This document shows, piece after piece, positions 1 to 64,000 of a stretch of DNA of 64,000 nt. Source of the DNA: Tomocerus qinae (lineage: Eukaryota > Arthropoda > Collembola > Entomobryomorpha > Tomoceridae); the NCBI GenBank assembly GCA_020055645.1, contig CM034546.1, positions 115,494,375-115,558,374 of the forward strand, written 5' to 3'. Every line of letters starts with the position of its first letter. Within the stretch, counting starts at the first letter, position 1. The notes under the pieces are model-generated. The model saw nothing but the letters and a program-made list of their open reading frames with translations, ran no database searches and was not told the DNA's origin. The position numbers and the translations under genes are program-made.

Positions 1-502
1 TAAAATCTTTGAATAATATGATTTTAAATACAAACTGCACATTAATTTTGTAAATAACTACAGTGTAAATAACATTATCTTAACTTTAATTTACATTCTA
101 TCACACTATCTAGGTATTCTAATCTAATCTATTCATTGCATGCTTCTTGGTGCATAAAAAGCTATGGGATAACGGGGATAACGTTTAATTAAATAAGGTA
201 AGTTAGGTAAGGTGTAAAACATTTTATGCCTTGAGGTGAGACTTGAGATGATACTCTCTTGAGACAAACCACGGAATTAGACTCTAAACCTATATAATGC
301 GAAGTTGGCTGCATTAAAGTTTGTCACCAAGTTTAAAACCAAATTGATTCACATGTTTCTGTTTCGTAGAATAGAAAGAGTGTTTTAGAATTTATGTTAG
401 TTAGATTAGATTGGCTGGGTTTGTTCCCCGCACATGTGGAAACACTTTTTTTTTACCATTTTTACCAATTCTGTTTAAAGCGGCCGCAGCCGTAATTTTA
501 GA
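1..502. other. Upstream region of DUS2, no gene seen
   Basis: No open frame of note and no RNA gene are seen. The sequence is A+T-rich apart from a short G+C patch with a gcggccgc site at 480-487, just before the DUS2 start. It presumably holds the DUS2 promoter and 5' leader, but no specific element can be named. Confidence 0.5.
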
Positions 503-3857
<3,355 letters not shown>

Positions 3858-3908
3858 TTTGAAAACTATAGTATAATAATTAATTGTAAGTAACAAATAC
3901 CATGCTTT

Positions 3909-3914
3909 AATAAA
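3909..3914 (+). promoter_or_regulatory. Poly(A) signal AATAAA of DUS2
   Basis: A canonical AATAAA lies 52 bp after the DUS2 stop codon, in the 190-bp gap between DUS2 and the convergent cysteine-rich gene. Confidence 0.7.
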
Positions 3915-4047
3915 TTGCATTTGTATAATGACGCGCTCGTCTTTTAAGTTTGGCCGAGCATTGATAAATAATTGGACCTCATTGTTCAGATCATGTTCAG
4001 ATGTATATAATCAATTAATTTTTATATTTAAATGTAAAAACACATAT

Positions 4048-4662
4048 TTACTCTGTTAAATTAAATGTTACAAATTCATTTGGAGCGATGCATGTACAAA
4101 AATATTTATTGGGTTGTGCAGGAATTCCATGAGGATATGCATTAGGGTGATCTCTTGTCTCAATGCAGTACATAGCCCTTTGTGAAGTGTAATGCTGTTG
4201 ACAAAGTATTCCACAATTGCTCTCAGGGCATGCATCTTTACACAGTTCCATTACTGGAGATTTCTATAGGCGTTAAAATACAAAATTAAAAATTCATCAA
4301 AGACACACTTACAGTTTAGTTTCGTTCTATCTCATTAATGTATGTCGCTTACTTCAAGAATACACTCATTATGCTTGCCACATTTCACTCCAAAATCTAC
4401 ACCTTGGTCCACAATTTCTCTGCAGTTTAATTCTGAAGTACAATTTCCTTCTACACTCCGTCTGGGTATTTTCATGACACAATTTTTATATTCTGTTGGT
4501 CCAGCCTTGCATATCTAAAATCATGACTCGGTGATAGACAAACTAAAAGCATGAATTTGTATGTATTAATTATTTAAAAGTACTTTGCACAAATACCTCT
4601 ATTAGCAGAAATGATATTGAAGCACATTTTATGAACAACCTAGCTAGATGTGTATTTTTCAT
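4048..4662 (-). CDS. Cysteine-rich secreted protein, unknown function
   Basis: Exons on the minus strand: 4597-4662, 4353-4514, 4048-4263. Both introns are phase 0 with GT-AG ends, and the product is 147 residues. Exon 1 encodes a 22-residue hydrophobic leader (MKNTHLARLF, then a run through FLLIE), which reads as a signal peptide and is spliced exactly at its end. The mature part has about 13 cysteines, with ICKAG near its start and CPESNCGILCQQ and YFCTCIAP further on. This points to a disulphide-rich extracellular domain. I do not recognise the family. It is convergent with DUS2 (190 bp apart) and shares strand and intron layout (signal peptide alone in exon 1, phase-0 intron) with the secreted genes that follow. 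Confidence 0.72.
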
Positions 4663-5875
4663 GACGAATAGATGTGGGAGAACTGCAAATGCGGTGAAGA
4701 ACGGAAGTATATGGACTAGGTATCTATTGCATATAGAGTGTTCACAAACCAGTCACATAAGAATTTTTATTAAATAATGCCTGTAATGTATGATCATGAA
4801 AAAATTTGATTAAAACTTCGTTAATGAAAGTTGCACTGGTTGTTAATAACTTAAAAAATTAAAGACATGCAATGAAACTTTTGCTTTTTCACTTGATCTG
4901 TTTTACTTTGTGTACCTACAGTTCGATAATCAGGCGGTGGCCGCTCTTATATCACAAGCCCTCCATACCTGTTCTTGGCATCTCCTGTTGTAAACATGAC
5001 CTTGCCTTTATGCCTTGAACGCATTAAATATACACCAAACCGTTAAATGTATAACCTATTACCTAACGTACATATTAAATGGTACTTGCATTTGCATACA
5101 TTATGGATCCTACTTACTTCTACTGCTACTCACGTAAATACTTAGATGCAAGGTGTAATGTATATAGAGCAATATTAGGTAATTGTGATCTAACCCATAA
5201 TGTAACAGAGACACGTCTACCTTGTTTGCTACCGATGTAGAATGTAGACACGTTGCATCTAACGCAAATGGGCCAGGAATACACCCTTTCCTGATATTGT
5301 ACTATTGTACCCTTATAGTCGTCAATTGAGAAGTACATCATTGAAAGTTATATAGGTCAACTCTGAAAGACTGTTGAGTTGCTGTTATTGCCTGAACAAA
5401 AATTGCCAAAGTTGTCAGCCCAAGTTGTGTACATAGAATGATTGTGCCCTATATAGCCCGACTGTGACCTGCATACATATAAATAGCTTAGCACAATTAC
5501 TCCACATCTGCTAACTATATACTATTTGAGACTCAATATGAATATGAATTTGAGTTAAGCGTTTTAAAAATTGGTCCATTAAAAAGGATGCTACATTTAA
5601 CATCATACTCTGCATCATATCCTATCTACGTGCACATAGAGATGCACATTTTTATAGATACCCATTATATTAATTGATTAGGCTGTATAGACAATACAGA
5701 TAAATGGTTATCATAGGTAGTGCAAAGTATTTAAGCAATAATGTGTTCATATGAATAATATATGAATACAGCATCTGTTGTTGTATGTAAATCATAGCAA
5801 TAATAGTACATGATTGTTTATACACAATTACACAGTGAACAAAAAGAACAAATTAAACTTTAGCTTCAATGTGAC
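4663..5875. other. Intergenic, no gene seen
   Basis: A+T-rich sequence upstream of the cysteine-rich gene and downstream of secreted family member A. A 71-codon minus-strand frame at 5126-5341 has no exon-like borders and no recognisable motif, so I leave it out. No RNA gene or repeat was found. Confidence 0.5.
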
Positions 5876-5876
5876 T

Positions 5877-6671
5877 TTATTCGTAGATTGCGTATAAATT
5901 TTTATTTTTAGAGTCATCCACATACTCTTTAATTAACTCCACTGTCCTATCAGGATATTGTCCAGATGCAGAGAAAACCCAATAGTGCTTTTGAGAACAG
6001 TTTTCGCCACCCTCTGGACACTCTTCACTTGAACTTGCTCGCTTAATTAAATAACGTAGAATCGTTTTATTTTCTTTACTAGGGTAGGTTACGTCAATAT
6101 CATCTCCATCGTAGTAAACTGTATTGGGAGACGAAGCAAATCCAAATTGCTGCTGAAGTCGTTTTGCTAATGTAACAGGGTTGTACGGTTTTGCAAATGT
6201 CATTGCAGTCACCACGTACAATGGGCTCAAGTCAATTACTTCTACTTTGGTAAACGGTCCGAATTCACTCTCGTTAGCATTTCGTAACTGCTCCGAAGTG
6301 ATTCTTGTAGAAAGAAGCTCTCCGGGGACCCATGATCGTTGGTGTTCTACACTCTTAATCGCGTTTCCGTATTTCTCTCTAATTTTTTGTAGATCAAGAG
6401 TGATCATTTTTGTGACATTTTGAGCAGCTTCAGTCGTGGGAAGCAATTCTCCAGAAAGTTCTAATGCCATTTGCTCTGCCTCTACAAGATTAAATTGTTC
6501 AATGTCATCTTTAGAGTATCCTTCCGACACCTGAAATAAAGAAGATCAAGGTTGAGACGATTCCCAATCGATTACTCCATGCACGATTAATACCAATGAT
6601 ATTAATTTCTAGTGTAATGGCCCACTAACCAGAAATGCAACGCTAATATAAAAGATGTGACCGTAATTCAT
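5877..6671 (-). CDS. Secreted W-x-P-G-E-L family protein, member A
   Basis: Two exons: 6630-6671 (MNYGHIFYISVAFL, a signal peptide) and 5877-6530, with a 99-bp phase-0 intron; 231 residues. It is one of four paralogues in the window, and its function is unknown. Shared blocks in order: an acidic N-terminal helix ending in SGELLP, the signature SWVPGELL, ESEFGPF, then AKPYNPVTLAKRL, a PNxVYYDGDD block, and a C-terminal C-x6-C-x3-HYWVF motif. The paired cysteines and leader suggest an extracellular protein. The poly(A) hexamer AATAAA (5876-5881, reverse strand) overlaps the stop codon, so the 3' untranslated region may be very short. The start was chosen because the upstream exon supplies a signal peptide in frame. 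Confidence 0.8.
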
Positions 6672-8710
6672 CTTGGATAGTTTTCAAAATTATGTATAGG
6701 AGATCAAACTAGATGCTCTGCATCAAGTTATGATAAAGCTCAATTTGAAAAGACACTTTATTAAATACTATATTTGGGAAACACTTTCTCTCATCATTTT
6801 CTTCTCCTCATTGTATTCCGGAAACACAATAATTTTCTCTTTCAGTGATAATTTGGTAATACAGTTAACAATGGTATTTTCTCACTGTATAGTAAACAAC
6901 TGTTAACAAAATGTCAATTAATTAGTAGATATTTTTTATCGATATCCAATACAAATGTAGTGTATATTTGATTTGATTACTTTTGTGAATTCTCGTATTT
7001 GCATAATAGTCATACATTTTGATGGCGAATGAATAAAATATTAGGCTATTACAACCAATTACCAGGTGTCTGCAATAGCATTAAAATGTAACGTAAATAT
7101 ACAGCTATTAAGTAGGAAGCGGCAGTACAATTTCAATTACTATAATTTTGGGCGACCAAAAATAAAATCATATCAATTACCTTTTGATACTTTCGCCCCC
7201 TTAATCATCTATTCGTGAATATATATTTATTATTTATAACCGGAATTGTAATAAGCTAATTTCGAATGATGCTTGTTTCTACAATCGCCGACTATCCAAT
7301 AGTCGATATGATTGTTGTACTAACATTCAAGCATGCATTTTTATCATTCAACTCATACCCAACAAAATCATCATACTAAAATAGAGCTCAGAATATCTAT
7401 GCACAATATTATGATAGTAGATTTCATAAATCTTTGCCAATCGAGCAATCTCTTTCATAAGGAAGCAGATTATCACGTCCTTTCTTTTTGATGAAATAAA
7501 TGATTTTAACACAATCTGCAATTATTTCTAAAATATGATTGTATGTGTAGATGTACAAGATTGCAACAATTAGAGTTTGATGGAAAATGAAAGGGGTAAT
7601 GAACTGCACGTACTGGATTGTGTATTATAATATTATGTGTAATGTGTAACTTTGTATAGCATTAGTAATTCGTTCTACAAAAGTGCAGTTAATTATCTCG
7701 TCAGCAGTCATTTTATGGCTTATGAATACAATTTTTTATTACTTAGCTGCAGGATTATTGGTATAAGCTCATACATGATTAGTGTTTGTTATGCGTAAAA
7801 GTATGATCGTATGATAGTAACAAATACATAGTATGAGTCATTATAGTTGATTTAAACTGAGTTGACCTGTCCACCCACGTTCACTTTATTTCTGTAGCTT
7901 TACAGCACAAATAAGAAATGTGAATTCCATTCAATTACAAAAGATAAGTAGCTACCTGTAGGTACATTATATATTAATGATCAGTTTCTACCATAACGCT
8001 GTGTTGGTTCGCATCGCTCTACCCATCATTTTACTATGGTATAGTAGTAATCATTCATACAAGTATACACTAGTCAAGAAGATAATGCATGTAAAATAGT
8101 ACAAGTCGACTAGGTGGTATTAATACATCGTAAATGCATAACAGTAAGATATATTCATTCACTCATTCTTTACAGTCAGTCCCATTCTGAGCTTCGTCGC
8201 AGTATTCTTTACCACAGAAATTAGATTAAATTGCATAATCAGCTTGCAGCATTCCCGTAACCTCAACCCTTACCTCTCCTTTTAACTCTTCCACTCTTAC
8301 TTTCTGTCTCTTTCTGTGCACTTGTTAAAATAGCCTTCAATCTGATGAATGTATACTAGGCTTAGACATTTCATACTACAAATTACAGCTCGATACAATC
8401 ACTTCAGAACTTTTGGAATCACTTTCATACATTTAATTACAGAAAAAACTAGACCTGCATGAATGCTACGCGAAATAATGAGCACTGAACTTCATATTAA
8501 TATCTCTTAACATGACTGATTAATGTGACAACGATTTTTACTCAGCTATTCTCAGGAGACTACAAAATATCGTCAGTGGCTGCATAGAAACATCACAAAA
8601 TTTGCGTAGAGCCATTTAATAACTATGCATGCTAAATATATAAAAATATCTCTGATTCAACTTCAAATTCCTTGTATATGCTATTTGACTACACCTTATA
8701 AAAATATCTT
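6672..8710. other. Intergenic between family members A and B
   Basis: About 2 kb of A+T-rich sequence with no convincing gene. One short exon-like fragment on the minus strand at 8163-8217 encodes a Cys-rich tail (FCGKEYC, then NGTDCKE, then stop). It is reported separately as a finding. A 61-codon frame at 7424-7609 looks like chance. Confidence 0.45.
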
Positions 8711-9252
8711 CTAATTACGTTTCGCTTCTAATATGATTCCATTTGGTTCTCCTTCAATTCCATAGTTATATTTTAGTACTTCAGCTAGTCTTTCAGGATG
8801 ATAGCGTTTATTGAAGACAAGGATGGCAGCTCTCATTGATGGAAACATTGTTACTGACTTTAATGGTCCGTATTGACTTTCATCCACCAATTTAACTTGA
8901 CGCTTTGTAATATCATTTGCAATTAATTCCCCAGGAATCCATTTTGGAGTCGGTTTGTCTTCAGGGATTATTGGTACATTCCCCATAACCTTCTTCCGAG
9001 GATGTATACCATTCTTGAATCGATTTCGGCTCTCTGAAGTTATCAACTCAACGGATTTATACCATGGACGGTACACTCCTTTTGGTACCGGGTCGAAATT
9101 TAACTGACTGTTCACCTGAAATGAAGAAAATAATGTTAAAACATTTTGAGCAGAAAGTTTAGGATTTAAAATTGACACTAATCAGAAAAATAACTTACGC
9201 AATTTACGAGAATTATTGATATCGCCAGCGATATAATCAACGAGGCTTTCAT
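8711..9252 (-). CDS. Secreted W-x-P-G-E-L family protein, member B (short form)
   Basis: Two exons: 9199-9252 (MKASLIISLAISIILVNC, signal peptide) and 8711-9115, with an 83-bp phase-0 intron; 152 residues. It keeps the family core KWIPGELI, ESQYGPLK, NKRYHPERLAEVL and YGIEGEPN. It stops just after the PN block and lacks the C-terminal C-C-HYW segment of members A, C and D. Its N-terminal spacer also differs (a basic RKKVMGN stretch instead of the LLP helix). Either it is a true short paralogue or a further 3' exon exists that I could not place. Function unknown, presumably extracellular. Confidence 0.7.
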
Positions 9253-10327
9253 TTTTAATTGTTAAAAAAGGTAAAAAGAACCACAGTAATGTTTTTTAGT
9301 AGTGAATAAAGGAACTACTGTCAATTTACAGACTAACTGACCACCACAACATGCACACTGTCACTGAAAAAGATTCTTCAAGTGCTCTCTGTTTTATGAA
9401 GGAGATTTTTTACGTGATAAGTCAAACGAGTGGCAGAATGTTGGGCATAGTTAGCCGAGTGAAACCAAACGTCCACCAAAGTACCTTTAGATTGTTTAAC
9501 TATGAGAATGTCATGCCATAAGCAGTGTATATTTTTCTGTAAATCTTCTGTTGTAGTACCTGCTGAACTATTTGCATACATATTTGCCGTACTAACTGCA
9601 TAGTACATATGTAAGTCACTACAGGTATGTGTTTAAAAGTGTCTAGTTTGTTCATTTCGTAATGATGGTGCAATCCCATTACTTTGATAGTAATCACATA
9701 ATATGTCTAAGGCTGGGTTGGGTTGAAAATAGTAAATGCAATTCTGAAGCAGAAAAGTGAGTTTGTTAAACGTGTTGCCTTTTTGTTGGACAATATTTGC
9801 CTGACAGTTGATTTGAAGTGAACTGACAGCTAGGAAGTAAAGAAAGCTTACGTGCTTGAAAAATACTTGTTGAAGGAAGGAACAGACGGAGAGATTGAGA
9901 TCCACCACGATAAAAATTAATCAAAACAAAAAATATAGGGGCAAGCTGGTAGCTTTTTTAGTATTATCATTATGTGTGTGACAAATCTATCTGCCTTTTA
10001 CAACTCACACGATGAAAAAATTGTTGAACATAATCATATTATCTAAACCTTTGCTATACAATCTCCTTAATGTATTTTTTCTCCGTCTTTGTTAAAAAAA
10101 GAGAAAATTTATATATCGTATTTGCAGTATAACAAACACGAATGTATATGCTTTTACGTAATCGTTTGTAGCATGCAATATAATAGAAAACCATTGAATC
10201 GTTTTTGTATAGCAGACAGTGATGCATAGTGTAATTTCTTAAATCGTTGTTATTCTAAACTGAAACATCATCACTAGTTATCAGGAATGCTCCTGTTAAA
10301 TCAATACTAACATACATGCATACAATT
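9253..10327. other. Intergenic, no supported gene
   Basis: Overlapping minus-strand frames of 65-91 codons lie at 9378-9908. They have no signal peptide, splice-site or motif support and look like chance. No RNA gene was seen. Confidence 0.45.
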
Positions 10328-10505
10328 TCATTTGGTAATTGTAGTTAGTTCATGTTCATATAAAATAATGGATTTGCAATTTGGATGTGGTTTACTATCC
10401 GTGACAGGATGTCTAATGCCTTCCTTAGACCATTCTTTTATCTTGTTCGTATAATATGACCGATCATTATTAAATGCAGACATGCAGTTAGAACGGAAAC
10501 AACAC
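10328..10505 (-). CDS. Possible terminal exon of an unknown cysteine-containing protein
   Basis: A 3'-terminal exon is possible here. A plausible acceptor (ttgatatcactaag) precedes a frame reading RVCCFRSNCMSAF, then WSKEGIRHPVTDSKPHPNCKS, ending at a stop. The composition (paired CC, Trp, Pro, charged residues) is more protein-like than that of neighbouring chance frames, and the strand matches the nearby secreted genes. I could not find a matching upstream signal-peptide exon. The family is not recognised. It may be a relic. Confidence 0.33.
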
Positions 10506-10513
10506 ACTCTCAC

Positions 10514-11445
10514 TTAGTGATATCAATAAAATAATATCAATTTTTAAGTGAAGTGGTCATAAGCAACAAACCATTCTGTCTGACTGTGTCATATTTCCTC
10601 TTTTTTACAAGGTAATACAATAAGATAATTTCAATTCTCAGAAAGTACTTATCCTGTATAAAAGTTTTTAAAAAATAAAGATGCTACAGTGCTCCGAAAT
10701 ATTTTAAACTTCAAGCTATTATTATTATTACTATTACGAGTAGATAGATATTTCGCACGAAAGATATACATTGTCCATGACATGACCACTTCCCTTCATA
10801 AGTATGATTACATACTCTAATAGGTTAACTTTTCAGCAATAACTTTTTTGTTGAATACTCTATCTTGATATTCTTTTTCCTATAATATGTAACTTATAAT
10901 GTCTAAATGATCAACATTTAGTGAAAACATACTTTTTGCACTTTCGAATGATAATAGCATATAATAGTATCTTCTGGTTGGTTATTGAACTTTGGAACAC
11001 TTAAGATAAAATAAATCAACATACGATTGTCAAAATAATATGAGAGCTACTAATTTTAATCGCATAATAGCTTTTAGCAATTAGAAGGAAACTTGAATTT
11101 TGAAAGTGTCTGAATGTCAGCGAGTAATTATAGTAATTGAATAGTGTGAATAAAACAGTAGAAGTAGACTGTGGACAAAAATACCCTTTGACTATGACGC
11201 AATATTTTATTGACATTGGCCTTAGATAGAAGAGAGTGATCATGGTAGGTTGAGTTAAGGCTATTGTTAGGTGGCAGTAAAGCATGGATTTCGTAAGCTA
11301 TTTGGTAATAGTATTAAATAAGCAATGTCGCTAGTCATGGTTTGTCATCTTGTTTATGCCATTAAATGGATTACTATCTTTACTACTGTAGGCTTTCGTG
11401 GCTTTATTTTGCATGAAGGTGGTAGTTGTTTCGAAAGAACATTTT
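10514..11445. other. Flank left of the Polinton, nothing identified
   Basis: A+T-rich sequence with several long T/A runs. Minus-strand frames at 11016-11516 have no support, and the last one overlaps the Polinton end. No features were found. Confidence 0.45.
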
Positions 11446-11451
11446 AATAAC
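11446..11451. repeat. Polinton target-site duplication, left (AATAAC)
   Basis: AATAAC directly abuts the left inverted repeat and is repeated exactly at 28419-28424 outside the right one. Six base pairs is the duplication size expected for Polinton integrases. Confidence 0.9.
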
Positions 11452-11638
11452 AGTAGTAGGGGGAGGCAGTAGTAGCCCTCACCCCATCGCCATCTTGGAT
11501 TCTGAGGCTCGCACACTTATCCTCATAGCCTTAGGCACTCATGGAAGTACAGACACTAACCTTACTCTTATGCTTGCATAGTATTCCTCACCCCAAATTA
11601 TATTGACTTCTTACGCTCGCATACTTATCCTCATAGCC
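11452..11638 (+). repeat. Left terminal inverted repeat of Polinton, 187 bp
   Basis: It begins agtagtagggggaggcag and is identical to the reverse complement of 28232-28418. Similarity continues inward at a lower level. The repeat contains the first copy of a 108-bp subterminal unit. Confidence 0.93.
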
Positions 11639-11740
11639 AACGGCATTCATGGAAGTACAGGCACTAACCTAACTCTTACACTTGGTTAGTAGTCCTCACC
11701 CCATATCATCTTGATCACTCATATATTCAGTACCATACCC
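11521..11740. repeat. 108-bp subterminal tandem units, left end
   Basis: The word cctcatagcc recurs at 11521 and 11629, each time followed by a similar stretch (tcatggaagtacag, then cactaacct, then agt..tcctcacccca). This gives two units of about 108 bp, and the right end carries mirrored copies. Units like these may bind the terminal protein or replication factors, but that is inference. Confidence 0.75.
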
Positions 11741-12438
11741 TACAACTGAGGCAGGGTACATGTACACTCCCATGCTATATTATTACATCATTTACAACTT
11801 AAATGCGTGTGCACTATCACATTATATATATCGTATTCATATAAGTATATCTATAAGAATAAAAGGTCTAAAACAATAACATGCATTAAATAATATGATC
11901 AGGTACATGTATATACTTGTTTGATGAGGACGAACGTGTGTGGACACAACCACTGTAAGTATCTACGCGTCTCCAGTAAGGGTAAGCACAATCGATAAAG
12001 GTAGATGGGTGAGGATTAACGACAATGGCATGCAATGACAATCTAAGTATTTAAGGATACTTGATACGGTCGAGTATAAAGTATAAACAAGTAAATTTTA
12101 GGGACACATACGAAAATACACCCTTTTGGTACTTTGCAATATCAGTGCAATGGAAATAAGTTATTTCTGAAAGTGCAGCATACTTGAAACAAAAGAGCTG
12201 ATGAGACATTTAGTCAAATAATCCTTTCTCAGAAATACCTTTACATGAAAGGTTGTCTCTTTTATGTTTGTTACAACTTGCATGACTTATTTTTGAACTT
12301 GCACGAAGAATTGTACTAACAATAAATTCGTTTAAAAAGGCATTCAACCAAATGTAATCATTCATACCAATTTACTACTCCTAACCGCAATCATCTATCT
12401 TCAAAAGTTCTGTTCCTGTTACTACATACATTTTCAAA
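11741..12438. other. Polinton left noncoding region
   Basis: Noncoding A+T-rich stretch between the subterminal units and the polymerase gene. No open frame or repeat stands out. It presumably contains the polymerase promoter. Confidence 0.45.
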
Positions 12439-15400
12439 ATGGAAAATTGTCCTTTCTGCGAAGTAAACTTGGCTGGAAATTTCGAACAGCATTTTAAGCA
12501 GATTCACCAGTGTTCATCTTGTTTGAAGTTTAAAGAAGCTTGTCACTGCATTGGTAAATACTAAACAAAATATACCACATAATATTCTTCAATATTTAAA
12601 CTATTTTTTAAAACGTTTGACTAAACTATAGACTTAATAAAATGACTTCTTTATTTTCAGCGTGTCCAAAGTGTCCCCAAAATATTCAAGACACTTGATT
12701 TAATGGAAGACCATCTCCTTACGGACCACATCTGTTCTATCTGCGACGAAGACCAGCTATTATGCATCTGCGTTGAACAACTGGAGTCTCAATGTTTGGA
12801 TACAAGGAAACGTGGACGAGAAGATGAAGAAATCTCTTCTACAAGCAAGCGGCCGAAAATTTCAAATGTTTCCGGACATTCTGACTTAGTTCCCGTGTCA
12901 GCACAAGTTGACGATATTCAAGACCAGCGACATTCAGACAAAAATCCTGAAATTGTCAATGTAAGTCTTATAAGATCTAAGTATTGTCCTGCTTGTGACA
13001 TTGTTTTTTCATCAAGTCATAGTCTACAACTACATTTAGTTGAAACCCATCCAGACTTTTACTCAAATGTTGATTTTAATCAGGTAGGAATGGGTGGGGA
13101 GCACTTAGAATTAAACTTAGTTAAAAGTGCATTTGACATTTACCATGAATTCAATTGTAGTTTGGATCATGTAGTTGTCAAGGATATTCGTGGGATATTT
13201 CATAGTTTAAGAAATCAAATTTTATCAATATTTAGACATCATTTAGAGGAGTGGAGTACATTTAAGGTCCATTTTGATATAGTGGTTGGATTTAGTAAAA
13301 AACAACAGGATGATTCATTAATACACGACTCTAGACCATTTCCAGGTTTCATGTTTCCTGTTTTAAATATTGACAATGCAAAAATGTCTATTAAAGTTAC
13401 TAATGACCATTTTGCTGAAAGGCTTCAAGAACATGTAAGAAATGGATCAGGATGGAACATAGATAATATTAAGGAGTTTAAAATGACAATTGTAAAGTAT
13501 ATACCCTTGTGTGGGGGGAGAAAAAACATACCTTTACCAGATATCCTAAAAAGTAAAAACAAAACATTCGTTAATATCGCCGTTGATGACAACTTATGTT
13601 TTAAACGTGCAATATATGCCCATGAGAGTGTACACGGCAAGCAGGTGCATCCCAACAATGTAAATCGTACGTTAGAAAGCGTTAAATTTTATGAAGACAT
13701 ACTGGATAATGGAAAAGTCAACTGGAGTGGCATTGAATTTCCTTTCTCATTAAAACAAATATCAAAATTTGAAAGACAGAATCCTGAGATTGGACTTACA
13801 GTGATTGGTTTCTCGGAGGAATTTTTAGAAAAGCGTAAAAACATCAAAAACAAAGTTAGACGAGGAAAATAATTACGATGATATTATTGAGGCAGTGGCA
13901 ATTAGCGTCAGGGAAACGGACAAAGGGGAGGATAGCGATAGTGAGATTGACGAAAAGAAAACATATGGTCAAAAGCAGGCTGAAATAATTGATTATTGTG
14001 TTCCTTTGCATGTGTGTAAGGAAGATAGGTCAATTAAAATAGATTTACTATTAATAATGGATGATAATACAGAAGATCATTTTGTTTTCATTAAAGACCT
14101 ACCAAAATTGATCTATAAGGCACATTCCAAACATGTATGCCGCCACTGTCTTCAGGGTTTTAATGATGACTATGATGAACATGTCAAACATTGTTCTTCA
14201 CTTGATAGGATAAAAACAGTATTCCCAAAGCATAATTTTTGAAATTTGAAAAATTTGCACGCACTCAAAAGGCTCCATTTACTGTATCGGCAGATTTTGA
14301 ATCTTTCCTTAAACCTACAGGAAATTTTTAGAAATCAAAATAAGTGATAAAAACAAGAAAACACCAAACACTGTAAAAGTACAACTTCATAAAGCTAGTG
14401 GGTTTAGTTGGCGATGTATTAATTGGAAAGGCAAGCAAAAATGTAGCAGTTCATATAGGGTAGAAACCGAAACAGATGATGCGCCAAAACGATTTCTGAC
14501 AGAAATTTTAGCTCTCAATGAAGAATTACAGAGTGAAATGAAAGAATATGAAAAGGAAGCTAAAAAAACTATGATAATTAGGGAAGAAGACAACCAAAAG
14601 TTTAGAAATCCTCACAAACTATGCAGTACTAAATGCCATTTTTGTCACAAATGCTTTACTTTCAAGGATTTCAAGGAAAAGAAAATAGTTAGACATCATG
14701 AACATTTGCCGCCTTATAATTTCATTGGTTTTGCACACAGATCATGTAATATAGCGGCCTCTACACCCAAAACATTAACTGTATGCTTCCATAATTTACG
14801 AGGCTATGATGGGCACTATCTTATACAAGCAGCTTCTGAGGATCTTGTTAAAGAGGTTGAAGTTATTCCGCAAACATCGGAAAAGTTTATGAGCATCATT
14901 ATAAACAAACAGATCAAATTTATTGACACTGCACTCTTCATGCCTGAAAGTTTAGGAGATTTAGTTAAAGATCTAAAGGAATTTCCTATAACAAGGGAGG
15001 CATTTTCCCAATATAGCAAAGAACAAGTAGACTTACTTTTAAATAAGGGTGCATATCCATATTCTTATATGGATTCTGTTGACAAGTTTAAGGAGACAGA
15101 ATTACCGCCAAAATCAATCTTTGAAAATGATCTAACCGGTAAAGATATAGACGATGATGTGTATAGTAATGCTCAGAAAGTTTGGAAAGAATTTGGTATT
15201 AGAAATATGGGTGAATGGCATGATTTGTATTGTCAGCTAGATACCGCGCTTTTAGCAGATGTTTGGTTTTCACTGCGTAACACAATGTATGATAAGTATG
15301 GTCTTGATGTATGTCATTATTTCTCATTACCAATGTTTAGTTTAGATGCAGCACTAAAGTTTACAGGTGTGTCTTTAGAATTTATTAAAGATCCCACAAT

Positions 15401-15536
15401 GCATGTATGGCTAGAAGGTGCAATACGTGGAGGGTTAGTAAGTGCGGGAGATTTAAGAGTGGCAAAAGCAAACAATGAATATTGCCCTGATTATAACGAT
15501 AAGAAACCTTCTTCGTATATTATGTACTGGGACGCT

Positions 15537-17910
15537 GGAGTTGGGTTGAGTGAGTGCTTCAGAGTAGACGTGCTTGCCGATCTGTCCTGATAATTCTATT
15601 TACTACACTTGTACTTTATTTCGTTATATCTTTATCTCATCAATATTATTGTAAATTCTTATGTTATTGGTTAAACAACGCCACTACATTATATTAGTAG
15701 ATTTTTTAATGTATTTTTTGCTTCTAATGTAATGTAATACGTTCCCTCAAATTTTATAATTCCGTTATTGAAAATAACAATCCGCGAATCTGGTCACTAA
15801 ATCAGGTAACAACCAATCTATTTGTAAGTTAAAAAATGGCTAAATTTTGGACGAGGCTTATCTGTTTCAAACTTAAAATATATCACCAATTATGTACCTA
15901 GTGTAATGTGAATTTAAATTGTATTGTGAATTCACTGAAAAGGCAACTTGCCGACTATGATAGAAAATGAAAATTTGTATCATGCCATTTTAAAAATTTC
16001 ATTTTAAAGGAAATCTATCAATGAATTTTGTATTACTTTTCAACAAGATTTAAGATAAACATGCTTTATTTTCTTAAAGAAAAATCTTGGAAAAACGATC
16101 TACCAATAAGGTTTTCTGTGAATTCAAGAAAATGTGTAAGAAAAACGATTTACCTACTTTAAGATATTGGGAATTTAAAGAAAATGTGTCAACTAGTTTT
16201 TAAATTATTTTATTATTTTTAAGCAAGGTTTTGAGATACGCTGGTTTTATTACCTTAATGAAAAGTTTCATGAAAAAACGATTTACCTACTTTATAATAT
16301 TGGGAATTTAAAGAAAATGTGTCAACTAATTATGGATTATTTTAAGATTTTGTAAATTTAAAAGAAATGTGTCAATGAGTTTTGCATTATTTTTAAGCAA
16401 GGTTTTGAGATACAAAAGTCTCATGGAAAAACGATTTACCTACTTTAAGATTTTGTAAATTTAAAAGAAATGTGTCAATGAGTTTTGCATTATTTTTAAG
16501 CAAGGTTTTGAGATACGCTGGTTTTATTACCTTAATGAAAAGTCTCATGGAAAAACGATTTACCTACTTTAAGATTTTGTAAATTTACAAGAAATGTGTC
16601 AATGAGTTTTGCATTATTTTTAAGCAAGGTTTTGAGATACAAAAGTCTCATGGAAAAACGATTTACCTACTTTAAGATTGTGTAAATTTAAAAGAAATGT
16701 GTCAATGAGTTTTGCATTATTTTTAAGCAAGGTTTTGAGATACGCTGGTTTTATTACCTTAATGAAAAGTCTCATGGAAAAACGATTTACCTACTTTAAG
16801 ATTTTGTAAATTTAAAAGAAATGTGTCAATGAGTTTTGCATAAATTTAAAAGAAATGTGTCAATGAGTTTTGCATAAATTTAAAAGAAATGTGTCAATGA
16901 GTTTTGCATTATTTTTAAGCAAGGTTTTGAGATACGCTGGTTTTATTACCTTAATGAAAAGTCTCATGGAAAAACGATTTACCTACTTTAAGATTTTGTA
17001 AATTTAAAAGAAATGTGTCAATGAGTTTTGCATAAATTTAAAAGAAATGTGTCAATGAGTTTTGCATAAATTTAAAAGAAATGTGTCAATGAGTTTTGCA
17101 TTATTTTTAAGCAAGGTTTTGAGATACAAAAGTCTCATGGAAAAACGATTTACCTACTTTAAGATTTTGTAAATTTAAAGGAAATATATCAATGAGTTTC
17201 GCAATCAATAAATTTAGAGAAATTTGTCAATGATATACAATATGTTAAGCACTTTAAAACTTTATATATTAATAGAATATACGTTATTTAAATCATACAT
17301 ATACACTTCATGTCATGAAGCTATTTGCTATAGTTTTAAGCAAAATTTTTGTACCCTTGTCACCTTCAATTCTTTTATAAAAAATTAATTCGCTGACTTA
17401 GGATACTGTGCAAATGTAATATTCTCTCATGGAAATGCTGCAGAATATGCTAAGTAACAGAAAAATGTGCAGAATACATCTTCCCACGATTTTCAAACTA
17501 TTTTAATGGATCTTAACGGATATCAACTTACAAGGACGAGCTACTCTTTACTCTATCATCGCTGTAATAATATTCCAACGAATGAATTATTCAATGTAAT
17601 CTGTAACTATAATATTTGCCGTCTGATTGTGTTTTAGGTTTGGTCAGCCTATGTAATATATTTATCAATGTGAGATAAGTAACCACAACTCGAGTCATAT
17701 TAACTGTGCTACATTTTACAGCCTTAAATGTCTATGTTTACAATTTCTTCACACTCTTTAATCTGGTTATCGCCTTGTCAGCACTCACTCAGCCCAACTC
17801 CAAAGCATTAATTAAGATATAATATTAACAGTTGTGATAATTTTACGATGTAAGGACCACTGGTCACATCATCAAGAAATGAATAAATAATAATAATAAT
17901 AATAAAAATA
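15537..17910 (+). mobile_element. 2.4-kb retroposon-like insertion inside the Polinton polymerase gene
   Basis: The 15-bp word atgtactgggacgct occurs at 15522-15536 and again at 17911-17925, flanking this segment: a target-site duplication of the size made by LINE machinery. The right end is a (TAA)n-type tail (taataataataataataaaa), as in LINE-mobilised elements. A 21-bp inverted repeat, ggagttgggttgagtgagtgc at 15537-15557 versus 17781-17801 (20 of 21 match), brackets most of the segment. It has no coding capacity; the centre is a nested minisatellite. Best read as a nonautonomous SINE-like or composite element; the family is not recognised. It is younger than the Polinton. Confidence 0.78.
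16230..17190. repeat. Nested minisatellite, 124/103-bp units with inner 34-bp repeats
   Basis: The word acgatttacctac recurs at 16431, 16555, 16658, 16782, 16974 and 17145, giving spacings of 124, 103, 124, 192 and 171. The 103-bp form lacks the 21-bp block gctggttttattaccttaatg. The 192 and 171 spacings equal 124 and 103 plus two extra 34-bp units (taaatttaaaagaaatgtg, then tcaatgagttttgca) in tandem. The copies are nearly identical, so expansion was recent. Related but more diverged copies begin near 16080. Confidence 0.88.
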
Positions 17911-19401
17911 ATGTACTGGGACGCTAATAATTTGTACGGTCATGCATTAAGTGAGTATTTACCTCATAACGGGTATAGATGGGCAACTGATGAAGAGTTA
18001 GAAGAGATAAGAAAAGATCCGAAAGGTTATATCTTGAACATGAAAGATAATCAGAAAACATGTATGTTTTTTGAGGTAGACATGATTATCCCTGATGATA
18101 AACACGACTTTTTAAATGCATATCCACCCGCACCAACATCTAGGATTGTAGATGATAAAGAAATATCATGTATGCAGCATGAATTGGCTGATATGTTAGG
18201 GGTAGAAGTTGATGGTAAACAAAAACGGCTGATTGCTGACTTGAAAGACAAAGAAGGATATGTTTGTCATTACAGGGCTTTAAAGAACTTACTTAAAATT
18301 AGGCGCTGAAATCAAATATGTAAGAAAAGTTATGGTTTGCAATCAAAGTCAATGGATGAAGCCTTTTGTCGCTGAAAACACCAAAATGCGCACTTTGGCT
18401 ACAAGCGAAATCGAAAAAAGGTTTTGGAAACTTTTAAATAACACAGGGTACGGGAAGCTTATTGAACAAAAAAGACAAAGAACTAAAATGCATGTAGTTC
18501 TCAATAAAGAAAAAGGTCTTAGATTAAATAGTAGACCAAACGTTGCTCATTCATCAATTATAGACGATAAAATTGTCTTATTGACCATGAAGAAAATGCA
18601 AGTTACTCTTGATCGACCAATAGCAGCTGGTGTTGCAGTGCTAGATATTAGTAAGACTACAATGTTCAACTTTCATTATGACTTTATAGCAAAGACATAT
18701 CCTGGCAAACACAACTTGTTATATACTGACACTGACAGTCTTATTTATCTGATAGAAACAGAAAATGCTTATGATGACTGTCAAAAGTATGAGAATGACT
18801 TTTTTGATATGTCTGATTACAAACCAAATGATGTAGTTTTAGGAAAATATCACAATGCGGTTAACAAAAAACGATTAGGTTTCTTCACTGATGAATCACC
18901 AAATGCTGTTATTACAGAATTTGTTTGTACTAAACCAAAGTCATATTGTTGTCGTAGTATAAAAACAGCTGATATTTTCAATAATACAGGCGAATATGGT
19001 ACAAAGAAAAGATTAAAAGGAGTTAGCAGAAGTGCAGTCGAAAACGATATTGTTTTTGATCATTTTGTAGACGCAATGTGTCCAGACAATTTCTTGAACG
19101 CACAAACCTTTGCGGTAAGTAAGTCTCTGCGTAGTTTCTTACACCAAATGTACACAATCGAGAGTAGAAAAAAAGCTATTAATGGTCTAGATGTTAAAAG
19201 ATATTCTCCCGACGGGATTGTTACTCTAGCATATGGTCATAAAGATATAAAATTGTATGAACAAAATGATTTTGATGTTAATATTGATGTAAATACTTGT
19301 GAAAAAGAGTAGAAAGACTAGTCTAATTTAACTTGCTTCAATGTACAAAAAATGTATATAATCATTGAATCAATGAAAATAAACTTAGTATTCGTTTAAC
19401 C

Positions 19402-20076
19402 ATGGCCATGTTCAGTTCAATGTTTCTTAATCCTGAGGATTGTCCTGTATTTGACTATACTCTTAAAGCACCATTTTGCATGACTATAGCTGGACAGACA
19501 CAATCAGGAAAATCAACGCTGACTACAAAAATATTACAAAGAAGAGATGAAATCATAATTCCTCGCATAGATCATGTAATGTACTGTTATACTGCATTTC
19601 AACCTGGACTCTTTGGTCACCTAAAGGATACAGTCCCTGGTATCAAGTTTCATCAAGGTTTACCAGCTGATTATGGTAGCTCTCTTCCAGGACACAAATT
19701 GGTCATTCTTGACGATTTGATGTGTGATGTCAGTGGATCAGCAGATGCCATCAAAGCATTTACAATCACATCCCATCATCATAATGTCTCTATCATTCTA
19801 CTTGTCCAAAATTTGTTTTTTAAACAATTGCGGGATTTGGTGCTGCAAAGTAAATATATTTGTGCAATGAAAAATCCAAGAGATAGCGTAGCTATCAAAA
19901 CTCTCGGAAGGCAAATGAATGGCGACAAAACTAATAAAGTTGTTGATGAAGCCAGTAAAGATGTCATGAAAAAACCATATGGATACTTAGTTTTAGATTA
20001 TGCGCAAACACAAAATGATGATTACAGAGTCAGAGATTCTATTTTTCCAGAAGATTGTACCGTTTATTTACAATAA
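19402..20076 (+). CDS. Polinton packaging ATPase, A32-like (fossil element)
   Basis: 224 residues, open throughout; it looks whole. The Walker A motif GQTQSGKST is near residue 30 and the Walker B motif LVILDDLM near residue 97, as in FtsK/HerA-type packaging ATPases of Polintons and nucleocytoplasmic DNA viruses. In that family the enzyme drives the element's DNA into a capsid. It follows the polymerase on the same strand by about 90 bp. Confidence 0.9.
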   Translation: MAMFSSMFLNPEDCPVFDYTLKAPFCMTIAGQTQSGKSTLTTKILQRRDEIIIPRIDHVMYCYTAFQPGLFGHLKDTVPGIKFHQGLPADYGSSLPGHKLVILDDLMCDVSGSADAIKAFTITSHHHNVSIILLVQNLFFKQLRDLVLQSKYICAMKNPRDSVAIKTLGRQMNGDKTNKVVDEASKDVMKKPYGYLVLDYAQTQNDDYRVRDSIFPEDCTVYLQ

Positions 20077-20080
20077 TAAA

Positions 20081-20446
20081 TCAATTTGTTACATCACAAT
20101 CCATTGTTGTATAACCTTTTACATTATTTAGATGTATACTTATATTGGCATCCAAATTATCTAAAGATTCTCTTTGTATTGCTAACATCTGCATGGCTAG
20201 GGAATGTAGCATTGTAGGGTTGAAAAAGACAATATTTGCCTGTCCGTTAGAAATTTGCTTCATCTTGATGACAGGTTCAAACGTGTTTGGTAATATATCA
20301 TGACTTATAGAAACTGGTGGCACACATGATTGTACAGGTTCCATCTTCATCTTGATACAGGTGACCGCACGGTCTATGCGAAGCATATATATCCAAAGGA
20401 TAAGGTTATGCAGAGCATAGAGTATGCCTACGGCATATATATCCAA
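20081..20446 (-). CDS. Polinton hypothetical protein (fossil element)
   Basis: Minus-strand frame of up to 121 codons, convergent with the ATPase (stops only a few bases apart). The C-terminal half (NIVFFNP, then LHSLAMQMLAIQRESL) looks like genuine protein. The N-terminal part runs into the 50-bp repeats, so the true start is probably internal. Not recognised. Confidence 0.5.
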   Translation of the reverse strand: MDIYAVGILYALHNLILWIYMLRIDRAVTCIKMKMEPVQSCVPPVSISHDILPNTFEPVIKMKQISNGQANIVFFNPTMLHSLAMQMLAIQRESLDNLDANISIHLNNVKGYTTMDCDVTN

Positions 20447-20548
20447 AGGATAAGGTTATGCAGAGCATAGAGTATGCCTACGGCATATATATCCAAAGGA
20501 TAAGGTTATGCGAAGCATAGAGTATGCCTTCGGCATAGATACCTGTGG
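20366..20548. repeat. 50-bp tandem repeat inside Polinton
   Basis: The word atccaaagga followed by taaggttatg recurs at 20391, 20441 and 20491, giving a period of exactly 50 bp over about three and a half units. The units include the small palindromic blocks tatgcctacggcata and tatgcgaagcata. A short G+C block follows at about 20559-20590 (a C run, then gccgccgccgcc), which is unusual in this A+T-rich element. Confidence 0.85.
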
Positions 20549-20604
20549 CTAATAAGATCCCCCCCCCCCGGGGAGCCGCCGCCGCCGCCTCAAGGGATGC
20601 GTAT

Positions 20605-20856
20605 TCAGATTTTCGTTAAAGTAATGTTATGGTGGTCCAAAGACTGATAAATTGAGTACTTGCAAAATATTGTAAATATGAATAGTACTACCAAGATGAC
20701 AAAATATATGAAATTTATGAAATTAAAATTTGATGAAGTATTTTCTATGGTGTCTACTGTCACAATATGAGAGAAATTATGAGATGAGTTGTTATCGCTA
20801 CAACTATCCATTGTGAAATGAGAGAACGAAATCAGATAGTTTTGGTATTTATACAT
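20605..20856 (-). CDS. Polinton small membrane protein (fossil element)
   Basis: Frame of 83 codons. An internal Met (MDSCSDNN, about residue 16) is the likelier start, giving about 68 residues. One hydrophobic segment (FINFIYFVILVVLFIFTIF) is a clear single-pass membrane helix. Small membrane proteins are common in Polintons and adintoviruses. The role is unknown. It looks whole. Confidence 0.5.
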   Translation of the reverse strand: MYKYQNYLISFSHFTMDSCSDNNSSHNFSHIVTVDTIENTSSNFNFINFIYFVILVVLFIFTIFCKYSIYQSLDHHNITLTKI

Positions 20857-20876
20857 TTATTTTCAAAGTAAAAGAG

Positions 20877-21287
20877 TTAATAATCAGTAGGAATTAATAC
20901 ACAGCAACGCTTATTGTTAATTGTGTCCACGTCTTCTAGAGGACGTTTAAGTCCTGAAGTTTGACATTCATCAAGGGACAAGTTGTCTTCATTATTAGAA
21001 GGTACATAAGTGGGCCATGTAGGTACTGCAGGTACATTCATTTTCTGGTATTGGTTAAACTTAGACATAATAAATGGAAGTTCATGATTACAAATATGAA
21101 ATTGATATATTTTCTTCTCCAAAGTTGTTCTCTCCAAACGAAATCCTGCTAGGCGACCATCAGAAAGTTTAAGTTTGTGGACCTTGACCCCTCCAAAGCA
21201 GACAGACGGAAATGAATTTTCATAAGGAAAATAATTCTGATTTTGCTTGTAAACGTCCAGAAATGATTCCAACATGAGTCTCTTCAT
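20877..21287 (-). CDS. Polinton hypothetical protein (fossil element)
   Basis: 136 codons on the minus strand (opening MKRLMLESFLDVYKQ). The middle looks globular, with KLSDGRLAGFRLERTTLEKK, and a basic RPLEDVDTINNKR stretch sits near the C-terminus. Not recognised. It lies in the minus-strand cluster of small genes between the ATPase and the integrase. Confidence 0.55.
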   Translation of the reverse strand: MKRLMLESFLDVYKQNQNYFPYENSFPSVCFGGVKVHKLKLSDGRLAGFRLERTTLEKKIYQFHICNHELPFIMSKFNQYQKMNVPAVPTWPTYVPSNNEDNLSLDECQTSGLKRPLEDVDTINNKRCCVLIPTDY

Positions 21288-21315
21288 TAGGTCATCAAGA
21301 GCATTCAGATTGCAG

Positions 21316-21831
21316 TTAAAGTACTGGACCTGGATTCCATCTAATTTTTCTCTTTAAATGTATAAATACATTATCAGATACTTTGTTGAATGAGATTGTT
21401 AGTTGTCCAAATTGAGTTTCCCAATCATAGACTCCATATCGTCCATCATAATAGGCGCTGATGACGTGACGTTCTTGTTGTTCGTCAGCTGAGTTTTGTT
21501 TTTCCTCCTCCGTGTTCTGCATCGTTGACGACGTGTCAGAATTTGAACTTTCCGACAAAGACCCGGGGAAAGTATTATCCGTAGATTTCTCAATATTTGT
21601 GGCTGCAATCTCGACTGCTGTAACTGCGGTTGATGTTGCGGTTGGAACTGCGGTTGTTGCGGTTGAGACTGCGGTTGCTGCGGTTGGAACTGCGGTTGTT
21701 GTGGTTGAGACTGCGGTTGCTGCGGTTGAGACTGCGGTTGCTGCGGTTGAGATTGCGGTTGAGTCTGCAGTCGCTGCGATTGAGTCTGCAGTCGCTGCGA
21801 TTGAGATCTCTGGGACTTTTGTGATTTCCAT
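21316..21831 (-). CDS. Polinton hypothetical protein with Ala/Thr/Val repeat (fossil element)
   Basis: 171 codons. The first half is a simple repeat of TAATAVS-type units, an 18-21-bp DNA repeat on the gcggttgctgcggttgagact theme. It is followed by an acidic Ser/Glu linker and a globular-looking tail (HVISAYYDGRYGVYDWETQF). The same DNA in a second minus-strand frame reads as a Gln/Pro repeat. Role unknown. Confidence 0.55.
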   Translation of the reverse strand: MEITKVPEISIAATADSIAATADSTAISTAATAVSTAATAVSTTTTAVPTAATAVSTATTAVPTATSTAVTAVEIAATNIEKSTDNTFPGSLSESSNSDTSSTMQNTEEEKQNSADEQQERHVISAYYDGRYGVYDWETQFGQLTISFNKVSDNVFIHLKRKIRWNPGPVL

Positions 21832-22057
21832 CGTAAAAGATTGTAGTGGAGTTGGTTAGCCAGGATGAAGACTGTTTGAGAGTTGTAGAAGTTGTGATGG
21901 CTAGATTGAGAATGCTAGCAACTTTTATACCAAAAAACTTGACCCAAAATGGTAGACACGAATGAAATTAACGAAAAACTTTACCAGGAATAGATTTCTG
22001 AGTAAAGAATATTCGCTTTATAGGTTAAATAGTAGTAACTATGCACACGATACTATC

Positions 22058-22273
22058 TTAATTTAAGGGGATTAACAAACGTTTCTTCAAAATAGGAACG
22101 AGAATAGTTTCTAAAGCCGTAATTCTATCCTTAAATCTACACCTGTCAATGTAAAAATATTCCCAGTATCTCTGACGTGTTTCATCATGTTCAGGGATTA
22201 GAAAGGTGTGTACATGTTCCTGGAAATGCACACGTCTATTTTTGTTACCACTTTTTAAAATCGTTAATTCCAT
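22058..22273 (-). CDS. PPP1R15/GADD34-like PP1-binding protein in Polinton (fossil element)
   Basis: 71 codons, open throughout; it looks whole. Residues 14-17 (RVHF) fit the RVxF docking motif for protein phosphatase 1. They are followed, at the family's spacing, by a tryptophan (W37) and the block DRCRFKDRI (43-51), which matches the ARDRxRFxRRI block of PPP1R15 proteins. The C-terminus (ETILVPILKKRLL) also follows the family pattern. In animals PPP1R15A/B bring PP1 to phosphorylated eIF2-alpha and restore translation. Short viral relatives of about this size (such as DP71L of asfarviruses) consist of this domain alone. The adjacent gene overlaps its start by 29 bp. Family assignment rests on motif order and spacing seen by eye; the activity is inference. 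Confidence 0.8.
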   Translation of the reverse strand: MELTILKSGNKNRRVHFQEHVHTFLIPEHDETRQRYWEYFYIDRCRFKDRITALETILVPILKKRLLIPLN

Positions 22274-22577
22274 TGTGACGTAGATATAGAAGTACGTATT
22301 TAAAATTATCGGTATGTATTTCCTTTCTTATACTTTTATTGTTTATATTATACAGTACAAATACTTTGCGTACTATATCATAAAAGACAACAATGTCCTC
22401 AGTTAACTTGATTGAAATTTCAAATTCTGAAGGAATATAACTGTTTGTATAATTAATATAGTTTGCACTGTTGGAGTTTTGAACACAGCACTGACAAATA
22501 CACTTATTACACGTAAATGCACAAGATTGTTTTCTTATTTTGCAGAACGACTGAAAGAAGTTTCGGAAGAAAGACAT
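22245..22577 (-). CDS. Polinton cysteine-rich hypothetical protein (fossil element)
   Basis: 110 codons. The N-terminal part has a tight cysteine cluster (CAFTCNKCICQCC), possibly metal-binding or palmitoylated. The rest is a small acidic/hydrophobic domain. It overlaps the start of the PPP1R15-like gene by 29 bp, which suggests the two are expressed together. Not recognised. Confidence 0.55.
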   Translation of the reverse strand: MSFFRNFFQSFCKIRKQSCAFTCNKCICQCCVQNSNSANYINYTNSYIPSEFEISIKLTEDIVVFYDIVRKVFVLYNINNKSIRKEIHTDNFKYVLLYLRHNGINDFKKW

Positions 22578-22610
22578 GATGACAACTAAAAATTTATTGT
22601 CTAGGTATCT

Positions 22611-23562
22611 TTACTTATATGATTTTTGTAGCTCTTGTTTGTAGTATCCTCCCTTTATGTCATGGCCATTACTGTCTTTTAAATAATACATTGGTGGGTT
22701 ACACTCTTTAACCGCACGAACGTAATACACTTCTTCTCCAAAGTATGTAGAGTATCCTTTTTCAAAAATAGATTTGTCTTTTATTTTAAGAACCGCGTCA
22801 CCGACTTTGAACCACAATTTTATTTTCTTTGCGGTTTTTAAATTTCCGTATAGATTTTGCCACACATCGTTTTCATTCATTTTGTTGACTTGCATTGGTG
22901 TCATTTTTATACTACGATGATATGAATTGTTGTAGAGTTTTTCAAAGTCTTTTAGCTTATTAATGAAACGTTTAGTTTTGTTTTCTGTCATGTACCGCGA
23001 AATTATTTGTCCAATGGTTCGAAAAAACCGTTCTGCAATACAGCATTTCATTGGTGAATTAACAACAAAATGATTTATTTTGTGTAATGAGGTTAACTTT
23101 TTCATTTTTGAGTTTATAAATTCAGTCCCCAAATCTGATTGCAAGTGTCTGCATACTCGTTTTGTTCTTTTAAGTATTTTGTTAAATGCAGTTACAACTG
23201 TGATTGCATTTTTATTTGGTAATGCATTTTTATTGCATTTTTATTTGGTAACCTAACCAAGCTACTTTTGAGAATACGTCAACTACACATAATATATAAT
23301 TCTTTCTGTAATTAGATTTACTCCATCTTCTCATATCTAGCAAATCTGTGGCCCATTGGTCATCAATCCCCTCTACAACAACACGTCTTCTTTTGAATCG
23401 TCTTGGAGCGGGAAAGTGTAAAAAATAGCCAGGAATATTAGATAGAGACCGTTTCACTAAATCTTTCTTGTACTTAACTTTGGAATTTTTTAAAAAACCA
23501 GAAAGGCTAGAGTAGGATCCTGGTAATTTTACATTAGTATACTGCTTAGTAACCTTCTCCAT
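22611..23562 (-). pseudogene. Polinton integrase region (fossil)
   Basis: Retrovirus-like DDE integrase: the core shows the WATDLLDM strand with the first catalytic Asp and, further on, the SDLGTEF and AERFFRTI segments of the second Asp and Glu region. A small barrel-like C-terminal domain (WFKVGDAVLKI) follows. In Polintons this enzyme inserts the excised copy and makes 6-bp target duplications. The region is broken (about one break). Confidence 0.85.
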
Positions 23563-23668
23563 TGCTGTTTAATTGGTAAATGAAACTATATTTAGAAAAC
23601 ATTTACTTATATCCAAGACATTTCAAATTTCAGCTCACTTGCAAATTAGCAATGGTACTGTAAACATC

Positions 23669-24004
23669 ATGGTGAAACGAATCAAAACAAATCAAGCATT
23701 CCTTAGGAATTATTTGAAAGCTAACAAAAAGTATAAAAAGGAACTTTTATCCATCGCAACAACAGAACAAATTTGTTCTCTCTGTGAAGCTACATTAAAC
23801 GTAGTTAATAAAAACGTTCCAATTAATAATTCACAAATACAAAGACTGAAAAAGTCTGAAAAAGTCATAAAAAAGATTTGTTTTGACAAAAAAGTGCCAT
23901 TGGAAAAGAAGAAGAAAATACTGATTCAACACGGAGGTGCATTTCTACCAATTATATTGTCATCTGTACTTGGCCTTTTGGCAAATAAAATTTTGGGGGC
24001 ATAA
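23669..24004 (+). CDS. Polinton small protein with C-terminal hydrophobic tail (fossil element)
   Basis: 111 residues from the ATG at 23669, chosen over an upstream frame extension because MVKRIKTNQAFLRNY is the natural-looking start. It has a basic, helical body (KKYKKELLSIA, then KKVPLEKKKKILIQHGG) and a glycine/leucine-rich end (FLPIILSSVLGLLANKIL). This layout is common in Polintons and recalls adenovirus membrane-lytic or core peptides. Its stop overlaps the next start (TAATG). It looks whole. Confidence 0.6.
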   Translation: MVKRIKTNQAFLRNYLKANKKYKKELLSIATTEQICSLCEATLNVVNKNVPINNSQIQRLKKSEKVIKKICFDKKVPLEKKKKILIQHGGAFLPIILSSVLGLLANKILGA

Positions 24005-24864
24005 TGGTTAAGAGAATGCGATTGGTACCAGAATCTGCGTTCCAACAGATAATGCAGACTGTCAATATTCCTCCTCAAGACAATATATTAAACAGCAAGT
24101 TACCTGATGACGTAAAACTTTTACTATATCAGGAACAAGCAAGAAACTTGTATCAAAAAAGGGAGAATGCTAAAAATAGACCAATTTTGGTCAAAAATGT
24201 TAATTCAGTTGCTATTGACAAACCAGTAAGTGAATCTAATGTTGAAAGTGAAGACACTGAAGATGAAGTGACTGCTTCCAATGAGATTGATGAAGATGCA
24301 ATGCACGAGACGGTATCTACTAATAATAGAAAAAGAAGTTTAAACATAGATTCTGTAGACCAGCCTAAATCTAAAACCGGAAAGATTCAAAAGAAGAAGA
24401 AGGATAAACGTAGCATTCATGACGATCGCCTATATCCTGAAAACACACCGTTTTATTCAAAAAAACTTACTCCCGTTGAACCATGGCTTCTACAGCGTAA
24501 ACCATTAATTATTCCTGGTTTAAAAAGAGGAAAGAAAAATGGTGTGACAGATACTGGGGAAGATGACAAGTGGGAGGATTATGTTGAGGGTTTGACTAAG
24601 ACAGAAAGAAAAAAGTTAAAATTGGCTCCATTACACGAAAGGGATGATCTAGTGGGAAGTCACAATGTTTACAAAAGACAAAATACGGCAAAAGTTATGA
24701 TTGACAAGAAGTTTAAATCAGGTGCAGCATCCTACAATGTGATTAAAGGACGAAGGTATGAACCTACAAAAACAGCTAATGTGCGTATGGTACCAACAGA
24801 TGATGTTACTTTGCGTAAAAGTTACAGATTAAAGAAAAGAATTGATCGTTGGGAGGCATATTAA
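24004..24864 (+). CDS. Polinton hypothetical protein, 286 residues (fossil element)
   Basis: It overlaps the preceding gene by one base (TAATG), suggesting coupled expression. The N-terminal third is helical, the middle is a charged, disordered linker with a basic run (KKKKDKRSIHDD), and the C-terminal part is basic with KWEDYVEGLTKTERKKLKL. Likely a structural or DNA-associated protein. The family is not recognised. It looks whole. Confidence 0.6.
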   Translation: MVKRMRLVPESAFQQIMQTVNIPPQDNILNSKLPDDVKLLLYQEQARNLYQKRENAKNRPILVKNVNSVAIDKPVSESNVESEDTEDEVTASNEIDEDAMHETVSTNNRKRSLNIDSVDQPKSKTGKIQKKKKDKRSIHDDRLYPENTPFYSKKLTPVEPWLLQRKPLIIPGLKRGKKNGVTDTGEDDKWEDYVEGLTKTERKKLKLAPLHERDDLVGSHNVYKRQNTAKVMIDKKFKSGAASYNVIKGRRYEPTKTANVRMVPTDDVTLRKSYRLKKRIDRWEAY

Positions 24865-24942
24865 TTTGATTTCATTTTATTTTCAATTTCTTATAATTAC
24901 AACATTTTTGAAATAAATAACGATTAAACAAATATAACCGTT

Positions 24943-25377
24943 TTACAATTTTATCATTTTTTGCATGTTTTTAGAAAATCCACAATATACAGACATAATA
25001 TTTTGTCCACGCATCCTTTTATACAAATAGTGTATTACATATAAACCGCATACTGTAGAATTTACATCTTGCAAGCATACTTTGTTTTCCAATACAGTCA
25101 TTTTCATCCTCTTGGCAAAATTTCGAAAGTTGGCTGCATAAAAGTCGATTCCCATTCCAAAAGAGCAAAAGAAGTTTAATGGTCCATTTGATTTTGCAAT
25201 AAAAATTCCAAGCCAATGTTCTCCAGCTTCCGTAATTGGCTGATTATTTACACAAAGACAGACTGGATAGGTAGACACTCTTAAGGTATCCAACTCGTCA
25301 CAGGCCATAACTTTGTATGTACATTTTCTACCTTTAAATAACTTGGTCAACATCGCATAAATTTGATTGGTATCCAT
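24943..25377 (-). CDS. Polinton adenovirus-type cysteine protease (fossil element)
   Basis: 144 residues; it looks whole. It has the adenain/Ulp1-like order: EHWLGIFI with the catalytic His, FFCSFGMGIDFY (strand and family Asp region), then LQDVNSTVCGLYVIHYL with Gln and the nucleophilic Cys. In Polintons this enzyme is thought to mature capsid proteins. It sits beside the capsid genes, as usual. Confidence 0.88.
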   Translation of the reverse strand: MDTNQIYAMLTKLFKGRKCTYKVMACDELDTLRVSTYPVCLCVNNQPITEAGEHWLGIFIAKSNGPLNFFCSFGMGIDFYAANFRNFAKRMKMTVLENKVCLQDVNSTVCGLYVIHYLYKRMRGQNIMSVYCGFSKNMQKMIKL

Positions 25378-25480
25378 ATTTAAAATTCCTTAGAGTAGTC
25401 TTTTTTGTACACTTGTTTGTCACTGTTCACGTACAATACTGATTGATATTCAGCATAGCATACTACAGTTATACTTTCTG

Positions 25481-26838
25481 CTAGGGCTTTTTGAATCTCA
25501 GATTAATTGAAATATTTCCATGTCGTGGAGGAGAGAACGCATCTCTTACATTACGAAAATCGTAAACAAAAAGTGCTTTTCCGTTTTTATATTCATCCTT
25601 TGTAATATCAATACAGCTGTCACAATTGGCTAGTCCCATGCCCTCAAACATTGACATATATGCCTGGACAAAACGATTGTTGGAAAAATCGACATCCATT
25701 GATTTGCATACGTGTACCTCTCCATTCATTTTTACTGTGATGTTGGACATGTCAAAATCTTCAAAGCATAAAGGATTTGTTCCATATGTGCCATTGATAC
25801 TCAAACTTTGTACTAACCCCAATACGATTCTATCAGGTAGTAGCCCTGACAATAGAGTTTCGTTTGTATGTTGTAATTGACCTTTAGGAATTGCATATGT
25901 CTTCATTTCATTTTCTCGTTGAGGGTATACAACATTATGACCACTATTCCAAATTTTAATGTGTTGAAGTGATAGTGATGGTAGTAGGGCATGTTTAACC
26001 ACTATTAATTTTGATTCCAGTATGACTAATTGAGGTTTATATTTAGAAATATCCGTACCATACATTTGAATACAAAATTCGTCAGAAGATCGATAAAAAT
26101 CCATGCGTACATCAATTCCAGGGATAAGAAATCTTGGTTGTGAGAATAGCTCACTATGAGGTCTGATCATTATTTCAAATTCTTTAGAACTTTCAATCAA
26201 TTTTGATCGTTTATCCCATCCATCGTCTTGAACGCCATTCTTTTCACTTTTGGTTTTCACAAGCATTGCTGCTTGTCCCTGAGTTTTCTTATATTCTTTT
26301 CCATAAGACAACATTTTTTCAAAAATGGCCCGATAGGGATAATATGGATTTTGTGTAAAATTTCATTATCTTTGTATTTAGTTACAATACTGGATATCAT
26401 TGAATGTCCAAAGTTATTTACAGGAGCATAGACAATCTTTACTGGATCAAATGCTGGTAAATCAATGGGAGGTGACTTACTACCGTCTACAAATTTACAT
26501 CGCTGAAGTAATTTAGACTCACTAAAGTCTGTGTAATGTATATCATTACCAGGTATGTAAAAAGATATTGGAGCACCTTTATCACTAATATTATTTTGTG
26601 GATGGTACTCGACTTCATAGCTGTGAGTTATACTCAAGTCATATCCGGGCTCAGAAAAGAGATCCGTTTCGGCACGAATAAAATTAATGGTAGGCTTTTG
26701 TTGGGGTTTTGGTGGCATTTTTGTAAAATATGGATATCCTTTTCCGGACAACTTTTTTCTTTGAAGATTTTTTAACTTTTTGCTTTTTATTAGGACGAGA
26801 GACTGATTTATTCGACTTCCTCTTCCTTGAACAACCAC
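25481..26838 (-). pseudogene. Polinton major capsid protein region (fossil)
   Basis: Double-jelly-roll major capsid protein of the Polinton/adintovirus type. Readable segments include FIRAETDLFSEPGYDL, ISFYIPGNDIHYTDF, PIDLPAFDPVKIVYAP and a C-terminal GNISINLRF, all typical of these capsids. The region is broken (about one break). Confidence 0.82.
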
Positions 26839-27090
26839 TACCAGACTGATTCATGACATCATTTTTCACATCATAATATACAGATTTTGCTGCATTCTTG
26901 CCATGTGTTCTTACACTCTCTCCAAAATTATATCCATTGATGACGTCCGTAGCAACATTTCTAATGGCTTCTTTTGCATGGGGCAGTACATACTTTTTTG
27001 CTGCAGGTAGTACATATTCCTTAGTGAAAGGGAGTAATTTTCGTAGAAATGTACCAAATATACCCCTAAGCCAGACCCCGTTGTCTTAAC
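26684..27090 (-). CDS. Polinton basic core-like protein region (fossil)
   Basis: Minus-strand sequence immediately upstream of the capsid gene reads as a small basic protein: a hydrophobic Gly/Phe-rich start (IFGTFLRKLLPF), a block AKEAIRNVATDVINGYNFGES, and a strongly basic tail (KKQKVKKSSKKKVVRKR). This block order is common to Polinton pVI/pX-like minor proteins. The exact ends are uncertain, and the 3' end overlaps the capsid gene. Confidence 0.6.
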
Positions 27091-27240
27091 ATGGAAGACT
27101 TATAATACATCAACCCACTTCCAATTTGAGGGTGGACATATTCGAAAAAATCATTTGGATTATTTTCGTGAGAATACATATTGAGATGTGTGTCTGTCAA
27201 CGTCTAAATCGGAACTGAAGGGTAATATTTATTGTTGGTA

Positions 27241-27975
27241 TTAATATCTCTTTCGCCGGAAATGAAGTTGTGCACAAAAATTACCAAATGTAAATGGCAA
27301 GTTTTCACCCGATTCAGACTTGATATAAATATGAATCTTTTCAATATTATTGGATGCCACATTCATATAAGTTGGATTGTCAATTGTCTTGGTTGTTGGA
27401 TGTCTGTCTACACCTTCATAGTTTTCTATGAGCATTAATGGTGCTAAAGTGTCACCAACGTATTGTGGCTTTACGAGATTTGAGTAGATATGTATTCTTG
27501 TTAGACCTGTATGGAAGTACGGTTCGAATGTAGTCAAAACTAACGTTTTATTATTTCTGTATCCATTTTCTTTCAAGGGAGCCCCAATCATCGTTTTTAT
27601 CTTAGGGTGAATTTCAAATTTAGTGTAATAACTCCAGTCCATTTCCAATTCCAAAAGATTTTCGTCTTTATAAACACATTGTAAGGCTTCGTGCTGACCG
27701 AGTTCAGTAATCAGTTCTTTTATATTGAAGACACGTTTGCTGGTGGTAATTATTATAGGTGTATTGTCTTTTCTACGTGTAACAATGTATAGTGGATGAT
27801 CTTTTTCAATAAAATGTCTGGTATATATGTATGAATACTTGGTTATAGCAACTTCGTATATATCATCTTCCAAATCAATTGGACTATGTAAATGATTTTT
27901 AAAATTTGATATTGTATTATCGGGGAAATAATCCGCAGATGCATCACTCATAACAGTGTGATAAAAGCTGTCCAT
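27241..27975 (-). CDS. Polinton minor (penton) capsid protein (fossil element)
   Basis: 244 residues; it looks whole. The start MDSFYHTVMSDASADYFPDN and the later PIDLEDDIYEVAITKYSY match the single-jelly-roll penton proteins of Polintons, which begin with a conserved F-x-x-T-L-x-S-N/D-S-type segment. The C-terminus NFCAQLHFRRKR also fits that family. Encoded next to the core-like and major capsid genes. Confidence 0.82.
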   Translation of the reverse strand: MDSFYHTVMSDASADYFPDNTISNFKNHLHSPIDLEDDIYEVAITKYSYIYTRHFIEKDHPLYIVTRRKDNTPIIITTSKRVFNIKELITELGQHEALQCVYKDENLLELEMDWSYYTKFEIHPKIKTMIGAPLKENGYRNNKTLVLTTFEPYFHTGLTRIHIYSNLVKPQYVGDTLAPLMLIENYEGVDRHPTTKTIDNPTYMNVASNNIEKIHIYIKSESGENLPFTFGNFCAQLHFRRKRY

Positions 27976-28231
27976 GTTGACTACTTGAAGGATTAATGAA
28001 GACTAAGCTCTGAATGTTGAGGAATTTATATTATATTGAAATTATTTTAAGATCTAAGATTATATATGACTGTTATAGGTATGGTTGCTACTATATAAGG
28101 GTTAAGGTTAGGTTAGTACCTGTACTACCATGAATTGCTATGGTTATGACTATCCAAGCATACAGTGAGGGTGAGGATTACTATCCGAGCATAAGGGATT
28201 AGGTTAGTGACTGTGCTTGATGAGTGCCGTA
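27976..28231. repeat. Polinton right subterminal region with diverged 108-bp units
   Basis: Between the penton gene and the right inverted repeat lie further diverged copies of the subterminal unit (ggttaggttagtacctgtac near 28091 and attaggttagtgactgtgc near 28198, with ggtgaggattactatcc between). The right end therefore carries more units than the left. Confidence 0.7.
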
Positions 28232-28418
28232 GGCTATGAGGATAAGTATGCGAGCGTAAGAAGTCAATATAATTTGGGGTGAGGAATACTATGCAAGCAT
28301 AAGAGTAAGGTTAGTGTCTGTACTTCCATGAGTGCCTAAGGCTATGAGGATAAGTGTGCGAGCCTCAGAATCCAAGATGGCGATGGGGTGAGGGCTACTA
28401 CTGCCTCCCCCTACTACT
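28232..28418 (-). repeat. Right terminal inverted repeat of Polinton, 187 bp
   Basis: Exact reverse complement of 11452-11638. It ends ctgcctccccctactact and is followed at once by the second AATAAC. Confidence 0.93.
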
Positions 28419-28424
28419 AATAAC
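28419..28424. repeat. Polinton target-site duplication, right (AATAAC)
   Basis: Same six bases as 11446-11451, directly abutting the right inverted repeat. Confidence 0.9.
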
Positions 28425-31400
28425 CTACTAGACTATTTATCTGTAGAACTAGAGTGAGTGTGTTCTTTTAGCATGTAAAGCAGTGAATAGAAACCATAAG
28501 TAATCTTCAAAAGATCAAAAGAGTCGAAAATTCTAGTGATACTATATGCTACGAGTTTCTATTAAATATTCGTTCAATTTAGTTTATAAGTTGTAGTTTA
28601 GTTTTGATAGGTATCCTTGTATGTCTTGATAAAGGCTGGTTTCTCGAGCGATCTCATTGTGAAATTGATAAGATCAGTCATTCGTCGGCCGTACGAAACA
28701 TCGCTTCTCATGCAGGAAAAGTTAATAATACGAAGATGGTAGAGCGTCCTATTTATAGCTCAATTGTGCTGTCCAAAAGATAGTTTGACAATAGTTAACC
28801 ACAAAGGCAGGAAAATAAAATAAAGTTACTGGGAACAAAAATCAATTGTAATAAAAGTGGAAATTGAATGGTTGGGTTGAATCTCAATCGTCTAAAATTC
28901 ATTGTTCTTGGTTTTCTGCCGGTGCATATAAATGGAGGAATGTTCTAAGGATTGAACTCTTTACATACGTAATGAGTTTGAGTTGTTCATAGGTAGTGCT
29001 ACTCCTGTCAGTTGAATCGTGTCGTAGTATGCATATGTCATAGTTAATAGACATAATAGCATGCTATTACAGTTTGTAGGATTGAGTATTACAATTCCAG
29101 AAATACGACTGTATAAGTAACTTGTCTGTCTAAGAATTGTACTAAGTCCTCTAAACCGAGTGTGCATACACATACACATCCAGTTTTTTATCCCCATCTA
29201 AAATTCTAATATGTAGGTAAGAGGTAAGCATTTGTGGGTGTAGTATCAGAATGTGTCTGTACAAGCTGTCTGTAGTGTACTGCTGCGTATTGACTCTGTT
29301 CTTAAATAGAGAATGCAAACTGAACAAACATTGCATGAAAACAACGTTTATTTAGTCCAGGTGATTTTCTTAGCTGAAGGAATCCGTAGAAGAGACCTCA
29401 ATTTGATGCTCGCTCATGAATTTTTACTGTACACTCTCCTTTGATCGATTGTTTTGAGAATGAGAGTGAGCAATGAACCGAATGAACGAAACTGAAGAGC
29501 AACTTTACTTAAAGAGAGCTTACAGACAGACGAAACGGAAGCATGCATACTAGTGACAAACTAGTACTAGAGAGTGGGACAACACAACAATACATTACAC
29601 ATTTATATCAGTTAGGGAAAAGTTGTTCCAGCCATCCAACTAACTTCCATTGCATTTTCTATTAGATGGGTGATGGAGACTCAGCCTCTTCCCATTATGT
29701 TTTGTTTAGGACTCCTTTCGTTTATGGAAGGTGGTCCATGTAGTACTCCATATCACTAATGCACACTGCATAGAGATAAAGACAGCTACGCTATTAAAAG
29801 ATATATGGGCAATAATATTACTCTGCTCAACGACTCTTTAATACGCATCTATATTATTTATCTATCTATCTATCTATACACTCACCGAATAGGGAACGTT
29901 GTTATCTGAAAAAGACGAGCAACCGAGAGACAGTTAACTTCCATCAATACACATGTACATACACACAATACACTATAATCAAAAGTTATATATCTATATT
30001 TCTAGTATAGTGTTCATTTAGACAGGAATACTAAGTACTACTATAACTAAGTACGTTATGTAACCAAAAGTTAGGTTCGTACATGTAAATAATGAAAGTT
30101 AACCCAGCTGCACCCACACGGACACAAAAACACTGAATAACACTGTGTGAGTATAAAGAGATAGTATTTACTGCGTGGTTTATAACTACTAGGTATTTAA
30201 AGTTGACTGATTTTTGATATGACAAGCAAGGCATCCACTCGGTCGATAAACTTACGTAATTATTTCGTTTGCACGAATGGGAAGTAGAAAAAGCTTTTCC
30301 AGCTTTATTAGTCAGTCAGTCAGTTATTCCACTAATTCTAATTCCAACCGACAACATTTCTCTTAAGTTACATCAACATTACCGACAAAGTCAGCTTTTC
30401 CATTCTGATTTACTTCATTTTGATCGAGTACAGCACTTCATATAGGAAGTGGTCTAGTTTAGTGGATGGAGAGAGCTCGTCATAGAAAAACTAGGAATGA
30501 ATTGCATTGAATTGAGTTCAATTGATTTACTTAGATGTGCGCGACTGCTTGGGTTGGGTGGTTGGACTGAAATGTGAGAAGCACACCGGAGAGAATATAG
30601 ATACGAGTCTACCCGCATTTCATTCTCAGTGTCCTCTTGCTGTCCTTTCCGACCCGTTTGGCTTCGTCAAACATTAATTTGCTCTTAAGGAAGCTTTTCC
30701 CTACGCGGATTCTCAGAGGTATCTAAGTGTACCATGCTGTCTCACTCTGCCACTGCCTCAACTCTCGCTACTTGTAAACGATACTCTTTTTCTTCCCTGG
30801 AGAACTAGCATTTAAGTCGGAAAATCTTCTTCTCCACTTACATTCAGTCCAGTGCAATATTGTGCTTGTTTCATTTGCTAAGCGAACCAACCAAGTGGCA
30901 GTCAGTCTCAGAGTGCTAAATAAACACTACTACACTTATTCTTATTTTTGACGAGGAAAGTGCACTATTTATTTAGCACTATTTCTTCTATTAGGTACTC
31001 CTATTGATACAAGACCTTACTTACTTGTACAGAGATTCAAATACTAAAAACGTGTCGAATTGGTGGCTAAAAATGGCTACGTGATAAACCATTATATTAC
31101 CTACTGTGGAAATTGTACGTACGTGCCTTCTGTTTGTTTGCCAGTGTTATTGATACTCGACAACTCAATGTTATATATTAACAACAAACAAGCATTAGTG
31201 CAATTCAATATTACATAACACAGATAAAGGCAACGTGAAAACAGAATATATATATAAATACAATAAACTCACTCAGGACATATGTTATTACTTGATAAGA
31301 GCAGGAGCCAGATATCCCGGTCTTCAAATGCCAATCTTAAGTTTGCCCATTCCATTTATCAACATTTATTATTTATAGCGTTTTACTTCTCCGATTGATT

Positions 31401-31529
31401 CCTACTACAAACTATACTCCTGAGTTGTGCTCCTACGTTTTATCACTAACTTGAGATTTTATACCCACTTTGTTTGCATAATAGCTGGTAAATGAATGCC
31501 ATGAGCATTCAAAAGTTCATTTGAGACTA
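28425..31529. other. Intergenic between Polinton and basigin-like gene
   Basis: About 3.1 kb without a supported gene. It contains a short TATC microsatellite at about 29857-29877 and a slightly more G+C-rich block around 30540-30800 that could hold the basigin-like promoter or an untranslated exon. Frames at 28961-29336 and 30031-30234 lack coding character. Confidence 0.45.
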
Positions 31530-33416
31530 ATGCACTCCATACTTCCTTCTATTACTCTTACCACTGCTCTCTGTCTTCTGACATTTCCGACATTGTCATC
31601 CTCTACTTTAACAGGTAGGCGGAACCAGTCTACAATATTACTTTATCCCGTTTCCAATATTTTATCGATAGCCACGAAAATGAATTTCATCTTATTCCTA
31701 CTCTTTCCAACAGGAGTTGATGTATTTCTCCAAAAGGGACTCTCTAGCCCCCCCAAAAATGAGGGAGAAGTAACCTATGTTGACCAAGGGAAGTCTGTCA
31801 CACTCACATGTTTTGGAAAAACGGATGCAGATATACACGTCGAATTAGAATGGTAACATTTAACATTCATTGATTCGCCTTGCCTTTTGGTTATCATTTC
31901 TATTCAACTTTTTATTAGCTGTTCATATTTTGTCAGTTTGATTAATCACACAATTTTTCATTTCACTACTACTGCAAGTACAGTTAAAACTGTTATTTTT
32001 TAGAAATTATTCACTCTGACAATAGCATATTTTGATATTCCTAAGGTTTAAAGACAACGAGAGCTTAACTCCAAAATGTGCCTCAGAAGAAGAAACGTAC
32101 AACGATATAGACAAAATAACAGGCGAAGAGGTTAAGATGCGTCACTGTGCCATTACTGCTTCTGCAGAAGACGACAAAATTGATGAACACTGGGGAAGGA
32201 AATTATCACTACGTTTTAACAAAGTTTTACCTGATGATTTTGGTACTTATGAGTGCAGAGGGAATTACACACAGAAATCCAATCCGACAAATCAAGAACA
32301 TGTTTTTCGACGAGTTTATCTTTGGGGTACGTATTTCTACATTTATGATCTATTTAATTGTCTTACCGAACATCGTTTTATAATGGAAAGAGGTTGTGGT
32401 AGATCATTTTCAAAATTAATTTCGGAAGACAAATCTATTTTACACAAGTAGACCACATTAAACATATGTTTTGACATTTGCAGAAACTATCACTGCCACA
32501 AGACAAAATGCACTGGGGAAAAGACAGCGGAACGTTTTGGTGTATGAAGAAGAAGAATTTTATATTTATTGCAATTTCACGGGATTGCGAAATGATTTGT
32601 ACGTCCTGTGGTACAAAGGTATATCCAGTAATTTTACTAAAAATCATTTAATATAGATTCAAATGTTTTTGTCATAATATTAGTACACTGTTATCGTCTC
32701 ATTGAAGGCAATTTTCATTTGTGATAAACCCCTGTAGATGATAAAGATATCACTGACGATCTGATGAGAGGAGAAGGAAATTTTACGTGCAGTGTCACAA
32801 ACCAAACCGAAATATCCAAAGAAAACAATTTATGTGTACGAATTGCCAATATGAATAAGCACAGAGGTGTTTATACTTGCGAAGTAAACAAGCGTAGTGA
32901 ACCAACGGTTGGAAATGACAAATTCAAATATCCTGTGAGACATAGTTACATGATACGTGTCAAAGGTAGATCCACATTCGAGGTATATTCAAGTAATCTT
33001 TGTTTTGATACTGATTTAACGGTCCACTCATTGTAAAAATTTCAGCGGTGGCTTCTATCCTGTTTCCTGGAGTAATTTTAATAGTCGAAGTGATAATCTT
33101 AGGAATCATAACAATCATTACGTGGAAAAACACAAGTTCTGGGGAGATGTTAGGTATATTTAAATAAATATGCAACCTAGTTAAAATTATTCTCATACGG
33201 GTCTCATGAGATTATTAAAATTCAATTTTGCAGATGGCAATGACTGGGAGGACGACGATGAGAACGATGTAGATGAGTATGTCCTTCCATATTGATTGAT
33301 TGTTTAGTTGGTTAATATTTATGCTAACAGTTTGTATCATGATTATTTTTAAATTTAGAAATCGTGAACGAGACGGAGAAGAAGAAGAAACGTCAAAACC
33401 ACTAACGGGAGGTTGA
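31530..33416 (+). CDS. Basigin/neuroplastin-like two-Ig membrane protein
   Basis: Eight exons: 31530-31614, 31714-31852, 32046-32326, 32484-32618, 32738-32965, 33046-33153, 33234-33276, 33359-33416; 358 residues with consistent phases. Residues 1-24 or so are a signal peptide. Ig domain 1 shows SVTLTCFG and DDFGTYECRG. Ig domain 2 shows EFYIYCNF, LYVLWYKG and KHRGVYTCEV. The membrane helix (about 291-318, FPGVILIVEVIILGIITII) has a glutamate at 304, the hallmark of basigin, neuroplastin and embigin, where it sits inside the membrane. The short tail is very acidic (DWEDDDEND) and ends KPLTGG. Family members chaperone monocarboxylate transporters and act in adhesion. The gene symbol is left open because overall identity is low. 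Confidence 0.75.
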
Positions 33417-33635
33417 GTAGATATATTATACAAATATTTATTGTGTGTTTCTAATGTACATTAAGTGCAAGTATACTATTTAGACTTCAGCAGACAGTAT
33501 TTTACAGATTGAGTGAGTAAATGATAGTACCTATTACTTAATCAAATGAAAAGCATTAGTTGCTCATTGGATTACGTGATCTTTAGACGTGGTTAATGAA
33601 AGTAAACAATAAAGGGCTTTTAACTGACATCCCAA

Positions 33636-34570
33636 TTAACACTTCTCATAGCTTATTTCACTGTAAGCCTTCCTGTCGAATCCAAGAGATTCCACATGGG
33701 AGAGAACAATTTCCTTAGTTTCTGCTGAGATTTTATTCTCTGTGGCTAGCACCGACCAATCTTGATCTCCGTCTTCCCAACAACGAAGAGCAACCAAGTA
33801 ACTTTTGTTATCGGTCAATGTGAAGAATATGTTAACATTTTCAGCTGGAAAGAAAGTGCAAACAGTTCTATTTTTAGAAGGAGAAGGTGATAGGTTAATA
33901 ACGTCAATTCTTGCATACAATATGTTTTCAAAGAATTCTGCTATATAGATGGACATATCTTATCTCTGAAAATATAGCCTTGTAGCAATACAAGATAAAA
34001 CATTGTGTATTGAGGGAGATTGACAATATCGTGAAAATTCCATTACCTTTACTATCTTCAGAATCGGGATCGATCACACTGCAAGCCTGGGAAGCGTAAG
34101 TTCCATTGACGTTGCACTGATAAATAGCCCATGTTTTTCCAAAGAATATAAACTCACCCACTCCATTCTTCCATGTCAGTCTCGGACAAAATGCATCCTC
34201 TGAGTTTCTTTTAGGTATTTGCCTATGAATCAATTCTTCTCCAGGATCAGCATCCGCGCTTTGACTAATTAGAGGAAAGTACCATCCACCTTTTGGAGTA
34301 TTATTCTCAACCTATTTTAATCCGAGGTTAAAACAGTTTCCATTTGATGAACAAGGAAAAGCTTTTGTTGTCAATCGATTTTTATCTACTACTCCGTTTT
34401 CATATAGAATTATTATGTGATAGATGATATAAAATGTATATACATACCCATTCCTGGTTTACATTATCCAGAGAAGGTGACTGACATTGCTTTTGTAGAG
34501 TGTCGGTCCTTTTTACAGCACTGACTGAAAGAAATCCGATGATAAAGAGAACTACAACCTTTCCAAACAT
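33636..34570 (-). CDS. Secreted lipocalin, apolipoprotein D-like
   Basis: Three exons: 34448-34570, 34047-34311, 33636-33958; 236 residues. Exon 1 supplies a signal peptide (MFGKVVVLFIIGFLSVSA). GGWYFPL near residue 47 corresponds to the lipocalin G-x-W strand. The end is typical of ApoD-type lipocalins: TDNKSYLVALRC, W-x-V-L-A-T-E, ISAETKE, the helix VLSHVESLGFD and a final Cys. These proteins bind small hydrophobic ligands outside the cell. The exon 3 acceptor (gagataag) was chosen over a nearby cag because only it keeps the frame. It is convergent with the basigin-like gene (219 bp apart). Upstream in-frame ATG at 34606 is possible but would add a poor leader. Confidence 0.68.
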
Positions 34571-35223
34571 TTTGTTACCGAAAGTTTTGTAGAAAAGTAG
34601 AATCACAATGATTTATATACCTTTTCATCCTGAGATAATGACGTCTATTAAATTTTACGTCTACTAAATTCACAGTTCTCAGAAAGCAGATGCTGGTAAT
34701 TGCAATTAATACAGTAATTGCCGCATAATTTTAACACGGCTATAATAAGGTCATTATACCTGTTGGGATTGCTTCGCTGCTGGAGATTTTGCACATTATG
34801 TATAATATACCTGTATTTTGCACATAAAACCATTATGAAAATTTTAATTCAAAAGGCAGATCTTTTTGCTTCTCTCACTCATCGCTAGCATAGATTTAGT
34901 AACTATTTACAACACATTTGTGAAATAACTGATTTGAATTAGCTAATTTGTAATAAATTGTAGAAATTAGTAGAAATAGACACATTGCCCCATACAACTA
35001 TTGCGAAAATAAAATGATTGAATCAAGAAGTAAATAGTAATTAATATCAAATGATTGTATCTCCAGTTTTCCCTTTTTATTCAAAATGCAATTAGTGTGT
35101 TAGTACAAAGTATCGTAAAATATCATGATGCGCTTTTAATCCGACATTTATAGAATAAACTTTCACGTATGGTTGCACAGTTAGTACTTGTAATCATATG
35201 ATTATTAACTGTTTCATTGGTTG
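34571..35223. other. Intergenic, nothing identified
   Basis: 650 bp of A+T-rich sequence between the lipocalin start and the end of family member C. No supported open frame, RNA gene or repeat. Confidence 0.45.
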
Positions 35224-36045
35224 TTATTGAGTAAATGTATAATAGTTTTTAGGAGCATCATACTCATTTTCTAGTACTGGAGGACCATTTTCGGATACCA
35301 TAAATACCCAAAAGTGTCTCTTTTTGCATAAAGAGGGTTCTTGATGACATCCTCCATATCGCCGTTCGAAAGTGTATTTTCTTGAAGTGCAATTACTAAC
35401 TTCGTCTTCAGAAGGGTTTGAATCTGCCTTTTTGTCACATTCTTCACGTGTTATTATAAAAGGAGTTCTTCTGTAAAATGGTTGACACTCGATACCAAAA
35501 TGAGATTTCATTAACATGGCTAATATCTCTGGATTGTATAATGAAGAGAAAATCAGAAGAGTTAAATTGTAGCTTTCAGATTGGCCTATGTACAGTAAAG
35601 GTCCAAATTCGCTTTCGTTGATCTTCTGCTTTTCCTCTGGAGTTAAAACGACTTCCGTGATCAATTCTCCTGGATACCACTTGCCATGGTAGGTTAGATT
35701 GGCTACATCAACAAAAGATTTCCGTATTTGAGTCAAGTCTTCCGCAATTTGATGTGATACGTTTTCTTGAGGCAATAAACTTTCGGAAAATTCCATTGCA
35801 ATTATTTTCGCCTCTAAGGACACATTCCGGGGATTCTCTGAGTTTTTCATTTTCTCCGAGTGGCATATCTACGGAAAGATTTAAATTATTTCAAATATCC
35901 TTCAGACGTTTCTTTGATCGTACATCAGTGTTGTTGTATGTGGAGAAACTTCAAAAGAACTTACCGAAATCTGTTGCAGTAGCACCAATGAGCTTACAAT
36001 TACTAGCTCAAAGAGCAATTTGGAGCTAAGAGTCCTACTAATCAT
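35224..36045 (-). CDS. Secreted W-x-P-G-E-L family protein, member C
   Basis: Two exons: 35965-36045 and 35224-35868, with a 96-bp phase-0 intron; 241 residues. Exon 1 encodes a hydrophobic leader (LLFELVIVSSLVLLQQIS). An upstream ATG at 36123 would extend it, but the shorter form looks like a signal peptide. Core blocks: AMEFSESLLPQE, KWYPGELI, ESEFGPLL, SLYNPEILAMLM, FGIECQP, then a C-terminal C-x6-C-x3-HFWVF motif. Extra cysteines (EECDKK, SNCTS) and an inserted charged loop set it apart. Two N-x-S/T sites (NVS, NLT) suggest glycosylation. Function unknown. Confidence 0.8.
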
Positions 36046-37097
36046 TTTACCGAGTAATTGTTCTCCTGCAGCCAAACAAACAAGGGCTATGTGCTTTGTG
36101 ACACTTTTATACTCTATTTTCATTATTTCCTTTGGAATGCCCCTTTTAACAATGAATCATCTATTACTGTTATAGTACTTAGCTTTACATTTCTAAACAT
36201 TTTTACGGCAATATTATACGAACAAATACCTATACTATTCATAACAACAGACAACATAACAGTAAAGAGAGCAGTTTGCGGATCTAGTTAGTGCCTACTT
36301 GAGTTGAGCATTCATTTTCCCAGAAATGTGTGAGCACCACTTGCTACTGGGAGGGAAATGTAGATTCAAGTAACTAAATTCAGTAATAAATATTATACTA
36401 AGACTAGAATAAAATATGATGGAAAACAGTTTGTATAATAGTATATACTAGATGATCATGTAAAATTAACATAGCATCTTTGCATAGTGCTTAAAATTAG
36501 GTGATTTGTATTTTTTGAGCAATTTAGTGCATTATTTTATAGTATATAAATAATGGCACTGTATGTTCATGTATAAAAGTTTCTAGCATAATGTCGTAAG
36601 TTAATATTCAGTTCCGATGTTTTAAAAACAATGCCTAGTAGATCTGAAGTGCTAACTAACCTTACTTAAAAATGTCAACTGAATAAATAATATATTCTGC
36701 CAGAGATGTAATGTTGTGCTTCTCGTATTTGTGTGGTATTGTACAGTTTCAGAATATTTTCGAGTGTGAACCAAGCTACAATGTGTAGAGGCATCTTATG
36801 TGCAAAAATTAGTAATATAAATAGGTAGTTGGTTTATGGCAGGTCATGTGAACACGACTGTTGAATTGCAAATATCTGCAATTATTACTAACAGTTGTGC
36901 TTATTTCTATACCAAAATGTAGCTTTACTATTTCTGTACACTATTTGGAGCATAATTTTATTGCCTGCATGTCAGTATGCATGCATATTGCACTCTAATT
37001 ATAGGTACTAAGGCATAATTGCATAAAGGTTCCATAACTTTATTGATTCCAACAAAATAATTAAATAACAAGGGATAAACAAATTTGAACAGATAGC
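36046..37097. other. Intergenic between members C and D
   Basis: About 1 kb, A+T-rich, no gene. A reverse-strand AATAAA at 37039-37044 lies 54 bp beyond the stop of member D and is its likely poly(A) signal. Confidence 0.5.
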
Positions 37098-38062
37098 TTA
37101 GCTTTCTAACTTTGATCCGTACTCCTTCTCTAGCTTTACAGTGTAAGTATTGTCAGAGGGAGCACATGAAAATTCCCAGAAGTGCATAAAGATACACCCA
37201 GTCATACTTTCACACTCTCCCCACCCCTTTTGAAAGATGTAGGTTGAATAGAGCGGTGCAGTGGGATGGTAATTAACATTATTTCCGTCTCCAGAAAAGA
37301 CATTGGCTTCTGCATCTACGACATCGTATTCTTCTCTCAGTCTCTCTGCTAATCTTGCTGGGTGATACGGGTGTGCAAACACGAACCGTGCTGAACCAGC
37401 CGAGGAGTCTTCAAGACGCTCTATCAGCCGTAATGGTCCATAAATACTACTATTCAGCTGCTGGATAAGGCTATTACTGACGCCTGAGATGTAGAGTTCA
37501 CCAGGTGCCCACTTAGCTCTATGTGTTATATTTTCTACGACGGGGAAAAGGTAGCGAATAGATTTTAAGTGTTCCGAAATCATGTTGCTTAATTTTTCAG
37601 GAGGAAGTAATTTCCCAGTTGACTCGAGCGCAATTTGCTGAGCTTCAGAAGCCATAAATGATTCTGCGGAAACCTGTAAGTTAAGTTAATGTATAATTAA
37701 TGAGCAAACATTGTTAAATCGAGGGGAATACCTATTATCATAAAGCTAGCCTAATTAGCACATTATGTAAATGAGACAATATTAACAGAGGTTCCAGACA
37801 GAGTCGTTTCAAAATCTACCTATACTTATACATCTGAAGAAAAAACTGGAATTGTAGCAAATGAACTAGAAGTAACTAACATAAAACAAAAAATGTCTAC
37901 ATAAAATACACATTCAGTCATAAAAACATGCACCAATTATTATCTAATGTGCATAATTAAATTGGAGTAAAACAAATACGTATTATAATAATTATAACTT
38001 ACTTGGTAGGCATAGTCCGTCAGACCAATTAAAAGAACGGCAATTGCAAACATAAACTTCAT
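37098..38062 (-). CDS. Secreted W-x-P-G-E-L family protein, member D
   Basis: Two exons: 38003-38062 (MKFMFAIAVLLIGLTDYAYQ, signal peptide) and 37098-37673; the 329-bp phase-0 intron is the longest of the four. 211 residues. Blocks: ALESTGKLLPPE, KWAPGELY, SSIYGPLR, AHPYHPARLAERL, EANVFSGDGNNVNY, then KGWGECESMTGCIFMHFWEF with the C-x5-C-x3-HFW signature. The GDGNNV and GWGEC-GC blocks are cleanest here and, from memory, resemble motifs in uncharacterised secreted bacterial proteins. That resemblance is untested. Function unknown. Confidence 0.8.
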
Positions 38063-39236
38063 TTTCACGGAAATTGGTAGAGTAAAAGAAAATTGCACAG
38101 TAGAGTAATTACTATTACAAGACTTAGGTAATACTAAATGATTACAGGTTAGATTGGCCACTATATATACCAGGGATTAAGTGAAATTTGGAGCACCTGT
38201 GCACAAAAATGAGAAACTCTAGCCGACAAGTATGAACGTATAGCCAGCTGCATAAAAGAGGAAAGTTGTCATCTGGCTTTGTAAATTATGATTTTTATGT
38301 CACTACACAGCTCCCAGTAATATGTAGATAGTTTTATGAATATTCCCAATTGACTACTGCAGTAAATTCCTAGCAAAATGGAAATGCACATAGAAAGTAA
38401 CTGTTACTGTTACAAGCACTGTATTACGTATTTAATTCGATTTCCAAAATAATAATTCGCCTACAATACAATTAAAGAGCATCAATACTTGTTGAATACA
38501 TTAATGGTAAAGGTGGAACAGGTTGGGCTCTCTGAAAAAGAAATACATACAACGTGATGTGTTTCCTCATGTGGAGCCAACTACCCGAGAGTGCGAGGCA
38601 GTTCATTGAATATTCTATTACTTACAACTGTCACAGCTCACTACAGTGACAGATGAATGAAAAATGAAATGAAATACGAATGTGTTCATAAAATATTAAT
38701 TGTGTACCTGTTGCCTATATGAATGATCTATATTTATATTGAAAGAAACATTTATGAATGCTTATAATGCTTATTAAACATGACACACTAACATGAAGGA
38801 TTACCGGACACAGATTTGATATGGGAAGAATATTTAATTAATGAAATTGATGTGGTGAGCAATGAGCAACAATATTTCTTCGGTATTTATTACATTTACA
38901 AGTCGAAAAGATGGGAATATACAAAAATAAATATTGCAGAAGTCCACAATTAAAAGATGTTATAGTGTAATTCATAGAAACAAATAATAACAAATGTTAG
39001 TCAGTCATACCATACTAGGATTATTACATTGCTTAAAATTACTTGTATTCATAATAAAATATTAAAACTGTTCCTGTGCAAAGTAAAGCTTTAAGTCTTA
39101 GATATCTTACAACAACATTACTATACTGATTGTAAACTAAATTGCATACTTTGATATGCAATGATATGTAGTATAGGTATGTATGAATACTCAGTGAACT
39201 CAGATTGTGTTTGGTGTTAAGGCACATAAAAAATTA
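38063..39236. other. Intergenic between member D and MFSD11
   Basis: About 1.2 kb of A+T-rich sequence without a supported gene or repeat. Confidence 0.45.
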
Positions 39237-41237
39237 CTATTCACAAGTTGAGACAGTGACGGCTTGAGACTGTTGCTTCTTAGTTCCAATTTCTACAATA
39301 AGGAAGGCCACGAACCCTAAAACACCCCCGGAGAGTAGAATGACCGTTTGTACAAACATTCCTGCATATGAGCTGTAAAAGAAAGCAGCTGCTGACGCTG
39401 CAGATTGAGTGAACTTAAAAATTGCAAATGCAGAGGCGGATTTGTCTGCATACACGGAGCCAAAAACAGCAAACAACTGAGTTTGATAGCAAGCATCTCC
39501 AAACCCTATTAATCAGTACACGTTATTTATTTCGCTAATTCCTCTTCATTATTAGTAAGTAGGTCAGTGTTTTAGTATTGACACGTACCTAGTAGTAACG
39601 CACACAAGATCCCCAGCCAAGCAATTGGTGGGTCAAAAAACGAAATCTCATTGCTCTGCTGGATTGGAGATCTGTCAGGAAGATTTAGGTATACCAGGAC
39701 ATAGCACAATACATGTGTCAGCATTCCGAGGAAGACAATAGGACTGCGCCCTAAACATTTGCATTGCTAATGAGTAAAACTTTCAATTTACATTTACACA
39801 CTCATTGAACCATGGAATGCTATAACATGATTATCATTTATCTCAAATGGATATAAGTAATATTGAAACCTTTCTTTGTTGTCTTTGTCCCTAAAAGACC
39901 AAAAACAGTTCCTCCAAGAACTTCTCCCACTCCAGTTAAGATACCAACTAGTCCTACCAGTCTTTTAGCATCTTCACCGAACGCTGTTGTAAATCCAATT
40001 GATGTAGGGAATACTCCACTCCAGAAACATTGCTCCAAACCCGTGTAGATTGACGTAATAGACAATAACAGCATGAACGGTGAAAAGAAGAGTTTCACAG
40101 CTTCTTTCAATGCATCCAAGGCAGTGACAAATATTGAAATCTTTTCCTTTTCCACAATTATTGGTGGTGATACAATTGGGGGTTTCATTGATACCTCCGT
40201 TTCGGCTAATTGATCGTTCCTATTCAATTCAGATGCTTGTATAGGAATTTCAGACGGTTCTGCACTCGGAACTTCTGAAGATAAAGCCGTCTCTTTCCTA
40301 TACATTAGAATTACAAATTGTTAATTATTTCTGAACAACATTTTTTGAGTATGGCCTAACGAAAGAATATTTACTTCAAATTTTTCAGCAGCAACATACA
40401 ACCAACTCCAGAGCCGGAGACAATGCTGAGTACGATGAATACGAAAACCCTCGTATCGGCATCTATCTCAGTTTTTCCATAAAACTGGTAAAACACAAAT
40501 AGGTTTCCGAAAAACAAACTAAAAAATTAAAAGTATAGATTATATGATTTATTGCGTGTATTATAATTTGCATAAGATGGAATTTCGGAGCAAGTACTAA
40601 TATACCTGCATTGATTAATAGCCCAAAATACTCCTGAATTTCTGTTAATTGTTTGTGGCGAGGATCCTAAAGTCAAAAAATTTCCTTGTGCTGTCCACAG
40701 AATTGCAGCAGCACCTCCAATCAAGACGGATGTTAAGTATAACAGCCATGTCCTATGAAATTAGTGAATTGATCTTTTTAGTATTATGTACATAGATTTA
40801 TGTAAGTGTATAAAAATGTAATATGGATAGATCATGTAATTACATGTACCTCGGTATAATAAAACTTGCAATGAACAAGACATAAACAGAAGCAGAAGCA
40901 ACCATGCTCCACTTGGAGTTAATAACAGCAACAATCGAAGGGGCAACCCATGAGCATATGGCAAATACCCCATAGATGATACATAAGGAAATATAACCAT
41001 TTCCATTGAAGGATGGATCTTGGAGTTTTACACTGGTCAATACAGTTTGCTGAAAAGATATTATAGTTAAGGTTGTCAGGAGTGTAGGTATTTTCAGTAA
41101 TAATTGTTGAGACAAAATAATTTAAATACCTCAATGATACACGTTGTCTGAAAGGCTGTGAAAACCAACATGAAGGAAAAACTGAGTATTAGAATTTGTA
41201 GGAACTTTCCATCTCGAAAAAGTTCCAATTTGGACAT
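39237..41237 (-). CDS. MFSD11: UNC93-like transporter MFSD11
   Basis: Seven exons: 41130-41237, 40850-41049, 40616 region 40606-40752, 40375-40518, 39870-40297, 39589-39750, 39237-39505; 485 residues with all phases matching. It is a multi-pass membrane protein of the UNC93 branch of the major facilitator superfamily, with 12 predicted helices. Diagnostic stretches: FMLVFTAFQTT at the start, GYISLCIIYGVFA, ILWTAQGNFLTL, RNSGVFWAINQ, SLFFGNLFVFYQFYGKT, LLLSITSIYTGLEQCFWSGV, LGGTVFGLLG, GFGDACYQTQ and SASAFAIFKFTQS. A polar loop (about residues 215-270) separates the two halves, as in human MFSD11. The substrate is not known for this family. The gene looks whole and shares its strand with the secreted cluster. 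Confidence 0.93.
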
Positions 41238-44200
41238 GAATTGAGGTAACATTTTGTTTGACGTCAAAAGGAAAACGGTAAATCAGAGCTGGAATGCAGA
41301 AGAACGTCCTAGTAGACTTTGCACATGAATAACATGAAAAGTCGTTTTGCATAAGGAGGTGTAGTAAACAAATAAATACCTAAGACGCGTGATATCCACA
41401 CAAACACTGAAGCACAAGAGTAGTGACAACTATTACATGCAGCAGGTGAGCATGTATGCAAAGTGCATCGGTCAAGACAAGACGCAAGTGAACTAAATCA
41501 AAGCACTCAAGTTCACGTCACCTCAAGGAACTATAAAAATGAAGGTGACAATTCGCAATTTGGAATTATTTACTTATAAATAGATCAAAGGTCGAGTCCA
41601 GCTAGTCGGGTCAACAGCTTGCTGCCAACTAAAGAGCAAGAACATCTGTAGTATTGGCCAGTGTTGAGTGTGTGTACGGTCATTAATCAACTCACTACTA
41701 CTGTGCTATAGATTTGATTTCTACGTCAACTGCCCTAAACAACTTTCCAATTCATCTGCAATAGGGCCAAAGATTATCAATATATCAATCATTATATTAC
41801 TGTCCGATTTGTTGGGGGTGATGCAATGGTAAATATGCACAAGTAGTGCCAACACCAAGTCCTGGCCAACTATAGTAGCACAGGTGTTAAGATTCCTTTG
41901 CACAAATTCACTTAACTACGATTGTACTTACCTACTGACTTATTGGATACACTCAACTATCTGCTCCTTGAACAAAGTTTACAAGATAATGGGCTGTGGC
42001 AGTAGCAATAGTAATCGTTTTGCTGCAGCGCACATCCTTATACTTCACTAACCTATCTAGCTGTAAAAGTGTAATATCTTAGTAGGTATGTTGTATTATT
42101 GACTGCATTAATTTGAAACTCTGCCACTTGCATTGCATCTCACCTACCTACATCATAAACCTATTCTATGAACTAATAAGCATAACAATCCAACAATCCT
42201 TAGTATTCTGAACAGGTACCTAATCAAAATCTTTTCTTCATGATGAGTAAAAGATACTAGCTACAAGAAGAAAACTTACTGCCTAAAGCTATTCTAAAGC
42301 TTATTACTTTGCATCCTATGACCATTGGTATTCTCATTTGAGCTAGTAATCTAATGCTGCAGGGTATGCATATCTATTTACTTGAACCATTAAGACGTTC
42401 AGACATGCAATGCATCAAGACGATATATTAAATATAACCAAGCTATATCTTTGTCTAAAAGTTTGTACATTTCGCTTGTGATCTGCATACCTAATTTTAA
42501 AACGAGAGATAAGACTTCTAGTTGTAGTCAACTTTCAAAGTAAAAATATTCAGTTTTTTCCCTGTGCAGGTAACTACACAATCTTATATTTTCCGTATGT
42601 TCATGTCATACTGTATTTCTTACAGCAACTTACTATCTAATGATATATTTCTAATAACAATATCCATTCAAATGATATATACAGGTTCCTGTACGAAATA
42701 CAAGAGTCAAGAGTGTGTTGCACATCATCTATGTAGAAATAGGAATTTGAATATGCTGTAGTACAGAATTAGAATAAAAATGCACTTTCAATTTAAAAGG
42801 ATTTTGTCATTAACTAATAGATATTAAAATAGAATTGTCTTTTTATCAGCATTTTTTGTTGGCAGCTCATGAGGAAATGCATCTCCGATACTTACATTCT
42901 ATGTTCCACATTTGCATGTGATTAGCTGGTATTATATATCCCTTAGGCAAAATACTATATTAAATATGTACTTTTCTGCTCCACGTGCAACGTGAAGTAA
43001 AAGTCAGAGAGGTACCGAGTACCGGGTATACCTACCTTTGTCATGCAATGATACAGTAACGTAACGTGTTCAGTAATACAGCAATATTATTATAATGCAA
43101 CAACACCCTTATCGCCCATCCGTATGTAAGAATACCATACTTCAATTGCAGGTTTACCATTTGCTTTATACATAGTCGATATGGATGGGATTAAGTATGG
43201 GGCATAATTTATGCTGCTGTGGTAAAATGAGACTGCATAAAATTACTCTTAGAGATGAACTGAGAAAGCTGACTTACGTTAAAATAAGCTGTGTTAAGGC
43301 CCGATATTAGGACACCAACACCGGGCATCAAGTCAAACGGGAAAAGTAGACGAATTTTAGTTATAAAGTTTCGAATTATACATTCCACTACTTAATGACA
43401 ATAAATATGCGACAGACTGTATTATTGTACTTCATACATATCCTACCACATTATAGACATCGTTATACTTTTAATGTCTCATAGAAAGTGAAAAAATATT
43501 TCACATTTAAATGACAGTAAATCTAAAAACTATTACTTCGATATTTTTTTCATGCCGGACCAAGTCGATTCGAATTAATGGAACTTTTTAATAATTTATT
43601 TTCCTCTGAGACTTCTAATAATTCGAGAAACAAATAATCTTTTCTAAATCAATGACATGGGCAGCAATTTATTGGACATCATAAAAACCTTAATGGCCTT
43701 GTAAGAAAGTGTTAAGGGGTAGGTGCCAATTTTCTTATCCTTTAAAGACAACCAGGTAAGTATGATTTTATTTAGATAAACTTTGGGTAAATTCTTAGTT
43801 TTCAATGCAAATCAATGTTTTATTCTTAAGGCTTGGTTGTTAATACATTTGTTGAGCACCTAAGTATAATTTGTATCACAACATTTCGTTAACTTTAGGC
43901 TACACAGCTAAAGTAACTTCTTTGCACGCATCCAACCCAATGCTATTATCACATATAATTATCTATTTTGCTAAAAACAACGTTTTCTGATTGTACTTTA
44001 TAATCAAGTTCTTAAATATTCAAATAAAAAAGGATACTTCATTCTAGAAAAATTTTGACCAACTTGCATTTTGCGGCTCTATGTATATGCTATGCTATAT
44101 CTTTTAAGTATGGACTATGTTATAGAGGTTGGTTGAGACGTATGTGCTCGTAATATGTACCCTGTCTTTATTGAGTCGTTTTTTACCACCTTCAGTGTCC

Positions 44201-45790
44201 AGAAGATTGCAATATATAATAATCTCATTGGTGTAGCAATTATGGATTCAATCATATGTGATATGGAATGGAGTGGTATGGAGCCTCCTAATAATGCTAG
44301 TAAAGTATAGTTGTGTATGTAGAATTCCACTTATAGGAGACTTATGCAGTACTGTGAGTATTTAAGCTATACTATCTTATTTCTTGCATGATAATGACGA
44401 AAAGTTGACGTGACTTGTGTGCATGAAGGAGGTGACCACTTTAGTACCATAATAATAGACTGGATGATTTTCATTTTCTTTACAACGTAATTAACAAAAA
44501 CTAAAGCAGATCACCCATCGGCTTATTAAGCTGGCTAGACAGATGTATGTTATGTGTGTTGTACCTATTAAGTTGGTCTGATCGTACCTTGAATAATTTA
44601 CCTCCTAATAAAAGTAAGTTTATGTTATGTGCAAGAGGTACTTTGCTTCAAAGATAATGGTAGTGGAACAAAACCTAAATCATACAATTACTCCTTATTT
44701 CATAATACTGCGACTTTTGTAGGTTTGGGCGAGTTTGTTCACCTGTTCAACGAGGAAACAATAATTTGTTTTTAAAAATCTAATCTAAAATTAGATAATT
44801 TGACTTCTATTGTATGTTCATTTCTTTAAAAATGGTTTCCTCAAACGATGTTACAAAAGGAATAATAATATGATAGCTTCCAATATACAGGCATGACAAA
44901 TTACAAGTAAGAATCATTATCGTTTGAAGTATGAAATCTTATTGAAAGATGTAATCATGTAAATATTTGTAAACAAATAAATGATAATATATGAGTGTCT
45001 TATTTGCCATTAATTCCTGCAAGAGATGTAAAAGTGGATCATTTATTTGCAGTTGTAACTATCCTCTTTAGGAAAGTTTAATAGCAAGGGCTGGTGGAAA
45101 CAATCTTTCAAAACTCCACAATCACAAGTAATTGCATTCGAGCATACGCAATGTAGTAATAAAACAAATGTGAACTGCAAACATATCATACAAGTTTACG
45201 TAACAACACTGTGCATGAAGGTGCATGAAGGTACTTCATGTACTCGTCTCCACTACAGAGTACTCCATTGAACGTAAAGGAAGTATTAAATATGTAATAA
45301 TATCCAGAAAAGTCACCAATTTACTTCGACTGGTAGTAGAGAAGCCTTAATGTAGTTCTGCGAGTATTTTGGTTGAGACGTCCGACACTTAGTGGCATGT
45401 GGCATAATAAATGACTTCCCACCAAATCATAAGCGAAATTTTTCTTATTTTACCTATAAAATATTCTTCAAAAGCTGCATAAAAAGTTCAAACCATATAA
45501 TTGCCAATGCTAGAAATGTCTTAATTTTTCAAGCACAATGTATGACTATGAAAATGGTTTTCAGATTTACAATTTAATATACATGCTAAAAGCGTGCTTA
45601 AATCAACGTGATTGCATACCGCCGACCAAAAGTCCGTTTTAAGGACTTTCAACTTACATCATAAAAGGACATTTTCAACCCACAACTAAAATGACACCAT
45701 TTCTTGCGACACATGTCTCAAGTAGAAATTATAAAATACAAAATGTGATTTTAGTCTAATCTTATTATATAAGAGCTTCGTTTATATCGT
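41238..45790. other. Gene-poor stretch upstream of MFSD11
   Basis: 4.5 kb, A+T-rich, without a supported gene, tRNA or clear transposon. Frames of 60-73 codons (for example 41721-41903, 42564-42761, 44115-44330) lack motifs or splice support. Confidence 0.45.
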
Positions 45791-46060
45791 TTATCTATAT
45801 AGACTATATATATGAGCTATATCTGGAGCCTTGGACAAAAATCTGTACTGTGGTCCCAGAGGACCCAGGCCTATATCACTTTGATCAAGCTGCCACAATT
45901 TGTAAATGTGTGTAAATAAATGTTGCCGTTTATGATGACCTCTCAACTTTCCAACCCTGTAGGGCCCTGGTGTACTTACATTGAGTGTGGACACCTTCAG
46001 CTCCTCTCCTCCTAAATACGTACCTTGTTCGTCGATACGTTCAAGCAAACATAGATACAT
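45791..46060 (-). CDS. Possible exon(s) of an unknown protein
   Basis: An 89-codon frame stands out because it is richer in G+C than the kilobases around it. It reads LLERIDEQGTYLGGEELKV, then PGPYRVGKLRGHHKRQ, then GLGPLGPQYRFLSKAPD. A donor-like gtaagt follows STLN and an acceptor-like cctacag follows 33 bp later in the same frame, so it could be two exons. It has no signal peptide and no family I recognise. It could be a conserved noncoding block, a relic or part of a longer gene. Confidence 0.33.
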   Translation of the reverse strand: MYLCLLERIDEQGTYLGGEELKVSTLNVSTPGPYRVGKLRGHHKRQHLFTHIYKLWQLDQSDIGLGPLGPQYRFLSKAPDIAHIYSLYR

Positions 46061-48605
46061 ACACGTAACAGCAAAAGAGCTTTATATTTGAATAATATAT
46101 TGACTACATATAGTGAATAAAACATGATACAGTTACTTCAATACTCATTACTTAAATGGAAATCTTGAAGCAAGTTAATCGTCATCTTATGTGAATAATT
46201 GAAAATCCTGAAGACTAAATCGACTGCTCATAACTTAACAATTTCACAAATACACATAGACGGGGACGAGCTATTTATATCTTTGTGGAAATAATGTAAT
46301 AAATAATGAAATTACGTATTAAATAGAGACTAAATCATTTCATGGCTACATACTGCACTAATACGAATAATATGTGTCATGAAACAATTAGTAAATAAGA
46401 TATTATTACCTATAATATTATATAGCATATGTATACATATTCTTATAATTATTATACATGTATATGTAAATAGTTTCACACTTTTGCATCCATAATCATT
46501 TACCTTGTCTCATGTCTCTGACCTCACAGACATTGAGAATGTATGAACAGATAAGCGGTTAAGCAGCTAAATAGCTTATTATATTATACTTATTATTATG
46601 GTACTTCACCTACAAGAATTGACTTTGTCATTGAAAATGAAATCTATTAACTAATGCATATTAATATATACTTAGCTTAAGTATGTTTAGGTCTAGAATA
46701 GACAATTAAATGAATACTTGTGAGAACTACTCTATTAACACTACTGCATTGTAACTATGTACTATCAATGTTAAGTTAATACTCCCTATCCCTTATAACA
46801 TATTATAATGAAGCATATGAAATGCTACTATAGTATTTATCATTTACCTTTAAGAAGACTTCAACTGAATTACTGCATACTGTGTGTCTAAGTTTAGGGT
46901 AATATAAGATTCAATAGATAATATTATTGTATGTGCTAACTGAAGATACCAAATTATTACGATTAATATAAAGAATATTAAGCCTAATATTTCAGAAGAA
47001 TTTATTATAATATATTACTATATTATTTACCAGACTTTAGCTATAAACTTGTGCAAACAGCATCGGTAAATTATTTTTATGAGGTTGTTAATATTTCGCT
47101 TAATTTTCATCAATCACAATCACTTAATTAAAATTACAATCATTATGATCTAGCTAGACTACCACTATAATAATACCACAAACACAAACTAATTACTACT
47201 TGTCATGCACAAACCAAGTTCTATACGCACTCGGCCATATAAATGCGTAAATTGTAATTGTAAGCTGAGGCAATGTGCTACTGAAGCTGAGTAAGATAAT
47301 TGATGGGTGTTTAGACAATTAAAATTACCTCAACTGAGCATCATTATGGTATTATAAGTAGCTGACAGATGCGTATTCTGCGAATGCGAACTGTACAAGT
47401 TGTACTTGTACTTATTCGAGTGTCCTTTATTGCAATGGTATGCGTAATTTGTAACGCAACTTGTATGCAAAAAATTTTAACAATAAACATTGTGTAGTAA
47501 CATTTAATTAATATGAAAATCTGAGATAGGGATAGAAAATAGTAGTATAGAGAAACGAAATTTAGTGCTACTTTTTAGTATACCTGCTTAAATGTTAAGT
47601 GTACAAGCTATAATTAGTAAATACCACAGTAAGCACGGTTAAAATAAATGAGCATTTCTTTTCCAGTAAAAATGAGATTTTTCCGATGAAAAGGAACTGT
47701 TGAATGTAAAAAAAACAAGTCTACTAAGTGCATATGAATAATGTACGTACGTATAGTGTGTATACGTACGTATGTTATGTGTATTTGTGTGTATAACGAA
47801 ATATTTATCTATAGTGTATAGTGTCTCAAAAATATTATTATTTTAATGATAGCTTTATAATGTCATTTACCTAACACTATAACACTTACTCCACATCGCC
47901 AGAATAGAATTTTCTATTCTTTTAATAGAAAAGATTTTTAAAAACATTAATTGGTAAATCCAATGAAGATAGGTTTGTAGTTGAAATTGAAAAACTGCAA
48001 CTGCAAACTATTAAAATACTATAAACCATAAAAAATAATAACACAAAACACAACAATAAGATAAGACTACTTAATAGAATTGTCCATTTTTATGGGTTTG
48101 TATTTATAATATTATTACGATGTACAATTACGTTAGTTTGATATGATTATAAGTAGGAGGACACTTTATAATCTAGAAATTGAATCCTACTTCTGCACTT
48201 TTAACAAGCTATTCATTGCCAAGAGTATGGGACTTTCCCATAAAAACTGTTTAAAAAACTTGTAATAAAGACGAAAATGAATTAGTTTGGTTGGGCAAAA
48301 GGCAATTCCTCCTGATCAGAGCCTCACAAAGTTAGATAGTTCAGCATAATAATTAAATCGGTAAAGTAAATTAACCTTCCTTTGTATGTAAAAATAATGA
48401 ATGAAATATTAAATTAAGCGAGAATGTAATTACATGTATATAATAGCAAATACTATTTCAATTAGTTTTATTTTGACGTACAATATCTCGAGAGCATTTG
48501 AATATGATCTTATTGGTATCATTGTAGATGCAAATAACGTCGTAAAAGTAACATGGGTTTATAAGTATAGCAATGAAATATAAGAACAAGAAATTCTGAA
48601 CATAA
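46061..48605. other. A+T-rich gene-poor stretch downstream of NACA
   Basis: 2.5 kb of very A+T-rich sequence with no supported gene. A perfect 12-bp inverted repeat (tacgtacgtata / tatacgtacgta, 5-bp loop) occurs at 47744-47772. Confidence 0.45.
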
Positions 48606-49872
<1,267 letters not shown>

Positions 49873-52786
49873 TTGTCGTAAATAGAAGTTTTTGTAATAA
49901 AACCTTAGTAAAAGGCTAAATTTTAACAGTTAAAATTAATGAACAGAAATCTTCCGGGTAGCACAAACACACGCCGCTCTCTCGAGAATCTTTCTAGACG
50001 ATTATTGAATCACAATACACAGAATACACACACAAAAGGTGCAAAAAAGGCTTTATGCTATAAGCTTCGTCGTCTCTCTCTCTCTTCCTCATGGGATTAC
50101 AATTTCAAGCAACCTCCAATTTAATTCTCGCAGTCGACACTTGGATGCGAAACATGCGAAAGAGTAAATAAAAAGATTCCCACCTAGAACTGCGCACGCA
50201 CCAACTTCACTTGATCTGCCCACAGCGAAGTTTTTGAACTTGAAATTTATATAAATATAAACTTGTGTGCTTGCTTGCTGGGAATATTAGATTTGTTTGG
50301 AATGATCATCATAATAACATTATAGCCCATCATCATCATCAGCTATTCCTTTCCTTATCAGGTGAGTGATTCATTTCATTTTTTCTAGATTTATTTGTAT
50401 ACAAACAACAAATAGAGAACAATTTGTTGATCTAATGTAGGCAGAGCAGCGTAATGATTTCAGGTATGCTGCAAGACAAAGGATATCAGTGATTTTGGTA
50501 AGTGCATAAAATCATTTGTCAAATCCAAATTGCAACTAAAAGTATTTGTGAATGGGATCTTTAAGCATTTGCTATTTTGTCAATTATATATAAGTAGTTT
50601 AAGTAGTAACTAAAGTAGTAAGGTATTTTTAGTTAGGTTTTGGATTTTTAGTCTGAAAATCTCATGTTTAACTAAGTTAAACAAAACAAAAACAGTAGGT
50701 TTTAGAAATAAACAGGAATTGGGGAGATTTTTTGCATTCTGAATTCCAAATTCCAAGGTTGAAACTGGTCAGAAATGCCGTTACCCAAAATATTATTAAG
50801 ATTTGCCATTTGTATATGTTGGATTTTTCTATTTTACAGCTTCGTTCACTACTGTGTAACTCACATAGTTGTTCATAGACAGTACACTGATAACAGAGGC
50901 AAGTAAATGTACACCCATGTTAATTACGATCTTAGCTTTGAGCTTATCAAAAAAGGTCAAAGGTTGGAATAATAAATGTAAAAATTTATTTCAAAAATTA
51001 GGTAAATAACTTACTTTTAAAGTATGGAATATCAGTACCACTATTTACTATTACTCTTCCAGTCTTGTCAAAAAAGTCGAAATAAATTATAATTTTTGTT
51101 TTATAGTACTATTACAACCTAGATGTAGATTATAAAAACTATAGGCTAAGGGCCAAAGGCTAAAGACTTTTTGCTAAATACGATTGGGGTAGCATGCAAT
51201 GCTATAGTTTCTATCTTATGAAATACAAATTAACCAAAATAGATTAAGATTTAAAGTATACTAACACGTTTACTTATTATGTCCACATTTTAATTCAATG
51301 CTACATGCTTGAGTTTTCTGACACATGAGAACATTTCAAATTCAAACTAATCTGTAGCTACAATAGATAGATTTCCATTTTGTCAATTTGTGGGACCTTA
51401 AGGTTGCCAACTTTAGTTTTAGTTTATAGTTAGGTTAGGTTTATTACTATGTAGTACAATGACAAGATGAAAACAATTTAAATTATTATCAGCCATTTTT
51501 TTCAAATAACATAATGCTAGGCTATGTAAGCTATGTGTATGCATCATGTATGTATGCTATGCTATGCTGTACTTTGCATTATTGTATTATAATGGCCTAT
51601 ATTAATATTAATTACTAATTTACAGAGTTAAGCCAGCCATGACCTGATAGTAGTACGTAGTTAACTCTACATTCAAGTCACTATATTATCACATCTATAC
51701 TTAGCCAGTTGTAAAGCTACTGAATTAAATGTACACTAAAATATACGAATAAATAGCTTACTATAATGTGCATATCGCATACACAGTATCGACAGTATTT
51801 GTATCTAAGTACAAAGTATAATTAATTTTAATGTGTAGGTCATTATGTACAGTGCATAACAGTAAATAAGGTAGTACCAATAAAATGCATCCTTTATGTT
51901 TATGCGTAGATTTGCAAATCCATATCCTGTGGTCCAAAAGGCAACTTTACTATTTTGATTGATGTTTCGTTATTATTGTCCATTACATTTGTTTGTAAAG
52001 AATAATTTTTATCAAAATGCATTTTTGTTTCTTTCAGAATGGAGCTAGGTGGTTCTAATTTATGTGAAATACAGCTGTATGTTTTGTGCGGAGATACTCA
52101 ACATTTATAATCCTTAAAAAATTACCTGTCCACAATTCGTAAGCAATTAAACCCGTCCTTTTTGTCTTTTGGGGGTTGACAAATACTTTTGGGTTGGATT
52201 GTAAAGTGAGGTAAGTGTGATTTTTAAGATTTTTATTTCGGAGTGAGGGACAATAATGTACTGTGATGTGTGGTTGCTGTACAATATATTATAATGTCAT
52301 AAAATGTTTGGTCCTAAACCATATATGTTGTGTTATGTGTATATGTAAAATGTAAATGTTATCACAATATTTGAAGTACAAAAACTAAATCTTATTCCGT
52401 AGTTCCATAGTTTGACGTGGTGTTGCCCCCTCTAATTTTCAAGTAACAAGTCATATGTGTCGAAGAATTTACCTGTAATAGCTGCTGGTAGGTGTACTGC
52501 CTTTAGGTGTTCGTGTGCTGAGTGCTGTGCTATGCAGATCGTAAGTAGAAATATAGAATAGAGCTGATAATTAAATACCTACCCTAAGTATATGTATTGT
52601 TTTGCATGAAAAATGCAGTATGAAATATGTTACTAAAGTACTGCATCTATTTTTTAAATCGTAAATTATATTTATTTAAAATTACCCATTCAGATATTTG
52701 AAGAGTTGAAGCGTTCTGTTTGACGTGTTTGAATCAAAGAATAAAATTAGTTATTTGACTTGCCTGCTGCGTTAGATTTAGCCGTA
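49873..52786. other. Divergent upstream region between NACA and STARD3
   Basis: 2.9 kb between the two head-to-head starts. The NACA-proximal 400 bp are richer in G+C and probably hold its promoter. Donor-like sites after cctttccttatcag (about 50362) and after gctatgcagatc (about 52540) could end untranslated first exons of STARD3. No coding exon was found. Repeated tatgctatgctatgct is a minor simple repeat near 51550. Confidence 0.4.
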
Positions 52787-55700
52787 ATGGAGTCATATCC
52801 ATCATTGGAAATGCCGTCCGAAGACGTTTTACTTGGTACAGCCGAGGGCAGAAATCTTTCTCCAGTTAGAAGATTCTTCTGTCTTTTAGTCACATTTGAC
52901 CTTCTCTTCACTGTGCTGTTATGGACCCTGTGTATAATTCTTGTATGTTTTTATTTTCAATTTATTTTAATTTTTAAATTATTTCCATCATTGTGTGAAT
53001 GGAAGTAGCACTAGTTGCTTTAACCTAACTTGCATAGTCAATATATTGTGACATTGTGAATTCCTTTATTAACTTATAAAAATGTTATATTTTAGGTGAG
53101 AAATGCTTCTTTGTCTATACCCGATGCGCTTGAGTTAGAGGTATTACAGTATAGTTTCCATCAAAGAATATTTGATGTTGTGGTGAGTCAATTGCTTCAT
53201 CGTTTATTTTAAGTTTATTGAATTTAATGGAAAACTTTGTGACGCCAATTTCCAGAACCATTGCGCACACAAACGTTATTAGTAATGCACGTTTTTGCTA
53301 TTGATGCTATCTTTTGCAGATGTGTGCTGCATGCAGATTTACAATCCTCCTACTTTTCTACGCCCTGCTTTCTTGTCATCATTGGTTTCCTGTCGCTGTA
53401 AGTAAGCAGCTGTCAAAAATGAGACAGTATGACTGCATAACGTATAGATTTTATCATATATCCGTTTTTGTTTTCGGCTTTATTAATTTACATGTCTTCT
53501 ATCTACTGACGTAACCGTAAGAAATGTTTTCTCCAAACCTACAGCATCATTTTTATAATTGTTCAGTCAATTCAGTATTATTGCGTAACATGTTTGCTGT
53601 CTTCAAATAAAGTGATGTTGGGTCAAATTTTAATGAAATTTATTTTATTATAAAATTGCAGTTTACGACTACCTCAACGTGTTCATTTCTTTTGGTCAAA
53701 GTCTTTTTATTTGACGTAAGTATACTCAAAAGTATGATAGTATGAATAATAAGATATGATGTCTATTAAAGTTGCTAATTTTCTATTTGATGATAGTGGG
53801 CTCAATTTGAAAATGCAACGTATCCAGTAATGCTAGTGCTTTCGAGTTTCATTCTATCGTGGTCTGAAGCTTGGTTCCTCGATTTCCGTGTCGTTCCTCA
53901 AGAGAGACAAGCTGCAATATTTCATTATCGTGAGTTGTTCAAAAATGTTTTCCTGATTTTTGTTCTATGAGTTGTGTAATCTTTCACTATCTCATTAAGA
54001 GTAGAAGCAATACTATTTCAGTAATAATTGTTTATATGCAGTAAAGACTCATTCGTCTTAGTATTTTAGCGTTTAAGCTCTTTTAAGCGAAACAAAACTT
54101 TTTTGATAATGTTATATCATGAGGGGCATAGCGAGACTTAGGGGTATGCTATGTGATATACTGTTATTTTAATTGGTATGATAGATAAACTAAAATTTGA
54201 GTATTTGGGTCAGCTCTTTTCGAATCACGGGTAACTCACTCTTACAATAAAAAATGCTCTTGTTAACTCGATTAAATACTACGCGTCGAAGCATTATCCG
54301 CTTGGCTTGATTACATTCAACCCTTATGTTTGTATTGCGGTATGTATTATGAAGATAAAGTATAGAATTATATCGAGAGTGAGAATATGAACTCGGTGAG
54401 GGAGGAGAGCGCATACACCTACCTAGTGATTCGACGGGACATTTGCTATGGTGGAAGGCAGTCGTCACGAATGCATAATTGTGTATAAGCTTACTACTTA
54501 ATACATGCAGCGATTGGAAAATTGCCTGTGTGATGAATGAAAGTTCATAAATATGTATCCTTTTTCTGCCCTTACGCTTACGTTTGCACGTGAAGATTTT
54601 AGGTGGAGATAAGAAATTGCTCATATAATGTATTCCTATGTCCATGCATTATTAATCTGATTTCTACTTAAAGGCACTGCTTGATAATTCTAGGCCAGTC
54701 TACGTTCGGAGGGAATTCTGTGAGTGCTGGTAGTCAGGGAGTAATTCCATGGCTTGGTCAAACTGTTTCCCAAATTGCAAGAAACACTCCTATTGCGCCT
54801 AGTTATCCGGAATCTACAGCTAACTTTTATTCTCCATTAGAATCTCCTATTCCTTCTGATGGTGAACAAGATTCAGAAACAGAATCTATGGAGCGAAAGG
54901 CAAAATTTTTAAAATCAGCACAGGATTCTACAGATGTAAGTTAAAAATATTTCATTGATATACCTAATTATGTAGGTAGAAAGTTCATTATTTAATCAAA
55001 AGCTTTATCGCGATTTGTTGATATAATTTATTCCTTTCAAGAGCAAAGTATGGATTCAACAAGGCCCAGTAATTGCAAAGGTAAGACTTTCTCTTTAGTA
55101 TGAAATTTGTAGCATGTTATTAAACTTTTTTTTAACTTCAATTCTTTAAATATGAAATATTAAACTATTTTAGGACCTCCTTAATCTTATACGTGCTTCA
55201 GGTTGGGTGTTAGAAAAAATAACCGAAAACGGAGATAATGTATTTTCGCAAAAAGCACATCGAAAACTTTATATGATCTCGGTAAGTATTTTCTTTCCTC
55301 TGTTCAAAATTTTCCACACGTAATGTTATAACTATAAATTCTCTGCTCAATAGGGTACCATTGCCGTTCCTACAAATAAAATTGTTTATGAATTGTTTCA
55401 AAATTTTGAAACAATGCCAAATTGGAATCCTGCTGTTAGCCATTGCCAAATTTTACAGGTAATTTGCGAATGTTTTGAATATTTACAATATTAAATTTCT
55501 TACAAAATGCAATCTATAAACTTCAACTTACATGATTAATTATTATTTATTTTTAGAAATTAAATGCAGTTACCGATGTAAGTTACCAAGTAAGTAAAGA
55601 AGGTGCCAAAGGAGCAGTGTCTTCTAGAGATTTTGTTACTTTGAGGCATCATATGGCCAACGGTGATAATGGGCTTCAAATTTTAGCTTCAGTTTCCGTT

Positions 55701-56224
55701 AAGCATTGTGAAAAACCAAAACAACCTGGTATCACAAGGTAATATATTTTTCTTTTTTGCTCCGTTAATCTACCTATAAACTGTTTATTTAATTCCTTTA
55801 AAAAGAATGATTTAATGAGATGTTTATTTTTTTTTAAATCCAAACATGTATCCTTATAAAGACAATTAGTGACTTTTTTACGTTATTGTAGTTGATGTTA
55901 ACAGTCATAAAGACTTAGCGGACAATTTTGGAAATTATTTTAATCGCTAAAATTTTCTAATCTAAACGTCTATTTTTTAGGGGCACTAATGGGGTAGGAG
56001 GATGGATTTTTACTCCTTGTCCAGGAGAACCTTTCAAAACCGAATTTCAATGGCTACTTGACGTAGATTTGCAGCTGCAGAGTTGGATACCAAAGAAAAT
56101 TGTGGAAATGGCTATTAAAAATGAAATGTTAGAGACAGTTAAATGCCTACGTAATAGAGTAACTTTCACTGTTGATCAAATTGACACTAGCGCTGCTGCC
56201 CATACAGAACACTTTCAGCAGTAA
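52787..56224 (+). CDS. STARD3: StAR-related lipid transfer protein 3 (MENTAL and START domains)
   Basis: Eleven exons: 52787-52942, 53096-53182, 53320-53397, 53662-53715, 53797-53929, 54694-54935, 55042-55080, 55174-55281, 55354-55458, 55557-55738, 55981-56224; 475 residues (human 445), all phases consistent. The N-terminal MENTAL domain has four membrane helices (VRRFFCLLVTFDLLFTVLLW onward, ending AWFLDFRVVPQE) and anchors the protein in late endosomes. FYSPLES at residues 214-220 corresponds to the phospho-FFAT motif that lets human STARD3 tether to the ER. The START domain (about 255-470; NWNPAVSHCQILQK, SSRDFVTLRHH, WLLDVDLQLQSWIPK) carries sterol. A complete gene, convergent with LRMDA. 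Confidence 0.95.
53930..54693. other. STARD3 intron 5 with a 151-codon antisense frame
   Basis: The longest STARD3 intron (764 bp) contains an uninterrupted minus-strand frame at 54190-54645. The predicted product is basic, His/Arg/Tyr-rich and has no motif I know. Slightly higher G+C than the neighbouring introns suggests an old mobile-element insert rather than a host gene. Not called as a gene. Confidence 0.35.
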
Positions 56225-57451
56225 TATTTTGAAAAAAATAAGTTGTACTTTAACTCTATAAATGCTTCGGATCACTGGATGTGGGTACAGTGTAGACAAA
56301 AAGAGGAGTCACCTGACGACCTTTCTTAATCCTGTAAATGTACAGTACTGATTACTACTCGTCCTATTCGATTGCTAATGAAGAGTTAGTGACCCAGCTA
56401 ATTTCGAGATTATAGATCCTGATAATTACAAATTCATTCACATAATAATGCGTACATTCAAACTTTAAATATATATTTTAACTTAACTGTGATAAATGGT
56501 TTCTTCCAATGTTTTCAAGCAAATACTAAGAACTGACTATCATTTGCCATTTTATATTGTAGAACTATGTTATTGTTACTATATTTTGTTTTTAAAACTG
56601 ACTAGTTAAAATTACAAACAATTTGAAATTATGATTAGCCGCTTTATGTTATTGGAATTTTTAGAATTAATTTTTGTACACAATTACCCTTATTTTAAAA
56701 CTTGATTTGCAATGGACAATAACAAACCCGTAGATTAATATGTTAATCAGGCATGAACTACATAAAATTATATGTATAGGTACTTACTATTACATAGTTA
56801 TATATAAGAGGTGCAATTTTGACATGACTGGTACTTTTATTGCGCTCTCTAATACACATCAGGAAGTAAGTTAAGAAGTTATACATACAAATTTATAAAT
56901 AGTTATGACTGTTGAAGGGGATCAAACTTTTTTATTTACAAGCAATTGTGTTGTAATATAAAGTGTAATAGCTGGACATGGAGGCGTAAAATAACTTTTA
57001 ACTTGTATCATCTGTTTTAGTTTTTTAGTTACATGAACATCATTTTTGTTAATGCAAACAAGTAGGATTAGTCTTGTACCAAATAACGTTTATGTACGTA
57101 ATAAAATAAGATATTAAATAAAAACAGTGCGTAATACGGCAGCAAAAGAAACAATGTAATTATGAGTAGATATTATATAAATCACTGGATTTACTACTCT
57201 ATGGACACATGTATGGTATAAATGTATTCTGTATAGCTATTTTAATAATATAATTTTATTGTTTGCATAGTATAACCACAAGGATACGATTATATAATAT
57301 AACCGGACTAGACAAACGTTATATACCTTAAAAATTCTGAACGTGATCGTTACAGATTTTTTTTAAATTGCGTCAGCAGTAGATAGTTCTACAATTTCGG
57401 TTTTGACTGACTATTTCAGTTAAAGAATAAATGTCTTTAAAATTGGTCCCG
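56225..57451. other. Intergenic between STARD3 and LRMDA 3' ends
   Basis: 1.2 kb between convergent genes, A+T-rich; it includes both 3' untranslated regions. No gene, RNA or repeat was identified. Confidence 0.45.
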
Positions 57452-58686
57452 TTAAATAATACGATTTTTCCCACATCGAGGATTTGTTTCTTGTGGCAAG
57501 ACATCAACCTCTACTAAATGTCTTGTACCGGAAATATTGTTTGTATTGTCAGTTTTTGATGGCCAAGATATGTTAAAATCTAATAAATGTTTTAATTTTT
57601 GCTGAACTTGATGGAAATATTGTGGAAAAGGCATGTCCATTAGAGTTTGATAAAATGGTCTTCCGAAGAGACGATGAGCTTCTTTTCGAAGATCCATTGT
57701 AACAGGTCGGTCGTCCAAATAAATCAGCTTAGGTAGCCTTGAGATCACGAAGAGTCTGTAGCACAATAAGTTTATAAATTTAACTGCATTATTATAAAAT
57801 TATCATTTGCGTGAATGGTTAAAACATACCTATGTTACATAGAAAAATAGAAAATAGAAAAATAGAAAATTGCTTTATAGTCAAATAGGTACATCAGATA
57901 CGTCAGATCCGAATCAGTAGACACAAATCGGTCACTGCTTTCCAACCCATGACTAAGAATCCTTCTGCATTTGCATGTGGTTATGTTTGTGTAATGTATA
58001 GTGTATACCCACCTATATTGCAAATATTCATAGTAAGTTCCTCCATTGAGATATGAGGGTGCACCGTTGTTGCCCATCAGACTCAAGATTTCCAAATTCG
58101 GTAGAGATGTTCTTAATATTTGAACAAATGGATGCAATTTGTCTATGAAATTATGGTTGAGCCACAGAGTGGTTAGCGTTGGAATGGATGGAAACACTAT
58201 GTCGGAAGATATGTAATTGTGATCCAGGATCAACGTGGTCAACACGTTGAAACGAGACAGGAATTCTAAATTTCTGAAAATTAGTGAAAAAAGCTAATTT
58301 ATTGCATGCTTACAGCAAAACTCATAAGAAATGAAGTGAAAAAAAAATAACGGATAGTGGGCAATGGATTTAAACGTAAATCCAGCTGTAACTGAACCTA
58401 CACGAATAATTTTATTGACATATTTGTATAAACACTTGCAATGTGTTTGTGGTGATAACGTGATTTTAAGTGATCCATAACTTAGGTATGAAAAGAAATA
58501 TAAAACTTACGTCAATTTGTTGTGACTCAGGTCAAGAATTTCAATGACGGAGCCATAATCGTCAGTGAGGTACTGGGGCATATCTGTCAATCCTTCATAA
58601 GCCAATGTAAGTCGTTTTTCCTCAGTACTTACAATATTACCTTCTCTAATTTCGTCAAATAAATTTCTCTCCGTACTACTTGTCAT
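57452..58686 (-). CDS. LRMDA: Leucine-rich repeat protein, LRMDA-like
   Basis: Three exons: 58511-58686, 58013-58273, 57452-57755; 246 residues, phases consistent. A short N-terminus leads into leucine-rich repeats (EILDLSHNKLT, then NVLTTLILDHNYI, then TLTTLWLNHNFID, then NLEILSLMGN) and a cap, LQYRLFVISRLPKLIYLDDR. The ILSLMGN-x-x-A/C-P step followed by YR-f-vi-LP-L-LD and a basic helix with KEAHRLFGRPF matches leucine-rich melanocyte differentiation-associated protein, a small cytoplasmic LRR protein linked in vertebrates to pigmentation. The C-terminal 60 residues are unique and Asn/Thr-rich. Assignment among small LRR families rests on the cap region. Confidence 0.72.
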
Positions 58687-61600
58687 CTTAAATTGTACTC
58701 AAGCTTACGAGTTTCAACCTGAATCGAAAGAAAATTAAATACGAAATGAAATATAGGGGATAATGTGTGTTTCTGGTACTTTCGTGTTTTAATGAACTTG
58801 TTTCTCAATGCAAAGTAAAATATCATTTGTGTACTTTCTACATAATAATGTAGGCTTGTATTTGTATAAATAGATATCGATATACATTTGCATAAGTGAT
58901 TTACATTGTACATACAATAGATACCTATACTCTATTTGGTGACTTGTATCAACTTGAACTTCTAATGAGGATTTGTGTGTAAAGTATACCATAAAAATAC
59001 ATTAGCCTGTAAGTAGCTCTTGTTTTAATAGATTCGGAACATAGTTGTCACATAAACACTACATCACTTGAGGTACAGATTTATATTTAGAGTCTTTTGA
59101 CTTTATAGTGTTGGGTGCTTATAAGTTATATGAATATCTATTATAAATACTATGTAAAGAAGAGCAGATATCAATGTAACACTTTGTAGTAACGTTGTTT
59201 GTTATGAAAATATCATCATTATGCAACTCTGATAAACTTGTTTGTGATTGTTTATCCGTAAATATGCAGACTTTCAGGCGTCTCAAGAATCAGAATAAAA
59301 TTAACCTTATTCATTCTCAAGACAAGACTCAAAAAACAACTTATGGTTAGAAATTACGCTTGGTCTCAATTTTTAGTTTCGCAACTTCAGAACTGCTTTG
59401 ACTGATAGACTGAATTAGGAAACAAATCTGTTTATACCTTATATAGCTATTTTTCATTGTCTTATTGCTGATCGTGTTGAGGAATATCCATAAACTTATT
59501 ATTTTTACAATTATGATTCTGATCAAAATTCTAATAGTTTTGGAGAAATGGTTGTATTTGTAAAACTTACAGATATGAACACTTGTTTGTTTTGTGATGT
59601 CCTCAAGAGAAATGATACTAAATCCTCGACCAATATTTTAATCCTACCAAAACAACGAGGTTAAAATTCATCAACACGTTATCTGGCCACTACTAATGAG
59701 TTCGAATTACACTTTGACAACTAACTACTTCTGCAAATTGGATTTTATACTCATATACCTAGATAATTTAGAAACAACGAGTGATAAAACGATAAAATGA
59801 TTCAATATAAATACATCATATAAGTATAATACGAAGTAAATGATAGTGATGATAAGTATCTATTTAAAACGTTACGAATGCACAGATATTTATCGAGCAA
59901 ATCTGCTGACAATTGAAGAACAAACTGCCATAAGCTAAAAATGTGCATATCAACAGTGCTACACATGCACTGCGTATTAGTACAGATATGTCGTATTCAT
60001 GATACAAATGAGAGCAGTACATTCAAATGATTTCGAAATGTTATAAACTATAAAAAGCTGACAGTCAGCTTAATTTGTTGTACTAATATTGTAACATCTT
60101 GTCTTGTTAATATTATGTTAATACTTACAGAGTAGTAATAACTAGAAATACTCCGCAGCTAAGCACATAGCCAAGGTAATTTGTTACACGATACTTTTAC
60201 TGAGACAGAACTACATAAGACCAATAATAACTACATAATACATATTTATGATTATAAATGAATATGATAATATTACCTTTATGTCAAGCTAACCAAATAT
60301 CACAGTTGCTAGCACAGAGTTTGGTGATGATGTTTAATACTGTAACGTTCACGTTTTAATAACATTGCACAATTTGTTATATTCGCGAATATGAGGCTAC
60401 CGCGCAGTACTAAGTTTGCTGATTTGATTGTTTAATACTTTGTAATGCAAAGTAGGAGTGATACACTTCGATGATGTAATCATTTTTGATGCATAAAACT
60501 TTGCAAGCTTAGAAGACCATTGTTATCTGTTTGCATTCAAGTTTAGATTTTGCAAACAGATATATGTGATACTTGCACGTGTCTGTTTTTTAATACAACT
60601 TTGATTTCATGCTTGTATGTACTTCGGAACTTGTAAGTCATCATTCATGGATTACATATGATACAATGTTACATTTGTCTACGTACTACAGTACAAACGT
60701 ATCTTCTGATACATTTTACCTGCAAAACTCCATCTAGTCGTCCAGACTTAGTGTGCTTCCAATTACTATTACCTTGAATCGTCAGTTGTTTACCTTTACA
60801 CTCAGAGAGATTCTCCGTTGTACATGTGCATTTACTGCACATTCTTATTTATATTTTCCAGACGAACCTGGAAAGATTAAAGTTATGCATATAAACACAT
60901 ACATACTCGATTAGTTTTAGTTAGATAGAATGAGATGAGAAAATGTACAACGATATCTCAAGTTCTTTGTTATGTCTTAATATTATTTGTAAATGGTACG
61001 GAGAATATGTGATTCGGGTGATAAGCACATTGCAGAAATCATAAATGCCTCATGTGTCATAAAATATTAATATTATATGTTAGGTAATTTTTTATCCATT
61101 GCACATCTTGATTTTGGTGAAGATGCATTACCTACGTGTATTCGCAATACGTATATTAAGCTTATCAAGTGCACCAATCTCAATATTCTTTGGAATAACA
61201 TGCTTTTTTAAATTGCATAGGTACAGTTATTCTTCAACCGATGTCATGTTCAACGGTATGTCTGCTTAGAGACCAAATTATGATGTGTGTCTAGTCTACT
61301 TAGAGGTTAAACCAACATACATGAACCAGAAAATGAATTGAATCCTACGTAGGAATTGGTCATGGAACAAACTGCTTAAATAACAGAAACATTTAGTAGG
61401 AGAACAAAGAAACCTTTAAATATTATTACAAAACAATTTATGATTCCATGCTAATTAATTTTGCGTTGCTTAAGCCTATAATATTATTCTCCAAGATTTT
61501 GAAGAAAATATTTGAGAGTACTATTTTCATTTCCAAACAAAACTCATTTTATCTACATACTTTTAGTCGAAACAAAACTAATAAACTTATTGAAACATTT

Positions 61601-62347
61601 GGTTGCGTTATCTTTCAAATATAATATGCATTTATTGCTGCAGGGCGAAGACTACATATATATATGTAATAGAATTGTGTACTGTTAGCTACGTAAAAAA
61701 ATTAAAATGAAAGTAAGTATGACCGGTTCGTTTTGATTAAATCTTTTATTTATATTTTAGTTATGACATAGGTATTTCATTTGATGTAATTAGTCATAAT
61801 ACAATTTGCTCAAGGAATGATATCAATGAGTAAATCGATGCAAAATGCAAGGTTAACACAGCTGCACTATGACATCAATGTAGATAATAGTAGAAGGGAA
61901 CTTTCAATGTACCGTCTCTGTGATCGCATATAAAATTCTAGCATTTTAGTGATTCGCAAATTATATCTAAACATTAATTTACACAGGCCATAGGGAGACC
62001 TAGTAAACTTTGAATGCAAATACAGTCAATTCAACGTAAGATCTAGCGAAAATGGTAACTTCAGTTAAACAATTTATTTGAATGTGAAAATTATTTGTAA
62101 CTTTTCTTAAGATATTCTAATGTTGTTATAAATATATTAGTATTAGAGCGTTTAAAAAGAAATAGTAAAACTTGGCAAGCATTTAGCTTACATTATGGCT
62201 GTAAGTATACATTACATTGCAGTATAGTTAATTACAATCGATGTATTCGTTTTTATTGACATCATAATAATAATATGGTAAAGTTCCTATTTAGTAGATA
62301 TCTTAATGGTATGCATGTACTTATTTTCAGAGAGCTACAACATTTCT
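58687..62347. other. Noncoding gap between LRMDA and labial
   Basis: 3.7 kb with no supported gene. Minus-strand frames at 58683-58992 look like chance. Lying just 3' of a Hox gene, it may contain labial 3' untranslated sequence and enhancers, but no specific element can be pointed out. Confidence 0.45.
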
Positions 62348-62908
62348 TTACGAAGCGCACTGTGGGGATGATGGCGAGTCAACTTTGTTGTTGTTTTCTG
62401 CCGGACAGCTTGAGTTAGAGTTGGAGTTTTCGGATGGCGTGTCCGGTGTCGTGGGAGATGTACCATTATTCGGAGTAATCGGGTCTGGAGGGACTAATCC
62501 TTCTTTCATTCGCTTCTTCTGTTTCATCCGTCTGTTTTGGAACCAGATCTTTACCTGTAGATAGTCAGACATACAATACATTTAATACATAAGCATATAT
62601 ACTCACTAGAAGAATTTACTGTTTGTTATACAGACATTCTCTTTCTTAATATTATGATTCACGAGATGATTTTTGTACCTGTGTTTCATTAAGTTGTAAG
62701 GATGAGGCGATTTCAATACGTCTAGCTCTAGTGAGGTACTTATTAAAATGGAATTCTTTCTCCAGCTCTGTCAACTGCTTTGTCGTGAAGTTCGTTCGAC
62801 CAGCAGCTCCTCCCGTTCCGTGATTGCTTCCTAATAATGAGTTTCCTAGATGACTATTTGTTCCACTGGGTGTTAACACAGTAGCTGTGTAATCATTCCT
62901 TGGACCCA
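62348..62908 (-). CDS. lab: Homeobox protein labial / Hox1, 3' exons (partial)
   Basis: Two exons: 62679-62908 and 62348-62554, the latter ending in the stop. They encode the homeodomain and C-terminus. The homeodomain reads [41 protein letters not shown], then [20 protein letters not shown], diagnostic of the Hox1/labial class. The intron splits it between residues 44 and 45, a position seen in other labial genes. The tail after the homeodomain is Ser/Thr/Pro/Asn-rich ([16 protein letters not shown]). Labial patterns the anterior head segment and binds DNA with Extradenticle/Pbx. The first exon(s), including the YKWM-type hexapeptide, were not found in the remaining 1.1 kb and must lie beyond the window. 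The 5' junction of 62908 is phase 1. Confidence 0.95.
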
Positions 62909-64000
62909 CTGTCAAACAAAAACAAAATATATTAATTATCCGAAACATTTGACCGATTTAGTTTCTTAAAAATATAAGTAAGGAAATTAAATTATCTCCT
63001 TAGGAAGTCGGTGACGAGAATAAATGTGGCCATTTTAAATTGCTCATAATATTATTATTAGATTCTTCGATTGCATGTTGGTTAGCCACACTCAAGTAGT
63101 ATCATTGTGAGCACCTGATAATTATTTATTGTCATAAGATGATACAATTTATTTTATCACAGTGGTGAATCTATGAATGGTAAAAATATAGATTGGTTTT
63201 TATGGTTTAGTGTTCTCCTACATGAAATAATACCCATACCTATAGTGAATTCAAAACTTTTTGTGATGTTAGATTCTTTTAACTAATGAATGCATCACAC
63301 CCAAATGACCCATGTCCATTGTCTATTACATTTATCCTCCTGGAAATGAAATCGATCACGAAGAGTAATTGATCGATGGGAAAGTATAAAATGCGGTGTG
63401 ACTTTCTTTTATTTAATTAGAATTAGTAAGGGATACGACCTTATATTCAAGTTTTGTTTAAAATTCTCTCTTTTTACGAAGGTGCTTTGATGCATTTTTG
63501 TCATAAAGTCGCATATGAATTGACGCTGCTATTGTTAATAGGAGACACAAAAGGGATGGCAGCAATATGTGAACTATATAAATTCATCTAGACACTTCTA
63601 GTAAAAATAGAACTAAAGAATTGTGTTTGAAATTCACAAGGACTTTAGTTGTTGGGTTGTTTTGTTACTTATAGGGACAAGTATATATGGATAACGGTGC
63701 AGCAAAGAGGGTTACCACTACAAGTCGTACTGTAAATATAAAGTTAATACGAGTAGTATATATTTTGGTATAAAGTACGTGTTCAGATTGCTTGAGAAGG
63801 CCTGTAGTATTGCATAGGAGTTAGGAGGACAGATAAATGTAATTGTAAAAAGCCCAGAAAAAACATGTCTAATTTTCTCATGGTTGTTGTTGGTTGTGAG
63901 TGTGGGTTGTGTGAAGAAATAATAATATAATAGGCGATGCAATGCAATGCTAAGCTCGCTTGCTCTGGTTTGCTTGCTACGGTTGTTTCTGCATGGTTCT
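62909..64000. other. Labial intron (partial), nothing else identified
   Basis: Searched on the minus strand for the labial hexapeptide and upstream coding sequence without success, so this is read as intron. A 74-codon frame at 63718-63942 is not supported. Confidence 0.5.

Follow-up and report, generated by a model that had tools for sequence, protein, structure and literature searches.

A probable stand-alone PPP1R15 (GADD34/CReP) core gene in one Polinton clade of the collembolan Tomocerus qinae

A Polinton in the genome of Tomocerus qinae carries a small minus-strand gene that is probably a captured stand-alone PPP1R15 (GADD34/CReP) core, kept as a working gene by one Polinton clade, whose product would direct PP1, together with actin, to eIF2-alpha. 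It is still debated whether Polintons are transposons or integrated viruses, and GADD34/PPP1R15 is the protein by which animals, and some viruses, resume translation once stress has shut it off. All coordinates given without a locus name refer to the window, the whole stretch of 64,000 nucleotides of contig CM034546.1 that was analyzed.

Results

The Polinton and its genes

The element at 11452-28418 is a Polinton, with 199-nt terminal inverted repeats (11452-11650 and 28220-28418, 99%), ends of the form AG...CT, and a 6-bp target site duplication, AATAAC, at 11446-11451 on the left and 28419-28424 on the right. The plus strand holds a DNA polymerase B region that lies in pieces between 12646 and 19312 (12646-13872, 13829-14242, 14313-15590, 17887-18309, and 18284-19312), and only the piece at 14313-15590 matched DNA_pol_B_2 over the cut-off (E = 2.9e-9). 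The PolB frame is broken by an insert of ~2.2 kb at 15536-17802, which has 23-nt inverted ends (96%). An A32-like packaging ATPase follows on the same strand at 19369-20076 (Pox_A32, E = 3.8e-5, over the cut-off).

On the minus strand, the two frames at 22611-23568 (22611-23240 and 23230-23568 in the window copy; rve E = 0.13, weak) are presumably the Polinton integrase, a name that we take from the general anatomy of such elements. Likewise, the two frames at 25481-26850 (25481-26362 and 26257-26850) are probably the major capsid protein, again on our assumption of Polinton anatomy. The frame at 25481-26362, which is the piece of the capsid candidate that was searched, found 11 metagenomic homologues with a best identity of 65%, none of them functionally named. 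A candidate adenovirus-type protease is located at 24943-25389 (minus strand; Peptidase_C5 E = 0.019, under the cut-off). The window Polinton is damaged, its polymerase, integrase, and capsid frames being broken. Weak immunoglobulin-domain matches adjoin the element.

A 71-codon gene of PPP1R15 descent

The PPP1R15/GADD34-core gene occupies 22058-22273 on the minus strand and consists of 71 codons and a stop, its start being the first Met of an 89-residue stop-to-stop frame. The coordinates, strand, and codon count given for this gene inside the Polinton by the first-pass annotation are correct. The peptide has 14 residues before V15 and carries RVHF at residues 14-17, a tryptophan at residue 37, and DRCRFKDRI at residues 43-51. 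Upstream, a minus-strand ORF of 109 aa with no assigned function (22245-22574) shares its last 29 nt with the start of the gene; the N-terminal part of this ORF is cysteine-rich. Downstream, and also on the minus strand, lie an ORF of 171 aa with tandem repeats (21316-21831) and an ORF of 158 aa with no assigned function (20877-21353).

The Pfam family suggested by the first-pass annotation, PP1c_bdg (PF10488), matched residues 10-56 of the peptide with a significant E of 1.9e-5, although the score of 24.9 bits lies 1.2 bits below the curated cut-off of 26.1; PDB sequences and a control profile agree with the match. In the PDB sequence search at E <= 10, the peptide retrieved PPP1R15B twice (7.6e-4 and 1.1e-3) and DP71L (3.7e-3) and no other entry. 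The control profile comprised seven non-Polinton PPP1R15 rows, namely the host gene, a human piece, and five of six metagenomic proteins, with the stand-alone core P0014 omitted. Over 1455 window frames of at least 25 residues, this profile gave the candidate 57.0 bits (E = 1.2e-16) and the runner-up 5.8 bits, and 20000 shuffled versions of the peptide stayed at or below 13.9 bits, so that a chance motif is rejected; these scores are to be read with the fact that the five metagenomic rows were found via an alignment containing Polinton copies, three of them carrying a precomputed PF10488 label. Moreover, 12/12 members of alignment A1 matched PF10488 at E <= 1.

In the far larger search of the 334-Mb genome with the Pfam model, the window copy scored 21.4 bits (E = 0.031). 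At E <= 10, this search returned 33 matches with E from 0.031 to 0.97, none over the cut-off; 32 of them are Polinton copies, and the one exception lies at C2:19290028. A single-sequence search of 5.8 billion proteins with the peptide gave no candidate, PHROGs held no match to it, and no relative was found in phage records. Viral contigs were scanned with an integrase piece, a polymerase piece, the peptide, alignments A1 and A2, and the capsid alignment A3, and gave no confirmed relative. Judged by homology together with the conserved functional residues described below, the 71-residue frame can be identified as a descendant of PPP1R15.

Copies of the gene and their neighborhood

When the genome (334 Mb, 115 contigs) was searched with the peptide, 40 matches were obtained at E <= 0.001. 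Querying with a member of the most distant subfamily (E <= 10) led to the same places and added two decayed pieces at one of them. By identity to the window copy, three subfamilies can be distinguished: A (~71-100%), B (~50-58%), and C (two copies at 51.5%). We counted a copy as open if it was open from the aligned Met for at least 55 codons, which holds for 34/40 (61-82 residues), and these copies are the basis of the residue counts. The six matches left out are L035, which has a six-residue deletion beside the RVxF motif, L037 and L056, which have early stops, and L036, L055, and L057, in which the match stops short of the Met. At L057, several decayed gene pieces stand in a row (1170-1724), as if a tandem duplication had preceded decay.

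The surroundings of the gene are kept as well. In the 3.3-kb stretch around each copy, window included, the upstream 109-aa ORF was found in 38/40, the integrase in 36/40, and the downstream 158-aa ORF in 37/40. The same gene thus stands nearly always at the same place in related Polintons, which is what the first-pass annotation had proposed to look for; neither of the two outcomes that it had named beforehand as speaking against its reading, lack of a profile match and absence of the frame from relatives, occurred. The 29-nt overlap offset is also present in the A, B, and C copies compared (L020, L038, and L053), although the 109-aa neighbor itself is only ~40% identical between the groups. 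Around the start codon, position -3 is a purine and position +4 is G in 36/36 fetched copies with an aligned Met, and the Polinton core contains no intron. The 171-aa neighbor is largely a tandem repeat of 21/42-nt units, with repeats at 21622-21807; of the B and C copies, only the decayed L057 has a match to it, whereas the adjoining genes do match.

Functional residues and predicted structure

Sections of Chen et al. (2015, eLife, PMC4394352) list for PPP1R15B the RVxF pair V641/F643, the phi-phi pair Y650/I652, the Arg-site residue R658, and W662, F672, and I676. Changes at R658, W662, F672, and I676 weaken actin activation, the last residues of the core are tied to actin, and the F and I changes in PPP1R15A were the weaker ones in vitro and made little or no difference in cells (sections of PMC4394352). 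By spacing, the counterparts in the Polinton peptide are V15, F17, F24, I26, R33, W37, F47, and I51. The earlier observation that RVHF, a spaced tryptophan, and DRCRFKDRI follow the order and spacing of PPP1R15 is borne out by the counterparts of V641, F643, R658, W662, F672, and I676.

Among the 34 open copies, the RVxF pair is intact (V15 34/34 and F17 34/34), and the Arg-site residue R33 is invariant (34/34), standing four residues before W37 with the spacing of R658 and W662. W37 itself is found in 33/34, with C in one copy. In the block that follows, D43, F47 (W+10), and R50 are each present in 34/34 and R46 in 33/34, and position 51 (W+14) is I in 19 and V in 15 copies. The first phi-phi residue is variable and differs between subfamilies (F24 in 17/34, C in 15, and R in 2), and the second, at position 26, is I in 19 and V in 15. 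The C-terminal tail is short, unlike other PPP1R15 tails. Overall, the functional PPP1R15 residues are preserved in 33-34 of the 34 open copies, one phi-phi residue excepted.

This pattern bears on a reading in which the product, though descended from PPP1R15 and still recruiting PP1, now serves a substrate other than eIF2-alpha, for example an element-encoded phosphoprotein. In favor of this reading, the PP1-docking residues V15, F17, and R33 are invariant while the first phi-phi residue varies between subfamilies; the C-terminal tail is also unlike that of the host protein. However, the stretch after W37 is equally conserved (D43, F47, and R50), and this stretch, which in PPP1R15 lies beyond the PP1-bound part, is linked in sections of PMC4394352 to actin and substrate choice. 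We consider a change of substrate unlikely and retain eIF2-alpha as the probable target.

The predicted model, built from a 7-row alignment, has a mean pLDDT of 67, with an extended or loose N-terminal half and one helix at residues 29-65; the block-mean pLDDT is 92 and 88 at residues 41-60. The PPP1R15 core is said to be unstructured alone (sections of PMC4394352), and the predicted model agrees with this, as weak evidence.

Purifying selection between subfamilies

Selection was tested on codons 10-62, outside the overlap, in 21 open copies (10 A, 10 B, and 1 C; 19 distinct). The pair values cover all A-A, A-C, and B-C pairs and a random quarter of the A-B and B-B pairs. Between subfamilies, pS was 0.70-0.98 versus a pN of 0.21-0.35. 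Among the B-C pairs, 4/10 had a finite dS, with dN/dS of 0.10-0.14, and 6/10 were saturated. In three pairs, reading either of the alternative frames abolished the pattern (pN 0.36-0.46, pS 0.15-0.43), and the true-frame differences in these pairs concentrate at third positions (Fisher p of 3.2e-4, 7.8e-5, and 3.0e-7). Near-saturated synonymous sites with little protein change between subfamilies, seen in the true frame only, demonstrate purifying selection. Within subfamily A, dN/dS exceeded 1 in 4/28 pairs, none of which had more than 2.5 synonymous changes, and one pair lacked them altogether.

These values also decide on the notion of a dead host exon, captured by chance and functionless for the element. 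It could accommodate the 6/40 matches with an early stop, an alignment that does not cover the start region, or a deletion next to RVxF, as well as the two of 34 open copies without W37 or R46. Yet synonymous near-saturation with low protein change and the third-position excess speak against it, the neighbors and the overlap are conserved, and 34/40 matches are open through the core. The selection signal between subfamilies leads us to reject a dead exon, to which we assign a probability close to nil.

The host PPP1R15 gene and the origin of the Polinton core

The exceptional genome match at C2:19290028 (PF10488 E = 0.33) shares 44% identity with the window peptide across 36 residues. It is the last exon of a two-exon host PPP1R15 gene (L058:4972-5181), with the junction KKK|VRF at a phase-0 intron. 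The host gene (L058 4160-5184) is very short, with 127 residues read from the two exons. The exon join is supported by the metagenomic protein P0013, of 129 residues, which matches both host exons in line. In both mammalian genes, the core is on a separate exon (Chen et al., sections of PMC4394352).

Of the tree of host, viral, and Polinton versions that the first-pass annotation had suggested, we built one of host, Polinton, human, and metagenomic cores, 22 in all. The 14 Polinton rows formed one group (89/92), distinct from that of the host gene, P0013, and P0016 (87/72), and the human piece, P0017, and P0018 split from the rest (93/94); this is a weak tree of 82 columns, with long branches and 11/19 inner forks open. 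The Polinton gene is separate from the host's own PPP1R15 and, on the evidence of this tree, did not arise by recent copying of the present host gene.

The existence of a separate host copy also speaks against a gene that serves host and element jointly, for instance in host tolerance of the element under stress, with the copies partly under host selection. Such service would be in keeping with the 34/40 copies that stay open and with the harm that loss of PPP1R15 causes in flies (sections of PMC10743859). But the signal of selection is seen between lineages of the element that have their place and neighbors in common, as expected of an element gene. We regard joint service as very improbable and prefer a gene that works for the Polinton.

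Distribution among the Polintons of the genome

The integrase query of the genome gave at least 137 matches, fragments counted separately (150 of 174 candidates scored). The genome is rich in Polintons of several families, and many of their frames are open. We inspected 20 further loci, of which L068-L073 belong to the same integrase clade and are without a match to the gene, L074 is a known copy, and L075-L087 belong to other families, with integrase identities of 34-40%. At these 13 loci of other families, no frame rose above noise against the core profile, ~3 kb past the integrase having been read in 12 and only ~0.8 kb in L086. The whole-genome peptide searches likewise had no match at the 13 loci.

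Within the clade, the integrase or the upstream neighbor is cut or interrupted before the gene site in L068, L070, L072, and L073. In L071, most of the first part of the integrase is missing, and no block follows the integrase. In L069 (1500-4235), the integrase is intact and immediately adjoins an ATPase frame, and the block with the PPP1R15-like gene is absent. In the integrase tree (36 distinct rows, 43 loci), all gene-bearing rows fall in one clade (100/99), which also includes L068, L069, and L072. This tree requires three label changes, perhaps one gain and two losses. L069 may either have lost the gene or have branched off before the gain, and the integrase tree fits both.

Discussion

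By analogy with known members of the family, the product of the gene would bind PP1 and actin, dephosphorylate eIF2-alpha, and benefit the element. It would wrap along PP1 via the RVxF pair V15/F17 and the Arg-site residue R33, while W37 and the following helix (F47 and I51) would bind G-actin. PP1, the product, and G-actin would then form an eIF2-alpha holophosphatase that takes the phosphate off Ser51 of eIF2-alpha, and translation could continue while host kinases respond to element replication.

A core of ~70 residues suffices to repress the stress response in cells (sections of PMC4394352). Mammalian PPP1R15 proteins are long, and the viral and invertebrate ones have the core in common with them (sections of PMC10998612). 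Two findings speak against the reading: on the eIF2 trimer, the efficiency of the core alone is about one tenth that of an extended protein, and the core is weaker in cells (sections of PMC10998612); and, according to sections of PMC8633803, the C-terminal region is enough for PP1 and not for eIF2-alpha/substrate recruitment. The short Polinton form fits this host, because the host's own 127-residue PPP1R15 has little beyond the core.

The proposal of the first-pass annotation that some Polintons carried anti-defense genes can now be put as a strong inference for one clade in one genome, the anti-shut-off role being read from the family. More broadly, there is a fair probability that Polintons of animals carry a dedicated counter to the host eIF2-alpha shut-off, gained a single time, at the base of one clade or close to it, and selected through three subfamilies, and that they meet antiviral signaling as replicating viruses do rather than as quiet transposons. 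A selected gene whose relatives undo the host stress or antiviral response suggests that the element is expressed during host translation shut-off, in a virus-like manner. The 71-residue protein is directly testable, and it is a new lineage in which to study the origin of stand-alone viral PPP1R15 cores.

The novelty claimed at the outset agrees with open-literature searches, which covered main texts or titles, with the adintovirus description outside their scope, and which found no PPP1R15-like gene described in a Polinton or Maverick. Related terms are absent from the main text of a preprint on gene transfer among animal viruses, and the word 'phosphatase' is absent from the vertebrate Maverick paper PMC8097293.

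Compared with known elements, the Polinton in the window has the polymerase, A32 ATPase, inverted ends, and 6-bp duplication in common with Polintons/Mavericks and adintoviruses. Compared with animal PPP1R15 (GADD34/CReP), the host's included, its gene has the same RVxF V and F, Arg-site R, and W, and then the F/D/R/I block. The host PPP1R15 and the Polinton gene also have an R-x-x-YWE-x-F-x-ID stretch in common, and in the tree of host, Polinton, human, and metagenomic cores, the Polinton core groups with the type found in the host and the human piece is separate (93/94). However, the host gene encodes 127 residues in two exons, with the split immediately ahead of VRF, whereas the Polinton gene is an intronless core of 61-82 residues with a short tail. 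P0014, a metagenomic protein of 67 aa on a contig of 2571 bases, is a stand-alone core of matching length, and it matched the profile with E = 7.6e-13. The stand-alone viral relatives DP71L, ICP34.5, and granulovirus gp036, as named in sections of PMC4394352, likewise have a core of ~70 residues, in line with the size comparison that the first-pass annotation made for the 71 residues of the Polinton gene. Those relatives reside in DNA viruses, whereas here the gene is carried by a Polinton. Like the stand-alone viral PPP1R15 genes, it comprises the core alone, with no long N-terminal part, in a virus-like element with PolB, an ATPase, and inverted ends.
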